A stretch of DNA of 64,000 nucleotides from Methanoplanus endosymbiosus (GTDB lineage Archaea > Halobacteriota > Methanomicrobia > Methanomicrobiales > Methanomicrobiaceae). Within the stretch, counting starts at the first letter, position 1. The number at the start of each line of letters is the position of its first letter. Position numbers and translations under genes: made by a program. This document shows, piece after piece, positions 1 to 64,000 of the stretch. The notes under the pieces are model-generated. The model had not been told where the DNA came from and searched no databases. It worked only from the letters and a program-made list of their open reading frames with translations. The DNA lies in NCBI RefSeq assembly GCF_024662215.1, contig NZ_CP096115.1, positions 2,170,001 through 2,234,000 of the forward strand, in the 5' to 3' direction.

Positions 1-142
1 GATATGAATGAATGCCGGTGAATGGTTCGTCATCATACACTTCTGAGACAAGTTCAGAGAGCCACCCGTCCTCCCTCGCGTGTTTCTGCCTCTTCAGGCA
101 TATGTTATCTGTTAAAAAATCGTCTGTCAAAAGATCATCCAT
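1..142 (-). CDS. Partial unknown protein, runs off left edge
   Basis: An open frame runs leftward from an ATG at 142 to the window edge (47 residues visible, beginning MDDLLTDDFLTDN, strongly acidic). I do not recognise it. No Shine-Dalgarno sequence precedes the ATG, but a TATA-like TTATAAAC lies about 20 bases upstream (158-165), which would fit a leaderless archaeal transcript. The opposite-strand frame over this stretch looks less protein-like. Whether it is a real gene needs the sequence to the left. Confidence 0.45.
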   Translation of the reverse strand, partial: MDDLLTDDFLTDNICLKRQKHAREDGWLSELVSEVYDDEPFTGIHSY

Positions 143-299
143 GATTGTTTTTTCTGTTTATAACTGTAAAATGGTCAGAATATCCTTATTATGTGGTTAT
201 TTTTCATGGTTTAAACAATTTCTGACTATTTCTGTGTGGTGTGGATATTTTGTTCATGATGGGGTCATCAGGGTAAAATTCCGGATTAAAAAAGAATCA

Positions 300-307
300 T
301 TTATATG
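300..307 (+). promoter_or_regulatory. Probable TATA box of tRNA-Val
   Basis: TTTATATG lies about 45 bases before the mature tRNA 5' end, in an otherwise gene-free stretch (143-349). It matches an archaeal box A placed for a short tRNA leader. No other feature was seen in 143-349. Confidence 0.4.
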
Positions 308-349
308 TCTCCTGTGACAGATATTATAGAGCACCACGGTGTTAAAACA

Positions 350-424
350 GGGCTCGTGGTCTAGCTGGTTTATGACGTCGCCTTGACACGGCGGAGGTCT
401 TGAGTTCGAATCTCAACGAGCCCA
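350..424 (+). tRNA. tRNA-Val (anticodon GAC)
   Basis: The 75-base sequence folds into a full cloverleaf. The acceptor stem is GGGCTCG/CGAGCCC, the D stem GTC/GAC, the anticodon stem TCGCC/GGCGG with loop TTGACAC (anticodon GAC), and the T stem TTGAG/CTCAA with loop TTCGAAT; A is the discriminator base and CCA is not encoded. The gene is the integration target of the element to its right: its 3' half from the anticodon loop onward is repeated exactly at 5707. The copy here is complete, so the tRNA stays functional after integration. Confidence 0.97.
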
Positions 425-744
425 CTAACTTTTCTGTTTTTGTCGTTATTTTGTGCTTCATTCGTCAATAGAGCATCTGTTAATCTATCAATCTTAAATT
501 CTAAGGTATTTATCCGGCTGTTCAGTGATTCCGGCGTTTTATCCTGTTGCAACAATTCATCCTGATATTTACCATCTGAGAACCTGATATTATAGCCTCC
601 GGGTACCTCCTGAATGATAATTTCCTTACCGACTTTATCCGCCAATTCATTGACAGGAAACCGAATAGAGGCATAAGAATAGTTATTTCTAATTTTGTGC
701 TGCGTTATTTTTCCGCTCCATTTTCTCAGTTCTGTTGTGCTCAT
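370..744 (-). CDS. Integrase N-terminal fragment, IntN (split by att)
   Basis: A 124-residue frame starts inside the element at ATG 744 and runs across attL into the antisense of the tRNA, ending at TAA 370-372. Its last residues (GLVEIRTQDLRRVK, then ATS) are encoded by the tRNA. In the circular element the frame would instead continue after the V-K codons into IGSLLELF and the integrase C-terminal part: codons have phase 1 mod 3 here and phase 0 in the 5324-shifted copy, exactly that of the 4899-5706 frame. Residues 1-55 contain a compact hydrophobic segment, and residues 73-95 (LNSRINTLEFKIDRLTDALL) look like a coiled coil, as in the N-terminal part of SSV integrases. The start has GAGGT one base before ATG, a poor fit, so the start is uncertain. 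Confidence 0.8.
   Translation of the reverse strand: MSTTELRKWSGKITQHKIRNNYSYASIRFPVNELADKVGKEIIIQEVPGGYNIRFSDGKYQDELLQQDKTPESLNSRINTLEFKIDRLTDALLTNEAQNNDKNRKVSGLVEIRTQDLRRVKATS
383..441 (+). repeat. attL: left copy of 59-bp direct repeat
   Basis: Positions 383-441 are identical to 5707-5765 (offset 5324). The repeat begins in the tRNA anticodon loop (TTGACAC), covers the rest of the tRNA, and continues 17 bases past it. Crossover in the anticodon loop is usual for archaeal tyrosine integrases that use tRNA genes. The left copy completes the tRNA; the right copy lacks the 5' half. Confidence 0.95.
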
Positions 745-971
745 AACCTCTATTCTGATGTTGCAACATTTAAGGATAACCGCCGCCGCAAAAGCCTGTC
801 AGGTGCCTTATATTGTAATGTAATTATGAATCTATAGTAAATGTCATGCTGGATAATAACGGCGCTCTGTGTGCCTCCTGTAAGCCATTTTACGGGCATT
901 TATTTAGATAATGGATATTTCCTATAGCCTGACTAATTAAAAAAGGTTGGAATTATTATTTGTTGGTAATA
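745..971. other. Gene-free stretch in element with one iteron-like site
   Basis: No convincing gene is seen in these 227 bases. TTAAGGATAACCG near 770-782, just upstream of the IntN start, closely matches an iteron at 2034-2046 (TTAAGGATAACTG), so the factor that binds the origin-like array may also act at the integrase promoter. This is inference. Confidence 0.35.
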
Positions 972-1178
972 TTAGCCTCTGGTGTGTGCGCCTGTGGTGT
1001 TTCTGCCATTTGATGGAAGAATAATAACACTTTTTCCGGCTGCGTGTGCCTGGTCAATATGTGCCTGTTGTTCCGGTGTTGTTATGTCGTCAATGATGAA
1101 TACCGTCTGCGTGAATTGATCTTGGCTGGATGCTTCAATTTTATCTAAAATATTATGAAGTTGGTTTATTGTCTTCAT
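972..1178 (-). CDS. Small unknown protein, last gene of element operon
   Basis: A 68-residue protein starting MKTINQLHNILDKIEASS. ATG at 1178 is preferred over the upstream GTG because AAGGAG ends eight bases before it, and its A is the last base of the previous gene's TGA (TGATG), which implies translational coupling. The body contains a predicted mixed alpha/beta segment (QTVFIIDDITTPEQQAHIDQ, then AGKSVIILPSNGRN). I recognise no family. It closes the leftward replication operon. Confidence 0.65.
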   Translation of the reverse strand: MKTINQLHNILDKIEASSQDQFTQTVFIIDDITTPEQQAHIDQAHAAGKSVIILPSNGRNTTGAHTRG

Positions 1179-1471
1179 CAATTCCACTCCTTTACCTTCT
1201 CTGACTTTTGCCTGTTCTCAAGTTCATCTATCCGGCGCTCAAGTTCCAATAACTCCTCATCCTTCAGGCATGAATTTAAGGTCTGGCTTATCTGACTGAA
1301 GGTTCTGGCATATGCTAAATAAATCTGGTCGCTCTCTTTCGCTCTGAACCTGTCGGTTGCAATTCGTTTATATAATTTTTTTGAGACTTCAGAGAGCATT
1401 TTAACGAGTTCTTCACGTTTAAGCGCCTGCGCATCCTTATTCTTTGGTTTGAATGGTTCGTTATCTGCCAT
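1178..1471 (-). CDS. Small charged helical protein of unknown function
   Basis: A 97-residue, highly charged protein (MADNEPFKPKNKDAQALK...). ATG 1471 is chosen over the ATG at 1486 because GGAAGG lies about eight bases upstream and the previous gene stops at 1474, two bases before. Residues from about 65 on (LKDEELLELERRIDELENRQ) have heptad-like leucine spacing and probably form a coiled coil. No family is recognised. Its place between the helicase and the last small gene suggests an accessory replication or maintenance role, which is only inferred. Confidence 0.65.
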   Translation of the reverse strand: MADNEPFKPKNKDAQALKREELVKMLSEVSKKLYKRIATDRFRAKESDQIYLAYARTFSQISQTLNSCLKDEELLELERRIDELENRQKSEKVKEWN

Positions 1472-1473
1472 AT

Positions 1474-1800
1474 TTACGCCTTCCATTCCGGATGGTGTGT
1501 TTGTCCGGCCGCCTCTGCTTCAGCCTTACGGCGTGCATTTCCTGCACCAATCTTCTTAAGCTCCGGCGGCATTTGTCCGGACGTTATGCCGGTAATCTCA
1601 AGTCTGAATAATGGATTACATGGAAGGATTACTATCGATTCCTTCCGGTTGAAAGTGTGAATACATCCACAAATCGGACATAGAATTTCTATCTTGTTCC
1701 TTTTGATGCTGCTATGTGCTATAACTGGTAACGGCTCTAATAAGTCATCAATTGTAAATTTTATGCCCCCGCTGCCGTCTGGATTTCTGATAATTTCCAT
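1474..1800 (-). CDS. Small protein with a CPICGC zinc-knuckle-like motif
   Basis: A 108-residue protein. The start at ATG 1800 (MEIIRNPDGSGG) is preferred to the longer frame from 1854 because a strong CAGGAGGC lies about six bases upstream. Residues about 36-46 contain CPICGCIHTF, and a further Cys follows in VILPCNPLF, which together could bind zinc. The C-terminus is basic and Ala-rich (GAGNARRKAEAEAAGQ). No family is recognised. It begins one base after the stop of the frame at 1802-2134, so the two are probably co-translated. Confidence 0.7.
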   Translation of the reverse strand: MEIIRNPDGSGGIKFTIDDLLEPLPVIAHSSIKRNKIEILCPICGCIHTFNRKESIVILPCNPLFRLEITGITSGQMPPELKKIGAGNARRKAEAEAAGQTHHPEWKA

Positions 1801-1801
1801 G

Positions 1802-2134
1802 TTATAGCCTCCTGCCTGGTGTCGGCTGTGGTGGTTTGCCTGGAAAAGCACCAACCAGTATAAATAATGTTCGGTTATCTTCGGTTATCGTTCGGTTATC
1901 CTGAAATAGGATAACTGAACCGGACTTCATTTTATCCGCCAATCTGGAAATAATAGATTTATTGGCGTTGTTTTTTGTCAAAAATTGTTCAGTTATCCGG
2001 TTATCCTGCCTTATAGGTAAAAAATGTGATTTTTTAAGGATAACTGTCCTTACTGAAGATAACTGAACATAACTGTATCTAAGTATATGTAATGTATGTA
2101 ATTGAATATAATTAGATATAATTGTATATATCAT
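1802..2134 (-). CDS. Possible coupled gene overlying the iteron array
   Basis: A 110-residue frame whose DNA is largely the iteron array and the AT-rich stretch. Two signals favour translation: AGGAGGT sits about five bases before ATG 2134, which shares a base with the helicase stop (TAATG), and its TAA (1802-1804) lies one base before the next start at 1800. Against it, the sequence (MIYTIISNYIQLHTLH...) looks unlike a conserved fold, and its repeated DNR tripeptides (RQDNRITEQF, QDNRTITEDNRTLF) simply translate the iterons. It could be a coupling frame, a real protein or chance. Confidence 0.4.
   Translation of the reverse strand: MIYTIISNYIQLHTLHILRYSYVQLSSVRTVILKKSHFLPIRQDNRITEQFLTKNNANKSIISRLADKMKSGSVILFQDNRTITEDNRTLFILVGAFPGKPPQPTPGRRL
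1870..2134. repeat. Iteron array and AT-rich DNA: candidate replication origin
   Basis: Eight or nine copies of GTTATC-type repeats lie in both orientations. Three tandem TCGGTTATC copies occupy 1871-1900; GTTCAGTTATC occurs at 1987-1997 and, inverted, at 1910-1920 and 2058-2068; further copies are at 1997-2008, 2036-2049 and 2069-2079. GTTATCCT (1897-1903 with flank) and AGGATAAC (1908-1915) form a hairpin. The following 2070-2134 is almost pure A/T, as expected for a DNA-unwinding element. The array lies directly downstream of the primase and helicase genes. Origin function is inferred from this layout. Confidence 0.65.
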
Positions 2135-3483
2135 TAATATACCTCCTTTTCATCAATTAAGCATATTATCTGCGTGTTTCTCATCCTGCCTAATTTGTCG
2201 GCGCTTGAATCTATTGTCGATTGGATAATGCCTTCATCCTGTAAAAGCTCCAATATCCGATCAAGCTCGGCGGTGTGAACATATTTTGATAGTCTGCGTG
2301 ATAGCTGACTCCGGCTCAATGTGTTCTCTGCTGCTCGCTTCAGAATATTAATTACGGCGTTTATGTGGTTGCTGTCGTTCTGCTGGATGCTGTCCGCCAA
2401 TAGTCGGCTGGAAGTCGGAAGGAAATAGTCTTTAACATGCCCCAGTGCTTCGTCAAAATAACAATCAGGTATGTTGAAGACTGCCTGATATGCTGCCGGC
2501 TCTTTGTCTGCAACATCTGTTAGAAATGCGATATTTCCACCACTGGCTTTTAAGTCCTGATATTTCAGATTGGCATCTTTGATAAACTGCCGGCTGCCAA
2601 TATAATACAATCCTGCCAGCTTGAAAACATAAATCCTTAATCGGCTGGACAATGTTAGGTTGTCCTCTGATTCCTGCTTTTGATGCTCTCTAAGGCTTCG
2701 TTGCCAGTGGTTATATCTCTCTAAGGCTTCGGTGCTTGGAATGAATAACAGGTTCTCAAATCTATGTGTGGTTGTCCAGATTTCAGATAGTCGGTCTGAT
2801 AGCGCCTTTGTCTGTTCCGCCGTGCCGATTGTTGAAATTGAAACGTCAATATATTCCGGCGTTCCTTCCGGCTGAACTATTAGGTATCTGGCTAGTAGTC
2901 CTGACTCCAAATCTGTTGGTTCTGTCGAATTTTTGAAGTTTAACGGTGTGGTTGCCATTAAAACAGACATAGATATATTATTGGCTGTATATGTGTCTCC
3001 GCCGCCGGCTTTCTTTGTTAGTCTTTTATGAATCACTTTAGGATTATCGTAATATTTGCACAAATCATCACTTAAGCCGTTCAGATGTCCGCCTTTTTTG
3101 TGCATCTCCTTTAACAGTCCGCCGACTTCATCATTAGCATAATACGCGGTTGGTGTCTCTGCCAGACATTCTATTAATGATTGCCGGCTGAAGCTGTCTG
3201 GAAGTTTGTTGCCAATTCCGGCGGACTGTATTAAGTCCAGAAATTCATCAAAAGCGGTTGATTTTCCGGAAAAACTGGACTGTCCAATCAGGATCGTCCA
3301 GATATTCGGAATCACATCACTAAATGATAATGGTAAATGAATCCTCCGGTCTGCACAAATAGAAAGTGCTGTCAGTGCTCCACTATACTTAAATTCAGGA
3401 AATCCGCCGGACTTTTCCATATATGTTGAAATATATTCCTGTACGAAATTATCCTCCTCCAAATTTATTTTCAGTTCTGGCAT
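2134..3483 (-). CDS. DUF3987-like replication helicase/ATPase
   Basis: A 449-residue P-loop protein of the type that accompanies archaeal and viral primase-polymerases. GQSSFSGKST (about residues 67-76) is a Walker A motif and YYANDEVGG (about 112-120) fits Walker B, followed by a sensor-like SVLMATTPLNF. The C-terminal 100 residues (RSQLSRRLSKYVHTAELDRI, then LLQDEGII) look like a winged helix for DNA binding. ATG 3483 is preferred to 3501 because GGAGGAGG lies eight bases upstream. It overlaps the primase gene end by 13 bases, so the two are coupled. It most likely unwinds DNA at the element's origin. Confidence 0.8.
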   Translation of the reverse strand: MPELKINLEEDNFVQEYISTYMEKSGGFPEFKYSGALTALSICADRRIHLPLSFSDVIPNIWTILIGQSSFSGKSTAFDEFLDLIQSAGIGNKLPDSFSRQSLIECLAETPTAYYANDEVGGLLKEMHKKGGHLNGLSDDLCKYYDNPKVIHKRLTKKAGGGDTYTANNISMSVLMATTPLNFKNSTEPTDLESGLLARYLIVQPEGTPEYIDVSISTIGTAEQTKALSDRLSEIWTTTHRFENLLFIPSTEALERYNHWQRSLREHQKQESEDNLTLSSRLRIYVFKLAGLYYIGSRQFIKDANLKYQDLKASGGNIAFLTDVADKEPAAYQAVFNIPDCYFDEALGHVKDYFLPTSSRLLADSIQQNDSNHINAVINILKRAAENTLSRSQLSRRLSKYVHTAELDRILELLQDEGIIQSTIDSSADKLGRMRNTQIICLIDEKEVY

Positions 3484-4499
3484 GCCTGAAGCCTCCTCCA
3501 TTTCTGAATAAGTGCGTCAATGGATGCCAGTATTTCCGGATCGGCTTCTGTCGGCGTAATAATGCCGTCTTCTCTTAAACATCTGAAAAACTCAGACCAT
3601 TTGTTATTAAGGCATCCTGCTCCGGCTTCGCTGCAATCAATAATGCCTCTAGCAACGGCGTATGCCTCTACACCTCCTCCGCCGGTCTGATGCCTGAAGC
3701 AATACCATGTATTTTTCCTGATGTTAATGCAAAGATTGTTGCCTGTTGATGAACCATGCGCTGGATGAGCGCCTCTAATTTCATCTGAAGAAATATACCT
3801 GCCATTCTCCGGCATCAGGTAATCCTGCACTCTAAGGTTATACTGGTCTGTGATGCTGTCGCCGTGTCCGGCGCTGGTGCGTCTTCTTGGCGCTTTTGCA
3901 GGTTTCTTAATAATGATGTCTGAAATCCACTTTGGAAGATCTGCTATTGGCTGGTATTCATCTATCCACTGATAGTTAACTCCGGTCTGGTGCTGTGATG
4001 GTGCCGCTATGACATATCCTGAATATTTACAGTCTATTCCTTCGCCAAGCTGACCTTTTACCTTAATATCTCCTTCCGGCGCTCTGTAATAGCGGTGTGT
4101 GCCTCTACAATCGTTCTGCATGCCGGTTAAGGCTGTAAGTGTGATTGGTAGTGGTTCGTGCTCCTGCTCAAGTGCCTGTAATGTATGAAGTCCACCATTC
4201 CGCGGATCGGTGTCCAGAACTATAAGTCCTGAAGCTATGCAGGATATACCGATGCTGGCATCTGGAAATTGTGTCCACCACTGCCGGATTTTTCTTAAGT
4301 CTGGAGAGGCATCTTTAAATCCGTGTTCTGTGAGTGGTGCCTTATCCTGACTGCATGGAAAAATAGAAAATCCGCGTCTGCCATAGTCCAATGCTGCCTG
4401 CAAAAGACTTATATCTGAGTTACCATAATATATTGTTGAATCATTTGTTTCTGCCGGCGGTTGTGGTAGATTGCCGGCTACTCTTTCTGGATTTAACAA
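3471..4499 (-). CDS. Bifunctional DNA primase/polymerase (prim-pol)
   Basis: A 342-residue protein. Residues about 30-195 match the AEP-type prim-pol domain: GFSIFPCSQDKAPLTEHGFKDAS near the N-terminus, the catalytic acidic pair in GLIVLDTDPRNGG, the His in CRGTHRYY, and SGYVIAAPSQHQTGVNYQW. Residues about 245-285 (CINIRKNTWYCFRHQTGGGG) resemble the Cys/His zinc module that follows prim-pol in archaeal elements. The start is TTG 4499, supported by GAGGT six bases upstream and a 7-base overlap with the gene before it. With the downstream helicase it forms the replication module. Confidence 0.88.
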   Translation of the reverse strand: MLNPERVAGNLPQPPAETNDSTIYYGNSDISLLQAALDYGRRGFSIFPCSQDKAPLTEHGFKDASPDLRKIRQWWTQFPDASIGISCIASGLIVLDTDPRNGGLHTLQALEQEHEPLPITLTALTGMQNDCRGTHRYYRAPEGDIKVKGQLGEGIDCKYSGYVIAAPSQHQTGVNYQWIDEYQPIADLPKWISDIIIKKPAKAPRRRTSAGHGDSITDQYNLRVQDYLMPENGRYISSDEIRGAHPAHGSSTGNNLCINIRKNTWYCFRHQTGGGGVEAYAVARGIIDCSEAGAGCLNNKWSEFFRCLREDGIITPTEADPEILASIDALIQKWRRLQACQN

Positions 4500-4654
4500 G
4501 TTTTTACCTCTCGGTTTTTAAGTTCTGTTCTCAGTGCTGAATCCATCAGCTTTGAAAAGTTAATTCCTGCTGACTTGGCTTCCTGCTTTAGGTCGTATTC
4601 TACACGACAATTCAGGCATGCGTATACTTTGCCTGCCGAGACTAATTTAGTCAT
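4493..4654 (-). CDS. Ribbon-helix-helix (CcdA-like) regulator
   Basis: A 53-residue protein, first gene of the element operon. ATG 4654 is chosen because a perfect AGGAGGT (complement of 4664-4670) lies nine bases upstream; the longer frame from 4684 has none. The body (ACLNCRVEYDLKQEAKSAGI, then NFSKLMDSALRTEL) matches the ribbon-helix-helix pattern of CcdA-type antitoxins and plasmid copy-control repressors: a beta strand, then two helices with an N-F-S turn. No toxin partner is adjacent, so copy control or autorepression is more likely than a toxin-antitoxin role. Confidence 0.75.
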   Translation of the reverse strand: MTKLVSAGKVYACLNCRVEYDLKQEAKSAGINFSKLMDSALRTELKNREVKTC

Positions 4655-4670
4655 TTTTTTGTTACCTCCT

Positions 4671-4692
4671 GTAGTATACTGCACTATACTAC
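4671..4692. promoter_or_regulatory. Palindromic operator of the element operon
   Basis: GTAGTATA and TATACTAC form a perfect 8-bp inverted repeat separated by CTGCAC, directly upstream of the Shine-Dalgarno sequence of the ribbon-helix-helix gene. Dimers of such regulators bind short palindromes of this kind, so this is the likely autoregulatory site. Binding is inferred. Confidence 0.55.
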
Positions 4693-4705
4693 AACATCCT
4701 CTATA

Positions 4706-4747
4706 TGCGCGCTTTATAAATAAAAGCGTTTTTGTGCGCGCTTTATA
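4706..4747. repeat. Two 13-bp direct repeats in operon promoter
   Basis: TGCGCGCTTTATA occurs at 4706-4718 and 4735-4747, a 29-bp period (about three helical turns). Each includes a TATA-like core (on the minus strand TATAAAGCGCGCA). They lie where the promoter of the leftward operon should be. Either both are TATA/BRE elements of tandem promoters or they bind a regulator. The remaining DNA to 4898 shows nothing else I can support. Confidence 0.5.
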
Positions 4748-4898
4748 TGCTATGGAGTATAATATATTATTGTGTGGAATTAGGACTAATTTGACCTTAT
4801 TTTTTTGTGGATTTTTTAAGAAATTGGTGCCTTCCGGAGAGGTGCCGCACTCTCAAAAAGCAATATATTTTTTATAGTTTGTATTTTGGCGCGGTGTT

Positions 4899-5706
4899 CT
4901 AACCTGTGAATTCCGGAAAATATTGTATTGTCTGGCTGTATGCTCTACATGCCTGCATATGGAGATTGGCGTAATGTCTGCCTATAACTGTTCGGCTGGT
5001 TCGGCTTTGCAGGTAATCAACAATACTTTCCTGCACTCCGTGTTTTAATAATAGGTTGGCATGCCATTTCCGGAGGTTCTTAACCGGCATGCCTGCATCC
5101 TGAAGTCCTTTTAATATAGTGCTTGGATGTTGATGTGGTAATTCATAACTTTTCAGTTCATCAACAAAACTGGAAGGAAAATATAATACAAATGCTGATT
5201 TGTTGCCTCTGCCTGCATCTGTTACCGGATAGAATGAAACCTCCGGATTATCTCCATCTGTCTGGATGTTCTCCGGTTTGAAGTCCTGCAATGCTCTAAA
5301 TAAATGGATACCTCTGGCTCCGGTATATGCTGCCAGTTTAAAGAAGGTCTGGAGGTTCACCGGAATTAATGGATAAGCTTCCTCCAGATCGTGATCATTG
5401 AAAAATGTTATTTTTGGCTGTGATGTTTTTATCTTCAGGCTTTTTAACCATTTGTCCGGATTGATGTTCAGTATCTTTTCAAATCCGATAACATCTTCCA
5501 TAAAATGAATAAAAACTCTCAGTCCTTTTGTCTGAGAATCTGTAAGTTTAAGCTTCAGTAAATCAGCAATATTTCTAATATCTGGAAGTTTTAATAATCC
5601 GTTAATATAATCCTTTTTTCGTGCTTCTGACACCTTCCGGACGTGCTCCAAATAGTCAATAAATTGTGCTTTATATTGGTTAAAAAGCTCTAAAAGGCTG
5701 CCAATT
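4899..5706 (-). pseudogene. Integrase C-terminal catalytic fragment, IntC (split by att)
   Basis: This frame holds the tyrosine recombinase catalytic domain. Counting from a possible TTG start at 5651 (250 residues), the key residues are R113 in YTGARGIHLFRAL, K151, R194 in KNLRKWHANLLL, H226 and the nucleophile Y227 in TVIGRHYANLH. The frame stays open upstream through the att copy (KVSGLVEIRTQDLRRVK, then IGSLLELF), exactly continuing the IntN protein; the joined gene is 1170 bases. In the integrated state no ATG or GTG precedes the catalytic part, and only the TTG at 5651 could start it, so activity is doubtful. It is the interrupted half of an SSV-type integrase rather than a decayed gene. 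Confidence 0.88.
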
Positions 5707-5765
5707 TTGACACGGCGGAGGTCTTGAGTTCGAATCTCAACGAGCCCACTAACTTTTCTGTTTTT
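5707..5765 (+). repeat. attR: right copy of 59-bp direct repeat
   Basis: Identical to 383-441. It holds the 3' part of tRNA-Val from the anticodon loop to the acceptor end plus 17 bases, without a 5' half, so it is not a tRNA gene. A T-rich run follows. Chromosomal DNA resumes here. Confidence 0.95.
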
Positions 5766-5949
5766 TTTGGTTTTCTTATTATTTTATAGCTATCTTATCC
5801 GGTAATTCTTTTATTCACTTTTCCATTCTGCGTTGCGGAGATTTGTATGTCTATTCCAAAAATCTTTTAAATGACTGAAAGATCATTATACCGGTTTGTC
5901 TGTCTCTGATTATGTAAGCCTTATTTCTAATACGGTATAAGAGAAATAT

Positions 5950-6909
5950 ATGGATGGAAAGTTCAGGTTTCTTCTTCTCATATGTCTGTCCTTGATGGTG
6001 GCTGCATCCGGGTGTATTTCAGACAGAACAGTTGGTTATACTGGTGAAAAATCTCCGGATAACGGTCTTAAAACTATTGAAGGGCTTTACAGGTTTGACT
6101 CATCAAATACGATTTCAACGCCCCTTTTTACAGACAATGGCTCTGTTGTCAGTGTTTTTCATCCGGAAGATCTTATGAAGTATGGTTATTCTGTCAGCAG
6201 CAACTTCAGCCTTGGCCTGGTAACCATCCCACCCAAAAGAGGAACTCCGCCACACAGGCTTATGAATACGTCTGAGATGATCTTTGTGACAGAAGGAACT
6301 GCGCTTATAAATACTCAGGACTCTGTTACTGAAGTTCATGCCGGAGATGCGGCAATTGTCAGGGAAGGCACACTTCAGTCGATCTGCAACAATGGAAGAG
6401 AAGATCTCGTCTATCTTACATCCACACAGCCGGTATATAATCCCGAAAACGATATTTCAGAAGTGAATCTGCCCGGTGAAGATCCTGGTGATGAAAAGGA
6501 CTCTTCCGGAAATACAGGCGCAGACGGGATTATTGTTACAGATGTCTCTGAAGGTATTGAGTGGGACTATGATACCGGAACACTCATCTACACCATATTT
6601 AATGCAGATCTGATGGCAGACAGGTACCCGGACCTGCCGGTAAATTACAGCCTTGCATATGCAGAATTAATTCCGGGCGGAAGAATTGATGAGAACACTC
6701 TTTACGGAGCTTCAGAACTGATATATGTCGTACACGGGAGCATCTGCCTGAACAGTTCCAAAGGCGCGGAAATGTGCGCAGAAGTAGGTCAGGCTGTCTA
6801 TGTCCCGGCAGGCTATCCAAAATCCTATCACAATTCCGGCAACAAAAATGCGGTGATTCTCTCATATGTCGATCCGTCATGGAATCCGGGTCTCACAGTT
6901 CTGCATTGA
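5950..6909 (+). CDS. Secreted lipoprotein with two cupin domains
   Basis: A 319-residue protein with an N-terminal signal and lipobox (LMVAASGC, acylated C22), so it should be tethered outside the cell membrane. Two cupin barrels follow, at about residues 75-155 (GTPPHRLMNTSEMIFVTEGT, HAGDAAIVREG) and about 210-310 (SELIYVVHGSICLNSS, VGQAVYVPAGYPKSYHN). The metal-binding histidines are only partly present in each barrel. A linker rich in Gly, Asp and Ser joins them. Substrate is unknown. A TATA-like GGTATAAG lies shortly upstream. Confidence 0.85.
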   Translation: MDGKFRFLLLICLSLMVAASGCISDRTVGYTGEKSPDNGLKTIEGLYRFDSSNTISTPLFTDNGSVVSVFHPEDLMKYGYSVSSNFSLGLVTIPPKRGTPPHRLMNTSEMIFVTEGTALINTQDSVTEVHAGDAAIVREGTLQSICNNGREDLVYLTSTQPVYNPENDISEVNLPGEDPGDEKDSSGNTGADGIIVTDVSEGIEWDYDTGTLIYTIFNADLMADRYPDLPVNYSLAYAELIPGGRIDENTLYGASELIYVVHGSICLNSSKGAEMCAEVGQAVYVPAGYPKSYHNSGNKNAVILSYVDPSWNPGLTVLH

Positions 6910-7033
6910 ATAAATCCCTGAATTTTACCAATTAAAAAGGCTTTTTTGATAATGCCGGCATATATATCTTAGATATAAGGTTTAATCCCGGCAATCTGGA
7001 TAAACCGTGAATATACCATAAATCTGTGATCAA

Positions 7034-8131
7034 ATGAAGATACTTTTTGTAATCTGCGGTGAGGGCCTTGGCCATGCCTCACGTTCATCAAGACTTGCAC
7101 GCTACCTGAAAGGATTCGGTCATGAGTGCCATCTTGCCTCATATGGCAAAGCCTACGAATTTATTAAAAATCAGGAGGAGTTTCATGTAACAGAGACCTT
7201 CAGGGAAGTTGAGCTTGACGGTGAAAACGGATATTTCAGCCTGTCAAAGACACTCTGGTCCTCAAAAAGTGTACCCATTGCTCTTGCACGCTCCTTAAAG
7301 CATGTCAGAAACCTTATCAATGAATATTCAATTGACCTTGTAATATCCGATACCATGTACGCGGCTCTGACTGCGGCAAGGCTTGAGAGGGTACATTCGC
7401 TCTTTATCACAAACCAGAACCGGTTTGCAACCGCATCTGACAACAACTCCACATACTGGAGTGTACTGGGAAAGGTCATTGAGAAATATCTTGAAATCCC
7501 TGACAGTGTGATAGTCCCTGATTTTGCACCGCCGCATACCATCTCCGGTTACAACCTTGAGATTGAAGAGGGAGATAAGGATCAGTATAAATTTGTCGGC
7601 CCTTTAATGGACATCGAACTTTCGGATTACAGCTTCTCTAACGGAACAATATTTGCATCATTTGGTGGTGAACCGTTTAAGATTCCGATGTATGGTATTT
7701 TAAAGGAGATTGCAGAGGAGAGACCTTTTCAGACTTTTGAGGTGTTTTCCACTTCAGACGGTCTTCCTGAAGCATCTGATAATTTCAGGACTTTTGGCTA
7801 TGTGCCCGATATTTATGAACACCTCTCAAAGGCAAGAATCGCAGTAGTTCACGGTGGCCTGACAACCCTTCATGAGGCGCTCCTGTTCAGAAAACCCTGT
7901 GTGATGATAATTGATCCTTACCACCCGGAGCAGTGGAATAATGCCCGTAAGATTGAGGAGATTGGGGCAGGAATTATTCTTGAAGGGGATAAACTCACAA
8001 AAGAGAGGCTGAATGAGGCGATAGATAAGGCACTTGCTATGACTGCACCTAACTACAGCTCCCTCTTTGCTGAACAGGACGGTAAACACAATATCCATGC
8101 CGTCATTGAGAATATGGAGAAGACCGGCTGA
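7034..8131 (+). CDS. GT-B glycosyltransferase (MurG/UGT-like)
   Basis: A 365-residue cytoplasmic or membrane-associated enzyme. The N-terminus (MKILFVICGEGLGHASRSSR) is the usual glycine-rich acceptor-side loop of GT28/GT1 enzymes. The C-terminal half has the donor-binding motif AVVHGGLTTLHEALLFRKP, followed by DPYHPEQWNNARKIEEIGAG. Archaeal members probably glycosylate lipids or polyprenyl carriers; the substrate here cannot be read from sequence. No partner genes are adjacent apart from the surface protein at 8215. Confidence 0.85.
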   Translation: MKILFVICGEGLGHASRSSRLARYLKGFGHECHLASYGKAYEFIKNQEEFHVTETFREVELDGENGYFSLSKTLWSSKSVPIALARSLKHVRNLINEYSIDLVISDTMYAALTAARLERVHSLFITNQNRFATASDNNSTYWSVLGKVIEKYLEIPDSVIVPDFAPPHTISGYNLEIEEGDKDQYKFVGPLMDIELSDYSFSNGTIFASFGGEPFKIPMYGILKEIAEERPFQTFEVFSTSDGLPEASDNFRTFGYVPDIYEHLSKARIAVVHGGLTTLHEALLFRKPCVMIIDPYHPEQWNNARKIEEIGAGIILEGDKLTKERLNEAIDKALAMTAPNYSSLFAEQDGKHNIHAVIENMEKTG

Positions 8132-8214
8132 TGGCATATTTATCTCCTGCCGGTTCTCATTAATAATATACTGCCGGATATACTCAGTAATCCGGCATAG
8201 GATAATGGTTATCT

Positions 8215-8889
8215 ATGAATAAGGATTCCGGATATTTACTAATAACAATTGCATCGGTGACTGCTGTATCGCTTCTGATAATCATGCTTGCAGGATTCAT
8301 CTACCCCGGAGGTTTTCATATTCTGGGCATAACCCCGCAGAGCACATATGAATACACCGTCTCTATAGATATGGACGGTGCAGTGGCTGAAGATGCTCAG
8401 TTATTCATACCGCTCCCTTCACTGAGTGACAGATCCCCTGTTGGCGCGGCAATACTTGAAGGAAAAGGTACAGGTGTCCCTGACGGGTGGGATATTGAAC
8501 TCTTCGGCTCCAAGGGGAGTACAATGCTGAAAATAACAGCTGATGAGTTAAGAACAACAGAATTTGGAATAACAGTTGATGCCGGAGATTTGATTGATAC
8601 AGAAAATCCCGTTGGTTCTGCATATACTCTTCTGCCAAAGGAGGATACTATGGCTACTGATTCCGGAATTAAATACAATACGTACATCTATGCAGAATAC
8701 AGCTCTGATTCCGGTGCTGAAATTGAGATTGGGATTGAGCTTACCGGAAAGAACAGCTGGAGTATGTTCTCTGAAAAGTCCAATTCTTTCACCGATACTG
8801 TAAGCCTGAGCCTGAACCCGCCCGTGAAAGGGTGGTACCCCTCATCCGGAGATCTGGTGGCCGGAATCGGTGACTATACAATAATATAA
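8215..8889 (+). CDS. Membrane-anchored extracytoplasmic protein, unknown
   Basis: A 224-residue protein. Residues about 6-30 (YLLITIASVTAVSLLIIMLA) form one membrane segment; the rest is polar, rich in Thr, Ser and Gly and predicted to be beta-structured, with DMDG- and Pro-rich loops. No cysteines or catalytic motif stand out. It resembles the one-pass surface proteins common in methanogens, but I recognise no family. Confidence 0.7.
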   Translation: MNKDSGYLLITIASVTAVSLLIIMLAGFIYPGGFHILGITPQSTYEYTVSIDMDGAVAEDAQLFIPLPSLSDRSPVGAAILEGKGTGVPDGWDIELFGSKGSTMLKITADELRTTEFGITVDAGDLIDTENPVGSAYTLLPKEDTMATDSGIKYNTYIYAEYSSDSGAEIEIGIELTGKNSWSMFSEKSNSFTDTVSLSLNPPVKGWYPSSGDLVAGIGDYTII

Positions 8890-8898
8890 TCTTTAATT

Positions 8899-9063
8899 AT
8901 GTCTTTTTTTCCGGAAAATGAATTTATAATAATAGTTCACGGGCCTGAACCCTTTGATCATAGTATTCTGTCACAGATCATCTCTCCGGATAAAGATTCA
9001 GTGATGGTTGTCACTGCCGGAGTTATGGGTAATTTAACTGATATGATCATGGGCGGGCAATGA
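8899..9063 (+). CDS. Short DUF2117-like protein
   Basis: A 54-residue frame starting MSFFPENEFIIIVHGPEPFD. The VHGPE-x-x-D opening and the later VVTAGVMGNLTDMI match, as I recall them, the N-terminal part of methanogen DUF2117 proteins, which are much longer. It is either a truncated remnant or a minimal version. It ends 12 bases before the NreA gene and may be co-transcribed with it. Confidence 0.5.
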   Translation: MSFFPENEFIIIVHGPEPFDHSILSQIISPDKDSVMVVTAGVMGNLTDMIMGGQ

Positions 9064-9075
9064 TGGGGGCTGGAT

Positions 9076-10236
9076 ATGAGAACTGCTGATCTCTGCATAA
9101 AGTGCAAGGGCAAAGGTCTCTGCGGCCTCTCGAAATGCCCTGTTATGAGCCGTTTTTATGCCCGGAGTGATACAAAACCTGTTAAGGAGTATATGGGTGA
9201 AAGCCCGTCTGTCTTTGTCGGTTCAAAAAATTATCCGAATGTATCCGGCGGGCCTCTGCTCTCGCGTGAGAATGACAATCCTGAGCACTGGGTCTCCGGC
9301 AATTACTCAATAGATGACATAGTAAGGATAAGGTCAGGCACAATCAGGGGTAATTCCGGGGAGAAAAACCTCTCTGATTCCATACAGGAGATTGCGCTTT
9401 CACAAAAGCCTGTAGATGTGGAAGTGGCTTTTGTAAAACCCGTCAGTTTTGATCTCCGTTTTGACGGAGTTTTAGCGCCGACAGGGCTTTCCGGTGTTGT
9501 ATCCGATATGTCTGTCCTTGACAATGCCGTTGTCCCCCGGATTGTTGACAAAATTACCTCGGACACTGATCTGAAGGCAAACGACGCTATCGTTGAACTG
9601 TACAGGGGCGGCACTGATCTGCATCATATACAGAACCTTCTCTCTTCCGGACTTCTGGGCGTTAAGAGGCGTATTGTTCCTACAAGGTGGAGCATAACTG
9701 CGGTTGATGATACCGTATCCGGCATTCTTAAAAAGAATGTCTCAGGGTATCCGCCTCTGGAGGAGATCCGCATATTTAACGGGTGTATTCATGGCAACAA
9801 TCTGGCGATTATGCTCATTCCCGGAGACTGGCGTTATGAGATGACTGAAGTGTGGGAGAAGAACAGCCTATGGTCGGGCAGTGAATCGGCGACAATAGTC
9901 TCCGACTCTGAAGGGATGAAGAGAAAACAGGGCTACTCGCCGCTTGCCGGCGCTTACTACTCTGCACGTCTCGCTGTGCTTGAATATCTTGAATCGGTCA
10001 GAAGGTCTGCCCGCGTGATTGCAGTCAGAAGAATTACCGGTGATTACTGGGCACCGCTTGGCACATGGGTAATACGTGAGGCCTCAAGAAAGGCAATGAA
10101 GGAGAATTATATGACTCCGGCAGACCTCAGTGAGGGCATAGCCATAATCAGCAGGCTCTCAGGTGGGGATAAATGGCTCTCATGCAGCAGCCTTATTCCG
10201 GAGATAAAGACCCAGAAGACTTTGTTTGATTTCTGA
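9076..10236 (+). CDS. nreA: NreA-family DNA repair protein with PCNA-binding tail
   Basis: A 386-residue protein of the archaeal Nre family (DUF650/DUF651). The N-terminus has clustered cysteines (CIKCKGKGLCGLSKCP) fitting the family's zinc-binding start, followed by the conserved SPSVFVGSKNYPNVSGGPLL. The C-terminus is QKTLFDF, a PIP box for docking on the sliding clamp PCNA. In halophilic archaea Nre proteins help repair DNA after mitomycin damage; a similar role is inferred here. Start ATG 9076 gives the expected N-terminus. Confidence 0.9.
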   Translation: MRTADLCIKCKGKGLCGLSKCPVMSRFYARSDTKPVKEYMGESPSVFVGSKNYPNVSGGPLLSRENDNPEHWVSGNYSIDDIVRIRSGTIRGNSGEKNLSDSIQEIALSQKPVDVEVAFVKPVSFDLRFDGVLAPTGLSGVVSDMSVLDNAVVPRIVDKITSDTDLKANDAIVELYRGGTDLHHIQNLLSSGLLGVKRRIVPTRWSITAVDDTVSGILKKNVSGYPPLEEIRIFNGCIHGNNLAIMLIPGDWRYEMTEVWEKNSLWSGSESATIVSDSEGMKRKQGYSPLAGAYYSARLAVLEYLESVRRSARVIAVRRITGDYWAPLGTWVIREASRKAMKENYMTPADLSEGIAIISRLSGGDKWLSCSSLIPEIKTQKTLFDF

Positions 10237-10311
10237 CCGGAAATATCGTCAGTTCTCAGAATCTATTCTGCTGACAAACCGTTATGAATGCCTGAATATT
10301 TCAAAAAAAAG

Positions 10312-11145
10312 TTATTTTCTGGAGATAACGGCCATTGCCGCAAGAACGCCTATAAGGCAGACTATTCCTGCAATCCCTGACTGGGGTGTCGCTGCCGGTG
10401 TTGCCTCTGTTGCTGTTGCAGTCTCCTGAACCGGTTCAGCAACAGGTTTTATCTCTAATATGTAAGTTGATATCGCCTGAGGGCCGCCCATCATTATCTG
10501 TGCATCCGGATTGCATGTGGATGCCAGTCCCTCTCCTTTTACGAACGTAATGCAGAGTTCAAAAGTATTTGGTTCATCAGTTACATCTGCAAAACCTCCC
10601 GGAACAAGAGTGGCCTCTGTCAGTATATTTCCATCTTTTGAGACTGTAATTGCAGCAGATGATGCCGTGCATACGGTGCCGCTGCATTCCGCACAGTTCG
10701 GGTCAGGTTTTGCTGTCACAATAAATCCGTCTGCGAGCGGTTTGAATATCATCCTGTCGATGTCACCGACAATTGCGCTGATCTCTGCATCCCTGGAGAT
10801 TTTGTCTATCTTTGCAATGCCGAGATAATCCCCGCCTGTGCCGCCAAGAACTATAAACCTGACCGGATCTCCGGTTTTAAATATCTCAAAGGCTTTGTCG
10901 TCCGGAACATTGCCCGTTACTTCGGTCTCGGTTGCCTTAATCCACTGCTCATTCGGTGTTGAACCTGTGTAGGATATGGTGAACTGGTATTCGGAATTTA
11001 TACTGATAGTTCCGGCACCCTTGTCCATTGAGGTAATTGTGCCCATTCCGTTTACTTCCTGGATTACTGCGGATGCACTGCCCGTCAGGCATAATAATGC
11101 GACTGCTGCAACCAGAAATGCCTTTATTAAGTTACTTTTACTCAT
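10312..11145 (-). CDS. Secreted surface protein with C-terminal anchor
   Basis: A 277-residue protein with a signal peptide (LIKAFLVAAVALLCLTGSAS, cleaved near ASA-V), a beta-rich body, a Thr/Ala/Pro/Glu linker (about residues 235-252) and a C-terminal membrane helix (SGIAGIVCLIGVLAAMAVIS) ending in RK. This layout is that of archaeal surface proteins processed by an archaeosortase or simply anchored. Two internal cysteines (CAECSGTVC) could form disulphides. Function unknown. It reads toward the nreA gene end. Confidence 0.75.
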   Translation of the reverse strand: MSKSNLIKAFLVAAVALLCLTGSASAVIQEVNGMGTITSMDKGAGTISINSEYQFTISYTGSTPNEQWIKATETEVTGNVPDDKAFEIFKTGDPVRFIVLGGTGGDYLGIAKIDKISRDAEISAIVGDIDRMIFKPLADGFIVTAKPDPNCAECSGTVCTASSAAITVSKDGNILTEATLVPGGFADVTDEPNTFELCITFVKGEGLASTCNPDAQIMMGGPQAISTYILEIKPVAEPVQETATATEATPAATPQSGIAGIVCLIGVLAAMAVISRK

Positions 11146-11212
11146 GAGAAACTCTCCTGAATTAAAATAGAGGTGATTTGGTATTAATATAACCTGATCC
11201 GTGGTCCGGGTA

Positions 11213-12862
11213 TTATTTTATTCCGCGTTTCTCATTCTGTATGGCAAATCTCTCATTGATGGATGATATCGTCTCTATTTCGTCTATTCCCTTGTCATCG
11301 CGCATTCTGACAAATCTCGGAAAACGCAGGGCATAGCCTGACTCATAATTGACACTCTTCTGAATCTCTGCATATCCCACCTCAAAGACAGTCTCCGGTT
11401 CAAACCTGACAAACTTGCCGGACTCTGAGATGACACTCTCTTTAAGGGTGTCATAAATAAAGGCCAGCATATCATCCGAAATTCCGGTTGCGACCTTTGA
11501 TACCGGATATAGTTCATCATTCTCATCGCGGCATGCGAGGAGGAAGGATCCAAAGAGGCCTGCGCGTTTGCCTTCACCCCATTCAGCACCGATTACAGCA
11601 AGGTCAATCGTATCAACCTCCGGCTTAATCTTTATCCATTCCCTCACCCTCTGACCAGGAGTGTAGGCTGCGGAGAGTGACTTGACCATTATACCTTCAT
11701 GCCCTTCGTCAAGGGCATTTCTGTAAAATTCCTCCACTTCTGCAATATCTCCGGATACGATCTGCGGGGCGACATACTCCCTCACATTATCCTCAAGAAT
11801 CTTTCTTCTCTCAGTGAATGGTTTCTCTATTAAGGATTCGTCATCAAGCAGGAGAATATCAAAGACGTTTGGTCTCAGGCGGATATCTTCAACATGGGCC
11901 TCGATATCGTGCTTACGCCTGAATCTTTTAAGGACATACTGAAAGGGCATCGGTTTTCCGTCTTCAATGGCGATGACCTCCCCGTCAAGAATTACATCAT
12001 GCTCTGTACAGTTCATCAGGAGATCTGATATGTCAGGGATTGCATTGGTGACATCCTCAAGTTTTCTGGAATAGATCTTAAAACTGTCTCCTTTTTTATG
12101 AAACTGAAACCTTGTTCCGTCGTATTTAAACTCAGCAGCAATACTGCCCTGTTCCTGAATCATATCAGCAATAGTGCCCTGCTTTGCAAGCATCATTTTT
12201 ACAGGCCGGAAGAGTTCAATCTTAACCTCCTCAAGCGCATGTGCTCCTCTCTTTGCAAGAAGGGCAACCTCTCCCAGGTCATTTACTGCCTGGTATGCGT
12301 GCTCAACGAGCGCTGCCGGAACTGAAAATGCCTTTGCTACGGCCTCCCTTATATTTCCGTCACCAACACCTATTCTCATCTCACCAAGCATAATCCTTGC
12401 AAGATAACGCCCTTCAACCGGCTTTGCGTTGGCAAAGAGGCGCTTTACAAATTTCAGTTTTTCCTTCTGGGATTTAGAGCCTTTTATCTCTGAAATGGCT
12501 TTGAAGTCCGAAAAGACACCTGCGAGTTCGAGTGTGTCACTGAAAAATGAGGTCTGTTCCTTCTTTGCAAGAAGATTCTCCACAGCCTTCCCTACGTCCC
12601 CTCCGGAATTTATTTTCCTGATGACATAGTCCCTGTTCTTCCCGATGACGTATGCAACCGATTCATAGACGTGATTTGGGCCGATGCCTATCTTATCCTG
12701 GCTGTAGTCCGGAAATACCCGTCCTGTGATAAACCTTAAGAATACCGGCATATCCTCATCTGACAGACCTGGCAGTTTCTCTGCAATGAGATCTATCATC
12801 TCAAGCCTTCCGGAAATTGATTCAAGGGTGTTGCAGAATTCTGAAAAATCAATGAAATTCAT
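11213..12862 (-). CDS. lig: ATP-dependent DNA ligase
   Basis: A 549-residue archaeal/eukaryotic-type DNA ligase, the normal family length. K246 in EFKYDGTRF is the lysine adenylated by ATP (motif I). The nucleotidyltransferase motifs continue through [10 protein letters not shown] and [15 protein letters not shown] to WIKIKPE (motif V), and an OB-fold domain occupies the C-terminus. The first 210 residues form the helical DNA-binding domain. It seals nicks in replication and repair. It starts ten bases after the end of the leftward MBL gene upstream, so the two are probably one transcript. Confidence 0.95.
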
Positions 12863-12871
12863 GGTACATTG

Positions 12872-13651
12872 TTATTGCAGTTTTATTGTCTCTGCCGGAC
12901 AGTGCTGGTGGGAAATTCTTATACCTGCACAGCAGGATATATTTTCGGCTGCATTCTGTGCAGATTCAAGGGCGATTTCCGGTCTGTTATTCTCCTCTGA
13001 GAGATGTGCGAGGATGATCTCTTCTGAGTTGCGGCAGTATTTTGTTATGCACTCCGCAGCAGCGGCATTTGATAAATGGCCTCTCTTTTCATCGGCTATT
13101 CTGGCCTTTAAAAATACCGGGTATGGGCCGTTTTTAAGCATCTCCGGGCAGTGGTTGCTCTCAAGCACAAGTGCATCCGCAGAACCCAGATATGAACCTA
13201 TTCTATCGTCCGTCTTTCCCGTATCTGTGCATAGTGCAAAGGTGAGGTCACCATATTTTATCCGGTAGCCGCATGGATCCATTGCATCATGATATGTGGA
13301 GAATGCCTCAACTTCAAAATCGCCCACCTTCTTCATTTCTCCGGTTTTAATCGTCTCATAAATCAGTTTTTTATCAGATGTCCTCTTCTCATCAAACTGC
13401 CAGATTGTGCCCTGTGTTGCTATTACGGGAATGTTAAGCTTCCTTGATAAAACATCGACTCCTTTTACATGATCCCTGTGCTCATGGGTCACAATAATAG
13501 CTTCAATAAGGTCTTTGTTGCAGCCGGACTCTTCAAGCCTCTTAAAAGTCTCTTTTGCACTCAGCCCGGCATCGACCAGTACTGCCCCGGAACCTCCCTC
13601 TAAATATGTACAGTTTCCTTTGCTTCCGCTCGCAAGGACGGTGATCTTCAT
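12872..13651 (-). CDS. MBL-fold metallohydrolase (YycJ/WalJ-like)
   Basis: A 259-residue metallo-beta-lactamase-fold protein. H56, H58, D60 and H61 in VTHEHRDH form the zinc-binding signature; further ligands are likely in LCTDTG and in AHLSEENNRPE near the C-terminus. The opening MKITVLASGSKGNC is typical of the YycJ branch, whose bacterial members are linked to DNA metabolism as putative nucleases. Pairing with DNA ligase on one transcript fits a DNA repair role, which is inferred. Confidence 0.85.
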   Translation of the reverse strand: MKITVLASGSKGNCTYLEGGSGAVLVDAGLSAKETFKRLEESGCNKDLIEAIIVTHEHRDHVKGVDVLSRKLNIPVIATQGTIWQFDEKRTSDKKLIYETIKTGEMKKVGDFEVEAFSTYHDAMDPCGYRIKYGDLTFALCTDTGKTDDRIGSYLGSADALVLESNHCPEMLKNGPYPVFLKARIADEKRGHLSNAAAAECITKYCRNSEEIILAHLSEENNRPEIALESAQNAAENISCCAGIRISHQHCPAETIKLQ

Positions 13652-13762
13652 TCCTTTATTTCTTTGTCTCAGTATTACAAAACTGATCTGATTCCGGAAA
13701 AATCCCCGTTTATTCCCTGCATAAATAGTATAATGGGTGGGAAATGCTCCTGATGATCCGGA

Positions 13763-13951
13763 TTATCCTTGTTTTTCTGTTCCTAATTTAACAAGCTCCA
13801 CAAGAACCGGAGCTATAGTTCCTGAATGTATGCATCTTTTCACAAGTGCCGCGAGTTTTTTATTGTAGTGGATATGTGCCATCTGAAATCCCGACAGAAA
13901 ACCGAAGCACAGTGTTACAATTCCAAGAAAGCTAAAGCCTATAATGTCCAT
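13763..13951 (-). CDS. Small membrane protein, paralogue of neighbour
   Basis: A 62-residue protein: one membrane helix (IIGFSFLGIVTLCFGFLSGF), then a short soluble tail (YNKKLAALVKRCIHSGTIAP). The tail aligns with that of the next gene upstream (RRFKAAVERCRDDDSFEPII), so the two probably arose by tandem duplication. No known family. It follows the neighbour by 11 bases and is likely co-translated. Confidence 0.6.
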   Translation of the reverse strand: MDIIGFSFLGIVTLCFGFLSGFQMAHIHYNKKLAALVKRCIHSGTIAPVLVELVKLGTEKQG

Positions 13952-13962
13952 TGTTCCCCTCC

Positions 13963-14139
13963 TCAGGCAATCTCCTGCATTTCATCTATAATCGGTTCAA
14001 ACGAGTCATCATCCCTGCATCTCTCTACTGCGGCTTTGAAACGTCTGCCAAAGTAATAAGACATTATGTAATATCCTACGATGAATCCCACAATAAAGAA
14101 GATAATCACTGCCCCCAGTCCTATAATTATGTCTTCCAT
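13963..14139 (-). CDS. Small membrane protein, paralogue of neighbour
   Basis: A 58-residue protein starting MEDIIIGLGAVIIFF. ATG 14139 is preferred to the longer frame from 14184 because GGGAG lies about four bases upstream. One membrane helix is followed by a soluble tail with the R-C-x-DDD-SFEP pattern. It lies divergently from the ATPase gene at 14200, so promoters must fit into about 60 bases. Confidence 0.6.
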   Translation of the reverse strand: MEDIIIGLGAVIIFFIVGFIVGYYIMSYYFGRRFKAAVERCRDDDSFEPIIDEMQEIA

Positions 14140-14199
14140 GATCTCCCGGTCCCTCTTCTGATTAGACTGACAATCTGTATTCATATAATATAAATACCA

Positions 14200-15603
14200 A
14201 TGTCCATATCAATGAATCCGGCAAAGATCTCCGGACTGTCTGATCTAATCTCTGATATTACGCAGAATTCCGGGTGCATCCCGGATAAGGTGAGGTTCAG
14301 GCCGGGAACAAACATTTATAGTGTTCTCTCCTTTGATAAGACATCTGTACAGTTTTCGCTGCCTCTTCTGGTAAAGCCGTGTTTTATTCCGGAATTTTGC
14401 GGCTTCAGTCCTGTGGGTTATGACGGTTTTACAGCATCGGTAATTGAGCATATCAAGAGATCAGTCCCAAAAGACAGAAGGCTGAGGGCACTTGGTGGCC
14501 TTGATACAGTCCATCCTGCCCATTATTCTGCCAATATTGAACCTGTGACAGTTATAAAGACCAGTCCCGGTTTTGGCCAGAAACTCTGGATGGCCGGTCC
14601 GGATAATTTTACAGATGCAAAAGGGCTTCATCTGACTGTACAGGGTGCTCTGCCGGCGGCAGGTTCAGGCAGAAATAACAGCCGCAGAGAGTCACCCGGA
14701 GATATCAGGGAAACTATAATCTCACTGATGGACGGCCTTCTGGATACTGTAGGTAAAATACCGGTAAATGAGGTCAGTGAGGCAGTCAGTATCTCAGCTG
14801 ACCAGAAGAGGATTCGTTCAATGCTTGTTGATCTCGGCCTGGTTTCATTCATAGCAGATGGTTCCCTTCCGGCAAGACATTTTTCAGAGCACAGGGCAAA
14901 TTTCCGGCTTGCAGGCCCGAAACACGGCATCAATATCCCTTTCAGATGCCCAAAAAATCTCTCACCTGTGGAGATTGAATATGAAGAATCGGGTTACACC
15001 ATCTCAGGGCTTGGCATAAAGAGGGGCGAGGTGTTTGCAGTTGTAGGTTCAAATGCCGAAGGCAAGTCAACATTTCTTCAGGGCATTATCTCAGGTACTG
15101 ATGATCATCTTCCCGGAGACGGACGGGAGGGGATAATTACCGTTGGGCGGGGGAGTTTTGTTGAGACCGGTGGCAGGGATATAAGCGGGTCTGATATAAG
15201 CCTCTTCTTTAAGTCGCTCCCCCCCGGAATTTCAGGGACTCCAAAGCATGTCTCCGGCACAGGCAGCGGTTCTATGGTGATGGCGGCCGGTTTTTCAGAG
15301 TCCCTCTCAAAGCAGTCGCCGTATATTCTCTTTGATGAGGATCGGTCGGCGACAAATCTTCTTGTGCCAAACTGCATCCAGTGTGAGGATGTCAGTACCC
15401 TGACTGATCTCTTAAGAGAGAGAAGAGAAATCTTCTCCGGGACATCGCTGATATTTGCGGCGGCCACTATGGATCTCTTAATTGCGCAGTCTGAGAGGAT
15501 AATGAGACTTAATAACCATTGTGCAGACGGAATTTTAGTTGATGAATACAGGCAGAGGCTGTACCGGCATATGACTGAGACTGCTGCTTCCCTTCTGGAA
15601 TAA
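14200..15603 (+). CDS. ABC-class ATPase, COG3044 family
   Basis: A 467-residue soluble protein of the predicted ABC-class ATPase family (PF09818). Residues 283-291 (GSNAEGKST) are Walker A, and YILFDEDRSATNLL near residue 378 is the family's distinctive Walker B with the D-E-D-x-S-A-T-N extension. A characteristic GGLDTVHPAHYS lies near residue 99. The role is unknown. It is shorter than many members (roughly 550 residues, from memory). TATA-like AATATAAAT lies just before the start, so the message may be leaderless. Confidence 0.85.
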   Translation: MSISMNPAKISGLSDLISDITQNSGCIPDKVRFRPGTNIYSVLSFDKTSVQFSLPLLVKPCFIPEFCGFSPVGYDGFTASVIEHIKRSVPKDRRLRALGGLDTVHPAHYSANIEPVTVIKTSPGFGQKLWMAGPDNFTDAKGLHLTVQGALPAAGSGRNNSRRESPGDIRETIISLMDGLLDTVGKIPVNEVSEAVSISADQKRIRSMLVDLGLVSFIADGSLPARHFSEHRANFRLAGPKHGINIPFRCPKNLSPVEIEYEESGYTISGLGIKRGEVFAVVGSNAEGKSTFLQGIISGTDDHLPGDGREGIITVGRGSFVETGGRDISGSDISLFFKSLPPGISGTPKHVSGTGSGSMVMAAGFSESLSKQSPYILFDEDRSATNLLVPNCIQCEDVSTLTDLLRERREIFSGTSLIFAAATMDLLIAQSERIMRLNNHCADGILVDEYRQRLYRHMTETAASLLE

Positions 15604-15704
15604 TCCCTCAGGATCTCCATATTTTATTATCCAGTGGCCGAACTTCTCATGGGAGCGTTTCTGCAAAGGTTAATTGATTCTGCAAACCAAAAATTCTGCT
15701 GGAT

Positions 15705-16961
15705 ATGTTAAAAGAGCTTGATGCAGATTCATGGGTCAGTGAGCGCCGCAGCAGTTTTGATGATGTCAGTGCCCCTGTCAGGGATATTATTGAGAATGTG
15801 AGGAATAACGGCGATTCTGCCCTGTATAAATATGCAAAAAAATTTGATAAAATTGATCTTGAGGATATATGCGTAAGCCGGGAGGAGATTGACTCTGCGT
15901 ACGATGAAGTGGATGAGAAGCTTGTTGAGTGCCTCATAGAGGCAGAGGTGAGAATATCGGAGTTTCACGAACTTCAGAAGAGAGAGGATCTCTGGCTTAA
16001 GGAGGTTCAGCCCGGAATTGTGCTCGGTGTTAAGACAACGCCTCTTGAGAGAATTGGCTGTTATGTGCCGGGAGGACGGGCATCATATCCGTCAACTGCA
16101 CTTATGACGGCTGTTCCGGCAAGGGTTGCAGGTGTCTCTGAGATCTGCGCATGCACACCCCCTCCGGGAAATCCCCTCACCATTGTCGCCTTTGATATTG
16201 CAGGTGTGGATGAGATCTACAGGGTTGGCGGGGCACAGGCTATAGCTGCAATGGCACTTGGCACTGAGAGCATTGAACCTGTACAGAAGATTGTAGGGCC
16301 CGGCAATACCTTTGTAACCGCTGCAAAGATGATGCTTCGTGATTATGCTGAGATTGATTTTCCGGCAGGCCCGTCTGAGATTGGCATAATTGCGGATGAC
16401 TCGGCAGTGCCTGAGTTTCTGGCGGCTGACATTCTCGCACAGGCAGAGCATGACCCGAATGCAGCCTGTGTACTGATAACCACAGACAAGGGGGTTGCTG
16501 AGGCGACCATTGCTGAAGTTAAAGCAAAAGCTGTCCTTTCTCCACGGAAAGAGATAATTCTTGCGGCTCTTGAGAATTCCGGATATATCATTGCAGATGA
16601 CCTAAAGAATGCCATTGATATTTCTGATATGATTGCCCCTGAACATCTCTCCATTCAGGTGCGTGATCCAATGACTGTCTTAAACCGTGTGAGAAATGCC
16701 GGTTCTATATTTGTCGGCCCGAATACTCCGGTTGCATGCGGCGATTATGCATCAGGCACAAACCATGTACTGCCGACAGCCGGTTACGCCAGAGTTTATT
16801 CCGGGCTTAATGTCTCACATTTCTGCAAGACTTCCACTGTCCAGATGATTGACAGGGAGGGCCTTGAAGACATCAGTGATATTGTGGTAAATCTTGCAGA
16901 GGCTGAAGGTCTTCATGCCCATGCTGATTCTGTCCGTGAGCGGTTAAAGTTCCGGAAATGA
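15705..16961 (+). CDS. hisD: Histidinol dehydrogenase
   Basis: A 418-residue enzyme that oxidises L-histidinol to L-histidine with two NAD+ in the last steps of histidine synthesis. Family signatures include GCYVPGGRASYPSTALM, RVGGAQAIAAMALGTESI, GPGNTFVTAAK, AEHDPNAACVLITTD (zinc and catalytic residues), and PVACGDYASGTNHVLPT. Length is normal. It is separate from hisC at 27.6 kb, so histidine genes are scattered here. Confidence 0.95.
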   Translation: MLKELDADSWVSERRSSFDDVSAPVRDIIENVRNNGDSALYKYAKKFDKIDLEDICVSREEIDSAYDEVDEKLVECLIEAEVRISEFHELQKREDLWLKEVQPGIVLGVKTTPLERIGCYVPGGRASYPSTALMTAVPARVAGVSEICACTPPPGNPLTIVAFDIAGVDEIYRVGGAQAIAAMALGTESIEPVQKIVGPGNTFVTAAKMMLRDYAEIDFPAGPSEIGIIADDSAVPEFLAADILAQAEHDPNAACVLITTDKGVAEATIAEVKAKAVLSPRKEIILAALENSGYIIADDLKNAIDISDMIAPEHLSIQVRDPMTVLNRVRNAGSIFVGPNTPVACGDYASGTNHVLPTAGYARVYSGLNVSHFCKTSTVQMIDREGLEDISDIVVNLAEAEGLHAHADSVRERLKFRK

Positions 16962-17015
16962 AAATAATCTGAAGATGTTTAAAGTCAGATCATTATCTGA
17001 CAATATTATATTATT

Positions 17016-17960
17016 TTAAAAGAGGTAATCGTCTTTCTCTGTCTTTTTTTCCTCAAGAAATTCCATTGATTCGGTGTAATCGTCCTCTGCTTCTTCTGAT
17101 TCTTCTGCTTCTTCTGCTTCCTCTGATTCTTCCTCCACTGATTTTCTGTATCCGGTATCTGCATTATTACTGCTGCGTCCGGGACTGCTGCCACTCCTCT
17201 CTGCTTTTATTCCTGTTTTTTCTTCTCTTCTTTTGCCTGGGGCACTGGCATAGTCATCATCAACATCTTCAGCGTCTTCAGCGTCTTTGGCTTCAGTGAC
17301 GGCACTGATCTCATCCGGAGTTTTGGCAGGGAATGGTGCAGGGTATTCATATTTTTTATGGTTTGTGCCTGAGTAACCGGACCTCTCTGATTCCCTGTTC
17401 TCTTCCTGGATTTTTATTACTGCCGCACCAATGTCTCCGATAATATCTGATATTTTCTTGCTGTCCTGAAATATTACGCCTTTTGAGAGGATGGCATTGC
17501 TGTTCTCACCCGGAATTTCATTTATTCTCACCTCAAATCTGCCTTTTGATAATAATGTCGGGATTATTATCAGTATTATTCCGATGATGGCGGGGAGGAT
17601 ATATGCTGGGAGCACAGGGGGTGTTATCTTTTCAATGAGTGCATATGCACTGGAATATGGCCTTAAGTATAGGTATGCTGCGCCTGCAATAAATAACAGG
17701 CCTGCAATTATTCCCGGAAGAGATGCTGCACCCAGTGTTTTTGATTCTATGCCTTTTACATCATGAATGTTCATCTCTGCCACAAGTGATATCTTTCCGT
17801 CCTTTGCTGCACTTCTGTTCTGTGCGAAGAGGATCAGCCTTTTATTTGTCAGGGCTAAATATGAGGCGGCTTTTTGAGGGTAGGCCATTCTGAAGGGGCC
17901 GTACTGGCGTACAGTAACTTCCCTTTCTGACATTTCAATAAATTCTGATACCGAAGACAT
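17016..17960 (-). CDS. Membrane protein with PH-like domain and acidic tail
   Basis: A 314-residue protein. Residues 1-75 contain YLALTNKRLILFAQ, the signature of a bacterial-type PH domain. Two membrane helices follow (about 80-100 and 118-142). The C-terminal 120 residues are disordered and very acidic, with repeated EEAEEAEESEEAED blocks encoded by simple TTC/TCT-rich DNA at 17090-17135. It may sense or organise membranes; its function is unknown. Confidence 0.7.
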   Translation of the reverse strand: MSSVSEFIEMSEREVTVRQYGPFRMAYPQKAASYLALTNKRLILFAQNRSAAKDGKISLVAEMNIHDVKGIESKTLGAASLPGIIAGLLFIAGAAYLYLRPYSSAYALIEKITPPVLPAYILPAIIGIILIIIPTLLSKGRFEVRINEIPGENSNAILSKGVIFQDSKKISDIIGDIGAAVIKIQEENRESERSGYSGTNHKKYEYPAPFPAKTPDEISAVTEAKDAEDAEDVDDDYASAPGKRREEKTGIKAERSGSSPGRSSNNADTGYRKSVEEESEEAEEAEESEEAEDDYTESMEFLEEKKTEKDDYLF

Positions 17961-18088
17961 TATAAAAGAGAATTATGGCAGACTGTATTAAATCATTTTC
18001 TGATCTGATACACAGATACGTGACCATTGGTTATACGCAAATTCCTGAAAAAAGATATCATATATATTGATTTATTTTGCCGGAAACA

Positions 18089-20116
18089 TTACCAAACCAT
18101 ATTGTAACCGGGCTTTGTGTAGGCTGTATCGTCCCTGAGCATGACCTCATTTATTCTTATGCTCAGATCTTTCAGACTGCTCATCACTATCTCCTCGTCT
18201 GAGACTGTGTACAGTACATCGTCCATATACAGTGATCTTTTAACAACCTCCGGGCCGCTCCGGTAATATGATGACATTTCTGAATCGCCCTGCTTAACCT
18301 TTCCTTTCAGGATAAATCCAGTGTCCGGATCAATTCCGAATACATATGCACCGTTGAAGATCTCTTTTGTATATGACTTCTCATAATTCCCGTACAGGCT
18401 CTCATCAACCGGCACACTGGCAATCTCCCATACCGGAAGGACGAGTATATTCTTCTCTTTATCAAATAGGAGTGCCTTATGATCCCTCAGTGCCTCAGAA
18501 TCAGATCCATAATCTCCGATCTCAACACTGTCGGTTAATACCGGACTGTTGACATCTGTTACATCAAAGAGTGCAACCTTCAGTCCTGTTGTGCTTACCC
18601 CTCCCCACTCATTCTTTTCAGCAGATTTTCCTATACCGATTATATGGTCTTTATCATAGGGATGCAGATAGTCTGAATATCCGGGTATCTTCAGTTCGCC
18701 AAGAATTCCCGGTTTATCCGGGTTTGAGAGGTCAATTACAAAGAACGGGTCCATCTCTTTAAATGTTACAAGGTACAGCCTGTCTCCGGCAAACCTTGCG
18801 GAGTATATTCTCTCATCAGGTGCAATGTACTCAAGTCTGCCTGTAATATCCAGATTTGGGTTTAATACATAGACCGAGTTGTATCTGCTGATCTCTCCTC
18901 TGCCATAGTTGTTTACTGTTGTTGCAACTCTGAGATTGTCATTGTATTCGTCCAGAGACCACTGGTTTAAAAACCTGCCCGGCACTGTTCCGGTGGACTT
19001 ATATTCAATATCTCCCTTTCCGATTGAAAACCTGTGTATGACACTTTCCGGCCCGTTGCTGTCCGTATCTTCTTCTGCAAGCATGCCCCGGTAATATGGC
19101 ATATTCTTCATATAGCTCAGGTAGATATTCTTCGCTGAGGCATACATCGTATCGTCCCATCCAAGGAGGAAGGATTCTGTATCTGCAACTTCACTGCCGG
19201 AAGTGTCAAAGGATGTTATGGTGTACATCACAAAGTCATTGTACGGAACCGGCGGACACCAGACATCCGGTTCTGATACAGCTTTACCATCCATTTTGAC
19301 AACCGGCATGCCGGTGTCATACCTGTTCACCGGCTTTTTGGTTACTGCATAAATCCACCCGTCTGTCATACGTGCATCACTGTAATCTCCGGGCATTGTT
19401 ATCTCATGCACAATTTCCGGTGCGGAGCGGTCTGATATGTCATAGATATAGGCCTTTGCGGCATCCTCTGTTACAGGAACCGGGACAGAACTGCCCTCAG
19501 GCGTTATCCATTCTTCCTCATAACCGTCTGCAAAGACCACAAGCCGGTCACCCTGCAGGAAGAGATCAGTAGTCCTGTATCCCGGAATTTCTGTCTCCGA
19601 TACAATGCCTGATTTCTCTGCCGGATATGCGTCCACTATCGTCAGAAGGCTGTCTCTGAGTATGTAGATGTACTTTCCGTCATTTTTGACATAATCAGCT
19701 TCATCAACCCCTTTTACCTGGACATTTGTCTCCGAATAATCGGATGCGCCGCTGTCGCCCGCAACCGTATAAGGCAGGCTTTGAGAGGCTGCCGGAGGCA
19801 TTGAGTCCTGCACTGCTGTTTTCTGCATATAATTTTCTGAATCCGTTCTGCCCGTTGATAAGGATTCTTCAGCCATCCCGCCATAAGCGAAAAAGACTGT
19901 TTCAGGATAGTCATATCTGCTGTATGAGTTATCCTGACTGTATTTTTCAAGATAATCTTTCAGTCCGTCCTCATCTGTAACCCTGATGAGGCCGTTCCCA
20001 TCATCGCCGTATGGCCCCGGATAGAAGAGAAGGGCATATGCAAATATCCCTGCAACTGTAATTACGCCTGCAATGAGCAGTATCATCACTACTGTAAATC
20101 CCGTTTTCTTTTCCAT
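18089..20116 (-). CDS. Secreted beta-propeller protein (COG4880-like)
   Basis: A 675-residue protein with one N-terminal membrane helix (VVMILLIAGVITVAGIFAYA) and a long extracytoplasmic part. SETNVQVKGVDEADYVKNDG, followed by YIYILRDSLLTIVDAYP, is the hallmark of the secreted beta-propeller family PF09826. The rest has repeating blade-like segments (GDRLYLVTFKEMDPFFVIDL, SDYLHPYDKDHIIGIG). Members are common in methanogens and have no known activity; a surface or adhesion role is a guess. Confidence 0.85.
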   Translation of the reverse strand: MEKKTGFTVVMILLIAGVITVAGIFAYALLFYPGPYGDDGNGLIRVTDEDGLKDYLEKYSQDNSYSRYDYPETVFFAYGGMAEESLSTGRTDSENYMQKTAVQDSMPPAASQSLPYTVAGDSGASDYSETNVQVKGVDEADYVKNDGKYIYILRDSLLTIVDAYPAEKSGIVSETEIPGYRTTDLFLQGDRLVVFADGYEEEWITPEGSSVPVPVTEDAAKAYIYDISDRSAPEIVHEITMPGDYSDARMTDGWIYAVTKKPVNRYDTGMPVVKMDGKAVSEPDVWCPPVPYNDFVMYTITSFDTSGSEVADTESFLLGWDDTMYASAKNIYLSYMKNMPYYRGMLAEEDTDSNGPESVIHRFSIGKGDIEYKSTGTVPGRFLNQWSLDEYNDNLRVATTVNNYGRGEISRYNSVYVLNPNLDITGRLEYIAPDERIYSARFAGDRLYLVTFKEMDPFFVIDLSNPDKPGILGELKIPGYSDYLHPYDKDHIIGIGKSAEKNEWGGVSTTGLKVALFDVTDVNSPVLTDSVEIGDYGSDSEALRDHKALLFDKEKNILVLPVWEIASVPVDESLYGNYEKSYTKEIFNGAYVFGIDPDTGFILKGKVKQGDSEMSSYYRSGPEVVKRSLYMDDVLYTVSDEEIVMSSLKDLSIRINEVMLRDDTAYTKPGYNMVW

Positions 20117-20307
20117 AATTCTGTCTCACCCCTGCACTGATTCTGTATGGTATCTTATGGACCTGTCCGGTAATTAATCTGGCTTTGACTTCAAAAATTC
20201 CGGAAGTCATGGAGGAGTTGTCAGTTATAATTACAAAAAAAGGGAAATTATTGTCTGCTGGGCCGGGAGAGTATTTTATTACGGTTTTTTCAGCCGGAAA
20301 AATCTCT

Positions 20308-21369
20308 TCAGAAGAGGCTTCTCTGGCCTGCAGTGTTCTCCTGTTTTTCAGGTTCCGGCTCTCTGATTGTTTCAGGTCTGTTCTGATCATTCTTATTCTC
20401 TCTGCCGGCAGCTCTCTTTTCCGGGAATCTGTAGAGGTTTGAATTCACAGGTTTGCACCAGCCAAATTCCCCTTCCTTAATATCTTTGAGCGTTGAATCG
20501 ACCTCATTTAACATGGCACTGATATTGTCGGCATGGTGGACTGCCCATGCCTCAGTGCTCTGCGGCATTACATCTCCATACGTGCCGTGATGGGACTGGA
20601 TTATATGCAGCAGATGGTTAAAGGTATCTTCATCAGTGTACCTCCTGAATTTTGATATCCTCTCGATTGCGGGGCTGATATGCCCGATCAGTGAATAGGT
20701 GGGGCATGGCTTAAATGAGATGCCTGACTTCTCAAATGTATCGGCCTTGCCTATATCATGAATAAGCGCTCCGGCGATGACGATGTCCCTGTCAATATCA
20801 ATTCCGGGCAGTGAATCTGTAATTCCGGCTGCGATCTCCACAACCTCAAGGGTATGGTGGGCAAGCCCGCCGTAGTAGGCGTGATGGTTCTTCTTCGCCG
20901 CCGGTTTTTCATAAAATCCGTCTGATGTTTTTATAGCTTCTCTGACGATCTTTTTAATCCCGCTGTCCTTTATGCCGGAGATATGCTTTTCAAGCTGTTT
21001 TTTAATCTCATCCGGATGTACGGGCGAATAGATATAATCTGTAATATTGAGGTTATTTTCATTCTCTCTGTATCTCAGGAATTCTATGCCGGAATTTACA
21101 TGAATTTCCATTGAGCCTTTATATTCCCTCACTTCCCCGGCAATTCTGTAGATGTTTCCCTCAGCAATCAGTCCATAATATCTCTCAATCTCTTCCTCAC
21201 TGCTGCCTCTGTTGCCCCAGATCTTGCATTCTCTTGTCCCTGTCCTGTCTGATATTGTGCATGTTATGAACAGTCCGCCTGTTCTTGTTTTAATGGACAG
21301 ATTTTCGATGAGGAAAAGTGAATCTATCTTCTGTCCAACCGTTATCTCTTCAATATAGATATTTTTCAT
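20308..21369 (-). CDS. OB-fold/HD-domain nuclease (YhaM-like)
   Basis: A 353-residue protein. Residues about 1-110 form an OB-fold nucleic-acid-binding domain (FITCTISDRTGTRECKIWG). Residues about 155-310 form an HD phosphohydrolase domain with the metal-binding residues in YGGLAHHTLEVVEIAAG, ALIHDIGKADTFE and the later HH of IIQSHHGTYG. This domain order matches the YhaM 3'-5' exoribonuclease family, so an RNA- or ssDNA-trimming role is likely. The Lys/Glu-rich last 40 residues look disordered. Confidence 0.82.
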   Translation of the reverse strand: MKNIYIEEITVGQKIDSLFLIENLSIKTRTGGLFITCTISDRTGTRECKIWGNRGSSEEEIERYYGLIAEGNIYRIAGEVREYKGSMEIHVNSGIEFLRYRENENNLNITDYIYSPVHPDEIKKQLEKHISGIKDSGIKKIVREAIKTSDGFYEKPAAKKNHHAYYGGLAHHTLEVVEIAAGITDSLPGIDIDRDIVIAGALIHDIGKADTFEKSGISFKPCPTYSLIGHISPAIERISKFRRYTDEDTFNHLLHIIQSHHGTYGDVMPQSTEAWAVHHADNISAMLNEVDSTLKDIKEGEFGWCKPVNSNLYRFPEKRAAGRENKNDQNRPETIREPEPEKQENTAGQRSLF

Positions 21370-21432
21370 TGCTGATCTTCCCTTTATTTAACCGGATTAA
21401 TTATTGATGCGGAACTGTTTGGATACGGGATT

Positions 21433-22143
21433 TTATGGAGATATTCCAAGCCTCATCTTCAGGAGCCTGATTATCATTCCTGCACCGTCTGCACGTCCCA
21501 CTGAGGTGTCCTCCCTGTTCTCCCAGACAATTGGGACTTCCTTTATGCTGTAACCCTTCTTCGTAAGCCGCCAGAGCAGTTCTGCATCATATTCAAAACC
21601 TTTTGTCTTCATATCGGGCAGAACATCATTCAGTGCATTTCTTCTGAAAACTTTAGCGCCGCACTGTGTGTCGCTGAAACGTATATTCAGAATCAGCCTG
21701 ATTGCAATATTGAAGAGGCGGCTCTGAACCCTTCTGGAAAACGGCTGCTTTACCACAACATCTGACCCTTTCATCCACCTCGATCCTATTGCACAGTCAT
21801 AATCAGAGAGATATGAAAACAGGCGTATCATCTCACTCTCGGAGGTAGATCCGTCGGCATCTGTAAATCCGACATACTGCGTCTCTGAGTTCAGAATTCC
21901 GGCAGTTATGCCGCCGCCTTTCCCAAGTCTTTCAGGATATTCAAGGCATATGATCTCCGGAAATTTATCCGATATTCTCTCCGAAAAATTCCGTATGACA
22001 TCAGGTGTCCTGTCAGTTCCGTCACAGACAAAGATTATTGTGCCTTTAAAAGATGATAATGATTCAAGGAAGGGTTTAATCCTCTTCTCCTCATTGTATG
22101 CCGGAACAATGATTGTGCAGTCCCCGGCCTTAATATTCTGCAT
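21433..22143 (-). CDS. GT2 glycosyltransferase (dolichyl-phosphate glucose synthase-like)
   Basis: A 236-residue GT-A fold enzyme without membrane helices. IIVPAYNEEKRIKPFLESL is the N-terminal donor-binding segment, FTDADGSTSESEM contains the metal-binding D-x-D, and SRRVQSRLFNIAIRLILN resembles the Alg5/DPM family. It probably loads a sugar from a nucleotide carrier onto a dolichyl phosphate for glycan assembly. Confidence 0.85.
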   Translation of the reverse strand: MQNIKAGDCTIIVPAYNEEKRIKPFLESLSSFKGTIIFVCDGTDRTPDVIRNFSERISDKFPEIICLEYPERLGKGGGITAGILNSETQYVGFTDADGSTSESEMIRLFSYLSDYDCAIGSRWMKGSDVVVKQPFSRRVQSRLFNIAIRLILNIRFSDTQCGAKVFRRNALNDVLPDMKTKGFEYDAELLWRLTKKGYSIKEVPIVWENREDTSVGRADGAGMIIRLLKMRLGISP

Positions 22144-22158
22144 AAGTTATCTGTTCAG

Positions 22159-22674
22159 TCAGCAGCCGAGTTTTTCAATAATTGCTTCGGCAAATCCCTT
22201 TGATACTGTCGGATGATTTGCAGTTATTATATTCATATCTGAGACTACCGGAATATTCAGGTAATTTGCTCCCCCTTCTTCTATCAGTTTTAAGGATGCA
22301 GGTGATTCAAAGACTGTTGCCTGCCTGCCCTTTAAGAGTCCTGCGCGTGCCAGAATTACCGGTGCAAGGCATATTGCGCCTATGACCTTCCCTGATTTTC
22401 CAAACTCTTCAGTGAGGGTTTTCAGATCGTCATCCGACCAGAGGAAATCACTTGCGCCAAGGCCGCCAACAATCACAATTCCGTCATAATCTGACTCTTT
22501 TGCGTCCTTAATCGCAAGTTTTGCCTCAATGATGCCCCCCATCATACCTTCGCACTCACCTGCCTTTGTTGATGCGACATCAAATTCAATTCCGGCCTCC
22601 TCAAAGATTTCTGCGGGTATTTCAAATTCCTCTTCCCTGTATCTCTTAGGTGCTACCACCATCAGCAATTTCAT
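22159..22674 (-). CDS. DJ-1/PfpI-family protein
   Basis: A 171-residue protein of the DJ-1/PfpI superfamily. C102 in VIGAICLAPVILARAG is the nucleophile at the elbow, with the acidic residue of the EEEFE segment near residue 15 as likely partner. Members act as proteases, deglycases or stress proteins; which applies cannot be told. It ends 15 bases before the glycosyltransferase gene and may be co-transcribed. Confidence 0.87.
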   Translation of the reverse strand: MKLLMVVAPKRYREEEFEIPAEIFEEAGIEFDVASTKAGECEGMMGGIIEAKLAIKDAKESDYDGIVIVGGLGASDFLWSDDDLKTLTEEFGKSGKVIGAICLAPVILARAGLLKGRQATVFESPASLKLIEEGGANYLNIPVVSDMNIITANHPTVSKGFAEAIIEKLGC

Positions 22675-22706
22675 ACAGGAAATGTGAGGCTTAAAAAAGT
22701 ATAATA

Positions 22707-22934
22707 TTACTGATGTTTCTCCAGGTGCTGCCTGAGCATAGTGTCAGGTTTACATCTGTCAGCAATCTCAAGCGCCCTCTGCCTCAGTTCGTTATGCTCA
22801 ACCCTGCATGACTCCGGCACATCACCATTTCTCAGTATCCCCGATGTGTTCTCGGTTATCTGTATAAGTTCGGTTGCTATGAGGGAGTTGAGCCACAGCA
22901 GATCTTTAAGCATCTGCCTCTCTTCGTCATTCAT
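22707..22934 (-). CDS. Small helical protein, unknown
   Basis: A 75-residue, mostly helical protein starting MNDEERQMLKDLLWLNSLIA. The frame extends to an ATG at 23006, but the extra 24 residues read poorly and lie in the AT-rich region between divergent genes, so the ATG at 22934 is preferred; neither has a clear Shine-Dalgarno sequence. No family recognised. Confidence 0.5.
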   Translation of the reverse strand: MNDEERQMLKDLLWLNSLIATELIQITENTSGILRNGDVPESCRVEHNELRQRALEIADRCKPDTMLRQHLEKHQ

Positions 22935-23051
22935 ACTTTTGTTATAATCTGTGTGAAAAATAAATTTCCGGTTTGATATTTTGTTGGCATAAATGGAAAA
23001 TGCCATTTTAATCCGGAATATAGTTAAAAGATAATTAAGGGTTATTCTAAT

Positions 23052-23459
23052 ATGTCGTATATTGAAGATATTAAATCAAAAGGAAACGCTGCAAATCCTT
23101 ACTTTTGCCTGATGGGCATTGAAGCAGGAGACTTTGGTGGCGGGCGGGCAGAACTGTCCATGAAAGTCAGGGGGGATATGTTAAACGGCGCAGGATGGCT
23201 TCAGGGCGGCGTATATGTATCACTGGCAGATGAGGCTATGGCTCTTGCGATATTTACAGTCCTTGAAGAGGGAAAGGGCATTGCAACAGTCTCCGAGTCA
23301 ACAGATTATTACAAAGGTCTGAAGAGCGGAATTCTGACTGCTAAGGCAAAAATCATAAAAAAAACCAGAAAGCTGATCTTTGCTGAAAGTATAACCTGCT
23401 CAGAAGACGGCAGCACTGTCTATTCAAGGACTTCAGCATCTTTTCTTATCACCGGCTGA
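23052..23459 (+). CDS. PaaI-family hotdog thioesterase
   Basis: A 135-residue hotdog-fold protein. NGAGWLQGGVYVSLADEAMA fits the PaaI pattern (normally H-G-G in place of Q-G-G, with the catalytic acidic residue in the long helix). The Q in place of His at the oxyanion site is a variation to note. It probably hydrolyses a CoA thioester; substrate unknown. Confidence 0.8.
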   Translation: MSYIEDIKSKGNAANPYFCLMGIEAGDFGGGRAELSMKVRGDMLNGAGWLQGGVYVSLADEAMALAIFTVLEEGKGIATVSESTDYYKGLKSGILTAKAKIIKKTRKLIFAESITCSEDGSTVYSRTSASFLITG

Positions 23460-23729
23460 TATTTGTGTAATATGCACTGCTCCGGATGATTCCATCTGTC
23501 CGGACAATTCCATCTGTCCCCGCCGGAAATACAGTACATTCTGCCTTTGATTATTCCGCAGAAAACTCCTTTTCCGGTGGCTTCATCAACGATTTTATCT
23601 GTAAAAAAAATCATATATATGAGTAGATTTAATCCGGAAATCTGACAGTTCAGATTCCGGTTTGCAGTAATAATTTTATGGACATATTGTGGACATTTCA
23701 TTTCTGCTGATATTTATGGAGAGGGTCAT

Positions 23730-25316
23730 TTGAAGTATATAATTGTAACCGGCGGAGTTATGAGCGGTCTTGGTAAGGGAATCACCACCGCGTCGATAGG
23801 AAGAATCCTTAAGAACAGGGGCTACAGGGTTACTGCGGTCAAGATAGACCCTTACCTGAACATTGATGCAGGGACCATGAATCCGGCACAGCACGGAGAG
23901 GTTTTTGTCCTCAAAGACGGCGGAGAGTCTGATCTGGATCTTGGCAATTATGAGCGTTTCCTTGACATAAGCCTGACATCTGATCATAATATCACAACCG
24001 GAAAGGTGTACCAGACTGTTATTGAGAAGGAGAGGCGCGGCGATTATCTTGGAGGGACAGTTCAGATAATCCCGCACATCACAAACCAGATCAAGGAGTT
24101 CATCACCAGCGCAGCTTCAAATCCGCTTGAGGACGGAGTGACAGCCGATATGTGCCTCGTTGAGGTCGGCGGAACTGTTGGTGACATTGAGAGTATGCCT
24201 TTCCTTGAGGCTGTGCGCCAGATGCACGGTGAACTCCCAAAGGAGGACATAGCACTTGTCCATGTCACCCTTGTGCCTGTTGACAACATGGGCGATCACA
24301 AGACAAAGCCAACCCAGCATTCAGTAAAGATGCTCCGTGAGCTTGGTATTCATCCGGACATCATAGTCGGAAGAAGCGATGTTGTGATGGGTGTAGGTAC
24401 AAAGAAGAAGATCTCACAGTTCTGTGATGTCTCACACCGCGCTGTCATCTCTGCCGCAACAGCGGCTGACATCTATGAAGTGCCGATGGAGATGGAGAAG
24501 GAAGGTCTTGCAGATGTCTTAAGAGATCTGCTGGGGCTTGAGAAGAAGGAGGCAGACAATGACTGGTACAGGGTTGTCAGCCGGGAGTACACCAACCGTG
24601 CCTCAATTGCAATCGTCAGCAAATACGGCATTGAGGACGTGTACCTGAGTATAAAAGAAGCACTGCGCCATGCAGGAAGGCATCTCTCAACCGAGGTTGA
24701 TATCCACTGGATTGATGCTGAGTCATATGATGAGAGTGAACTTGCTGAGATGGACGGCATATTAATACCCGGAGGATTTGGTAACCGTGGTATTGAAGGA
24801 AAGATCCAGGCCATCAGGTTTGCAAGGGAGAATAAGATCCCATTCCTCGGACTCTGCCTTGGTTTTCAGATGGCAGTCATAGAATTCTCAAGAGATGTCC
24901 TTGGCTGGGAGGGAGCAGGTTCTGAGGAGATGGGTGCTGAAAAGAATGTCATTGCAATTCTTCCGGAACAGGAGGATGTAACTGACCTTGGCGGCACTAT
25001 GAGACTTGGTAACTGTGATGTCGATCTGATGCCCGGAACTATGATTGAGAAACTGTACGGCAGCAGAAAGATTACTGAGAGGCACAGGCACAGGTATGAG
25101 GTAAATCCTGAATATATCGATGAGATCGAAGAGGCCGGCCTGAAATTCACCGGAAGGAGCGGCAACAGAATGGAAGTCTGTGAACTTCCGGGCAGTGATG
25201 CCTTCTTCCTGGCAACACAGTTCCACCCGGAATTCCGGTCAACACCGACAAAGCCTTCACCGCCATACCTTGGGTTTGTTGATGCGTGCAAAAAATACAG
25301 GATGAAAGAGGAGTAA
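23730..25316 (+). CDS. pyrG: CTP synthase
   Basis: A 528-residue enzyme converting UTP, ATP and glutamine to CTP. The synthase half opens with [20 protein letters not shown]. The glutamine amidotransferase half has the catalytic cysteine C376 in FLGLCLGFQ and the His/Glu pair in QFHPEF. Length is normal. The start is TTG 23730, with GGAGAGG upstream at suitable spacing. Followed by guaA, a second glutamine-linked nucleotide enzyme. Confidence 0.97.
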
Positions 25317-25362
25317 AAGGCCTTCCTGAAAATAATCTGAGTAAAAGTACCGGAGAATAATT

Positions 25363-26280
25363 ATGGTAAATACAGAAAAATTCATTGAAAGTGCAATAAA
25401 GGAAATCCGCGGGAAAGCCGAGGGTAAGAAAGTTGTAATGGCGCTCTCAGGCGGAGTTGATTCATCGGTATGTGCTGAGCTTGCAAAGCGCGCAATCGGT
25501 GAAAATCTCGTATCAATATATGTCGATACCGGACTTATGAGGAAGGGGGAGACTGAGAGAATTAAGTCTCTCTTCTCCGATATCAACCTTGATGTGGTTG
25601 ATGCCGGGGACGAGTTTATTGATGCACTGAGGGGTGTCAGTGATCCTGAAGTGAAGAGAAAGATCATTGGTGAGAAGTTCATCAGAATCTTTGAGCGCGA
25701 GGCTAAGAAGACAGGAGCTGCATACCTTCTTCAGGGTACGATATACCCTGATGTCATAGAGAGTGAGGGCGGCATTAAGAGCCACCACAATGTCGGAGGT
25801 CTCCCATACGATATTGCATTTGAGGGCCTCATTGAGCCTCTCATTGATCTCTATAAGGATGAAGTGCGGGATGTCGCAGGTGCACTTGAACTTCCGCTCG
25901 AAATTCAGCACAGAATGCCCTTCCCCGGCCCCGGCCTTGCAGTGCGCTGTGTAGGTGAAATTACGGAAGAGAAGATTGAGATTGTAAGGGAGGCAAACGC
26001 AATTGCCGAGGAGGAACTTGTTGAAAAGTTTAAGCCGTGGCAGTGCCTTGCAGCTGTAATCGGACTTGGCACAGGAGTCAAGGGCGATGTCAGGCTTCAC
26101 GGATGGATTGTCTCGGTAAGGGCGGTATATTCAAGGGATGCCATGACAGCAGACCCTGTGGAAGTGCCCTGGGAGACACTGCACCGTATGGCAACCAGAA
26201 TCACATCCGAAATTCCGGGTGTATCAAGGGTTGTCTATGACATCACTCCAAAACCGCCCGCAACAATTGAATACGAGTAA
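25363..26280 (+). CDS. guaA: GMP synthase, ATP-pyrophosphatase subunit
   Basis: A 305-residue protein that activates XMP with ATP and aminates it to [22 protein letters not shown] is the PP-loop, and the dimerisation domain ends with the family signature PPATIEYE. The amidotransferase domain is missing, as in many archaea where GMP synthase is two separate polypeptides; the partner is not in this window. It lies 46 bases after pyrG and is likely co-transcribed. Confidence 0.95.
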
Positions 26281-26330
26281 ATCTGTGGGTAATATCCCAT
26301 ATTTTCTTATATTCTGTGCGGGCCATGAGC

Positions 26331-26350
26331 ACCCGGAATAATATCCGGGT
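26331..26350. terminator. Hairpin after guaA
   Basis: ACCCGGA and TCCGGGT form a 7-bp GC-rich stem with a 6-base loop, 50 bases after the guaA stop. A T-rich run follows weakly. It could terminate or stabilise the pyrG-guaA transcript. Confidence 0.4.
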
Positions 26351-26436
26351 CTTTGGTTTCAATTAAAAATCCGGTTAAAATTCAACTTATGTTTAACCGA
26401 AATTTAGCCCATATTTAATGTTAATTGCAATGAACG

Positions 26437-26480
26437 CCGGAATTGTTAATATTCCGGGATTTGATATAAATCTATATAAT
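26437..26480 (+). promoter_or_regulatory. Inverted repeat and TATA box before argD
   Basis: CCGGAAT (26437-26443) and ATTCCGG (26451-26457) form an inverted repeat just upstream of TATA-like GATATAAATCTATATAA. The repeat is placed where a regulator could control the argD-hisC run. No regulator is known. Confidence 0.4.
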
Positions 26481-26499
26481 TATTCAGTCGTGATCATGA

Positions 26500-27639
26500 A
26501 TGAAGAATAATCCGGACTCAAAAGAACTCGACAGCCGCTACTTTATGCAGGCATTTAAGCGCAATCTGAAGATCGTAAAGGGCAGCGGCTCATATGTCTG
26601 GGATGATGAAGGGAAGAAATACCTCGACTGTGTTGCAGGCATTGCTGTATGCAGTACGGGACACTGCCACCCAAAGGTTGTTGAGGCGATATGCAGTCAG
26701 GCAAAGGAGCTGATTCATGTCTCCAATTTATATTATGTACCCAACCAGGGTGAACTTGCAGAAAAGCTTGTGGAGATCTCCGGGCTTAAAGGCGGACGGG
26801 TGTTTATGGCAAACTCCGGTGCAGAAGCCAATGAGGCAGCCCTGAAGCTTGCAAGGATCAGAACCGGCAGGAGTAAGTTCATCTCGTTTAAGGATGGTTT
26901 TCACGGAAGAACCTGCGCTTCCCTTGCAGTGACCCACAAACCGGCTATACGTGAGCCTTTCGGGCCGCTTCAGCCATATTGTGACTTTACTGACTATGGT
27001 GATCTTGAAGCCTTAACAGAACTGGCCGACAGGGATACAGCAGGCATTTTTGTAGAATGTATCCAGGGTGAAGCAGGGGTTATTCCCGCACCTGAGGGCT
27101 TCCTTAAGGGAATCAGGGACATCTGTGATGACACCGGAGCGCTTATGATTACAGATGAAGTCCAGACCGGAATGGGACGTACAGGCAGCTGGTTTGCATA
27201 CCAGAATGCCGGAGTAAATCCGGATATTGTCTCCATGGCAAAGGGTATTGCAAGCGGTTTTCCGATGGGTGCAATTGTTGCACGTGAGGGTTTATCATTC
27301 AATCCGGGTGAGCATGGCAGCACCTTCGCCGGCGGGCCGATAGCATGTGCGGCTGCGCTTGCAACCATTGAAGTGATAGAGGAGATTCTCCCGCAGATTC
27401 CGGAGAAGTCGGAGAGGTTCAGAAGCGGCCTTGCTGCTTTAAATCCGCGTGTAAACGGGCTTATGATCGGTATATCTGCCGGTGAGGAGAAATGTCCGGG
27501 AGTGCAGCAGAGATGCCAGGAGAAGGGCGTTCTGGTCAACTGTGCAGGGCATGGCAATCTGAGGATTGTTCCGCCGCTGACAATCTCGGACAGTGAGATT
27601 GATAGTGCTGTTGAGGCGATTAATGCGTCATTTGATTAG
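26500..27639 (+). CDS. argD: Acetylornithine aminotransferase
   Basis: A 379-residue PLP enzyme of class III for arginine synthesis. Signatures are NSGAEANEAALKLAR, FKDGFHGRT, the Asp of ITDEVQTGMGRTG that contacts the PLP ring, and the Schiff-base lysine in VSMAKGIASGFPMGA. Length is normal. A strong TATA-like region precedes it. It overlaps the next gene, so the two are co-translated. Confidence 0.93.
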   Translation: MKNNPDSKELDSRYFMQAFKRNLKIVKGSGSYVWDDEGKKYLDCVAGIAVCSTGHCHPKVVEAICSQAKELIHVSNLYYVPNQGELAEKLVEISGLKGGRVFMANSGAEANEAALKLARIRTGRSKFISFKDGFHGRTCASLAVTHKPAIREPFGPLQPYCDFTDYGDLEALTELADRDTAGIFVECIQGEAGVIPAPEGFLKGIRDICDDTGALMITDEVQTGMGRTGSWFAYQNAGVNPDIVSMAKGIASGFPMGAIVAREGLSFNPGEHGSTFAGGPIACAAALATIEVIEEILPQIPEKSERFRSGLAALNPRVNGLMIGISAGEEKCPGVQQRCQEKGVLVNCAGHGNLRIVPPLTISDSEIDSAVEAINASFD

Positions 27640-28678
27640 GGATGTTTATTCAGGCGGAGGCTATGTCTTTGCAACAAAAGCAGCAGACATAGCCCGCAGT
27701 GCCGGTTATGCCAATCCTGCAAAGCTTGCCAGCAATGAAAATCCTTACCCTCCCTTCCCTAATGCAGTAAGGAAGGCATATGGTGCCCTTGAGGTCTGCA
27801 ACCGGTATCCTGATGAGAAGATGAGGGAGTTAAAGGATGCACTTGCAGCGAGGCATGGCGATTACACATTCGTAACCGGAGTTGGTATGGATGGCGTAAT
27901 TGAGACCACTTTAAGGGCACTTATAGATCCGGGTGACAGAGTTTCGGTCTCAGTCCCTACATTCTCCTTTTATGGCCTTGCAGTAAGGGCGCAGGGCGGA
28001 GAGTTTGTCGGTATCGGAAGGGAGGATGACTTTACTGTTGACCCTGAGGTTTTCATCCGGAAATCTAAGGGCTGCAAGCTTTCATTTCTCTGTTCTCCGA
28101 ATAATCCTTCCGGGACAGTGACACCTCCTGAAGTGGTTGCGGAGATTCTTGAGGGCATTGACGGGTTGCTCTTTTTAGACAATGCGTATGTTGATTTTTG
28201 TGATACTGATTACCGCTCTCTTATGAAGAAATATGACAACCTGATAATCGGGATGACGATGTCAAAGGCATATGGGCTTGCAGGTATGCGGGTTGGCTAT
28301 GCCTTTATCCCTGAATGGTTTGAGGAGTACTATAACCGGGCGCAGACACCTTTTGTTATGAATTCTGTATCTGCGGCAGCGGCTGCGGGAGCTCTTGAAG
28401 AGCCTGCATATATTGAGGGTTATGTATCTTCTGTCAGGGAGTGGCGGAAGAGGTTTGAGACTGAAACCAGGTTTAAGGCAGTGCCGGGTGGTGCAAACTT
28501 TGTGATGTTCGATGTCTCCCCGTACAGGGGTGATGAAATGGTTGAGATGCTTGCAGAGAAGGGAGTTATTGTCAGGTCATGCACAAGTTTTCCGGGACTG
28601 GGTGATAACTACATTCGTGTCAGTATAGGGGAAGACTGGGAGTGTGAGAGGTTTTTAGAGGTGTTTAACCCGCTATGA
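27623..28678 (+). CDS. hisC: Histidinol-phosphate aminotransferase
   Basis: A 351-residue class I/II PLP aminotransferase of histidine synthesis. KLASNENPYPPFPNAV is the usual opening, SPNNPSGTV the PLP loop, and TMSKAYGLAGMRVGYAF holds the Schiff-base lysine. ATG 27623 is preferred to the GTG-like start at 27593 because GAGGCG lies nearby and the family begins here; it overlaps argD by 17 bases. Confidence 0.9.
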   Translation: MRHLIRDVYSGGGYVFATKAADIARSAGYANPAKLASNENPYPPFPNAVRKAYGALEVCNRYPDEKMRELKDALAARHGDYTFVTGVGMDGVIETTLRALIDPGDRVSVSVPTFSFYGLAVRAQGGEFVGIGREDDFTVDPEVFIRKSKGCKLSFLCSPNNPSGTVTPPEVVAEILEGIDGLLFLDNAYVDFCDTDYRSLMKKYDNLIIGMTMSKAYGLAGMRVGYAFIPEWFEEYYNRAQTPFVMNSVSAAAAAGALEEPAYIEGYVSSVREWRKRFETETRFKAVPGGANFVMFDVSPYRGDEMVEMLAEKGVIVRSCTSFPGLGDNYIRVSIGEDWECERFLEVFNPL

Positions 28679-29187
28679 TGGCTGCTGTAACCGGTACTCC
28701 GGGAACGGGCAAGTCAACTGTTGCCGGAATTCTTGAGGCACGCGGATTTAATGTTATAAGGCAGAATGATACAGTCAAACCCTATATCCTTGAGAGAGAC
28801 TCTGAGAGGAATGCAGATGTCATTGATGAGGATAAATGGTATGAGGAGTTTGGGAAACCCGATGCGGTTGTTGAAGGCCATCTGACACATATCCTTGATG
28901 CAGACAGGGTTGTTATTTTAAGGCTCAGGCCCGATATTCTTTCACAGCGTCTGAGTTCGCGTGGATATCCGGAGGAGAAGGTTCATGAGAACCTTGAGGC
29001 TGAATGTCTGGATTCAGTACTGATTGAAACACTTGATATACATCCGGAAGAACATATTCTGGAGATTGACTGTACTTTTCTGACTCCTGAAGAGACAGCA
29101 GATATTATTGAAGAGTTTCTGGCCGGAAAAGTGGGTTATTCCTTTGGGAATACTGACTGGTCGGATTATATAGGTACATTAGTATGA
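28675..29187 (+). CDS. Adenylate-kinase-like P-loop protein (Fap7-like)
   Basis: A 170-residue nucleotide kinase. GTPGTGKST is Walker A at residues 7-15. The pattern with VVEGHLTHIL and RLRPDILSQRLSSRGYPEEKV fits the archaeal AK6/Fap7 branch, whose members act in ribosomal small-subunit maturation. Overlaps hisC (ATGATG) and the next gene by 4 bases, so it belongs to one translated run. Confidence 0.85.
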   Translation: MMAAVTGTPGTGKSTVAGILEARGFNVIRQNDTVKPYILERDSERNADVIDEDKWYEEFGKPDAVVEGHLTHILDADRVVILRLRPDILSQRLSSRGYPEEKVHENLEAECLDSVLIETLDIHPEEHILEIDCTFLTPEETADIIEEFLAGKVGYSFGNTDWSDYIGTLV

Positions 29188-29777
29188 CACTTGACAGCTT
29201 CAGACCAAAGGTAAAGGGAATTATTGAACCTGTGGCGAGATTTTCTGTCCGTATTGGCCTGAGGCCGGATACGTGCACAGTTATCGCTTTCATTGCTTCA
29301 GTGATTGCCGGATATGCTTTTTATATCTCAGCTGTATTTGCGGGTGTGATATTTGTCTTCCTTAATGCCTTTTTTGATGCTATTGACGGAGCTATTGCAC
29401 GTGAGATGCATACTGCAAGCCTTAAAGGGGACTTTCTTGATCATGTCCTTGACAGATATGCTGATATCGTGATGATCTGCGGAATCTTTGCAGGCAGCCT
29501 TGCACCCTGGACGGTAGGGGTTTTTGCGCTTACCGGCGTAATTATGTCGTCATATCTCGGCACTCAGGCACAGGCTGTTGGTGCGGGCCGTTTCTATGGT
29601 GGAATTTTAGGGCGGGCCGACAGGCTTGTTCTGACAATAGCAGCAGGGTTAATATTTATGGCATTTCCGGGTTATATTGCCGGTCTGAATGCTTTTGGCT
29701 GGCTGATGGTTATATTCGGAGTTCTGGGGCATTTTACAGCTATTCAGCGTTTTATTCATGTCTGGAATAATATCTGA
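29184..29777 (+). CDS. CDP-alcohol phosphatidyltransferase (archaetidylinositol-phosphate synthase-like)
   Basis: A 197-residue membrane enzyme with about six helices. DAIDGAIAREMHTASLKG followed by DFLDHVLD is the full catalytic signature of the family (D-x2-D-G-x2-A-R-x8-G-x3-D-x3-D). In methanogens such a protein makes the archaeal inositol phospholipid from CDP-archaeol and inositol phosphate. Family assignment is firm; the head group is inferred. Confidence 0.85.
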   Translation: MTLDSFRPKVKGIIEPVARFSVRIGLRPDTCTVIAFIASVIAGYAFYISAVFAGVIFVFLNAFFDAIDGAIAREMHTASLKGDFLDHVLDRYADIVMICGIFAGSLAPWTVGVFALTGVIMSSYLGTQAQAVGAGRFYGGILGRADRLVLTIAAGLIFMAFPGYIAGLNAFGWLMVIFGVLGHFTAIQRFIHVWNNI

Positions 29778-29892
29778 TGTATCTGTCCTGTAAATTTCAC
29801 TTAATTTACTATTTTGTAAATATAACATATTTTTAATATGATTGGAATTGATCTTTAACTCAGGCAAAGGTGTTTTTGATGGGGTTTTGATT

Positions 29893-30417
29893 ATGAAAAA
29901 AATAGCTATAGCTGCGCTTGGGGAAGGAACGATTGCTGATGAGGTTTCACCTGTCTTTGCAAGGTCACCGGTTTTCTGTATTGCTACTGTAATGTCCGGA
30001 GATCTGGTCAGTCTTGAGTCGGTAAAAAATTCTGCCGGAGATATTCCCTGTAGTGCAGGTGCTATCTCGGCTAAGGCTCTGGCAGATCTCGGTATTGACT
30101 CTGTGATTGCCGGAGATTTTGGCCCGCAGTCCTGTGGTGTCTTCAGGGAGAGCGGGGTTGCTGCTTATGCTGCCAGTGGCTGCAGGATCTCTGAGGCCCT
30201 TGAGAGATACCTTGCCGGAGATCTCTCGTTATATGATTATTCATATATTGCGGATGGCGATTTTTCCGGCAGAAGTGATGTTTCAGGCTTTTACTTTGGG
30301 CGCAGGGGTGCGAAACATGCCCAAAGGTCTCATGTCTGTGGCAGGTGCGGCTATATTTCTGGAGATATTAAGGAGAGAGGGGATAAATGCCCCAAATGTG
30401 GTCTGATGTCGCTTTGA
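29893..30417 (+). CDS. NifX/NifB-like cofactor-binding protein with zinc ribbon
   Basis: A 174-residue protein starting MKKIAIAALGEGTIADEVSP. Residues 1-110 match the NifX/NifY/NifB C-terminal fold that binds iron-molybdenum cofactor precursors (VFARSPVFCIATV, ADLGIDSVIAGDFGPQSCGVF). The last 30 residues hold a zinc ribbon (CGRCGYISGD, then KCPKCG). The start at 29893 is preferred over 29842 because the N-terminus of the domain begins there. It faces the nitrogenase-like operon (stop to stop), so they are neighbours but not one transcript. Confidence 0.8.
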   Translation: MKKIAIAALGEGTIADEVSPVFARSPVFCIATVMSGDLVSLESVKNSAGDIPCSAGAISAKALADLGIDSVIAGDFGPQSCGVFRESGVAAYAASGCRISEALERYLAGDLSLYDYSYIADGDFSGRSDVSGFYFGRRGAKHAQRSHVCGRCGYISGDIKERGDKCPKCGLMSL

Positions 30418-30432
30418 TTTTTTCCTTTATCT

Positions 30433-31632
30433 TCAGTTTTTTCTGCTCAGAATATTGAGGATATTTTCAATATAACAGAGTTCTCCTTCAATTCCGGTTA
30501 TTGGTGCGTTGTGGAGTGATATCTTCTCCCTTGACGGGAAGGTTATCCCGAAGAATTTAGCTTTGGGGTATTTTACAGATTCAAATGACGATCCAATGAT
30601 GAGATCAGGTTTTTCGTGGTTAAGAATCTCTGTTATGGTCTTCAGGTCATTGACGTAATCTTTTCTGTATCTATTGTGCTGATCTTCAGATTTTTTGTTG
30701 TATTCCGGAATTTTATCCGGCCTGTGGTCTTCAGGTGACAGATTGTTTCTGAGTCCTGTGTACAGTATATTGGCATCCAGATAATTCTGAAATATTTCTG
30801 CTGTATATCCGGCATACCCTTCCGTTGCAAATATTGCAGTTGCCGGCGGGTCGTGTTTTCTTAAGAACCGGTCACAGGCTTTGATGATATTCTCTTCTGC
30901 GCTCTCAGCCTCTTCCAGTACTTTATCCGGTCTGCACTGCGGGATCAGCTCTCCGAGTGCTTCAAATGCCCTGATGGTATTCTTTATTCCAAGCACAGAG
31001 TGGCTGTGTCCGGCACCCGATACTGCGTAATCCGGGTTTGCTGTAATGCTGAAGTCAGAAGGGTTTTTTACTGAGTCGTAACTGTCAGATGAGAGGATTG
31101 CCTCAACAGGCACTTCTGCAAGTGAGAGCAGCCTTCTGCATTCGTTTAAGTTTCCGGCATGGAAGGGATCAATGGAGCAGATCCCGTCTATGTTCACCCC
31201 TTCTCTGCCGGCATCCGGTGTTATTCCGATGGCTTCTGCTGCTTTTTTGTATCCGTAATCAAAATCGCCACAGTATCCGGGCAGGTCAACGAAGAGGGTG
31301 TCATAGTCGCTGAGAAAGCCGGTTATGTCGTCACCTGTGAGTGACGGCACGCATGTATTGATGACCGCGAATTTATCGTATATGCCGGAGAGGCCATCTA
31401 TTATCTCTTTTATGCGCTCTTCTGTGCCGAATATAATTTCATCCTGTACCAGAAATGTGCTGCTTAAGGGATCAGGTATAGCGAGTTCGGCAAAGTAATA
31501 GCATCCGCTTGAACCGTTTATGACTACTCCGAGATCTTTAATTCCGGCAAGGAAGGATGCCGCACCGACCATGGCACACGGCCAGAGGGGGTTGAAACAT
31601 GCGTTATGGCCGGTATTATCATTATTCTGCAT
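30433..31632 (-). CDS. Nitrogenase component-1-like protein, subunit 2 (NifK-like)
   Basis: A 399-residue protein of the oxidoreductase/nitrogenase component 1 family. Cysteines C19 (NPLWPCAMVG), C44 (NGSSGCYYF) and C94 (INTCVPSLTGDD) sit where the P-cluster ligands of NifD/NifK lie, so it can probably hold part of an iron-sulphur cluster. Start ATG 31632 has GGAGGAGG about eight bases upstream and overlaps the preceding gene by 11 bases. It is third in the leftward operon and should form a heterodimer with the protein at 31622-32707. The substrate is unknown. Confidence 0.85.
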   Translation of the reverse strand: MQNNDNTGHNACFNPLWPCAMVGAASFLAGIKDLGVVINGSSGCYYFAELAIPDPLSSTFLVQDEIIFGTEERIKEIIDGLSGIYDKFAVINTCVPSLTGDDITGFLSDYDTLFVDLPGYCGDFDYGYKKAAEAIGITPDAGREGVNIDGICSIDPFHAGNLNECRRLLSLAEVPVEAILSSDSYDSVKNPSDFSITANPDYAVSGAGHSHSVLGIKNTIRAFEALGELIPQCRPDKVLEEAESAEENIIKACDRFLRKHDPPATAIFATEGYAGYTAEIFQNYLDANILYTGLRNNLSPEDHRPDKIPEYNKKSEDQHNRYRKDYVNDLKTITEILNHEKPDLIIGSSFESVKYPKAKFFGITFPSREKISLHNAPITGIEGELCYIENILNILSRKN

Positions 31633-32707
31633 GTCTGAGAAACCTCCTCCACTGGTGAAGCATTCTTTTTATGCCTGTACTCCCAACCGGCGCTGAGAAT
31701 GGTATGGGAATTTCAGTGCCGTCATCATCCACCTTTATTCCGAAATATTCTGACATCTCATTGAGGATGTCATAATCTGCATTCTGAAAGCCGAATGAGT
31801 CAAAATTAATTGTTCTGCCCTTTATGTCACTGAACTCTTCAATGATGGACTGCTGGTATTTTCTTTCTTCTGCAAGAGCATATCCGGGATTGAGATCTAA
31901 CTTTTCCGCGACTTTTTTTATGAATTCTATAGAGCCTGTAAATCCGGCGGGGAACTCTTCTATATATTTCAGGCCGGTTTTTTGGGTGAAATGGTCTGTT
32001 ATGGTGTCCGGAAATTTTTCGCGGAATATATTCAGATCCGCGCTTTTCATATTCTGTATGTCGCTTACTGATGTGTGCCTTGCAAGGCGCATGTTGATTC
32101 CGACATTGAGGAGTTTTAGGAGTCTCTTTACTTCGGCATAGTTTTCGTCTATGTCAGATTCGAGGTTTTTCTCTCCGATTATGTTCACAGACGGAATTTT
32201 GGTTTTGCTTTGTTTTTTTGTTTTTTTGAGAATGGCGTTTTCATCTTCGGCAATCAGGGCGGAGACTGCGAGAAGTGCCTCTTCAAATCCGCTGGTAAAT
32301 GATCCGCCGAGGAATCCTGCGGTGTTTACCGGAATTACGGGTATGTCCGTATATTCCCGGCAGACTTCTTCTATGCTGTCCCCTATCGTTGCGGATACGC
32401 ATGTGCCAAGGACAAATACTGCCTTTGGGTTGTATGTGAGTGCCTTTTCTATAGCTTCTGCAAGTTTTTTTTCCCCGCCGAATATTATGTCGTTTTCGTT
32501 TATTTCGCTTGAGAGTATGAAGGGTATGTCAAAATAGCCGTTGTACATCAGGGCTGAGTAAAAGAATGCTGATGACTGGTGGGTACAGCCTGACGGGCCG
32601 TGTATTATTGTTATTGCGTCATCAACAAATGCGGTTATAGATAGAGCGCCCTGTATTGTGCAACCTTCATGCCTTGATATATCTGAGTGCGAGGTCTTCA
32701 AGTTCAT
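31622..32707 (-). CDS. Nitrogenase component-1-like protein, subunit 1 (NifD-like)
   Basis: A 361-residue protein of the nitrogenase component 1 family. C16 (RHEGCTIQG), C41 (HGPSGCTHQ) and C103 ([11 protein letters not shown]) match the three cluster-ligand positions. Its only other cysteine lies shortly after C103, and the last 240 residues have none, so the cysteine ligand of the NifD FeMo-cofactor is absent. At about 360 residues it is much shorter than NifD. ATG 32707 is chosen over TTG 32716; it overlaps the NifH-like gene by 41 bases. Two different component-1 subunits argue against the CfbD homodimer. Confidence 0.85.
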
Positions 32708-33491
32708 CCATCTCAAGGGGGGTAGGTGTTTTGTCTGCCGCAGGTCTGTTATTGATTATTTTATCTGCAAGTTCTCTGTACACTTCTGCCTGTTCTGATT
32801 CCGGCGCGTATTCAAGAACTGTTCGTTTGTTTACCTCGGAGACTCTGACGGTTTTGCTTCTTGGAATGAAGGCTATCATCTCAGAGTTTATGCTCCTGGC
32901 AAATTCCTCCACCAGTTCTCTCTCGCCCTCTATGTTGGCTGAGTTGCAGATGACTCCGGCGAGTCTGCACCGGTTCTTTGACCGCTTTGACAGTCTTGCA
33001 ATAGCCTTGCAGATGTTGTTGGCGGCGTACAGTGCCATGAAGTCTCCGGAGGTAACCAGATATACCTCCTGAGCGTAGCCTTCACGCATAGGCATTGCAA
33101 AGCCGCCACAGACGACATCGCCAAGAACGTCATATACGATGATGTCACCGTAGAGTGCTTTGAGCTTTTCGAGGAGCTGGAAGGTTGCTATGATGCCGCG
33201 TCCGGCACAGCCGATTCCGGGTTCCGGGCCGCCGGCTTCTACGCAGCGGATGTTGTTGTAGCCTTTGTGGACTATGTCTTCTGTTGTCAGGTTCTTCTCG
33301 CCGTTTTCCCGAATGAGATCAAGGACTGTTGGTATCCATTCCCCGCGCATGAGCATCCGGGTGCTGTCATGTTTTGGGTCGCAGCCTATCTGGAGGATAT
33401 CGAGTTTTTTTTCAGATAAAGCGGCGGAGAGGTTTGCTGAGGTTGTTGATTTTCCTATTCCGCCTTTGCCGTACAGGGCGATCTGTTTCAT
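32667..33491 (-). CDS. NifH-like reductase
   Basis: A 274-residue homodimeric ATPase that passes electrons from a [4Fe-4S] cluster to a component-1 partner. GKGGIGKS (residues 9-16) is the P-loop, GCDPKHDST the switch region, and C95 ([12 protein letters not shown]) and C128 ([11 protein letters not shown]) the cluster ligands, with R98 nearby. It is the first gene of the nitrogenase-like operon and overlaps the next, so it is the dedicated reductase of that system. Comparable proteins serve CfbD, MarDK and Nif enzymes. Confidence 0.92.
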
Positions 33492-33606
33492 TGTATATTG
33501 GTTTGTTTTGAAAGGGAAATATGGTTGTTGGAATTGTTTAATATCATAAGGTAGCAGTTGCTTAAAGTATCATTATTGTCATATTTGTCTGTAGGTTAAC
33601 TCAACA

Positions 33607-35433
33607 ATGTCAATAATCAGTGATTCTGTAAAGATAATGCGCTATCTTTTCAGCCCTTTTAAGAAGATAATTGCTCTGTATCTAATAGCTGTTATTATTT
33701 TGAGTTTTTTGGAAGTATTCAGAATTTCGCTTGTATATCCAATAATTAATTACGGTCTTGGCGTTGAAAACCAACCAAAACTTCTGGATGCATTTTATGA
33801 TTTTCTTATTCCTTCATCGGTTGATCCGTTTCTGGCAGCTGCATTTCTGCTTCTTATAACTACACTTATTATTGCAGGGTTTTATGCGGTTGTTGCATAC
33901 GCTGGAGCATATCTTTTTGCAACAGTTCGTGATTCACTGGACAGAAGGGTTTTTGATACAATACAGAGCAGGCCGTATAGTTTTTTTGCGTCAAAAAAAC
34001 AGGGGGATCTATTATATATTGGTCAGGGTGCTGTTACAGAGTCTGGCATGGCCATAAATCAGTTTGTTGAACTTTTAAGAAATGCATTGTTGTCACTGTT
34101 ATACCTGTTATTTTTATTTTATCTTTCATTCTGGCTGACTATTGGTGTTATGGTTCTTGGTGCAGTATATGCATTTTTTGTAAAACAGCAATTATTTTCA
34201 CGTGTTTACAGGAATAGTGGTGAACTGAATAGATCATTGATGGAAAAATCAGTTGTTTACCAGGAGTTTATTTCCGGAATCAAAACGATGTTCATAACCG
34301 GTTCAGTCGGAGTCTGGAAGAAAAAGTATGAATCTTCAATAAACAGTCTCTTAAAAGCATATTTAAATGTAAATGCATTGTCCAAAATCCCGTCCATTGC
34401 GAATGATTTTATAATGTTCTCAATCATTGCGCTTGGTGGGATACTTCTGTATTTTTTCACAGGTGGCAACTTCATTCCTTATATTGGAATATTTGGTACA
34501 TTCATGCTTGCATTATATCGTCTTGTACCTTCCCTGACTGCTGTACAGAGTAATTTGTCTGCTCTGGTGCAATACCTTCCTGCACTTGAGATGGTTTATA
34601 ATATTCTGTCTGAGGATGAGTTGAACAAATCTCGATTGTCGGATAATTCAGGTAAATCACAAAAATTAAAATTTTCGTTTGAGAAAAAAATTGAATTTCA
34701 TGATCTTTCTTTTAGATATGATAGTACAAAAGAAAATACTATTCAGAATCTGTCACTTGAAGTAAATAAAAATACTAAGGTTGCTATTGTTGGAAGTTCG
34801 GGTTCCGGGAAAACTACAGCTGCAAATCTTCTTGCACTTTTATATAAACCCTCATCCGGAGGAATATTTGTTGATGGTGTGAATTTAAATGATATTGATC
34901 ATTCTGATTATCTGCGCCATTTGGGTTATATCGGGCAGGAAACTTTTGTTTATCATGATACAATAAAGGAGAATATCCGATTTGGTCTGGACTGTTCTGA
35001 TAAGGACATAATCAATGCGGCAAAACTTGCTGATGCGCATGGTTTTATCATGGAGGCCGGAGAGGGATATGACACAATTATCGGGGATCAGGGAATAAAA
35101 CTGTCTGGCGGTCAGAGGCAGAGAATTGCTATTGCGAGGATTATTCTAAGGAAACCTGAAATTCTGCTTTTAGATGAGGCTACAAGTTCTCTTGACAATA
35201 TCTCTGAGCAGAAAATTATGGAGTCTGTTGAAAAATTATCTATAAATATGACGGTGATCACAATTGCCCATAGATTGTCAACAATTCAGAACGCTGATCT
35301 TATTTGTGTTTTAAAGGATGGGAGACTTGTTGAAAGCGGTTCGCATGAGGATTTAATGGAATTAAAAGGGGTATACTGGAATTTGTATCTGGGACAGAAT
35401 GAGGATAAGGATATATCTTCTATGGATTGCTAA
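33607..35433 (+). CDS. ABC exporter (fused membrane and ATPase domains)
   Basis: A 608-residue half-transporter of the MsbA/PglK type. Residues about 15-320 hold six membrane helices (LIAVIILSFLEVFRISLVYP, LLFLFYLSFWLTIGVMVLGA). The ATPase domain has Walker A GSSGSGKTT, signature LSGGQRQRIAIARI and Walker B EILLLDEATSSLD. It likely flips a lipid-linked glycan across the membrane. It opens the glycan gene island. Confidence 0.88.
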   Translation: MSIISDSVKIMRYLFSPFKKIIALYLIAVIILSFLEVFRISLVYPIINYGLGVENQPKLLDAFYDFLIPSSVDPFLAAAFLLLITTLIIAGFYAVVAYAGAYLFATVRDSLDRRVFDTIQSRPYSFFASKKQGDLLYIGQGAVTESGMAINQFVELLRNALLSLLYLLFLFYLSFWLTIGVMVLGAVYAFFVKQQLFSRVYRNSGELNRSLMEKSVVYQEFISGIKTMFITGSVGVWKKKYESSINSLLKAYLNVNALSKIPSIANDFIMFSIIALGGILLYFFTGGNFIPYIGIFGTFMLALYRLVPSLTAVQSNLSALVQYLPALEMVYNILSEDELNKSRLSDNSGKSQKLKFSFEKKIEFHDLSFRYDSTKENTIQNLSLEVNKNTKVAIVGSSGSGKTTAANLLALLYKPSSGGIFVDGVNLNDIDHSDYLRHLGYIGQETFVYHDTIKENIRFGLDCSDKDIINAAKLADAHGFIMEAGEGYDTIIGDQGIKLSGGQRQRIAIARIILRKPEILLLDEATSSLDNISEQKIMESVEKLSINMTVITIAHRLSTIQNADLICVLKDGRLVESGSHEDLMELKGVYWNLYLGQNEDKDISSMDC

Positions 35434-35756
35434 ATAGATTACTACCCTTTCGCTGATCCGAGATCCTAAATCAGAGATTGATACAAATGTCCTAATTTGC
35501 CACACATTTCACCCAAAAAACATCTCAATTTCCAGAGGTGATAAGTAAAACCAGAATATCATCTTACTCTTTCATGAATAATAATTTCACCTATAATCTG
35601 GCACATATGGCCTTAATGTATAAAACAATCCCAAATCTAATGGTTTAAGGTTCAATTTGATCATTTGCCTTTTGAAATGGGCGAAAGGCCAGAGATTAAT
35701 AAAATAAACAAAGAATATCAAATTAGAAAGATCATATATAATTAAAAGGTGTTACT
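35434..35756. other. Gene-free AT-rich stretch
   Basis: No frame, hairpin or repeat that I can support. The 3' part supplies the ribosome binding site (AAAGGTG) for the next gene. Confidence 0.4.
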
Positions 35757-36653
35757 TTGACTAAACAAGAAGAAATTTCCTGCTATATTTGTGGCAACAA
35801 AAAGTGCAGTCAAATCCATGATAATATAAGATATAATCTGTCCCCAAGACCTTTTCGATGTGATCAATGTGGATTTGTATTTATATACCCTAAAATGACT
35901 CCGGAAATTGAAAAAGAATTTTATGAAAAAACATATAGATCAGCGTATGATAATCAGGATGCCAAGGGTCTCTGGGAATCAAGTCTACCGGAAGCAAAAA
36001 GACGTGTTTCAAGATTTATGGATTTGTTTTCTACTGATTCAAAACTTCTAGAAATTGGATGTGCGTCCGGTTATTTTCTTTTTGAAGCAAAAGAACATGT
36101 GAAATCAGTTACTGGTGTAGAATTAACAAAAGATTATGTCAAATATGGAAGGGAAAAGGGATTGGATGTACGAGAATCATTGAATGATGTTCCAGACAAT
36201 TACTATGATATTATTTTCATGTTTCATGTTCTTGAGCATATCGATGATCCAATTTATTTTCTTCAGGATTTAAAGAAGAAGCTGTCTCCAACGGGAAAAT
36301 TAATAATTGAAGTTCCAAATGTTGAAGATGTGCTTGTTTCAGTCTATAGAATTAAAAATCATCTTGATTTTTACTGGGAAATTGCTCATAATTACTATTT
36401 CTCAAAAATTTCTCTGAAGCATGTGTTAGATCAGGCAGGATACCAGTCGGTAATATATCCATTACAGAGGTATGATTTATCTAATCATATGTACTGGATG
36501 CAATTTGGGAAACCCGGTGGCCAGGGGTATTATAATTCAATATTTACACCAGCACTTCTTGCAGAATATGAAAACAATCTGAAGGATAAATTCATCTGTG
36601 ACACAATATACGCAATTGCGGAAAAAAATTGTGCGGGAACAGATCTGAAATAA
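35757..36653 (+). CDS. SAM-dependent methyltransferase with zinc ribbon
   Basis: A 298-residue protein. C9, C12 (CYICG) and C35, C38 (CDQCG) form an N-terminal zinc ribbon. LLEIGCASGYFL is the SAM-binding glycine loop, and DIIFMFHVLEHIDDP the class-I core. This layout is common among sugar methyltransferases in surface glycan clusters. The start is TTG 35757, preceded by AAAGGTG. Confidence 0.85.
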   Translation: MTKQEEISCYICGNKKCSQIHDNIRYNLSPRPFRCDQCGFVFIYPKMTPEIEKEFYEKTYRSAYDNQDAKGLWESSLPEAKRRVSRFMDLFSTDSKLLEIGCASGYFLFEAKEHVKSVTGVELTKDYVKYGREKGLDVRESLNDVPDNYYDIIFMFHVLEHIDDPIYFLQDLKKKLSPTGKLIIEVPNVEDVLVSVYRIKNHLDFYWEIAHNYYFSKISLKHVLDQAGYQSVIYPLQRYDLSNHMYWMQFGKPGGQGYYNSIFTPALLAEYENNLKDKFICDTIYAIAEKNCAGTDLK

Positions 36654-36657
36654 AAAA

Positions 36658-36826
36658 GGCTCCTCGCTAAATTGCGTGGGTAATTATAACAGATTCTAAT
36701 AAATCACTTTTTTTCATCAGGATTATGAAGCATTCCTTCAGTCAAATCACAGATTTACTGATTCATGACCTAATTTATGATTCTACCTATCAAATGTTAC
36801 CCACTTGAAACAGTGAGGAGCCCAAT
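36658..36826. repeat. Imperfect inverted repeat, possible MITE or IS remnant
   Basis: GGCTCCTCGCT...GTGGGTAA (36658-36683) is repeated in inverted form at about 36798-36826 (GGGCTCCTCACT...GTGGGTAAC on the other strand), enclosing about 115 bp without a gene. The arms agree at roughly 20 positions. This is the shape of a short non-autonomous transposon. No target duplication is evident. Confidence 0.4.
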
Positions 36827-36922
36827 TAAAGGAGTGAACTGTTCGCCAGTGTCTCTTTGTTCAATTGCTCCATTGATGAGACCTTCCAAGATCTTTGTAA
36901 TTTTGTTCTTTTTACGTGCCAT
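36797..36922 (-). pseudogene. Short frame, possible transposase fragment
   Basis: A 41-residue frame starting MARKKNKITKILEGLINGAI. Its 3' end lies within the inverted repeat at 36798-36826. It looks like the start of an insertion-sequence protein cut off by rearrangement, but I cannot name the family. Confidence 0.3.
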
Positions 36923-37192
36923 TATACTAAATTACCCAAATAGCTGTATATTACGCCCAACTTTGAACAGTACGACCGCACATTTTGTACACCCTGACCG
37001 TCGATTTTGAACAGTTAAAATACTGATCCTGAATACCTCTCTTCTTTAGATATTTACCCCCACTTTGCCATCGCTTCAGACGTCTCTATCGAGCCGTCCT
37101 TCAGCGAACAAAAAGGATGTATGATACATTGAATTTAGCCTGTGCAAAATAGTCCCTTGGTGTCAATTAGATGCCAAAAAGGAGCGTTTTGT

Positions 37193-38734
37193 ATGAAAAA
37201 CTACAAAGAGATTCTAAGACTGGAAAGTCTTGGATTAAAGAAAACGGAGATTGCAAAATCCTGCAACTGCTCACGAACAACGGTGGTAAATACACTGAAA
37301 AGAGCTAAGGAATACAATCTCGACTGGAACAAAGTCAAAGACCTAAGCAATGAGTCAATAGCAAAAAAGATCATGCCTTCCCATGCACCAAGTGTTTCCT
37401 ATCAGATGCCGGACTATGAATATATTCACCGGGAGATGGCAAAGAGTGGTGTCACTTTGGGATTGCTCTGGGTTGAATACTGCGAACAGTGCCGCGAATC
37501 CGGTCTTATACCCTATAAACAGACTCAATTCAATAAATATTATCGTGACTTTATTCATAAAACCAAAGCTACCATGCATTTGGAGCATAAACCAGGCGAG
37601 ATCATGGAAGTTGACTGGGCCGGACAAAAGGTAACAATATTTGATACAGATACAGGAAACTCAGTAAAAGTTTCTATTTTTGTTTCTGTTCTTCCATACA
37701 GTGGTTATGCCTACGTTGAAGGATTCCTCTCTCAGAATCAGGAGAACTGGATTACAGCTCATGTTAATTCTTACAGATATTTTGGTGGTGTAACAAGGAT
37801 CCTTGTTCCTGACAACCTGAAAACCGGTGTAATCAAAAATACCGCAGATGAAACAATCATCAACAAAATGTACCAGGAACTTGCAGAGCACTATGGAACT
37901 GCAATTCTCCCTGCAAGGCCATACTCTCCAAAAGACAAGGCTACAGTTGAAAAATCAGTAAACACCGTATCAACATGGATACTTGCTGCACTTAGAAACC
38001 AGGAGTTTCTCTCACTGCGTGAATTCAATGAGGCAATCCATGAAAAATTAGTTGACTTCAACAAAAATGAATTCCAGAAAAAAGAAGGGTGCAGGGAATC
38101 CTGGTTTGAGGAAGAAAAGAATTACCTCATACCACTGCCGGAAAAACCCTATGAACCTGCCATATGGAAAACTGCCACAGTGCAGTACAATTATCATGTA
38201 ACTGTCGAAAACAAGAATTACTCATGTCCATATGAATACATTAGGCATAAGGTTGATATTCGACTAACAGGGAGAATAGTAGAGATTTTTTACAGGGGCG
38301 AACGTATTGCTTCACATCCAAGGCTTAAGGGCCATTCTTCCCAGTATAGTACCCTTAAGGAACACATGCCGCCAAACCATCAGAAATACTCTTCCTGGAA
38401 TGGAGAACGTTTCCAGAAGTGGGCCAGAAGTTATGGAATAAACACTCATGCTGTAGTCAATTATTTTCTTACACGGGATAAAGTTGAACAGCAGGGCTAC
38501 AAATCCTGTATGGCACTTTTGAAACTTTCCGACAAATATCCACAACAACACATTGAAAAAGCGTGTGAACGTGCATTATCATATACTCCAAGACCGAGTC
38601 TGAAGAGTATCCAGACAATCTTAAGATCCAAGCAGGAGATTTTGCTTACTGAAAATGAATCCAAAGAAAAGGATACTTCCTCACAATATGCATTCACCCG
38701 TGGTTCTGATTATTACAGCGGAGATGATGATTGA
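37193..38734 (+). CDS. istA: IS21 transposase IstA
   Basis: A 513-residue DDE transposase. The N-terminus has a helix-turn-helix (LGLKKTEIAKSCNCSRTTVV). The catalytic core begins EVDWAGQ; D in LVPDNLKTGV and E in SPKDKATVEKSVN complete the triad. ATG 37193 is chosen over 37142 because AAGGAG lies about eight bases upstream. The stop overlaps the next start (TGATG). Confidence 0.9.
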   Translation: MKNYKEILRLESLGLKKTEIAKSCNCSRTTVVNTLKRAKEYNLDWNKVKDLSNESIAKKIMPSHAPSVSYQMPDYEYIHREMAKSGVTLGLLWVEYCEQCRESGLIPYKQTQFNKYYRDFIHKTKATMHLEHKPGEIMEVDWAGQKVTIFDTDTGNSVKVSIFVSVLPYSGYAYVEGFLSQNQENWITAHVNSYRYFGGVTRILVPDNLKTGVIKNTADETIINKMYQELAEHYGTAILPARPYSPKDKATVEKSVNTVSTWILAALRNQEFLSLREFNEAIHEKLVDFNKNEFQKKEGCRESWFEEEKNYLIPLPEKPYEPAIWKTATVQYNYHVTVENKNYSCPYEYIRHKVDIRLTGRIVEIFYRGERIASHPRLKGHSSQYSTLKEHMPPNHQKYSSWNGERFQKWARSYGINTHAVVNYFLTRDKVEQQGYKSCMALLKLSDKYPQQHIEKACERALSYTPRPSLKSIQTILRSKQEILLTENESKEKDTSSQYAFTRGSDYYSGDDD

Positions 38735-39501
38735 TGCTGGATGAAAATACACTCGGCAAGCTTTATGAGATGAGGCTGAACAGCATGGCACGGGATTTCC
38801 GTGAACAGCTGAAAGATAATTCATTTTCAGATATGCCATTTGAAGAAAGATTTGGGCTTTTGGTTGATTCAGAATGGCAATCCCGCAAAAACAGGAAACT
38901 GGAACTGCTTATCAGGAAAGCAGAGTATGTCTACCCACAGGCCTGTATTGAAGATATAAACTATGAACCAAGCCGTCATCTCGATAAAGGACAGATTCTA
39001 AGACTGTCGTTTTGTAATTACATTCCTGAATGCAATAATGTTATCATCCTTGGTGCTACAGGCACTGGTAAGAGTTATATTAGTTGTGCTTTAGGTGTGT
39101 CTGCGAATCGCAAATATTATTCCACAAAATACATCAGACTCCCCGATCTATTCGCTGAAATGGCAGTCTCACGGGGTGAAGGAAAATACAGAGATCTGAT
39201 TAAAAAATATAAAAAAATAAACTTGCTAATTTTGGATGAATGGCTTTTAATGCCACTTTCACATACTGAAGCAAGGGATCTCTTAGAGATTATTGAAGCA
39301 CGTTGTAAAAAGGGGTCTACGATATTCTGTTCCCAATTTGAAGTAAAAGGTTGGTATCAAAAAATAGGCAATGAAACTCTTGCTGATTCAATCTGTGATA
39401 GAATATCTCATAATGCCTATACCATTGTACTAAAAGGAGACTCTATGAGAAAATTAAATGGACTGAGAAAGGAAGAATTCGGGTTAGCTGATAAAGAATA
39501 A
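38734..39501 (+). CDS. istB: IS21 ATP-binding helper IstB
   Basis: A 255-residue AAA+ ATPase that loads the transposase on target DNA. GATGTGKSYISCALG is Walker A and LLILDEWLLMPL Walker B. The ATG at 38734 shares a base with the istA stop; a TTG three bases earlier is less likely. Length is normal for the family. Confidence 0.9.
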   Translation: MLDENTLGKLYEMRLNSMARDFREQLKDNSFSDMPFEERFGLLVDSEWQSRKNRKLELLIRKAEYVYPQACIEDINYEPSRHLDKGQILRLSFCNYIPECNNVIILGATGTGKSYISCALGVSANRKYYSTKYIRLPDLFAEMAVSRGEGKYRDLIKKYKKINLLILDEWLLMPLSHTEARDLLEIIEARCKKGSTIFCSQFEVKGWYQKIGNETLADSICDRISHNAYTIVLKGDSMRKLNGLRKEEFGLADKE

Positions 39502-39514
39502 ACCCACTTTTTTT

Positions 39515-39592
39515 AACTGTACAATATCTCCGTTTTAAGTGTCCAGAATCAGCGTTTTTAGCTGTACAATGTCTCCGTTTGAAGTGTTCAGA
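39515..39592 (+). repeat. Two 33-bp repeats at IS21 right end
   Basis: CTGTACAAT followed by (A/G)TCTCCGTTT and AAGTGT occurs at 39515-39547 and 39560-39592, differing at about four positions, with a 45-bp period. They are end repeats of the IS21 element. Confidence 0.7.
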
Positions 39593-39613
39593 CCAAAACG
39601 GTCACACTGTTCA

Positions 39614-40049
39614 ATTGAAACGTTATTTACAAATAGCTAAAAAAGTGTACACTACTGCCAGTCATATTTTAAAAATATTAACGTCACTTCGTTATTTCAT
39701 TAAAATATTCGATATACTGCTGAAAAGGATTTATTGAATGCAGTGTATATGTACACTGCCAGTATGTATTTCTATTCTCCACAAAAATGTCGTAATTTTG
39801 GAAATGAAGGATTTAAAAAAGAAATTGACCAATTTATTAAGCAGTAGTGTATTAAAAACTAGCAAAATGGGTAAATTATTATTCTTAATTCAACATAGTA
39901 ATGTATGTTATCAATCAATAATTCGACACAGGTATTACAGGGTTCCGCAATGTGCGAACCAAGTGTCAAACTTGTGTTAAATATGGGGTCAAGGTAGCAA
40001 AACTAAGTTGTAATAATAGCTTTATCTTTGTTAATTTCTAGATATTGCC
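39614..40049. other. Gene-free AT-rich stretch with a MITE-end-like site
   Basis: No convincing gene. GAACCAAGTGTCAAACTTG (39954-39972) is identical to the right end of the MITE at 49854-49872, so part of a related element may have been here. The small frame at 39738-39980 crosses this site and is not believed. Confidence 0.45.
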
Positions 40050-40119
40050 TCTCCTAAAAAAGCCATTCATGAACCCGCGGGTTCACAGATGGCAGATGAA
40101 ACAAATGTTTCATAGGAGA
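40050..40119. ncRNA. Three-way-junction fold of perfect inverted repeats
   Basis: TCTCCTA (40050-40056) pairs with TAGGAGA (40113-40119). Inside are two hairpins: GCCAT/ATGGC around the 16-bp perfect palindrome TGAACCCGCGGGTTCA (40070-40085), and TGAAAC (40097-40102) with GTTTCA (40107-40112). All arms pair without mismatch. It lies between the converging IS21 and radical SAM genes. It could be a structured RNA, a 3' end or terminator of the radical SAM gene, or the end of a hairpin transposon; the type given is tentative. Confidence 0.4.
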
Positions 40120-40175
40120 TAAATGGAGATTTTCAATTGATAATATCAATCTCTAAGACTGAAAATTGTCTAATA

Positions 40176-41243
40176 TTATACCTGATTCTTGCAATATTCA
40201 CCAATAAGGTGCATATCACACTGCCCTTTGCACTTAATATTAGAATTCAGGTTGAAATGATCCCATCGGAATTGTTGGTATTTTTCACCGTTCCATATAT
40301 CAAACAACGATTCTTTTGAGACATCTCCAAGTATTATCTCATTATTAAAGTCTTCCATACACATGGCTGCTTCACCATTTGATTTAATTGTCATGGACAT
40401 CCAAGGATGTTTACATATTTCAGACCAATGTACTGATGCAGTTCCATGATAGTCTTTTCTGTACCACTGCTGATCTTCACTTTTTAGATAGATATAGACA
40501 TCTTTTCCTGCAAAGGCAGATTTTAATTTTCTAAAATCTTCCATCTGATCCGGCCTGTTGAGATCGAGCATAGTTATGATTATTGTTGTCTTATATCCAA
40601 ATTCTTTTTTAATTGCAAGTAATTCCAAAATCTTTTTGTAAGAGTCTGAAAAATTTGATTCGTTACCCCTTATTTTTTTATGTGTTGTGTCAGACACACT
40701 TTCAAGTGAATATTTAATATAATCCAGATTGTTTTCAAACATTTCCCTGGTTACATCAATATTGATATTTGCCGGGTTGCAGCTGAAATAAGAAAAAAAA
40801 TCTTTTTCATGCAGTAATCTGACGTACTCAGCCATATTTTGATCCAGAAGTGGATCTCCATAACCATGTAACTGAATAACTTTTGGAATTATATTGAGAA
40901 AAAAATGGTTTTCGCTCATATCTTTAGATGAAATCCCATATTCTGACTTGCAAAAGTACTCCCATTTATTCCATTCCTGCGCTGAAAATGGTCTCAACTG
41001 ATCAATTATTCGTTCAAAGGTTTCCTTTTTTAGAGTTTTCACCGGCCTTGTCATCATTGTTGTCCGTGGACACATTTCACATTTCATATTACAGGCATTG
41101 GTAGTTTCGATATTGTACACAACCGGGACTTTGCTACGAAATTCTTCAAATTTTGCGAATAAATTATCTTTGGAAAATTTTTCGCCGGAATTTATCTTTT
41201 TCTGGATGTCACGTGCCTTCATATAAAAATTTATATCAAACAT
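40176..41243 (-). CDS. Radical SAM enzyme with SPASM-like C-terminus
   Basis: A 355-residue radical SAM protein. C51, C55 and C58 (CNMKCEMC) bind the SAM cluster. C-terminal cysteines in EICKHPWMSM, AAMCMEDF, KCKGQCDM and EYCKNQ fit an auxiliary SPASM-type cluster domain. ATG 41243 has GAGGT six bases upstream and lies seven bases after the aminotransferase stop. The pairing suggests modification of an amino sugar, or a radical step on a nucleotide sugar, which is inferred. Confidence 0.85.
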   Translation of the reverse strand: MFDINFYMKARDIQKKINSGEKFSKDNLFAKFEEFRSKVPVVYNIETTNACNMKCEMCPRTTMMTRPVKTLKKETFERIIDQLRPFSAQEWNKWEYFCKSEYGISSKDMSENHFFLNIIPKVIQLHGYGDPLLDQNMAEYVRLLHEKDFFSYFSCNPANINIDVTREMFENNLDYIKYSLESVSDTTHKKIRGNESNFSDSYKKILELLAIKKEFGYKTTIIITMLDLNRPDQMEDFRKLKSAFAGKDVYIYLKSEDQQWYRKDYHGTASVHWSEICKHPWMSMTIKSNGEAAMCMEDFNNEIILGDVSKESLFDIWNGEKYQQFRWDHFNLNSNIKCKGQCDMHLIGEYCKNQV

Positions 41244-41250
41244 TATATTA

Positions 41251-42474
41251 TTACCTCGATGAGAATTTTTCAATGACTTGAGATAAGATCTCCGCCTTTT
41301 TCCTTGCCAGATTTAAATCTCTGTAATTAGTTTTAAATTGCATCAAATGTGGCTGAACCTGTTCGGCTACAGGACACAATCCTGAATGATAATGAACATC
41401 CTTATAGATCCACGGGCATCGGGCCACAAATTTTCTTTCTGCGATTACAGGTTCAAAGTATGGTACTGCCCATGCACCATAGATTCCATCTCCACCGGCG
41501 TTAACATATGCCTTTCTGAATTCTTCCCACGTAACCCCAATACTCTCAAATCCATTATAGACTACTCCTAACGTGTAATACGAATTTGTATATCCTTCAG
41601 GTGTTTTTTGTGGAATTAAATAATCACAATGTTTCATAGTCTCAATGAAAATATGTGCCGAATCTATCCTTAACTGCACAAGATCCTCAATTCTTTCCAG
41701 TTGGGCCATTGCAATTGCTGCATTAAATTCAGACAGGCGGTAATTCCATCCCAAAGTGTCATGTCGTTTATAATTAGGACTCTGGAACGTATCCTGATTT
41801 AGTCGCACCCTGCCTTCGCTGGCTTTAAGATTTTTAAATCCGTGACCTCCAATTTTCCTTGCAGCTTCTGCATACTGTTCATCATTTGTAATCAGCATGC
41901 CACCTTCACCACATGAAAGGTGTTTGGTGTTTTCGAAACTATAACTGGCCATCTGTCCAAAAGTTCCGGCCATCTGTCCTTTATATGTACTTAATACACA
42001 TTGAGCATTATCTTCAATTACTACCAAATCATGCTTTTTTGCGATTTTAAGAATTGGATCATAATCTGGGGGGAGGCCGTACAAGGAGACAGGAATAATT
42101 GCCCTTGTCTTATCCGTTATTTTTCTCTCAATGTCTTTTGGATCAATATTATAGGTTTCCGGATTTATATCAGCATATACAGGAACTGCATTTGCATGAA
42201 TTGTTGCAGTACTATCCATTATAACCGTAAGGCCTGGTGAAATTACTTCATCTCCGGGACCAACACCTGCCGCTTCAAGTGCTGCATGCAGGGTGGATGT
42301 TCCAGAATTCATGGAGATGGCATATTTTCTTCCAATTTTTTTTGCAAATGCATCTTCCAGTGCCTGATTCCAATTTCCGGTAGTAGCAGACCAATTTTCT
42401 GAATTCAAAACTTTATTTATATATTTTAATTCATTTCCAAGATATTTAGATGGATTTTTATTATGGATCGTAAT
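41251..42474 (-). CDS. DegT/DnrJ/EryC1/StrS sugar aminotransferase, rare start codon
   Basis: A PLP enzyme that aminates keto sugars of nucleotide-diphosphate form. SYSFENTKHLSCGEGG holds the Schiff-base lysine. The first ATG/GTG/TTG start is TTG 42408, but the frame upstream (TITIHNKNPSKYLGNELKYI) reads as the family's N-terminus and is open to a strong GGAGGAGG (42478-42485). The only codon at suitable spacing is ATT at 42474, which would give 407 residues. Either ATT is used or an ATG was lost. Confidence 0.85.
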   Translation of the reverse strand: MTIHNKNPSKYLGNELKYINKVLNSENWSATTGNWNQALEDAFAKKIGRKYAISMNSGTSTLHAALEAAGVGPGDEVISPGLTVIMDSTATIHANAVPVYADINPETYNIDPKDIERKITDKTRAIIPVSLYGLPPDYDPILKIAKKHDLVVIEDNAQCVLSTYKGQMAGTFGQMASYSFENTKHLSCGEGGMLITNDEQYAEAARKIGGHGFKNLKASEGRVRLNQDTFQSPNYKRHDTLGWNYRLSEFNAAIAMAQLERIEDLVQLRIDSAHIFIETMKHCDYLIPQKTPEGYTNSYYTLGVVYNGFESIGVTWEEFRKAYVNAGGDGIYGAWAVPYFEPVIAERKFVARCPWIYKDVHYHSGLCPVAEQVQPHLMQFKTNYRDLNLARKKAEILSQVIEKFSSR

Positions 42475-42815
42475 AGTCCTCCTCCATATTAGTCTATCTT
42501 TGTAATTAGTTAACTTTTATTCTTTTATCTGTTTACATTTAGAAGTTATACTTGACGCTCTTAGTAGATTAGATAACTCTTTTATTTATCATAATATTTA
42601 GGGACTAAAGTGCTACCATATGTTTATCAAAATGTGGGAGTAATATTTCTTATATATTGAATCAAAAGTAGCCAGTTCTATGATTCGATTGGAATATTTG
42701 CAAATAAATATTATGGTTGGATTAACTAACATTTAAAAAATAAAAATGATTTGAAAATAAGAGTTAAATTTCTTATTCCAGCAAAAATATCATTACAATT
42801 TCAGTTGTGAAAATA
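42475..42815. other. Divergent AT-rich promoter region
   Basis: Apart from the GGAGGAGG of the leftward aminotransferase (42478-42485) no gene or repeat was recognised. It must hold the promoters of the two divergent glycan operons. Confidence 0.4.
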
Positions 42816-43760
42816 ATGAACAGTTTAGATTCTCTTTATTTGAATAAAAAAGTTCTTGTAACAGGTGCAAGTGGATTTATTGGTCGGCATTTACTAGCTC
42901 GACTATATAATTCCGGCGCAAATGTTAATACAATCAGCAGGAAAAGGTGTGATTTCCAATTAGAGATCGGGCAATTCATTCTTGACATATGTGACGAAAA
43001 AGCCGTACGTGATTGTGTTCTGGAATGCCAGCCGGATTATATCTTTCATCTTGCTGCATACAAGGAGCGAAGTACTACAGTTGAATCACTTTATACTTCA
43101 ATTGAAACTAATTTAATAGGTTCTCTAAACCTTTTCTCTGCTGCAAAAGATATGGGGTTGGTAAAATCAATTATAACTCTCGGTACTGCAGAAGAGTATG
43201 GGATCAATTCACTGCCTTTTTGTGAAAATATGAGGGAATCTCCTGCAACATCATATTCTTTCTCCAAATTGTGCGTTTCTAATTTGAGTGAACTCTTTTG
43301 GCGCCTCTATGATTTTCCTGTCACAATCATCCGTCCTACTCTTGCATATGGTCCGGGACAGGGAATAGATATGTTTTTACCTGCATTGATCATATCACTT
43401 CGGGATAACAAGAAATTTAATATGACATTTGGAAATCAGACTCGTGATTTTGTTTATGTTGAGGATCTTGTAGAAGCACTATTAGTATCTTCACAGACTT
43501 CTTTTTCCAAAGGCCAGATTATTAACATAGGGAGTGGTAAGACTGTTAAACTTTCAGAAATTGCATATATGGTCGAAAAAATAATGGGGAAGATAGGACT
43601 TGTTTGCCTTGGAGGGCACCCCTATAGAAATAATGAAGTCATGGATTATTATGTTGATATTAATAAGGCAAAAGATCTCTTGAATTGGAATGTCAAAACC
43701 CCCCTTGATGTAGGATTGCAGAAAACCATTGCTTACTATTGTGGAGAGAAAGAAGATTGA
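42816..43760 (+). CDS. NAD-dependent sugar epimerase/dehydratase
   Basis: A 314-residue extended SDR protein. VLVTGASGFIGRHLL is the NAD-binding loop and YSFSKLC the catalytic Y-x3-K. TRDFVYVEDLVEALL is the usual sugar-dehydratase motif. Start ATG 42816 or the GTG at 42807. Four-keto or epimerised nucleotide sugars are the likely products. Confidence 0.88.
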   Translation: MNSLDSLYLNKKVLVTGASGFIGRHLLARLYNSGANVNTISRKRCDFQLEIGQFILDICDEKAVRDCVLECQPDYIFHLAAYKERSTTVESLYTSIETNLIGSLNLFSAAKDMGLVKSIITLGTAEEYGINSLPFCENMRESPATSYSFSKLCVSNLSELFWRLYDFPVTIIRPTLAYGPGQGIDMFLPALIISLRDNKKFNMTFGNQTRDFVYVEDLVEALLVSSQTSFSKGQIINIGSGKTVKLSEIAYMVEKIMGKIGLVCLGGHPYRNNEVMDYYVDINKAKDLLNWNVKTPLDVGLQKTIAYYCGEKED

Positions 43761-44992
43761 AGAAAAATATTCTCTTTTATTCGGATTGTGGATTCTTTGC
43801 AGGTTGTGAAAATATGCTTGCTAATTTTTTTAATGATAACTGTTTCACAGAAACTTACAATGTTTTGTTTATTTATCGGTGGACTCAAGAGTATCAAGAG
43901 GGATTTCATAAAAGAGTTTTCAATAGTATAAATCAAATTCCCCTTAAGCTCTATGATCATTATGATTTATATGATTCTGTGGATAAAATTCATTATAAAT
44001 ATATTAATAAAATACTTAAAATTGCTATAAATATTCTATTGCTTAAATATATTTTTCTTTTTTTTAACATGATCATCTTATACAAAACAATACGAAAACT
44101 GGATGTGGAAATATTACATATTAATAATGGGGGTTATCCCGGAGCATATAGCACCATTTCTATGGTTTTGGCAGCGAAATTGTATGGCTTAAAGCATATT
44201 GTGTACGTTGTTAACAATATTGCAGAAGATTATCGTTCGCCAGAACGATGGTTGGATTACATTTTTGACCGTATGGTGATTTGCATAGTGTCGGTTTTTG
44301 TAACAGGTTCTAATTTTGCAGGAAGTGCATTGAAAGATAATCTTCATATCCCTTCAAAAAAAATATTATCAATACCTAATGGTATTTCTCCTAGGGTTAT
44401 AACTGAAACTCCAAAACAGGTTATTAAGAGACTAAACCTTCCCTTAGACAGGATGATCATTTCAGTTATTGCTGTCCTTGATGAACGTAAAGGTCATATA
44501 TTTTTGTTAAAAGCATTATCTGAGATTAAGAAAAGTCATCCTCAAAATATGCCATATTGTATTTTCGAAGGAACTGGATCAGAAGAAGATTTTTTAAGGA
44601 AATATGCTCTGGAACAAAATTTAAATGAGGATATAATGTTTATTAGAAATGAACCACAGATCTTTAATCTCATAAATGCATCTGATTGTATTATTTTACC
44701 ATCAATACGAAATGAGGATTTCCCAAACATTATCCTTGAATCTATGTTGTTAGGGAAAGCAATAATTGCAAGCAATATCTCAGGAATCCCTGAGCAATTG
44801 GATCAAATGAAATCAGGAATAATTGTAGAACCACGAGATATTCAGGGTCTTGCTAATGCAATACGATTATTTATTGAAGAACCTGAATTCCGAGCATCTC
44901 TTGGAGAAAATGCAAAAATAAAATATGGCACATTTTTTACGCATAAAAGGTCAATATGCAAATATTGTGATGTATATGATAGTTTCAATTAA
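43757..44992 (+). CDS. GT4 glycosyltransferase
   Basis: A 411-residue GT-B enzyme. The C-terminal half has the GT4 donor signature (GTGSEEDFLRKYALEQ, INASDCIILPSIRNEDFPNI with the E-x7-E pair, ESMLLGKAIIASNISGIPEQ). The start is TTG 43757, overlapping the epimerase stop (TTGA), with GGAGAG upstream. The overlap indicates coupled translation and a shared pathway. Confidence 0.87.
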   Translation: MKKNILFYSDCGFFAGCENMLANFFNDNCFTETYNVLFIYRWTQEYQEGFHKRVFNSINQIPLKLYDHYDLYDSVDKIHYKYINKILKIAINILLLKYIFLFFNMIILYKTIRKLDVEILHINNGGYPGAYSTISMVLAAKLYGLKHIVYVVNNIAEDYRSPERWLDYIFDRMVICIVSVFVTGSNFAGSALKDNLHIPSKKILSIPNGISPRVITETPKQVIKRLNLPLDRMIISVIAVLDERKGHIFLLKALSEIKKSHPQNMPYCIFEGTGSEEDFLRKYALEQNLNEDIMFIRNEPQIFNLINASDCIILPSIRNEDFPNIILESMLLGKAIIASNISGIPEQLDQMKSGIIVEPRDIQGLANAIRLFIEEPEFRASLGENAKIKYGTFFTHKRSICKYCDVYDSFN

Positions 44993-45158
44993 TATTAATT
45001 TATTTGATTGCTATGATGTTGGGTGGCAGATGAGAGGTTGTCCCCAAAATTTTAAAATATGATCTGGATTGTATATTTTGGATATACTATTTGGGTTGTT
45101 CAATAACTCTTTAATTTGTTGAATAAATTTCATCTAATAGGAGTTACGCAGAACGATT

Positions 45159-45621
45159 TTGGAATGGGAAGATCTATATGTTCTGTGTGCGAGATGTGTT
45201 GCCAGAATGTCATCAAAGCCCAAATGTAATGATCAGGATTACATCAGCTTTCTGATGGGTGCTCAATGTGAGGTGTCCTGCGTCAGAGGTGCAGATTGCT
45301 TTCAAACTTATAGTTTTAATATTGCACATGATGCAATCAACAGATTTCTTTTAAGAGAGCCTCTAAACACGGAGACCTTATGAAATGAAGTAAACCCCTT
45401 TATTGAGCTAAAATCAGGCTGGTTGGTGGCAGATGATACTGTAATTGATAATATTCATTCAACAAAAATTGAATCTACATATTTTCAATGGAGAGGTAAA
45501 CATCGAAAAGTATTTAGTGGAATTGATCTGATTTCTCTAGTTTGGACGGATGGGAAGTAGACATTTCCTATTGATTACAGAATATATGACAAAGATAACG
45601 GCGAAAAAACAAATAATGAAC
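45159..45621 (+). pseudogene. Decayed DDE transposase (N-terminal part)
   Basis: A transposase-like frame with two in-frame stops, TGA at 45381 (where TGG would give Trp) and TAG at 45558. Between and after them the reading stays sensible: NEVNPFIELKSGWLVADDTV, then HSTKIESTYFQWRGKHRKV, then TFPIDYRIYDKDNGEK. The DDTVID segment is the first catalytic Asp region of an IS4-superfamily transposase. It ends abruptly at 45621 against an IS66-type end (GTAACTATTCACCC, 45622-45635). Confidence 0.7.
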
Positions 45622-45635
45622 GTAACTATTCACCC

Positions 45636-45754
45636 TATCAATTCTTGAACTGTGTATCCTGCATTCCCGGAAACACATAACCCACTCTGAAATCTAACTC
45701 CACATTTTTCTTAATATTCCAAAATACTCTCCAAGATCAAACCGATAGTTTTAT
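45636..45754. other. Gene-free DNA between IS remnants
   Basis: Nothing supported in this stretch; it probably holds the left end of the IS1634-like element. Confidence 0.3.
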
Positions 45755-45788
45755 AATCGTTATGTGTTATATAATACACATAACGATT
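45755..45788. promoter_or_regulatory. Palindrome with TATA core before IS1634-like gene
   Basis: AATCGTTATGTGT (45755-45767) and ACACATAACGATT (45776-45788) form a perfect 13-bp inverted repeat around TATATAAT, 10 bases before the transposase ATG. It could be an operator lying over the promoter. Confidence 0.5.
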
Positions 45789-46627
45789 AGGTGTTTACAT
45801 GGTCGCAATAGTTCACCAAACAGACAAAAGATCCGGGATAACCTATGCTTACCGCTCTGTATCATACTGGGACAAGGAAAAGAAACAGTCACGTGCCAAA
45901 CGTACCCTTATTGGGCGTGTAGACAAAGAGACAGGTAAAATAGTCCCCACTGATGGACGCAACAGGAAGAAAAAAGAAGGTAATCCGCCTGTGAAACGTA
46001 ATACAAAGAGGGTTGAGGAAGCACATCGTTCATTCTACGGAGCCACATATCTACTGGATGCTATTGGTGAGAAATTAGGTCTCATTCAGGATCTGAAACA
46101 GTGTTTCCCCAACACATATGAGCAAATCTTATCCGTTGTGTACTATTTAATCCTTGAAGACAGCACTCCGCTATACCGTTTTGAGAAGTGGGGACTCCTG
46201 CATAAGCATCCTTATGGCAAAGACATCACCTCACAACGCAGTAGTGAACTGTTTTCCAGCATTACCGAGGCAAATAAACTACAGTTCTTCAGACTTCAGG
46301 GGAAGAGAAGGATGGATAATGAATTCTGTGCTTATGATACAACATCTCTGTCCAGCTATTCAGAAACCCTCAGGCAGGTACAGTATGGTCGCAACAAGGA
46401 GCACGACAAACTGGCACAGCTGAATCTTGCTCTGGTCTTTGGACAGGAGTCCAATCTCCCTTTCTATTACAGAAAACTCGCAGGTAATATCCCGGATTCA
46501 AAGACCATTACACGCCTGCTTGAAGAGCTGGATATTCTTGATCACTCAAGAGTTAAACTGGTTCTTGACCCGGGCTTTTACAGTGAGGTCAATATCAACA
46601 ACCTGTTTAAGAATCACGTGAAGTTCC

Positions 46628-46633
46628 TTGCAG
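46628..46633. repeat. Target duplication TTGCAG of the MITE (left)
   Basis: TTGCAG occurs here and at 49873-49878, directly flanking the CC...GG ends of the insertion. Removing one copy restores the transposase frame. Confidence 0.85.
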
Positions 46634-47123
46634 CCTAAGTTTGACAGTTCGTATAATTCCCCCCATTTGTGGCAAAAAAGAATTTGACAGTTACATAGTT
46701 TTGCAGAATAATCTCTCAAAATCTCCTTAATTTGAGCTTAGATTGAATGTGACATGAACATTCTAAAAATAAAACGTAACTATTCACCCCCCTAATTTTG
46801 TCCCCCAATATAATATTGAATGATCTAAATATTATTGCACACATAATGTGTGGGAATGCCTCATGATTACCTTAAGGATAAAATATTTCGGTTCGTTGTA
46901 ACTGATCCTGAAGGTGCTACAGACTTAATCAAAATTTACGAATCCACATTAAGTAATTATGAAACTCACATTAATATTCAAGAGCAAAGAATAATAGAAC
47001 TTGAAGCTCGGTTAAATCAAAATAGCAGCAATAGCAGTTTCCCACCATCTCGTGATATTTATCCTCCAAACAAAAATAAAACAGATGATGAGAATAAAAC
47101 CAATAATAAGAACAATAAAAGCG

Positions 47124-47211
47124 ATAAAGGCAATAAAGGAAATAAAGGCAATAAAGGAAATAAAGGCAATAAAGGAAATAAAGGAAATAAAGGAAATAAA
47201 GGCAATAAAAA
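47124..47211 (+). repeat. Tandem 9-bp repeats coding (GNK)n
   Basis: About nine copies of a 9-base unit (GGNAATAAA type) encode a GNK tripeptide run in the TnpC linker, with GGC/GGA alternation. The pure repeat suggests slippage expansion; such a linker should be flexible and basic. Confidence 0.85.
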
Positions 47212-48237
47212 CCGAAATACCAGTTTAAGAAATAAGTCCGGAAAAAAAGTTGGTGGTCAGCAGGGTCATAAAGGAACAACACTCGAATTAAATAATAATC
47301 CTCATGAAACCAGTAATATTGAGGTTAACACATGTCCTTGTGGGAATGATCTTAGCGATGTGGAATCTGAAAAATATATTCGTCGGCAAGTTTTTGATAC
47401 TCCACCTGTGGATCCCCGCATAACCGAATTTAGGGCAGAAATCAAGTATTGTCCAAAATGCGGGCGTAGAATAGTGGGTCCTTTCCCGGAAAATGTTAAT
47501 CAAACTGTCCAGTATGGAGATAATTTAAAAGCGAATGCGCTATACATTAAAAATCAGATATTCACATCATATGAGAAAGAAAAGACATATTTCATAGATC
47601 AATACTGTATCAGCATAAGCCCAGCCACACTAATTGCATTTGAAAAAAACGCTCATAAAACCCTTAATAAGTTTGAATATGATTTAAGAGAGGAATTGAT
47701 TAAATCCTCTGTACTAAATGCTGATGAAACTGGTCTTAGAGTTATAGGAGAAAGATGGTGGCTTCATTCAATTGGAAATGAACACCTGACGTTGTATGCA
47801 GTACATCCTAAAAGAGGATCTGTTGCAACTGATGAAATGGGAGTACTTCCACAGTATGATGGTGTATTAGTACATGATTTTTGGGTTGGTTATTCAAAAT
47901 ATAATTGTACACATTCTTATTGCAATGCCCATATAATGAGAGAATTAAACGGAGTTTGGGAAGGATACAAACAAAATTGGGCAAAGGATATGATTGACCT
48001 TTATAAGCAAATTTACCATTATCTTTTCATTGAGGATAGAAAGGATCCTTTAGAGCTTGAAAAATTCCGAATTAAATATATGAAAATAATTGAATCTGGA
48101 TTCAAAGAAAATCCACCTCCTGCTGAAAAAAAAGCCGGGCAAAGAGGGCGAGTAAAAAATTCAAAACCTTTCAACTTACTTGTTAGGCTCAGAGATTATG
48201 AAGAAGATATACTGCGGTTCATGTACAATTCCTTAGT

Positions 48238-49531
48238 GGCTGTAATTTTATAAGTCGTCCACGACATAGTAACATTCATCCTTTGGAGCAATAGTATAAT
48301 TCCATTCACCATGAAATTGATTTGGGAGAAGGAACAATTCGTTCATCTCTTCTTTTGATACTTTCCTTCCAAGAGGATATGAATTGTTATCAACAGAACA
48401 TTGAACCGTCAATCCCTTAGATGTTCTTGTATTGGCGATTAAATTTACTATTGTCTCCATATTAATCAATGGTCTTCCTCTCCAATTTTTAGAGATTGCA
48501 GAAAATAAGCGATGCTCAATTTTATTCCACTTGCTTGTTCCTGGCGGAAAGTGGCAGACTGACACCATAAGGTTAAATTCGTCACAAAATTTTTGCAATT
48601 CAACTTTCCATGCTTTTCTCCTATAACCATTACTACCTCCAGAATCTGCTGTTATAAGAAGAGATTCTGCATTGGGGTATATTTCCTGACCCATAGTTAT
48701 CCACCATCTCCTGATGCTTTCAACTGCAAATTCTGATGTTTCATGATCTACACCTACATTGACCCAACCGGAGTTATTGCTGATATCATAAATTCCATAT
48801 GGTATTGCTTTCCCAAGTTCTTTATCAATAAAATCATGATCCTTGACTTTGACAGGCTTACCCTTAGGACGCCATTCCTGCCCTTTATTTGTGTAATTCC
48901 CAATATTTTCCTTCTTTTTGCAATCAACAGAAATTACTGGTTGGTTATGGGTCTGATACTTTTTGACAAATTCATTAATGAATTCAAATTGTTCGTTTCT
49001 GTCCTCATGAGATTTGCCTTCTTCAGTTTTCCTTGGTGCCTGAAGGCTGTAACCCGAATAATTCAATAGCTTTGAAACACAAGTATGGCTTACATTATGC
49101 CCTTTATTTATTAATTCCTCAGCTAAATTCCTTGTACTTAGACATGTCCACCTTAGAGGTGATTCGGGATCTCCTCTCGAAGTTGGCTCAATAAGAAAGT
49201 CTAGATCATTAATTAATTCAGGATCAATCTCTGTTATTTTTTTCCTTCCAGCTCCTTCAGATCTAACTTTGTCATATGGATAAATCTCTCCAGAATCTAA
49301 TTGTTTTCTTCCAATATTTATTGTAGATCTTGACATCCCTGTTATTTTAGAAACATTTGTAACTCCACCACGACCATATGAATTAGCCATAGTTGAAGCA
49401 AAGATCCTTATTTGCCTCTCATTTAGATGAGGTGTTAGGCCCTCGTAAATATTTGCAATGAAAGCATCCAGATCCATATATTATAATGATGCACATAATA
49501 AATTAAATGATCGGTTTATTAATTTACGATG
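48238..49531 (-). mobile_element. ISAzo13-like element (1294 bp)
   Basis: The element is flanked by CCTTAGT at 48231-48237 and 49532-49538, and removing it with one copy restores the TnpC frame. Its ends share a partial inverted pattern (GTAATTTTATAA and GTAAATTAATAA at the same distance). One transposase gene fills nearly all of it. Confidence 0.8.
48248..49477 (-). CDS. ISAzo13-like transposase
   Basis: A 409-residue transposase. The N-terminus carries helix-turn-helix segments (LNERQIRIFASTMANSYGRG, ITGMSRSTINIGR). The catalytic Asp lies in ISVDCKKKENIGNYTNKG, the second in LITADSGGSNGYR, and Glu in SKWNKIEHRLFSAISKNW, a typical ISAzo13 order. The start ATG 49477 lies in TATA-rich DNA with no Shine-Dalgarno. 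The gene looks intact and may be active. Confidence 0.85.
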   Translation of the reverse strand: MDLDAFIANIYEGLTPHLNERQIRIFASTMANSYGRGGVTNVSKITGMSRSTINIGRKQLDSGEIYPYDKVRSEGAGRKKITEIDPELINDLDFLIEPTSRGDPESPLRWTCLSTRNLAEELINKGHNVSHTCVSKLLNYSGYSLQAPRKTEEGKSHEDRNEQFEFINEFVKKYQTHNQPVISVDCKKKENIGNYTNKGQEWRPKGKPVKVKDHDFIDKELGKAIPYGIYDISNNSGWVNVGVDHETSEFAVESIRRWWITMGQEIYPNAESLLITADSGGSNGYRRKAWKVELQKFCDEFNLMVSVCHFPPGTSKWNKIEHRLFSAISKNWRGRPLINMETIVNLIANTRTSKGLTVQCSVDNNSYPLGRKVSKEEMNELFLLPNQFHGEWNYTIAPKDECYYVVDDL

Positions 49532-50622
49532 CCTTAGTCCCATTTACAAACAACCTTGCAGAGAGAGATGTACGCATGATGAAAGTACAACAGAAAATAT
49601 CGGGTACTTTTAGATCTATTGCCGGTGCAGAAAGGTTCTGCAGAATTAGAAGTTATATTTCAACAGTCAGAAAATGCGGCAAATCTGTATTTGAGGCTCT
49701 TAAGAGGTTAGTTCAGGGAAATCCATACACAGTTCAAGAATTGATGGGGTGAATAGTTACAATAAAACTCCCATTTTACCCTTAAATTTGGTCAACTGTC
49801 AAATTCAATTCCGGCTTTTTTGGATATTTTGGGGTGTAAAATAGACTTTTTGAACCAAGTGTCAAACTTGGGTTGCAGGTGTCAGAATGTCTCTGAAATT
49901 TGTCTATGGAGAACTTGATGCAGTCTATGACACTTTTAGGAGCTTTGAACGTTACAGTGAGAATTACGAACTGTATTACCAGACTGTCCGGACCACCTGG
50001 AATTATACGCAAGAGCGTCCTTACAAAGGAGATACTCTTCAGGAATCACGCCGTCTTTACATCCACTATTTCTACAATATTGACCTGGCAGCCGAAGATG
50101 AGAAAAACTTCGACCGAAAGCTAATCGCACTAAAAAAGGAACTGGAGTCAGGAGAGCGTGTTCCAGGACACGCTAAACTTTACAAGCAGTACTTCATTAC
50201 CAAAACAACACCTAAGAGAGGAACAAAGGCACAGATTATTGATGAAAATGTCATCAAAGCCAAGCGATATTTTGGGTTTTTTGCTCTGATTACCAATGAA
50301 AAGATGGATGCAGTAACTGCTCTTGAACTCTACCGCAACAAAGATGTGGTTGAAAAGGCCTTTGGAAATCTCAAAGAACGCCTGAATATGCGCCGTAAAC
50401 TCGTTTCTTCAGAACAGAGCCTTGATGGGAAACTGTTTGTGCAGTTTGTGGCACTGATCTACTTATCTTATCTCAAAAAGCAGATGCAGGATCAATGTTA
50501 CTGGGCAACAAATTTTCTTACAATGGATATGATGCCAACTGGGAAATTGTTATATCAGCCATCACAGAGTTTATGAAAAAAATGCGCGAAATTTTTTTTG
50601 AAGGGGTACTGCGTAAATCCTA

Positions 50623-50872
50623 TCAAAAATCCCACACCTTATGGGAAATAATCAGTTGAAATCGAAAAAAAGTTACAGCGCAATCAAATTTAGTTTAATT
50701 ATTCCAATTTAATTCATAAATAAATAGGGAGTTTCATAGGTCAGGCTTTTCCAAACCGGAATAATGACTCTAATAGGTATTGCCTAATCAGTCAAGGGTA
50801 ACTTTGAACATTTTTTTAGTAAGTACCAAAAATGACAATTTTTTTTATACACTAACAACAAATAAAAAGTAA
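50623..50872. other. Intergenic, promoter of the CDP-sugar operon
   Basis: No gene. A TTTTTATAC box at about 50840-50850 lies roughly 25 bases before the ATG at 50873, so the operon transcript may be leaderless or nearly so. Confidence 0.4.
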
Positions 50873-51664
50873 ATGAATCCGGAAAAAAATAATTACGATA
50901 TCGTTCTTTTTTGCGGAGGCAGAGGGACACGCCTAAGTGAAAAAACAAGAGAAATGCCAAAACCCTTAATCGAGCTTGGTGAATATCCAATTCTCTGGCA
51001 CATAATGAAAATCTATGCCCACAATAATTTCAATAAATTTGTTTTGACACTTGGCTACAAAGGCGAGATGATTGTAGACTACTTCTTAAACCAATATAAT
51101 CTCACTCAAAACTTATGTGTAAAATTATCCGATATAAAAATTCCACCTGCAAAAGACGATTGGGATATCTCATTTGTTCAGACAGGTATTGAATCTAAAA
51201 CTGCAAAAAGACTTCATATTTGCAGGGAATACATAAAATCTGAAACCTTTATGGCAACATACGGCGATGGGGTAGCTGATATTAATCTTGAAAGCCTTTT
51301 AAAAAGACATAAAATCTTAAAGGAAAAGCATGGGATAATTGCAACAATAACAATTACACGTCCCTATTCAAAATATGGAATTGTCAAATTAAATGAGGAT
51401 TTTGTTGATAGTTTCAGGGAAAAACCCCAGATGGATGAATATATAAACGTAGGCTTCATGGTTCTTGAAAAAGAAATATTTGATTACATAAATGAAGATG
51501 AAGACGTGATGTTTGAAGAGACATTACAAAAAATTGCCGATGACGGAAAACTCGGGTTTTATATTCACGACGGATTTTGGCATGCAATGGATACATACAA
51601 GGATTACGAAGAATTAAATGAGATATGGAAGGTGGATCCCAAATGGAAGATATGGAACGACTAA
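50873..51664 (+). CDS. rfbF: Glucose-1-phosphate cytidylyltransferase
   Basis: A 263-residue nucleotidyltransferase that makes CDP-glucose from CTP and glucose-1-phosphate. LFCGGRGTRLSEKTREMPKP is the nucleotide loop, and PILWHIMKIY with FVLTLGYKGEMI is the RfbF signature. First gene of a five-gene run with overlaps. Confidence 0.93.
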   Translation: MNPEKNNYDIVLFCGGRGTRLSEKTREMPKPLIELGEYPILWHIMKIYAHNNFNKFVLTLGYKGEMIVDYFLNQYNLTQNLCVKLSDIKIPPAKDDWDISFVQTGIESKTAKRLHICREYIKSETFMATYGDGVADINLESLLKRHKILKEKHGIIATITITRPYSKYGIVKLNEDFVDSFREKPQMDEYINVGFMVLEKEIFDYINEDEDVMFEETLQKIADDGKLGFYIHDGFWHAMDTYKDYEELNEIWKVDPKWKIWND

Positions 51665-52644
51665 GATTCTGGTCGGGAAAAAGGGTGCTTGTTACAGGTG
51701 CAACCGGTGTTGTTGGTCTTAATCTTGTAAATACACTTGAGAAATACGATGCTGAGGTTGTTGCACTCGTTCGTGACTGGGTGCCAAAGTCAGGTCTGCT
51801 TGGAAAATGGCTATACGGTGAATCATCTGTTAAACTTGTAAGAGGGGAACTTGAGGATTACAACTTAATTTTAAGGACACTTGCAGAATATGAAATAGAA
51901 TATGTGTTTCATCTGGGAGCCCAGACAATTGTTCAGGTGGGAAACCGTTCTCCTCTGACTACATTTAAAGCAAATATAGAGGGGACTTGGAATCTTTTAG
52001 AGGCTGTACGTATTCTAAACCAGTATTCGGATGACATAAAGGCAGTCTGTGTTGCATCTTCTGATAAGGCATATGGTGCAAGCACTATACTCCCATATAC
52101 AGAGGATATGGCTCTGTGTGGTGAGCATCCGTATGATGTTTCCAAGAGCTGCACTGACCTGATTGCGCAGGCTTACGGAAAATCCTATGGTATTCCTGTA
52201 TGTATTGCAAGGATGGGCAATATCTACGGCCCTGGAGATCTCAATTTTAACCGTATTGTTCCCGGGACGATCAGAAATATTATTGAAAATAAGGCTCCTG
52301 AAATTAGAAGTGACGGGACTCCTGTCAGAGAGTACTTCTATGTTGCAGATGCCGTTGATGCATATCTCACGATGGCAGAGAAGGTAAGCAGCGGCGGTCT
52401 TGCAGGTGAGGCATTTAATTTCAGCAGTGGTGAAAAATTCTCCGCACTTGAATTTATTGAAAAGATAAGCGGCATTATGAAATCAAATTTGAAGCCTGTT
52501 ATTCAGAATACAAGCAGAAATGAGATTCAGGACCAGTATCTTTCCATAAAAAAGGCTGAAGAAATTTTAAACTGGTATCCGAAGCACAGTCTTGAAAATG
52601 GCTTAAAGCAGACAATTCAGTGGTACAAAGAGGTATTAAAATGA
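51643..52644 (+). CDS. rfbG: CDP-glucose 4,6-dehydratase-like SDR
   Basis: A 333-residue extended SDR. RVLVTGATGVVGLNL binds NAD, YDVSKSCTDLIAQAYGKSYG holds the Y-x3-K, and GDLNFNRIVPGTIRN with RSDGTPVREYFYVADAV is typical of RfbG. ATG 51643 has AAGGTGG upstream and overlaps rfbF by 22 bases. Product would be CDP-4-keto-6-deoxyglucose. Confidence 0.88.
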   Translation: MEDMERLRFWSGKRVLVTGATGVVGLNLVNTLEKYDAEVVALVRDWVPKSGLLGKWLYGESSVKLVRGELEDYNLILRTLAEYEIEYVFHLGAQTIVQVGNRSPLTTFKANIEGTWNLLEAVRILNQYSDDIKAVCVASSDKAYGASTILPYTEDMALCGEHPYDVSKSCTDLIAQAYGKSYGIPVCIARMGNIYGPGDLNFNRIVPGTIRNIIENKAPEIRSDGTPVREYFYVADAVDAYLTMAEKVSSGGLAGEAFNFSSGEKFSALEFIEKISGIMKSNLKPVIQNTSRNEIQDQYLSIKKAEEILNWYPKHSLENGLKQTIQWYKEVLK

Positions 52645-53090
52645 TAGAAGGAGTTGAAATCATTCCTCTCGCAACTTTTTTGGACGAGAGAGGTGCAGTC
52701 AGGCATATGCTGAAATGCACAGACTCGCACTTTAATGGATTTGGTGAGATATATTTCTCCCAGATTTTTCCAAATGCTATCAAAGGTTGGCATGTTCACA
52801 GGGTAATGGAGTTGAATTATGCAGTTGTCTCCGGCAATATCAAGCTTGTTTTATATGATGCACGGGAAGATTCATCGACATTCGGAGAGATTCAGGAGAT
52901 TTTCATGGGTGAGAATAACTACGTGCTTGCAAAGGTTCCTCCCCATGTTGTAAACGGTTTTAAGGCAATAGGTGATGAGAAGGCAATAGTTGCAAACTGT
53001 GCGACAACTGCCCACGACCCGGATGAAATTGAAAGAATCGATCCCTTTGATGATGAAATTGGTTATGACTGGGATATAAGGCACGGGTGA
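52641..53090 (+). CDS. dTDP-4-dehydrorhamnose 3,5-epimerase-like (RmlC) protein
   Basis: A 149-residue cupin-fold sugar epimerase. FSQIFPNAIKGWHVHRVMEL carries the catalytic His, and VPPHVVNGFKAIGDEKAIV is the usual RmlC-like end of the barrel. ATG 52641 overlaps the upstream stop (ATGA). It should act on the CDP-linked keto sugar made by its neighbours. Confidence 0.85.
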   Translation: MIEGVEIIPLATFLDERGAVRHMLKCTDSHFNGFGEIYFSQIFPNAIKGWHVHRVMELNYAVVSGNIKLVLYDAREDSSTFGEIQEIFMGENNYVLAKVPPHVVNGFKAIGDEKAIVANCATTAHDPDEIERIDPFDDEIGYDWDIRHG

Positions 53091-53091
53091 C

Positions 53092-53985
53092 ATGAAAAAA
53101 ATATTAATTACCGGTGTTACAGGATTTGCAGGGTTTAAAATTTATCATGCTTTAAAGAATTCCGGAAATTATGAGGTTAAAGGAACTGGCAGAAGTTCCG
53201 GTGAATCTGTGGATTTTGTTGCTGATCTGACAGATTTAGAATCCGTAAAAAATATGGGGCAGCATTTTTCACCTGACGTTGTTATACATCTTGCAGCAAT
53301 GGCAAAAACAGATATTTGTGAGAGGAATAAGGATGATTGTTATGCTGCAAATGTGATTTCCACCAAAAATCTTGTGGAAATGTTTCCCGATTGTAAATTT
53401 ATATATTTCTCAACATATGCTGTATACAATACAAAAAAAGGAAATTGTGATGAATCCTGCAAAATCACAGCTACCAATCATTATATTCAAACCAAGATTG
53501 AAGCTGAAAGTTACGTAAATCCCCTGAATGATTATATTATTTTCAGACCTTCAGTCATCTTTGGGTATATGCCACTTAAGATAAAAACAAAAAATTATTT
53601 TATGCAACTCATTGAGATGGTGCATGATAAAAAAGTTATGCGTTCTCCCGCAGATCAGTTTTTCAACCCTGTTTCAATAGATGTTGTTGCGGAGATTATC
53701 GGGTTATCAATAGAGGGTGATGTCTCAGGCGTTTTTAACATAGGTTCTAATGAGGATATAAGCAAGTATGATTTTAACCTAATGATAATGGAACGTTTTG
53801 GGTTTAATTTAAAATATCTAGAACCAGCTGTTGCAGACAGTTTTGCAGTTAAAAGGCCGGGTAATGGTACAGTATCTTCCATGAAAATACAATTCACTCT
53901 TTCATATAGGGTTCCAGGTATTTCAGAGATGATTGATTCTTTGTATGATGAAATTAAAGAGAATCCTGATATTCCTGGTGTTTAA
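53092..53985 (+). CDS. NAD(P)-dependent sugar reductase, RmlD-like
   Basis: A 297-residue SDR. KILITGVTGFAGFKIYHAL binds the cofactor, DVVIHLAAMAKTDICERN matches RmlD-type reductases, and NHYIQTKIEAE holds the Y-x3-K. It would reduce the 4-keto group to finish a 6-deoxy sugar. It starts one base after the preceding stop. Confidence 0.83.
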   Translation: MKKILITGVTGFAGFKIYHALKNSGNYEVKGTGRSSGESVDFVADLTDLESVKNMGQHFSPDVVIHLAAMAKTDICERNKDDCYAANVISTKNLVEMFPDCKFIYFSTYAVYNTKKGNCDESCKITATNHYIQTKIEAESYVNPLNDYIIFRPSVIFGYMPLKIKTKNYFMQLIEMVHDKKVMRSPADQFFNPVSIDVVAEIIGLSIEGDVSGVFNIGSNEDISKYDFNLMIMERFGFNLKYLEPAVADSFAVKRPGNGTVSSMKIQFTLSYRVPGISEMIDSLYDEIKENPDIPGV

Positions 53986-54999
53986 ATGAGTGAAAGCCCT
54001 CTTGTTTCAATATGTATCCCGACATTTAACCGTGCAGGAATGGTTGGAAAGGCAATAGAAAGTGCTCTTTCTCAGACATATCAAAACATAGAAGTTATTG
54101 TTGTTGACAATGCTTCAACAGATAATATTGAGGAATTTGTCGCTTCGTTTGACGATTCTAGGCTAAAATTTGTTAAAAACGAAGAAAATTTAGGACTGTT
54201 CGGAAATTTTAACAGATGCATTGATCTTTATAATGGCTCTTTTCTTCACATTCTTCATTCTGATGATTACATAGACAAAGATTTTACAGAAAAATGTGTC
54301 TGTTTTTTTAAGGAGCATCCTGATGTATGGCTTACTTCGACATCTTCGTGTATTATCGGTGATGATAATATTAAGGAAAACCAGTACTCTGACAAGGATA
54401 TTGTATTTAAGTCACCCGAAGGTTTCAGGAGGCTTCTTTCGGAGAGATGTTTCATATCATGTCCTTCGGTTATGGTAAGGAGGGGGCTTTATGAGGAGAT
54501 TGGAAAATTTTCTCTTGAATATCCATATTCATCAGATTATTATCAATGGCTGAGGGTATCGCGTGTTTTTGATATTGGTTATATCAGTGATGCATGGGTA
54601 AACTATAGGATTGGAAAGCACTCAGAATCATACAGGCTCTTGTTTTCAACTCCTCTGGGTTATATGGATACATTGGAGATTTATACAAGGCTTGTAGGAG
54701 AGTTGGGAAGTGAAGTTGTGGATTATTCGTCTGAGCTCAATCTGTCATTGAGAAGATTTATTGGTGACTGTATATTTGCAGGCTTTATTAGATCTGATAA
54801 TATGGATAATTACCAATCTGGTATTTTTGTAGGTATTGCTCAGACAGCATGGTCGCTGATTGTAGCATACTCGTTAAAGTCATGGGTAATAAAAATTTAT
54901 TATTTGTTATTTATATTTTTAATTTTTTTGGGAATTCATTTTTCAACTATACGACATATTGCAATAAAAATAATGGGGAAAAAGGCAGATTTATATTAA
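53986..54999 (+). CDS. GT2 glycosyltransferase with C-terminal membrane helix
   Basis: A 337-residue GT-A enzyme. VSICIPTFNRAGMVGKAIES is the donor-binding opening and LHILHSDDYIDKDF carries the metal-binding acidic pair. Residues about 290-325 form one or two hydrophobic helices. It starts immediately after the RmlD-like stop and likely transfers the sugar made by the operon. Confidence 0.87.
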   Translation: MSESPLVSICIPTFNRAGMVGKAIESALSQTYQNIEVIVVDNASTDNIEEFVASFDDSRLKFVKNEENLGLFGNFNRCIDLYNGSFLHILHSDDYIDKDFTEKCVCFFKEHPDVWLTSTSSCIIGDDNIKENQYSDKDIVFKSPEGFRRLLSERCFISCPSVMVRRGLYEEIGKFSLEYPYSSDYYQWLRVSRVFDIGYISDAWVNYRIGKHSESYRLLFSTPLGYMDTLEIYTRLVGELGSEVVDYSSELNLSLRRFIGDCIFAGFIRSDNMDNYQSGIFVGIAQTAWSLIVAYSLKSWVIKIYYLLFIFLIFLGIHFSTIRHIAIKIMGKKADLY

Positions 55000-55132
55000 A
55001 CTTGAGTTAGTAAAATTAAGCGAGAGTCTGTCCATATATAGATTTATGATATAATTCTACAATGTCAAATTAAATAATCACCCACATCCAAAACTGTAAA
55101 TAATAAACAATAAATACTTTAAAATATATATT

Positions 55133-56548
55133 ATGTGCTTGTGTACAAATGGAAGGCTGCGCAATAAAATTAGTTTGACAAAAAGGATTCGTACTTTTCG
55201 ATCAAACTTGGGACAGTTACCTAAATCAGAGGTTTTTATTGACTTTTTTAAAACAAAGACTAATAATCTATTTCCAATTGGTATAGACTGTATTAAAGGT
55301 CTTTTTACAATTGAAAGTAGATCTAACCTTACAAAGATCTCTGATTGGACAAGCGAAAGAGATAATCAGGCCTTTTCTCATTTTCTCTCAAATTCGCCGT
55401 GGGATCATTCTAAGATAACACATTGGATTTATTCAAATGTTAACGATTTTGTTGGGAAAAACGGTGCATTAGTCATTGATGAGAAAGGTTCAAAAAAGAA
55501 AGGAAAACATTCAGTTGGAGTAAAAAGGCAATATTCTGGGAATACGGGCAAAGTTGATAACTGCCAGGTAGGAGTTTATTCATGCTATGTTAAGGCAGCA
55601 AAAAGAATAATTCTTGATTTTAAGCTTTATCTCCCTAAAGAATGGTGTGATGACTCTGAACGATGTGACAAAGCGGGGATCCCTCAGGAATACAGAATTT
55701 TCAAAACTAAAGGAGAATTATGCCTTGAATTAATAATTCGAGCAATAGAAGAAGGTGTTAAGTTTAGTTTTGTTTGTATGGATGGATTTTATGGAGGTAT
55801 TCCGCAGCTGCTAACAAAACTCGAAAAGATGGGAATAACATACATGGCCTCAGTTAAATCAGCAAATCGTGTTTATCTTGAAGAGCCAAAATATGGAATT
55901 CCACCGAGGAAAGGCAAAAGAGGGAGAATGCCAACCAGAATTAGAGTACTCAACACCTCACCAATCCACATCTCAAAAATTGCAAAATTGGCTGATGATT
56001 GGCAAAAAATTGAGATTAGAGACTCTACGAAAGGTCTTCTTGAAGAAGAATTTATTATGAGAAAGGTTTGGAGGATAGATGGCAAAGAAAACAGAGCTCT
56101 CCCAGTCCTTCTTCTTGTTCGTAGGGAATTGGATGAAAATAACAAAATAGTGCACAAATATTCATTTTGTAATGATGTTACAATCACTTCTTTGAAGAAA
56201 TTAGCAGAAATGCAGGCTTCGAGGTACTGGATTGAGCGCTCTTTCCAGGATGCTGTGGATCTTGCAAAAATGGATGATTATCAGGTTAGAGGTTGGAGGG
56301 GATGGCATCATCATATAGCACTTGTAATTCTTGCTATGTTCTATTTATGGCTTGATTTCAAAAATTTAGCGAGTAAAACAGAATTTGAACTCACAATTTA
56401 TCACATGAGACTCATAATACGATGTAAATACCCTTTGAATCCTATTACGAGTGAAAAAGTTGCCCATATTATAGTGCGAAATTGTATAAACCAAGAGAGA
56501 ACAAAATTGTCAAAATCGAAGAAAAAGTGCACAACAAATGTAAGTTGA
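55133..56548 (+). CDS. IS701-family transposase
   Basis: A 471-residue intact DDE transposase. LVIDEKGSKKKGKHSVGVKR, VCMDGFYGG and RYWIERSFQDAVDLAKMDDY carry the D, D and E. The adjacent short stretches 55000-55132 and 56549-56769 presumably hold the element ends, but I found no clear inverted repeats or target duplication. Confidence 0.85.
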   Translation: MCLCTNGRLRNKISLTKRIRTFRSNLGQLPKSEVFIDFFKTKTNNLFPIGIDCIKGLFTIESRSNLTKISDWTSERDNQAFSHFLSNSPWDHSKITHWIYSNVNDFVGKNGALVIDEKGSKKKGKHSVGVKRQYSGNTGKVDNCQVGVYSCYVKAAKRIILDFKLYLPKEWCDDSERCDKAGIPQEYRIFKTKGELCLELIIRAIEEGVKFSFVCMDGFYGGIPQLLTKLEKMGITYMASVKSANRVYLEEPKYGIPPRKGKRGRMPTRIRVLNTSPIHISKIAKLADDWQKIEIRDSTKGLLEEEFIMRKVWRIDGKENRALPVLLLVRRELDENNKIVHKYSFCNDVTITSLKKLAEMQASRYWIERSFQDAVDLAKMDDYQVRGWRGWHHHIALVILAMFYLWLDFKNLASKTEFELTIYHMRLIIRCKYPLNPITSEKVAHIIVRNCINQERTKLSKSKKKCTTNVS

Positions 56549-56769
56549 AGCCATAGTCTAAACCACCCTATATACATTTAGTATAGCTTACAGCTTCGAT
56601 ATATTATTTTGTTTTTCCATGATATGTGCCTTTCTAATGTAATATTGTGGTGCACCAATTAATGCAATATTATTTTTAATTTAAATTAGATTCATTTTAG
56701 AACAAAAATGACTGTCAAAACCCTAAATATGAATAAATGACAACTTTATTCTGTCTAAAGTGACATTGT

Positions 56770-57101
56770 AGAGATAAATAAAATGTGGAAAATTGGAGGA
56801 AATATTCATGATTCACTTCCAAATAAACTGAAGTTTCTCTATGAAAATGGTTATGCAGAACTTGTAGGTAAGTTTTTGAGAAAAAAACATGAACGACCCT
56901 GATTTTGAAAATAAAATGAAAAATCGTGGAGATTGCGAAAGAAAACACTCACACATAAAAAGTACAGTCAAATTTGACGTTAAAGGATATTGGGAAGATA
57001 GCAGGGAATTTAATGCCATACTGAATTTTGTCTGCTTCCAATTGCTGGATCTTTCACGTCTACAGTGTGGTATTAAAAATCCTGAGTTTTGCAACTATTA
57101 C
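56770..57101 (+). pseudogene. Frameshifted transposase C-terminal remnant
   Basis: Two overlapping frames read as one protein: NIHDSLPNKLKFLYENGYAE then LVGKFLRKKHERP, and in the next frame MNDPDFENKMKNRGDCERKH, SHIKSTVKFDVKGYWEDSRE. The shift lies near 56885. The C-terminal part resembles the end of an insertion-sequence transposase. The front half is absent. Confidence 0.6.
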
Positions 57102-57589
57102 TGATTAGTTGATACACTCCGGATTAGCATCGAACATAGCGTGAGCTGTAAATTTATTTAAGGATTTTGAAGCATATTTTAATTCATCTCTGAAAATAAT
57201 GTCAAAATTCACAGAAGATTTTTATCAAAACAGAGATTGCAGAGATAATCAGTAATTTTCAAAATATCAGAATAATTCTGTCCTGATAGGATTGGGGTTA
57301 ACAGGACAGACTCCCTGTTTTCGGACAGCCTCCTAGGTAAAATTAAATCCTCAGACTCCAATTTCAGTACTTTAAAGATTCCGCAAATTTCATCACATAA
57401 GACCCCGGAGTTTTCTGCCTAAACTCAAATAGTTAAGTACTTCTCAATATTATATTGTGTCAAAACCTCTGCTGCGTGCCGTGGAATGTTTGCACAATCT
57501 GAATCAGACAAATGTTCAATATGATCTTGTTTTTTTGATGTACCAATTGCCAATCAATAGATATATATTGCCTCCAAAACATCATCCTT
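57102..57589. other. Gene-free stretch upstream of the ISH3-like gene
   Basis: AT-rich DNA with no supported gene; it probably holds the left end of the ISH3-like element, whose exact limit I cannot place. Confidence 0.35.
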
Positions 57590-58747
57590 GTGGCAATATT
57601 TGGTCAAAAAAACAGCAAAATCCAGTCAGATACAGGACTGAAGCTTGGAAAACTTGAATTGATCTGTGATATTATTGAGGATCATATCTCCTTTCCAGAT
57701 GGCAGATATTATGATTCAAAAACAATTGTAAGAGGAACAATAGCAGCGGCATGTTCTAAAAATTCGATTTCAGGACTTGTAAAAATGACAGATGGTTTGC
57801 CATCCCATACAACCTGTCTGAAATATTTACATAATATTGACATGGAGAAATTAGAATCAGATTCCTCTAAAATACTTTTATTGGCAGGGGAAGGCATAAT
57901 TATAGAAGGCAGGGCTTACAATTTTGCTATTGATAAAACCCTCAAGCCATATTATGGGGTTAAAGACGAAGAAGAAGATCCTAATATTATACGCAACAAG
58001 AAGAAAGCATCGACAACCAAGTTCTTTGCTTACATGACTTTATCGATTGTGGACCAGGATAAGCACCTCACCCTTCTTGTTATTCCCTGGAAAGATAATG
58101 ATAATAATTTAGATGGAATAAAAACATGTGTTGAGTTAATTCGGAGTTTAGGTCTGAAAATAAAATGTTTAATGTTAGACAGGGAGTTCTACACTGGTAA
58201 AATCTTTAGCTACCTAAAAGAATCAGATGTCCCACACCTCATGCCGGTGAAGCAACATGGTGAGGAACTCAAAAAGAATCTAAAAGGTAAAAAATCAAAA
58301 TCCTTTAAACACACCCTAAATTCAAAATCAAAGTTCCCATTGGAGATAGAAATAGTTGACTGTATTGTCTATCAAATGGGAAAGAAAGGCAAAAATGGTG
58401 TACTTCATCGAGCATTTGTAGTTTATAAGGTATGTAAATCTCCAAAATCGATTAGAAGATTGTATAAACACAGATTTGCCATTGAGTCCACATATGTCCT
58501 TGCTAATAAAAGTGGTGCAAGGACATCCACTAAGGATCCGGTAGTTAGGTTTTATTATTTTTTAATCTCTTTTATAATACAGAACCATTGGGTTTCAATC
58601 AAATGGAAGAGATTTGCAAAACTTCAGAGGGGACCAAAGGTAATTTATAGAGATCGATTTCCCTTGCACCATTTTATCACTATCTTAATTAAAGAGGCTT
58701 GGGAGCATTTCCATTTATTGAGCCTTAATGAAATTGCCATAAGCTGA
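57590..58747 (+). CDS. ISH3-family transposase
   Basis: A 385-residue transposase. The motifs NFAIDKTLKPYYG, CLMLDREFYTGKIF and YKHRFAIESTYVL carry the catalytic D, D and E of the archaeal ISH3 group. The N-terminus is uncertain (GTG 57590). The gene is otherwise uninterrupted. Confidence 0.8.
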   Translation: MAIFGQKNSKIQSDTGLKLGKLELICDIIEDHISFPDGRYYDSKTIVRGTIAAACSKNSISGLVKMTDGLPSHTTCLKYLHNIDMEKLESDSSKILLLAGEGIIIEGRAYNFAIDKTLKPYYGVKDEEEDPNIIRNKKKASTTKFFAYMTLSIVDQDKHLTLLVIPWKDNDNNLDGIKTCVELIRSLGLKIKCLMLDREFYTGKIFSYLKESDVPHLMPVKQHGEELKKNLKGKKSKSFKHTLNSKSKFPLEIEIVDCIVYQMGKKGKNGVLHRAFVVYKVCKSPKSIRRLYKHRFAIESTYVLANKSGARTSTKDPVVRFYYFLISFIIQNHWVSIKWKRFAKLQRGPKVIYRDRFPLHHFITILIKEAWEHFHLLSLNEIAIS

Positions 58748-59107
58748 TATTCAGACATCTTCATGAATTGAGTATGCAGATGGCCAGGTTTAGCGGTAGC
58801 TATTTTAAATTTTACAATATCTTTACTGGAAACGGTATAATTTCGATTCAAACTCATTTATTCAGACATTTATTCATGAAATATGAAGCAGTGTGTTGTG
58901 GTTCAAGTGGGATAAAATGGTGTTAACCAAAATCGGTTTACAAAATACATTTTTATCCCTCAAATTTGAAATGCAGGACATTTGGATATAATATTCAATT
59001 TAGGGGTATACAGTAAGACATTTTTAAAACAATATTCATCAATTTTAAATATTAATCGAGCACTTAATTTAAAGTACTGAATTTATATAAGCATTCATTC
59101 AAATATT
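58748..59107. other. Gene-free AT-rich stretch
   Basis: Contains TATTCAGACAT at 58750-58760 and again TATTCAGACAT at 58859-58869; these may mark the right end of the ISH3-like element. The promoter of the following gene must lie in the last part. Confidence 0.35.
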
Positions 59108-61045
59108 GTGATACAACCATCTGGAGTGATCTATATTAAAAAATTAGTATTTCTTGAGGATTCTGACAGTATATCGTCTATTATAAGAGATTCTTCAATA
59201 AATGTCGATATAATTACGTATGTTTCTCTGAATCCGCAAGCATCATATGCATATGATCAATGTAATTTCAAATATCGAACAATCATTGATTATTGTAAAG
59301 ATGACATCAAATGTTATCAAGAATGTTCCAATCAAGGGTTACAAAATTTCAAAAGAATTGAACGCATATGTGCAATTTTTGAAGAGGAAATTATTCAGCT
59401 CCATAAGATTCCTACATTGCACCCAGTTCATTATTCAATATTTAATTTGAAATTTTTATTTGATGGTTTATGGACTACAATAATAAAACTAAAAAAGATT
59501 ATAGATATAGAAAAACCTGATTGTATTTATCTATACACATCAAAAATCTCAAAAAAGTTTATTGGTAGATATGCTTTTTCTAATGATGAATCTATATATG
59601 CAGAAGTATTACTCATGAAAGGGTGGCAAATCCCAATAAAAATAATTCATACAAATATATCGAATGTCAATGTGACAGATGAGGGATGTAATTCTTCAAA
59701 AAAAAGATGCTTATCTGTTTTTTTGAAAAAATATGATACATTATTCAATTTGGGATTAATATTCAAAAGAGAGGGCTTTATAGAAACATGTAAAGCCTGT
59801 TTTCATTCCTTAAGACTGTGGCACCACACACCTGTGTTGATATATAATTTTGGATATAATTGGGAAGATTCGCTTACTGAATTTTATCGTCGTGGTATAC
59901 ACCCAATATATCGTATTACTGATGAATCTTTAGATCAAGAACACATAGTGATACCTGATTATGAAGATCAAATTGCATTGATTTGTAAGTCACACCCTCA
60001 AATGCAGGAATTTAGTGATATTTTAGGAATAGATGTTTCGGCATTTTTTTTTAATAGGTTCTCACAAATTATTGAAATTTCAATCAAAGAATCCATATTA
60101 TCATATTATTGTGCTAATAAATTAATTCAACGTAAAAAAATAAAATGCCTTCTCCTCTCAACAAGAGAGTTTGCAATAAGTCATGCTATTGTACAGGCAG
60201 CACGGGATGCAAAGATACCTGTTGTGTCATGGCAGCATGGGGGTGGGGGATATGCATTTTGGCCAATGATTCCATTCATAGAGTTTTTCAATTCAGATAT
60301 ACACTTTGTATTTTCAAAAAAAGTAGCACTAAAATATATTGAGACATCCCAAAAATTAGGGTTATTCAATACTCCGGTATTTTTACCAGTGGGTTCAAGT
60401 TCATTAGATAATTATTATGATAAAATTAGAACTAATTCCCATAGAGGAAAAATAAAAAATATTGTTTATATAACAACACATTACGAAGAAAATTTTGTTT
60501 TCATCTCACACCCTTTCAATCCTATAGGATTTGATGATAACCTCTGGATTTTTCAAAAGCAAATAATAGATCTCGCAAGGTTATTTACAGAAATAAATAT
60601 AATAATTAAATTACATCCTACTCATCATAGTAAAGAACCTTTGAATAGCTATGCTAATGATGGGAAATATAAAAATATTCAGATTATTTCTTCAGAAAAA
60701 ACAATTCCTGAACTCTTGGATGTCGCAGATCTAATTATAATTGATCATATCACAACTGGCATTCTTCAAATTCTTACTTCAAATATTCCAGTGTTTGCCT
60801 ATAATGGATTCTCCCATGTTGATAGTGAGGCAATTGAATCCCTAAAAAAACGTACATATGTATATGAGGATATTGAAACATTAATTACAGACCTAAATAA
60901 ATATATAACTGATCGGATTTCACCGAATCCTTCAGTAAATTATTCAAATACAGATTTTATTTTAAAGTATGGGACAGATATATCCAGACTTAACAGCGCA
61001 GAAAAAGCTGTTCAAAAAATTGGAGATTTAATAAATATAAAATAA
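59108..61045 (+). CDS. Large glycosyltransferase-like protein, unknown
   Basis: A 645-residue protein. The C-terminal 300 residues have a GT-B-like pattern: ISHAIVQAARDAKIPVVSWQ, then HGGGGYAFWPMIPF, then INIIIKLHPTHHS and TIPELLDVADLIIIDHITTG. These resemble CDP-glycerol glycerophosphotransferase and capsule glycosyltransferases. The N-terminal half is unfamiliar. It starts with GTG 59108. With the next gene it looks like the glycan polymerising part of the island. Confidence 0.7.
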   Translation: MIQPSGVIYIKKLVFLEDSDSISSIIRDSSINVDIITYVSLNPQASYAYDQCNFKYRTIIDYCKDDIKCYQECSNQGLQNFKRIERICAIFEEEIIQLHKIPTLHPVHYSIFNLKFLFDGLWTTIIKLKKIIDIEKPDCIYLYTSKISKKFIGRYAFSNDESIYAEVLLMKGWQIPIKIIHTNISNVNVTDEGCNSSKKRCLSVFLKKYDTLFNLGLIFKREGFIETCKACFHSLRLWHHTPVLIYNFGYNWEDSLTEFYRRGIHPIYRITDESLDQEHIVIPDYEDQIALICKSHPQMQEFSDILGIDVSAFFFNRFSQIIEISIKESILSYYCANKLIQRKKIKCLLLSTREFAISHAIVQAARDAKIPVVSWQHGGGGYAFWPMIPFIEFFNSDIHFVFSKKVALKYIETSQKLGLFNTPVFLPVGSSSLDNYYDKIRTNSHRGKIKNIVYITTHYEENFVFISHPFNPIGFDDNLWIFQKQIIDLARLFTEINIIIKLHPTHHSKEPLNSYANDGKYKNIQIISSEKTIPELLDVADLIIIDHITTGILQILTSNIPVFAYNGFSHVDSEAIESLKKRTYVYEDIETLITDLNKYITDRISPNPSVNYSNTDFILKYGTDISRLNSAEKAVQKIGDLINIK

Positions 61046-61105
61046 AATATTAACTATTGATATTTACTTAAAATATTATTTATATTGATTGTAAGATGAG
61101 ATATT

Positions 61106-62977
61106 ATGAAATTAAAAGAAAAAGTTATTGTTATTGAGCAATTGGATGTTTTCACATCCATTTTCTATTATATTTTTCTAAATAAAGAACATCCAATTGC
61201 TTATTATATTCATAGAAGTCATGTTCTCGATTTCCTTTATGCGAACCTGCATTTAATTTCATCGAGATTAGAAAAAAAATTTATCCGACTGAACTTTAAC
61301 GATTTTTTAGGGTCATATTGTGAAATTAAGGAGGAAACTGGCCTCTATGCAAATGACACTCTTTTCGGTAAAAACAATATGAATATTTTTTTAAATTCAA
61401 CATTAAATTTTTGTGGAGATGCACGGTATTCTCTCGCTATTAAAAAAGAGCTATATAATCGATATACTGAGAAAAGAATCAAAACATTTGTATTTTTAAA
61501 AAAAATTGCAAATAAATCTGATAATATAGTGTTTTTACCCTACGATTCAGAAAATATTAATAATTTTTTATCAGAAAAAAATCAACTGCTTCATGATCCT
61601 CAGATACCAATAGTCTATACATATTTGCTAAAATTTTTTGGTGACATTAAAATCATTGGCTCTCTTTTTATTTTTCCTCTCATGCTGTTTTTACTATCTT
61701 GTTTTTTTTTATTTAAGGGCATAACATTTAGAAAAATTTCTAAAAAAAAATATACCTATGCAATTGATAGTTATAGTTATGGCATTGACTGGAAAAGACC
61801 GTATCATGAATTTTTTATTTACAACAGGAATGATTTTAATCCGGCAAAAATATTGCACGTTTTTAGAAGTTCTTTAACTGATAAGAAAACCAAAAATTTA
61901 TTTCAAAGATACCATTACCCATCAACGGTCTGGAATCAACAAAAAATTCCATTTCAATTTTTTAGATCACGTATCTTGATGGGTATGTTTATTAAACAAC
62001 TTGCTGGGTTTTGCTTTAATCTGATAAAAACAAGTAAAAAAACCTTTTTACTGATCCCCTGCCTTGCTGTAATAAAAATAACAGTCGAATCTGAAATTTT
62101 TTATTCCAATTATCAAATACATGTTTTTATGTCGAGGGATGAATATTCTTCGGTTCATATTGTGCGAACACTTGTTGCATGGAAAAACAAATCACATTCT
62201 ATAGGATTTATGCATGGAGACTATACTATTCCTGGAATAGAAACATCTACCTATTTATTATTTGATAAATATGCAATTTATGGGACTTTTTACAAGAATT
62301 TCAATAATTCTGGCTTTAAATCTACACATACAGAAATAATTGGAGCAGGGATTTATGGTCTTGATAAGACATTTTTCTTATCTCAAAAAGGATATTTCCC
62401 ACAGATATATAAAGAGATCAAAAAGAATTACAAGATCCTTTTAATAGTTGGAACTTATAGTGGAAATAATATTGACTCCTGTTTTACTAAACAATTATTA
62501 AAAAAATATTACTCCGAAGCACTTATGGCAACCGATGAATTTTCTGATTATTTACGTATTATAAAACCTGCAAGTGATGAATTGTCTGATCATGAATTGA
62601 ATGAAATAATTCAAGGTCATGAACGAGTCATTGTTGATAAGGATTTATGGATATACAAGCTCATTTTGGTTTCAGATTTAACATTGGTTATTGGAACAAC
62701 AACCGTTGGACTTGAATCCCTTGTTGCAGGAAAAAGAGTTCTTTATTATGATGTGTATCATTATCCAGAAAATGTATATGCAAAATACTCTGACCTTCTT
62801 GTAGCGTTTAATTATGAACATTTTTACAAGAATATACGTTCTGTTATTAAGGATGATCACTACCTTGATGATAATACCCTTGAATTAATACGAGAAGAGC
62901 ACGGGTACCTATTTGATGGTCAGGTTGTTGAACGATTTCGAATAATGTGTCGTTCTCTTGTTAATGGTAAAGAATAA
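61106..62977 (+). CDS. Second large glycosyltransferase-like protein, unknown
   Basis: A 623-residue protein. Its middle has two hydrophobic segments (IIGSLFIFPLMLFLLSCFFL and MFIKQLAGFCFNLI); the C-terminal part has SIGFMHGDYTIPGIETSTYL, then LVSDLTLVIGTTTVGLESL. The HGD and S/T-x-x-G-L-E-S motifs parallel those of the preceding protein, so both may share the GT-B-like fold. The N-terminal half is unfamiliar and highly AT-coded. Confidence 0.65.
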   Translation: MKLKEKVIVIEQLDVFTSIFYYIFLNKEHPIAYYIHRSHVLDFLYANLHLISSRLEKKFIRLNFNDFLGSYCEIKEETGLYANDTLFGKNNMNIFLNSTLNFCGDARYSLAIKKELYNRYTEKRIKTFVFLKKIANKSDNIVFLPYDSENINNFLSEKNQLLHDPQIPIVYTYLLKFFGDIKIIGSLFIFPLMLFLLSCFFLFKGITFRKISKKKYTYAIDSYSYGIDWKRPYHEFFIYNRNDFNPAKILHVFRSSLTDKKTKNLFQRYHYPSTVWNQQKIPFQFFRSRILMGMFIKQLAGFCFNLIKTSKKTFLLIPCLAVIKITVESEIFYSNYQIHVFMSRDEYSSVHIVRTLVAWKNKSHSIGFMHGDYTIPGIETSTYLLFDKYAIYGTFYKNFNNSGFKSTHTEIIGAGIYGLDKTFFLSQKGYFPQIYKEIKKNYKILLIVGTYSGNNIDSCFTKQLLKKYYSEALMATDEFSDYLRIIKPASDELSDHELNEIIQGHERVIVDKDLWIYKLILVSDLTLVIGTTTVGLESLVAGKRVLYYDVYHYPENVYAKYSDLLVAFNYEHFYKNIRSVIKDDHYLDDNTLELIREEHGYLFDGQVVERFRIMCRSLVNGKE

Positions 62978-63007
62978 AAAAAATAAAGGCTCTATATTTT
63001 TAGTAAC

Positions 63008-63553
63008 TCAGTTTTTGCTTTCATTTGACCAGATAATCATATTTACTAATTCTCTGAACGCTCCATGCCCGCCTTTGCGTTCACAAATATATTTGACCTT
63101 GTTTTTAACAAGGTCTTCAGCATCATCGGGGCAGCATGGAAATCCAACAACTTCAAGTAATGAAAGATCATTGATGTCATCCCCAATAAATGCTACATTT
63201 TGGGCCTTGATGTCATATTTGTTCATAATTTCGAGTCCTTTTAATAGTTTGTCTGTTATGCCAACATGAACTTCTTCAACACTGATTTTTGCGGCTCGGC
63301 TCAGAACAATCCTACTGTTCTCTTTGGTAATAATAACTGGAATTATATTATTCATTCTCAGTAGTTCAAAGCCCATTCCGTCTCTTGTACTGAAACACTT
63401 CAAAAGTTCACCGTTTTCGGAATAATACATGGATCCATCAGTAAGAACACCATCTACATCTGTAATTACCATCATAATTTTATTATTATCCAAAAAACAT
63501 TTTCTTGATTGATCTACTCTTCCTTTTTTTTCAGGAATACTGTTCAAATCCAT
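63008..63553 (-). CDS. KdsC-like HAD phosphatase
   Basis: A 181-residue HAD phosphatase. VITDVDGVLTDGSMYYSENG carries the catalytic Asp pair, and VAFIGDDINDLSLLEVVG the metal-binding acidic residues. This is the KdsC pattern, which removes phosphate from 3-deoxy-octulosonate- or nonulosonate-8/9-phosphate. A ulosonic acid in the glycan is inferred. It is convergent with the previous gene. Confidence 0.85.
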   Translation of the reverse strand: MDLNSIPEKKGRVDQSRKCFLDNNKIMMVITDVDGVLTDGSMYYSENGELLKCFSTRDGMGFELLRMNNIIPVIITKENSRIVLSRAAKISVEEVHVGITDKLLKGLEIMNKYDIKAQNVAFIGDDINDLSLLEVVGFPCCPDDAEDLVKNKVKYICERKGGHGAFRELVNMIIWSNESKN

Positions 63554-63574
63554 CTCCTCCTAAATATCCGGATA

Positions 63575-64000
63575 TTAATAAGTAATTTTGTCGTAATGGC
63601 GTGCACCTCTGAATGAAACATCTCCTTTGAAATAGAGGTCATGGTATGTCTGAATCATCTCTTCTGCTTCTTTTTTATCTCCTTCTGTTTTCTCGAAATG
63701 ATCATAGATCAACTCTTTATTTGCCTCAAACAGGAGTGAATAAAATTTCTCTTCAGGAATATCCGTAAAATTTACAAGCATTAAATCAATATTTTTGAAT
63801 TTATTGAAAAAATCATCGGGGCCTTTTAGAAGATTCCGGTTAATTGCTTCATAATATAAATCACAGCCAGGATAAGGAGTAGGCGGTTTAATCGTTCTTA
63901 ATTGAGAGTACACATTATAATCCTTTATTAACTGCAAATCTTCTTTTAAAGATTTTTCTGTATCTCCTAAATTACCCCATAAGATATTCAGTCCATATGC
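63575..64000 (-). CDS. Partial radical SAM/B12-type protein, C-terminal part
   Basis: A frame open to the right edge (141 residues visible, the first TTG-start candidate being at 63937). AYGLNILWGNLGDTEKSLKE and TIKPPTPYPGCDLYYEAINR match the C-terminal part of B12-binding-domain radical SAM enzymes, which carry the G-N-x-G-D-T and P-x-T-P-Y-P-G patterns. The catalytic cysteines lie beyond the window. Confidence 0.75.
   Translation of the reverse strand, partial: AYGLNILWGNLGDTEKSLKEDLQLIKDYNVYSQLRTIKPPTPYPGCDLYYEAINRNLLKGPDDFFNKFKNIDLMLVNFTDIPEEKFYSLLFEANKELIYDHFEKTEGDKKEAEEMIQTYHDLYFKGDVSFRGARHYDKITY

Follow-up and report, generated by a model that had tools for sequence, protein, structure and literature searches.

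Archaeal elements whose integrase gene is split on insertion are already known, the mechanism having been described for SSV1, pTN3, pT26-2 and a thaumarchaeal case. The review by Badel et al. (2021) tied these 'suicidal' integrases mainly to hyperthermophiles, presented the system as one developed by hyperthermophilic archaea, and named Methanosarcinales among the hosts (PMC8371274). NitEve-E3 provides a precedent outside the hyperthermophilic groups (PMC6563490). Described species of Methanoplanus grow at 16–41 °C (PMC4149034). Here we analysed a window of 64,000 nucleotides from Methanoplanus endosymbiosus (contig NZ_CP096115.1, positions 2,170,001 to 2,234,000) and found near its start what is almost certainly an integrated plasmid-like element, 5,324 bp long, whose tyrosine integrase is of the SSV type ('suicidal', type I) and was split on insertion into tRNA-Val(GAC).

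Boundaries of the element and the divided integrase gene

The element is bounded by two copies of an exact 59-bp repeat, identical at 59/59 positions and spaced 5324 bp apart (Table 1). The earlier note on this DNA had described a perfect repeat of this length bounding 5324 bp, and its coordinates proved exact. The repeat covers the 3' part of tRNA-Val(GAC), the single tRNA that ARAGORN detects within the window, and the intact tRNA stands beside int(N), as is characteristic of SSV-type insertions. We compared this occupied site with that of G001, a sister species in the same genus that carries the same locus without the element. The left flank aligned to base 10442 of L028 and the right flank from 15707, with a single 60-bp overlap. 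Once joined, the flanks of the window align with the G001 locus straight through the tRNA, with synteny on both sides.

Table 1. Features of the element (window coordinates)
Feature	Position	Strand	Basis
tRNA-Val(GAC), intact; target of integration, restored beside int(N)	350..425	+	ARAGORN; same tRNA sequence in the unoccupied locus of the sister species
int(N), N-terminal integrase half; stops within the tRNA antisense	370..744	-	ORF, 124 codons; 49% identical to int(N) of G005
attL, copy of the 59-bp repeat; begins immediately 5' of the anticodon and extends 16 bp beyond the tRNA	383..441		Exact repeat
Palindrome TGTTGCAACA, candidate operator or arm site	759..768		Precedes the int start codon by about 15 bp
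Small ORF, 71 aa, function unassigned	972..1187	-	No family match
Small ORF, 102 aa; homologue in the G005 element	1178..1486	-	tblastn E 3e-7
Small ORF, 108 aa, function unassigned	1474..1800	-	ORF list
Iteron-like GTTCRGTTATC repeats, candidate origin	1866..2070		8 copies with ≤2 mismatches
DUF3987 helicase/primase-associated protein, 455 aa	2134..3501	-	PF13148 E 2.4e-16; PHROG DNA primase E 2.8e-23
Prim-Pol primase-polymerase, 342 aa	3471..4499	-	PF09250 E 3.5e-38
CcdA/RHH-like small regulator, 63 aa	4493..4684	-	PF07362 E 2.4e-6
int(C), core-binding and catalytic half; 294-codon open frame without a nearby ATG	4899..5783	-	PF16795 E 3e-25 for 4899-5651
attR, other copy of the 59-bp repeat	5707..5765		Exact repeat

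The two halves of the integrase gene are in matching phase. Fusing 744→383 to 5706→4899 gives 1,170 nt, or 389 codons plus a stop, with zero internal stops, and codons 102–121 of this fused gene come from att and read KNRKVSGLVEIRTQDLRRVK. The stop-free join bears out the proposal that recombining the repeats would rebuild a single 1170-base integrase gene, and the position of att within it confirms that the antisense of the tRNA supplies residues in the middle of the protein.

Family matches, homology searches and the predicted fold all agree with the SSV-type assignment made in the earlier note. PF16795 (Archaeal phage integrase, Phage_integr_3) was the sole Pfam match both for the fused protein (E 6.5e-25) and for int(C) alone (E 3e-25), and the one strong PHROG match was to the integrase family PHROG 5127 (E 8e-27). 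Searches with tblastn recovered SSV1 ORF D-335 (3e-7) and ApPV1 (8e-19) from phages, and the integrases of pT26-2 (3e-15) and pGE2 (5e-17) from plasmids; no relative was found in viral contigs scanned with alignment A1. The AF2 model of int(C) has a pLDDT of 85.6, and its best PDB matches in Foldseek are 3uxu and 3vcf, the catalytic domain of the SSV1 integrase. Alignment with SSV1 showed that R252, K290, KxxRK 330–334 (K330, R333 and K334), R356 and Y366 are retained, and the PF16795 catalytic domain carries the R..K..KxxR..R..Y set found in SSV-type integrases. In a 35-row integrase tree the window protein clusters with G005, G017 and G122, with supports of 84/100 and 82/96, and falls outside a large set of Methanosarcinales and some Methanomicrobiales sequences and apart from SSV1 and pT26-2.

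The N-terminal module of the integrase matched no Pfam family. AlphaFold modelled Int(N) with low confidence (pLDDT 61), and an AbrB-like reading of the result would be a guess. Within the int(C) model, pLDDT falls below 50 at residues 1–5 and 8–21 of 294, a region that covers most of the att-encoded stretch and suggests that this stretch may serve as a flexible linker.

Considering that int(N) and int(C) are both long open frames as they stand, we asked whether they might always have been two genes, with int(N) encoding a small DNA-binding protein in its own right, int(C) a recombinase that acts by itself, and the agreement in phase being coincidental. Int(C) of SSV1 and of SSV2 alone does retain weak activity in vitro (PMC8371274). 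However, the int(C) frame has its first ATG only at residue 95, no gene lies upstream of it on the same strand, and the gene next beyond it runs on the opposite strand. The relatives of the integrase described below bear further on this alternative.

Split and joined relatives in other methanogens

The earlier note had proposed searching tRNA-Val genes of other Methanomicrobiales for empty or occupied sites. Outside the empty site of the sister species, we found tRNA-Val or tRNA-Gly sites occupied by in-phase halves in nine other methanogen genomes (G049, G047, G402, G442, G285, G506, G313, G260 and G426), all with stop-free fused halves; these split pairs are homologous, so their agreement in phase does not amount to independent events, although their integration sites differ. 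The intact tRNA stands on the int(N) side in 9/9 of these genomes, and the targets are Val-TAC, Val-CAC and Gly-CCC. G005, from a related genus, shares element genes with the window and has its integrase split in tRNA-Ala(GGC) by a 44-bp repeat with matching phase, yet a stop codon stands at the joint. At L075 the frame is open across the joint and the N module is broken upstream; G037 has a frameshift and mismatches between its att copies.

Three further candidates were dropped: G476 as a stop-free pair, because its fused frame contains two stops; G309, because its C half is truncated; and G394, because its att copies differ (38/47 bases the same) and its phases disagree. At the G394 locus (L079, Methanococcoides sp. 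EBM-47), the tRNA-Val-like att sequence beside int(N) is not the one beside int(C), and the two phases differ, a pattern that would be expected had the halves come from separate elements. We also observed two int(C) and one int(N) at a single tRNA-Val(TAC) in G285 (L149 and L150), an arrangement resembling two elements stacked at one site. The N-terminal part of int(N) in G047 (L026) looks RHH-like by eye, with a weak CcdA match (E 0.22), and differs from the module of the window element.

Joined versions of the gene also exist in related genomes, the absence of which had been named in the earlier note as evidence against its reading; this finding holds in full for a distant genome and in part for the nearest. 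Together with the in-phase halves above, the joined copies answer both of the refuting conditions set by the earlier note. G345, a complete genome from a distant methanogen of the same phylum, carries an intact joined integrase of 436 codons (L136, 5490-6800), in which a single frame runs from the N module through the peptide GGPDEIRTHDPRRVK to the catalytic domain. It is the sole intact joined copy that we found. The nearest joined relative, the chromosomal G017 gene, is 44% identical over residues 40–384 and runs in one frame across the joint, but is frameshifted between residues 38 and 40. Stops or changes of frame interrupt the other joined copies, which come from Methanococcoides seepicolus (L066), Methanoculleus sp. 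FWC-SCC1 (L080) and Methanosarcina sp. UBA289 (L068). Next to the G345 gene lie apparent gyrB and gyrA genes, then OLD-nuclease-like and helicase/restriction-like ones, and no tRNA was found near the integrase gene in the 13 kb read.

These relatives weigh heavily against two genes of separate origin. The joined relatives align in one frame over the joint, with the intact 436-codon gene as the key counter-example, and many genomes show the same split, matched in phase, at tRNA genes. Because G017 aligns across the joint in one frame and nine genomes have stop-free fused halves, the matching phase is not due to chance. Judged from these alignments, the two-gene alternative appears largely refuted already, and the likelihood that we would assign to it is close to nil.

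Under the preferred explanation, a single integrase gene split on insertion, int would be one 389-codon gene in the free circle, with attP formed by codons 102–121 as the antisense of the 3' half of tRNA-Val. Recombination by the integrase between attP and the 3' part of tRNA-Val(GAC) would have left a presumably promoter-bearing int(N) and an intact tRNA at one end and a presumably promoterless, catalytic int(C) at the other, with the halves probably silent. The tRNA-encoded peptide falls in a stretch of predicted disorder that separates the N-terminal module from the core-binding domain, a position that may explain how tRNA sequence is tolerated in the middle of the protein.

Gene content, replication and excision

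Between the two integrase halves lie six further ORFs, together with iteron-like repeats and a palindrome. The four exact copies of GTTCRGTTATC at 1866-2070 are all the exact copies in the window, and replication of the element would probably rely on Prim-Pol and these iterons. The palindrome TGTTGCAACA occurs again, exactly, at 545-554 inside int(N), and the window has no exact copy besides these two. In G005 and G017, as in the window, the upstream copy precedes the int start by about 15 bp; the inner copy, about 214 bp further in, is exact in G005 and has one mismatch in G017. Scans for sigma-70 promoters and for terminators were disregarded because they do not suit archaeal DNA. As a separate observation, Prim-Pol and the DUF3987 protein are encoded by two overlapping genes in the window (2134-4499), and G005 has one 725-aa protein, the C-terminal part of which corresponds to the DUF3987 gene of the window.

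Small integrated plasmid is the simplest label that this gene content suggests. Fuselloviruses also carry SSV-type integrases, and small prim-pol elements in archaea, Methanosphaerula among them, have been proposed to be integrated satellite viruses (Makarova et al. 2014, PMC4158269), so we considered whether the element might instead be a provirus or a satellite virus. Pfam and PHROG scans of the six non-integrase ORFs gave no match to capsid, packaging or membrane-protein families in any of the six, and no Fuselloviridae-type family (VP1 and VP3 structural proteins, DnaA-like protein) was present among the ORFs of the element. A viral identity is on this evidence quite improbable.

Whether or not it is a plasmid, the element seems unlikely to leave by its own means. 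The host has no second PF16795 gene: int(C) is the sole match in the 3.16-Mb assembly, and the fused protein matches only its own two halves in the host genome. Across the order to which the host belongs, PF16795 is carried by 18/232 genomes. Neither a free circle nor an attP junction was seen in the host assembly, which is one contig. Since the host encodes no further PF16795 gene, self-excision looks unlikely and excision would need the intact integrase of another element; an intact related integrase can excise split elements (PMC8371274). The best reading of the sequence is therefore that the element would be trapped unless integrase is given in trans, which supports the same suggestion in the earlier note.

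A trapped element might also be a dead one, in which an old integration has left integrase halves and replication genes that no longer function. The integrase is split, the host has no second copy, and relatives at other sites show decay (the stop at the G005 joint, the frameshift and att mismatches of G037, and the C-half truncation of G309), all of which would fit such a relic. By contrast, the att copies of the window element are identical, its fused frame is free of stops, its remaining ORFs are open, and the sister species lacks the element. Identical att copies, open frames and the empty site of the sister point to recent integration, and we consider a dead relic unlikely, though the least so of the three alternatives. 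Its very small size, its identical att copies and the empty sister site make it a handy test case for whether a split-integrase element can exit again.

A broader and rather speculative possibility is that self-splitting integrases have radiated widely in mesophilic methanogens, with an N-terminal module and palindromic int sites of their own, and that some hosts, such as G345, keep a joined chromosomal copy away from tRNA genes as a possible resident helper that frees trapped elements. We would bet against this proposal as a whole.

Comparison with known split-integrase elements

The window element resembles SSV1 in carrying a tRNA-antisense att inside the int frame (codons 64–78 in ORF D-335 of SSV1, codons 102–121 here), in its catalytic residues and in its fold, for which SSV1 is the best match. 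It differs in that identity over the C half is about 25%, the N-terminal module is different, and SSV1, a virus of Sulfolobus, has structural genes, none of which were recognised in the element.

The Thermococcales plasmids pT26-2 and pGE2 also encode integrases of the suicidal type, which are more similar to the window protein than that of SSV1 is by the E values given above, and the att peptide of pT26-2, GGPGGIRTRDLRLR, resembles GLVEIRTQDLRRVK of the window element. Identity to these integrases is nevertheless about 27–29%, and their N-terminal residues look RHH-like by eye. They are plasmids of 21–24 kb in hyperthermophile hosts, whereas the window element is 5.3 kb. For the comparison with the pT26-2 core, family scans of the non-integrase ORFs gave Prim-Pol, DUF3987 and CcdA only, and the plasmid search was made with the integrase query alone. 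NitEve-E3, from a thaumarchaeon (PMC6563490), and ArcVen-P3 (PMC4158269) likewise have an SSV-like integrase that is split on integration, but their host lineages and gene content differ.

The earlier note had called this element a methanogen counterpart of the SSV-type elements. That description is correct, although such a counterpart is not unprecedented, as Methanosarcinales hosts had been listed (PMC8371274); the papers searched contained no earlier mesophilic Methanomicrobiales element of this kind. Considering that the genus is mesophilic and that the element has many methanogen relatives, heat is unlikely to be the reason why self-splitting integrases persist. A close likeness is also seen in the split elements of Methanosarcinales and other Methanomicrobiales (G005, G049, G402, G506, G260 and others), which share the mid-protein tRNA peptide and likewise keep the tRNA intact beside int(N), and most of whose int(N) have a common N-terminal module with a coiled-coil-like stretch. 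Unlike the window element, these target Val-TAC, Val-CAC, Ala-GGC and Gly-CCC, and identity to them is at most 44%. That highest value is reached by G005, which alone, among the loci compared for element genes, has both the helicase-like protein and the 102-aa protein.

Follow-up and report, generated by a model that had tools for sequence, protein, structure and literature searches.

In the nitrogenase family, the Fe protein docks in its ATP-bound form and transfers single electrons to an Fe-S site at a subunit interface. Besides NifDK and the scaffold NifEN, the family includes the tetrapyrrole reductases DPOR and COR (BchLNB and BchXYZ; chlorophyll is not made by methanogens), and the CfbCD system of F430 synthesis, whose component 1, CfbD, is homodimeric, each subunit having two cluster cysteines. 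The non-nitrogen-fixing MarHDK and IsrHDK belong to group IV, the subclades of which were reportedly defined by North in 2020, and a "group VI" is said to have been defined by Meheust in 2020. Group IV HDK enzymes of known function cleave C-S bonds (PMC12552129, PMC11423573), and Mar binds an [Fe8S9C] cluster (PMC12552129), via a conserved cysteine. Group VI is mentioned in a work on MCR activation, with uncertain cluster content (PMC12176620). Dos Santos 2012 (PMC3464626) pointed out pairs in archaea that resemble NifDK and are uncharacterised, as well as NifHD fusions; its text names no gene of Methanoculleus or Methanoregula. No text linking the CfbC of Methanomicrobiales to a D'K' pair such as the one described here was found in the literature searched, key subscription papers lying outside it.

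The pair analysed here is from Methanoplanus endosymbiosus (genome of 3.16 Mb in one contig). The window, i.e., the whole stretch of DNA analysed, covers 64,000 nucleotides of contig NZ_CP096115.1 (2,170,001 to 2,234,000). It contains three overlapping genes on the minus strand. H (33491-32667, 274 aa) codes for a NifH-family Fe protein (Fer4_NifH PF00142, E 2.8e-107), D' (32716-31622, 364 aa) for a NifD/E-like component-1 subunit (Oxidored_nitro PF00148, E 6.9e-55), and K' (31632-30433, 399 aa) for a NifK-like component-1 subunit (PF00148, E 2.8e-32). The initial annotation had described a nitrogenase-like HDK operon at this place, and the three ORFs are confirmed at exactly its coordinates. 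The overlaps are of 50 nt between H and D' and 11 nt between D' and K'; the start of D' is uncertain, its start codon being TTG with an ATG 9 bases further in. The dN/dS ratios relative to a congener (G025) are 0.05 for H, 0.12 for D', and 0.13 for K', and the three genes are therefore under purifying selection. Because orthologues are found throughout one archaeal order and these ratios are low, it is confirmed that the operon is far beyond chance. No RNA family was found at the operon locus, and the scan of viral contigs revealed no relatives. Convergent with K' there is a gene (29842-30417, plus strand) whose PF02579 product (NifX/FeMo-co-binding-like) has at its C-terminus a CxxC tail resembling a zinc ribbon. 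It was rejected as a partner of D'K', as it lies beside K' in the congener alone and not in other genera. The region between 36000 and 64000 of the window is a probable genomic island: the G+C content drops from ~0.45 to 0.30, and one finds an IS21 IstAB transposase (37142-39501), an IS66-like transposase (46850-48253), an ISAZ013-type transposase (48248-49477), and DDE-type transposases (55133-58747), alongside genes for a radical SAM/SPASM protein and for sugar epimerases.

D'K' is confined to the order Methanomicrobiales and is nearly universal there. A profile scan of ~85,000 species genomes returns ~50 orthologues of D', all from this order, and then a sharp drop (a single-sequence scan of the species-genome contigs gave no matches). 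By profile, all true orthologues belong to Methanomicrobiales and score at least 386 bits, and the next matches, the NifH-NifD fusion proteins, ~190 bits. The orthologues are found in Methanomicrobium, Methanogenium, Methanoculleus, Methanofollis, Methanoregula, Methanolinea, Methanocalculus, and Methanocorpusculum. At a threshold of 1e-10, D' is matched in 189 of the 199 genomes of the order, where the weak hits correspond to other proteins of nif type. Gene order is well conserved in a sample of 127 D' loci, some genomes being counted twice: H is the immediate upstream neighbour of D' at 121 of them, and K' the immediate downstream neighbour at 102. K' is a few genes away from D' in 7 of the 127, mostly Methanoculleus-like. 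In the Methanoculleus-like loci L041, L042, and L043, K' is displaced by a few genes, mostly in opposite orientation, and is still retained. The neighbours of D'K' are ordinary housekeeping genes (TrkH, PRK, FprA-like), and no pathway hint to a substrate was found in these neighbourhoods.

Exceptions to this distribution are the Methanospirillum-like genomes (genus g35) and genome G047, which have H and lack both D' and K'. Their gene order is H-c9, versus H-D'-K'-c9 in many Methanoregula-type relatives; hence, the D'K' segment separating these two genes was excised, leaving H in place. The c9 gene (e.g., L044:8705-9184) codes for a conserved protein of 140-160 aa with no Pfam or NCBIfam match. 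Joining the H proteins of the D'K'-less genomes with their own GTDB family gives a clade that is not rejected (p-AU 0.061), and the loss of D'K' is thus compatible with the H gene tree.

H is almost certainly CfbC, since it is the sole NifH homologue of the genome, it scores as CfbC, and the cfbAEDB cluster lacks a cfbC. It obtains 421.8 bits with the NCBIfam CfbC model NF033200 (cut-off 402), and its orthologues from genomes without D'K' likewise exceed the cut-off. It is the single NifH homologue of the host above 45 bits (358 bits), the next matches, at ~43 bits, being at the level of MinD/Mrp-type ATPases. By our own count, 22 of 40 Methanomicrobiales genomes contain no NifH homologue other than H. 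A CfbD above the cut-off is present in all 32 genomes tested, with these 22 among them. The host CfbD is encoded 0.44 Mb from the operon (C1:2643178-2644224), in a cluster with the order cfbA-cfbE-cfbD-cfbB, in which each gene is above its NCBIfam cut-off. Compared with the order A-E-D-C-B of one Methanosarcinaceae genome, cfbC is exactly the gene that is missing. In the H tree, the proteins of Methanomicrobiales group together, separately from the CfbC of Methanosarcinales, although a clade joining both is not rejected (p-AU 0.057). H may thus be a relocated form of the old cfbC, or a protein of NifH type that took its place. In either case, the self-contained operon implied by the initial annotation has to be abandoned, since the only NifH homologue of the genome is also its only candidate for the CfbC role. 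The separation of HDK from CfbCD, also claimed there, stands for D'K' and fails for H. Very probably, a single Fe protein drives two component-1 enzymes: H would hydrolyse ATP and give electrons to CfbD for F430 synthesis, and also to D'K'. These two roles are separable, as H is needed for F430 and life is possible without D'K'.

The host genome has only three PF00148 genes (D', K', and one CfbD), and nifE and nifN were not found in it. In the component-1 tree, D' and K' each form a clade (100/100) apart from NifD, NifE, NifK, NifN, CfbD, Chl, and the Mar-like pair. The proposal that D'K' is neither a nitrogen-fixing enzyme nor CfbD therefore holds, the former also because the genome has no other gene of the NifDK/EN type and D' no cofactor cysteine. 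D' fails both the CfbD model TIGR03282 (60.9 bits, cut-off 268.4) and the NCBIfam Bch/Chl model (73.4 bits, cut-off 490). By sequence it is nearer to NifE and NifD than to Bch, NifE being the nearest.

Sister to D' are the D portions of the NifH-NifD fusion proteins (97/87), followed by a Pelotomaculum pair (98/94). The D part of the fusions also lacks the cofactor cysteine. Unlike in the operon, H and D are fused there, the pair is linked to an importer and is not the partner of CfbC, and in its K-like subunit Asp and Pro stand in place of two of the three cysteines, the first cluster position being occupied by Asp, as in DPOR. The fusion pairs beside importers occur in Methanosarcinaceae and some Methanomicrobiales; at L213:665-6367 and L215:1335-6948, the fusion gene and a NifK-like gene lie directly behind BtuC/BtuD-type ABC importer genes. 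This proximity is a weak hint at substrates of the corrinoid, haem, or siderophore type, and it counts in favour of the tetrapyrrole reading of D'K' discussed below. Methanogens also have Mar-like HDK sets, relatives of the methylthio-alkane reductase (L218:672-4706 and, in a Methanospirillum-like genome, L217:3736-7607). An identification of D'K' with Mlab_1039/1040 (Dos Santos 2012) was rejected, because the genome taken as M. labreanum (G054) has its HDK at ~0.15 Mb and a further, partly broken set at ~1.05 Mb. At the latter place (G054:C1:1049981-1052562), a second NifH-like gene is broken by a TAA stop beside another component-1 gene.

The cysteines of D' are at positions 19, 44, 106, and 119, and the last 245 residues have none; K' has Cys19, Cys44, and Cys94 at ligand positions, and a conserved Cys12. 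Three cysteines per protein at cluster-ligand positions had been proposed from the start, as had a D' tail of 240 residues without cysteine and without a FeMo-cofactor ligand, and both are borne out. The ligands are essentially invariant: Cys19, Cys44, and Cys106 of D' are kept in 51 of 51 aligned orthologues, Cys44 and Cys94 of K' in 47 of 47, and Cys19 of K' in 45 of 45, with two gaps. The relatives show no loss of cluster cysteines that could have spoken against the initial annotation. With the P-cluster cysteines present in both subunits, a P-cluster-type Fe-S site held by six cysteines between D' and K' is probable. The position of NifD Cys275 and of the NifE cluster cysteine is a cysteine in all cluster-binding lineages of the alignment, but in D' it is Arg232, invariant in 51 of 51 orthologues. 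Therefore, neither FeMoco nor an L-cluster would be expected in D'. All that is said here of the D'K' pocket comes from sequence alignment.

D'K' resembles NifDK and NifEN in the fold, the full set of P-cluster cysteines, and the proximity of D' to NifE, but both subunits are ~100 aa shorter. In length CfbD is close to D', and it likewise lacks FeMoco ligands, but D'K' consists of two different subunits, with at least three cluster cysteines in each. With DPOR and COR it shares the HDK layout, the compact size, and the lack of the cofactor cysteine, but the DPOR site has three Cys plus Asp, which is not matched by the six cysteines of D'K', accompanied by two extra conserved ones. The AlphaFold (AF2) models (pLDDT 90.2 for D' and 88.8 for K') both have BchB of DPOR as best match, D' with Z 29.0 (rmsd 3.3, 332 aligned residues; Nif ~25) and K' with Z 36.1 (rmsd 2.6, 367 aligned; NifK ~30). 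The models are suggestive of a build closest to BchB, although DALI-type Z scores favour compact proteins, so this ranking may partly reflect size, and the BchN/BchB fold is common to all component-1 proteins.

A reading that we regard as evenly poised is that this cfbC-D'K' operon codes for a CfbC-driven reductase with a P-cluster-type site and no M-cluster, acting most likely on a tetrapyrrole. D'K' would be a heterotetramer with the nitrogenase component-1 fold. ATP-bound H would dock on it and supply the Fe-S site between D' and K' with electrons one at a time; these would then move on to a substrate lying in the cavity where nitrogenase holds FeMoco. Because the cluster cysteine is replaced by an invariant arginine, this cavity, without M- or L-cluster, would probably work like protochlorophyllide reductase, with ATP-driven reduction of a double bond in a bound tetrapyrrole, a carboxylate of which may pair with Arg232. 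The substrate itself has about an even chance of being a tetrapyrrole. Likely candidates would be an F430 derivative (e.g., in the repair of oxidised F430), an F430 variant, or a corrinoid; F430-modifying enzymes are not known (PMC9081873). The housekeeping neighbours, the proximity of D' to NifE/NifD, and the six-cysteine site unlike that of DPOR all count against a tetrapyrrole. The same lack of a context that names the substrate, and the same site, would fit an enzyme that uses ATP to reduce a different small molecule, or a partner protein, with no tetrapyrrole involved. Given that the M-cluster ligand is absent and that the fold is closest to DPOR, we find this rather improbable.

Two further alternatives are unlikely, to the same extent. 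D'K' could help CfbD in the main F430 pathway, taking over one of three ring reductions, which would account for the common H, the order-wide conservation, and the operon with the CfbC gene. Yet other methanogens need nothing beyond CfbCD to complete this step (PMC7242693), and CfbD and H are kept in the genomes that lost D'K'. It could also be a reductase of sulphur compounds like Mar or Isr, in which H would drive C-S bond cleavage. The HDK operon, the non-nitrogen-fixing group, and the full P-cluster cysteines, present in Mar as well, agree with this. However, D' has no cysteine for the [Fe8S9C] cluster, HDK is not flanked by a gene for a radical-SAM partner of the kind that accompanies Isr and Mar, and the Mar-like pairs of Methanomicrobiales (so labelled from 263 and 285 bits to the R. 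rubrum Mar chains) form separate 100/100 clades from D'K', in a comparison whose group IV members were of the Mar type. The conclusion that D'K' is not a Mar-type enzyme is thus supported at the level of sequence. It is very improbable that D'K' is a scaffold in the manner of NifEN, maturing or carrying L-clusters, e.g., for the MCR activation complex: the sequence of D' is nearest to that of NifE and L-clusters are required for MCR activation in methanogens (PMC12176620), but the cluster cysteine of NifE is the invariant arginine, and MCR activation is general in methanogens, whereas D'K' is found in one order and is missing in its Methanospirillum-like genomes.

If the tetrapyrrole reading is correct, D'K' might represent a new enzyme class, a possibility that we hold with somewhat less confidence than the reading itself: a heterotetramer with a P-cluster-type site and no M-site cluster, driven by the F430 Fe protein and reducing a tetrapyrrole order-wide, in a reaction not described so far. 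The question lends itself to direct testing, since there are relatives that naturally lost D'K' and kept H, and genetic tools are available in Methanoculleus thermophilus (PMC9081873). The order Methanomicrobiales contributes greatly to methane production, and nearly every member has this reductase, which consumes ATP and is uncharacterised. Should F430 synthesis and D'K' both be powered by a single Fe protein, the one is coupled to the other. A P-cluster-type site without an M-cluster would be an informative intermediate in the evolution of the nitrogenase metalloclusters.
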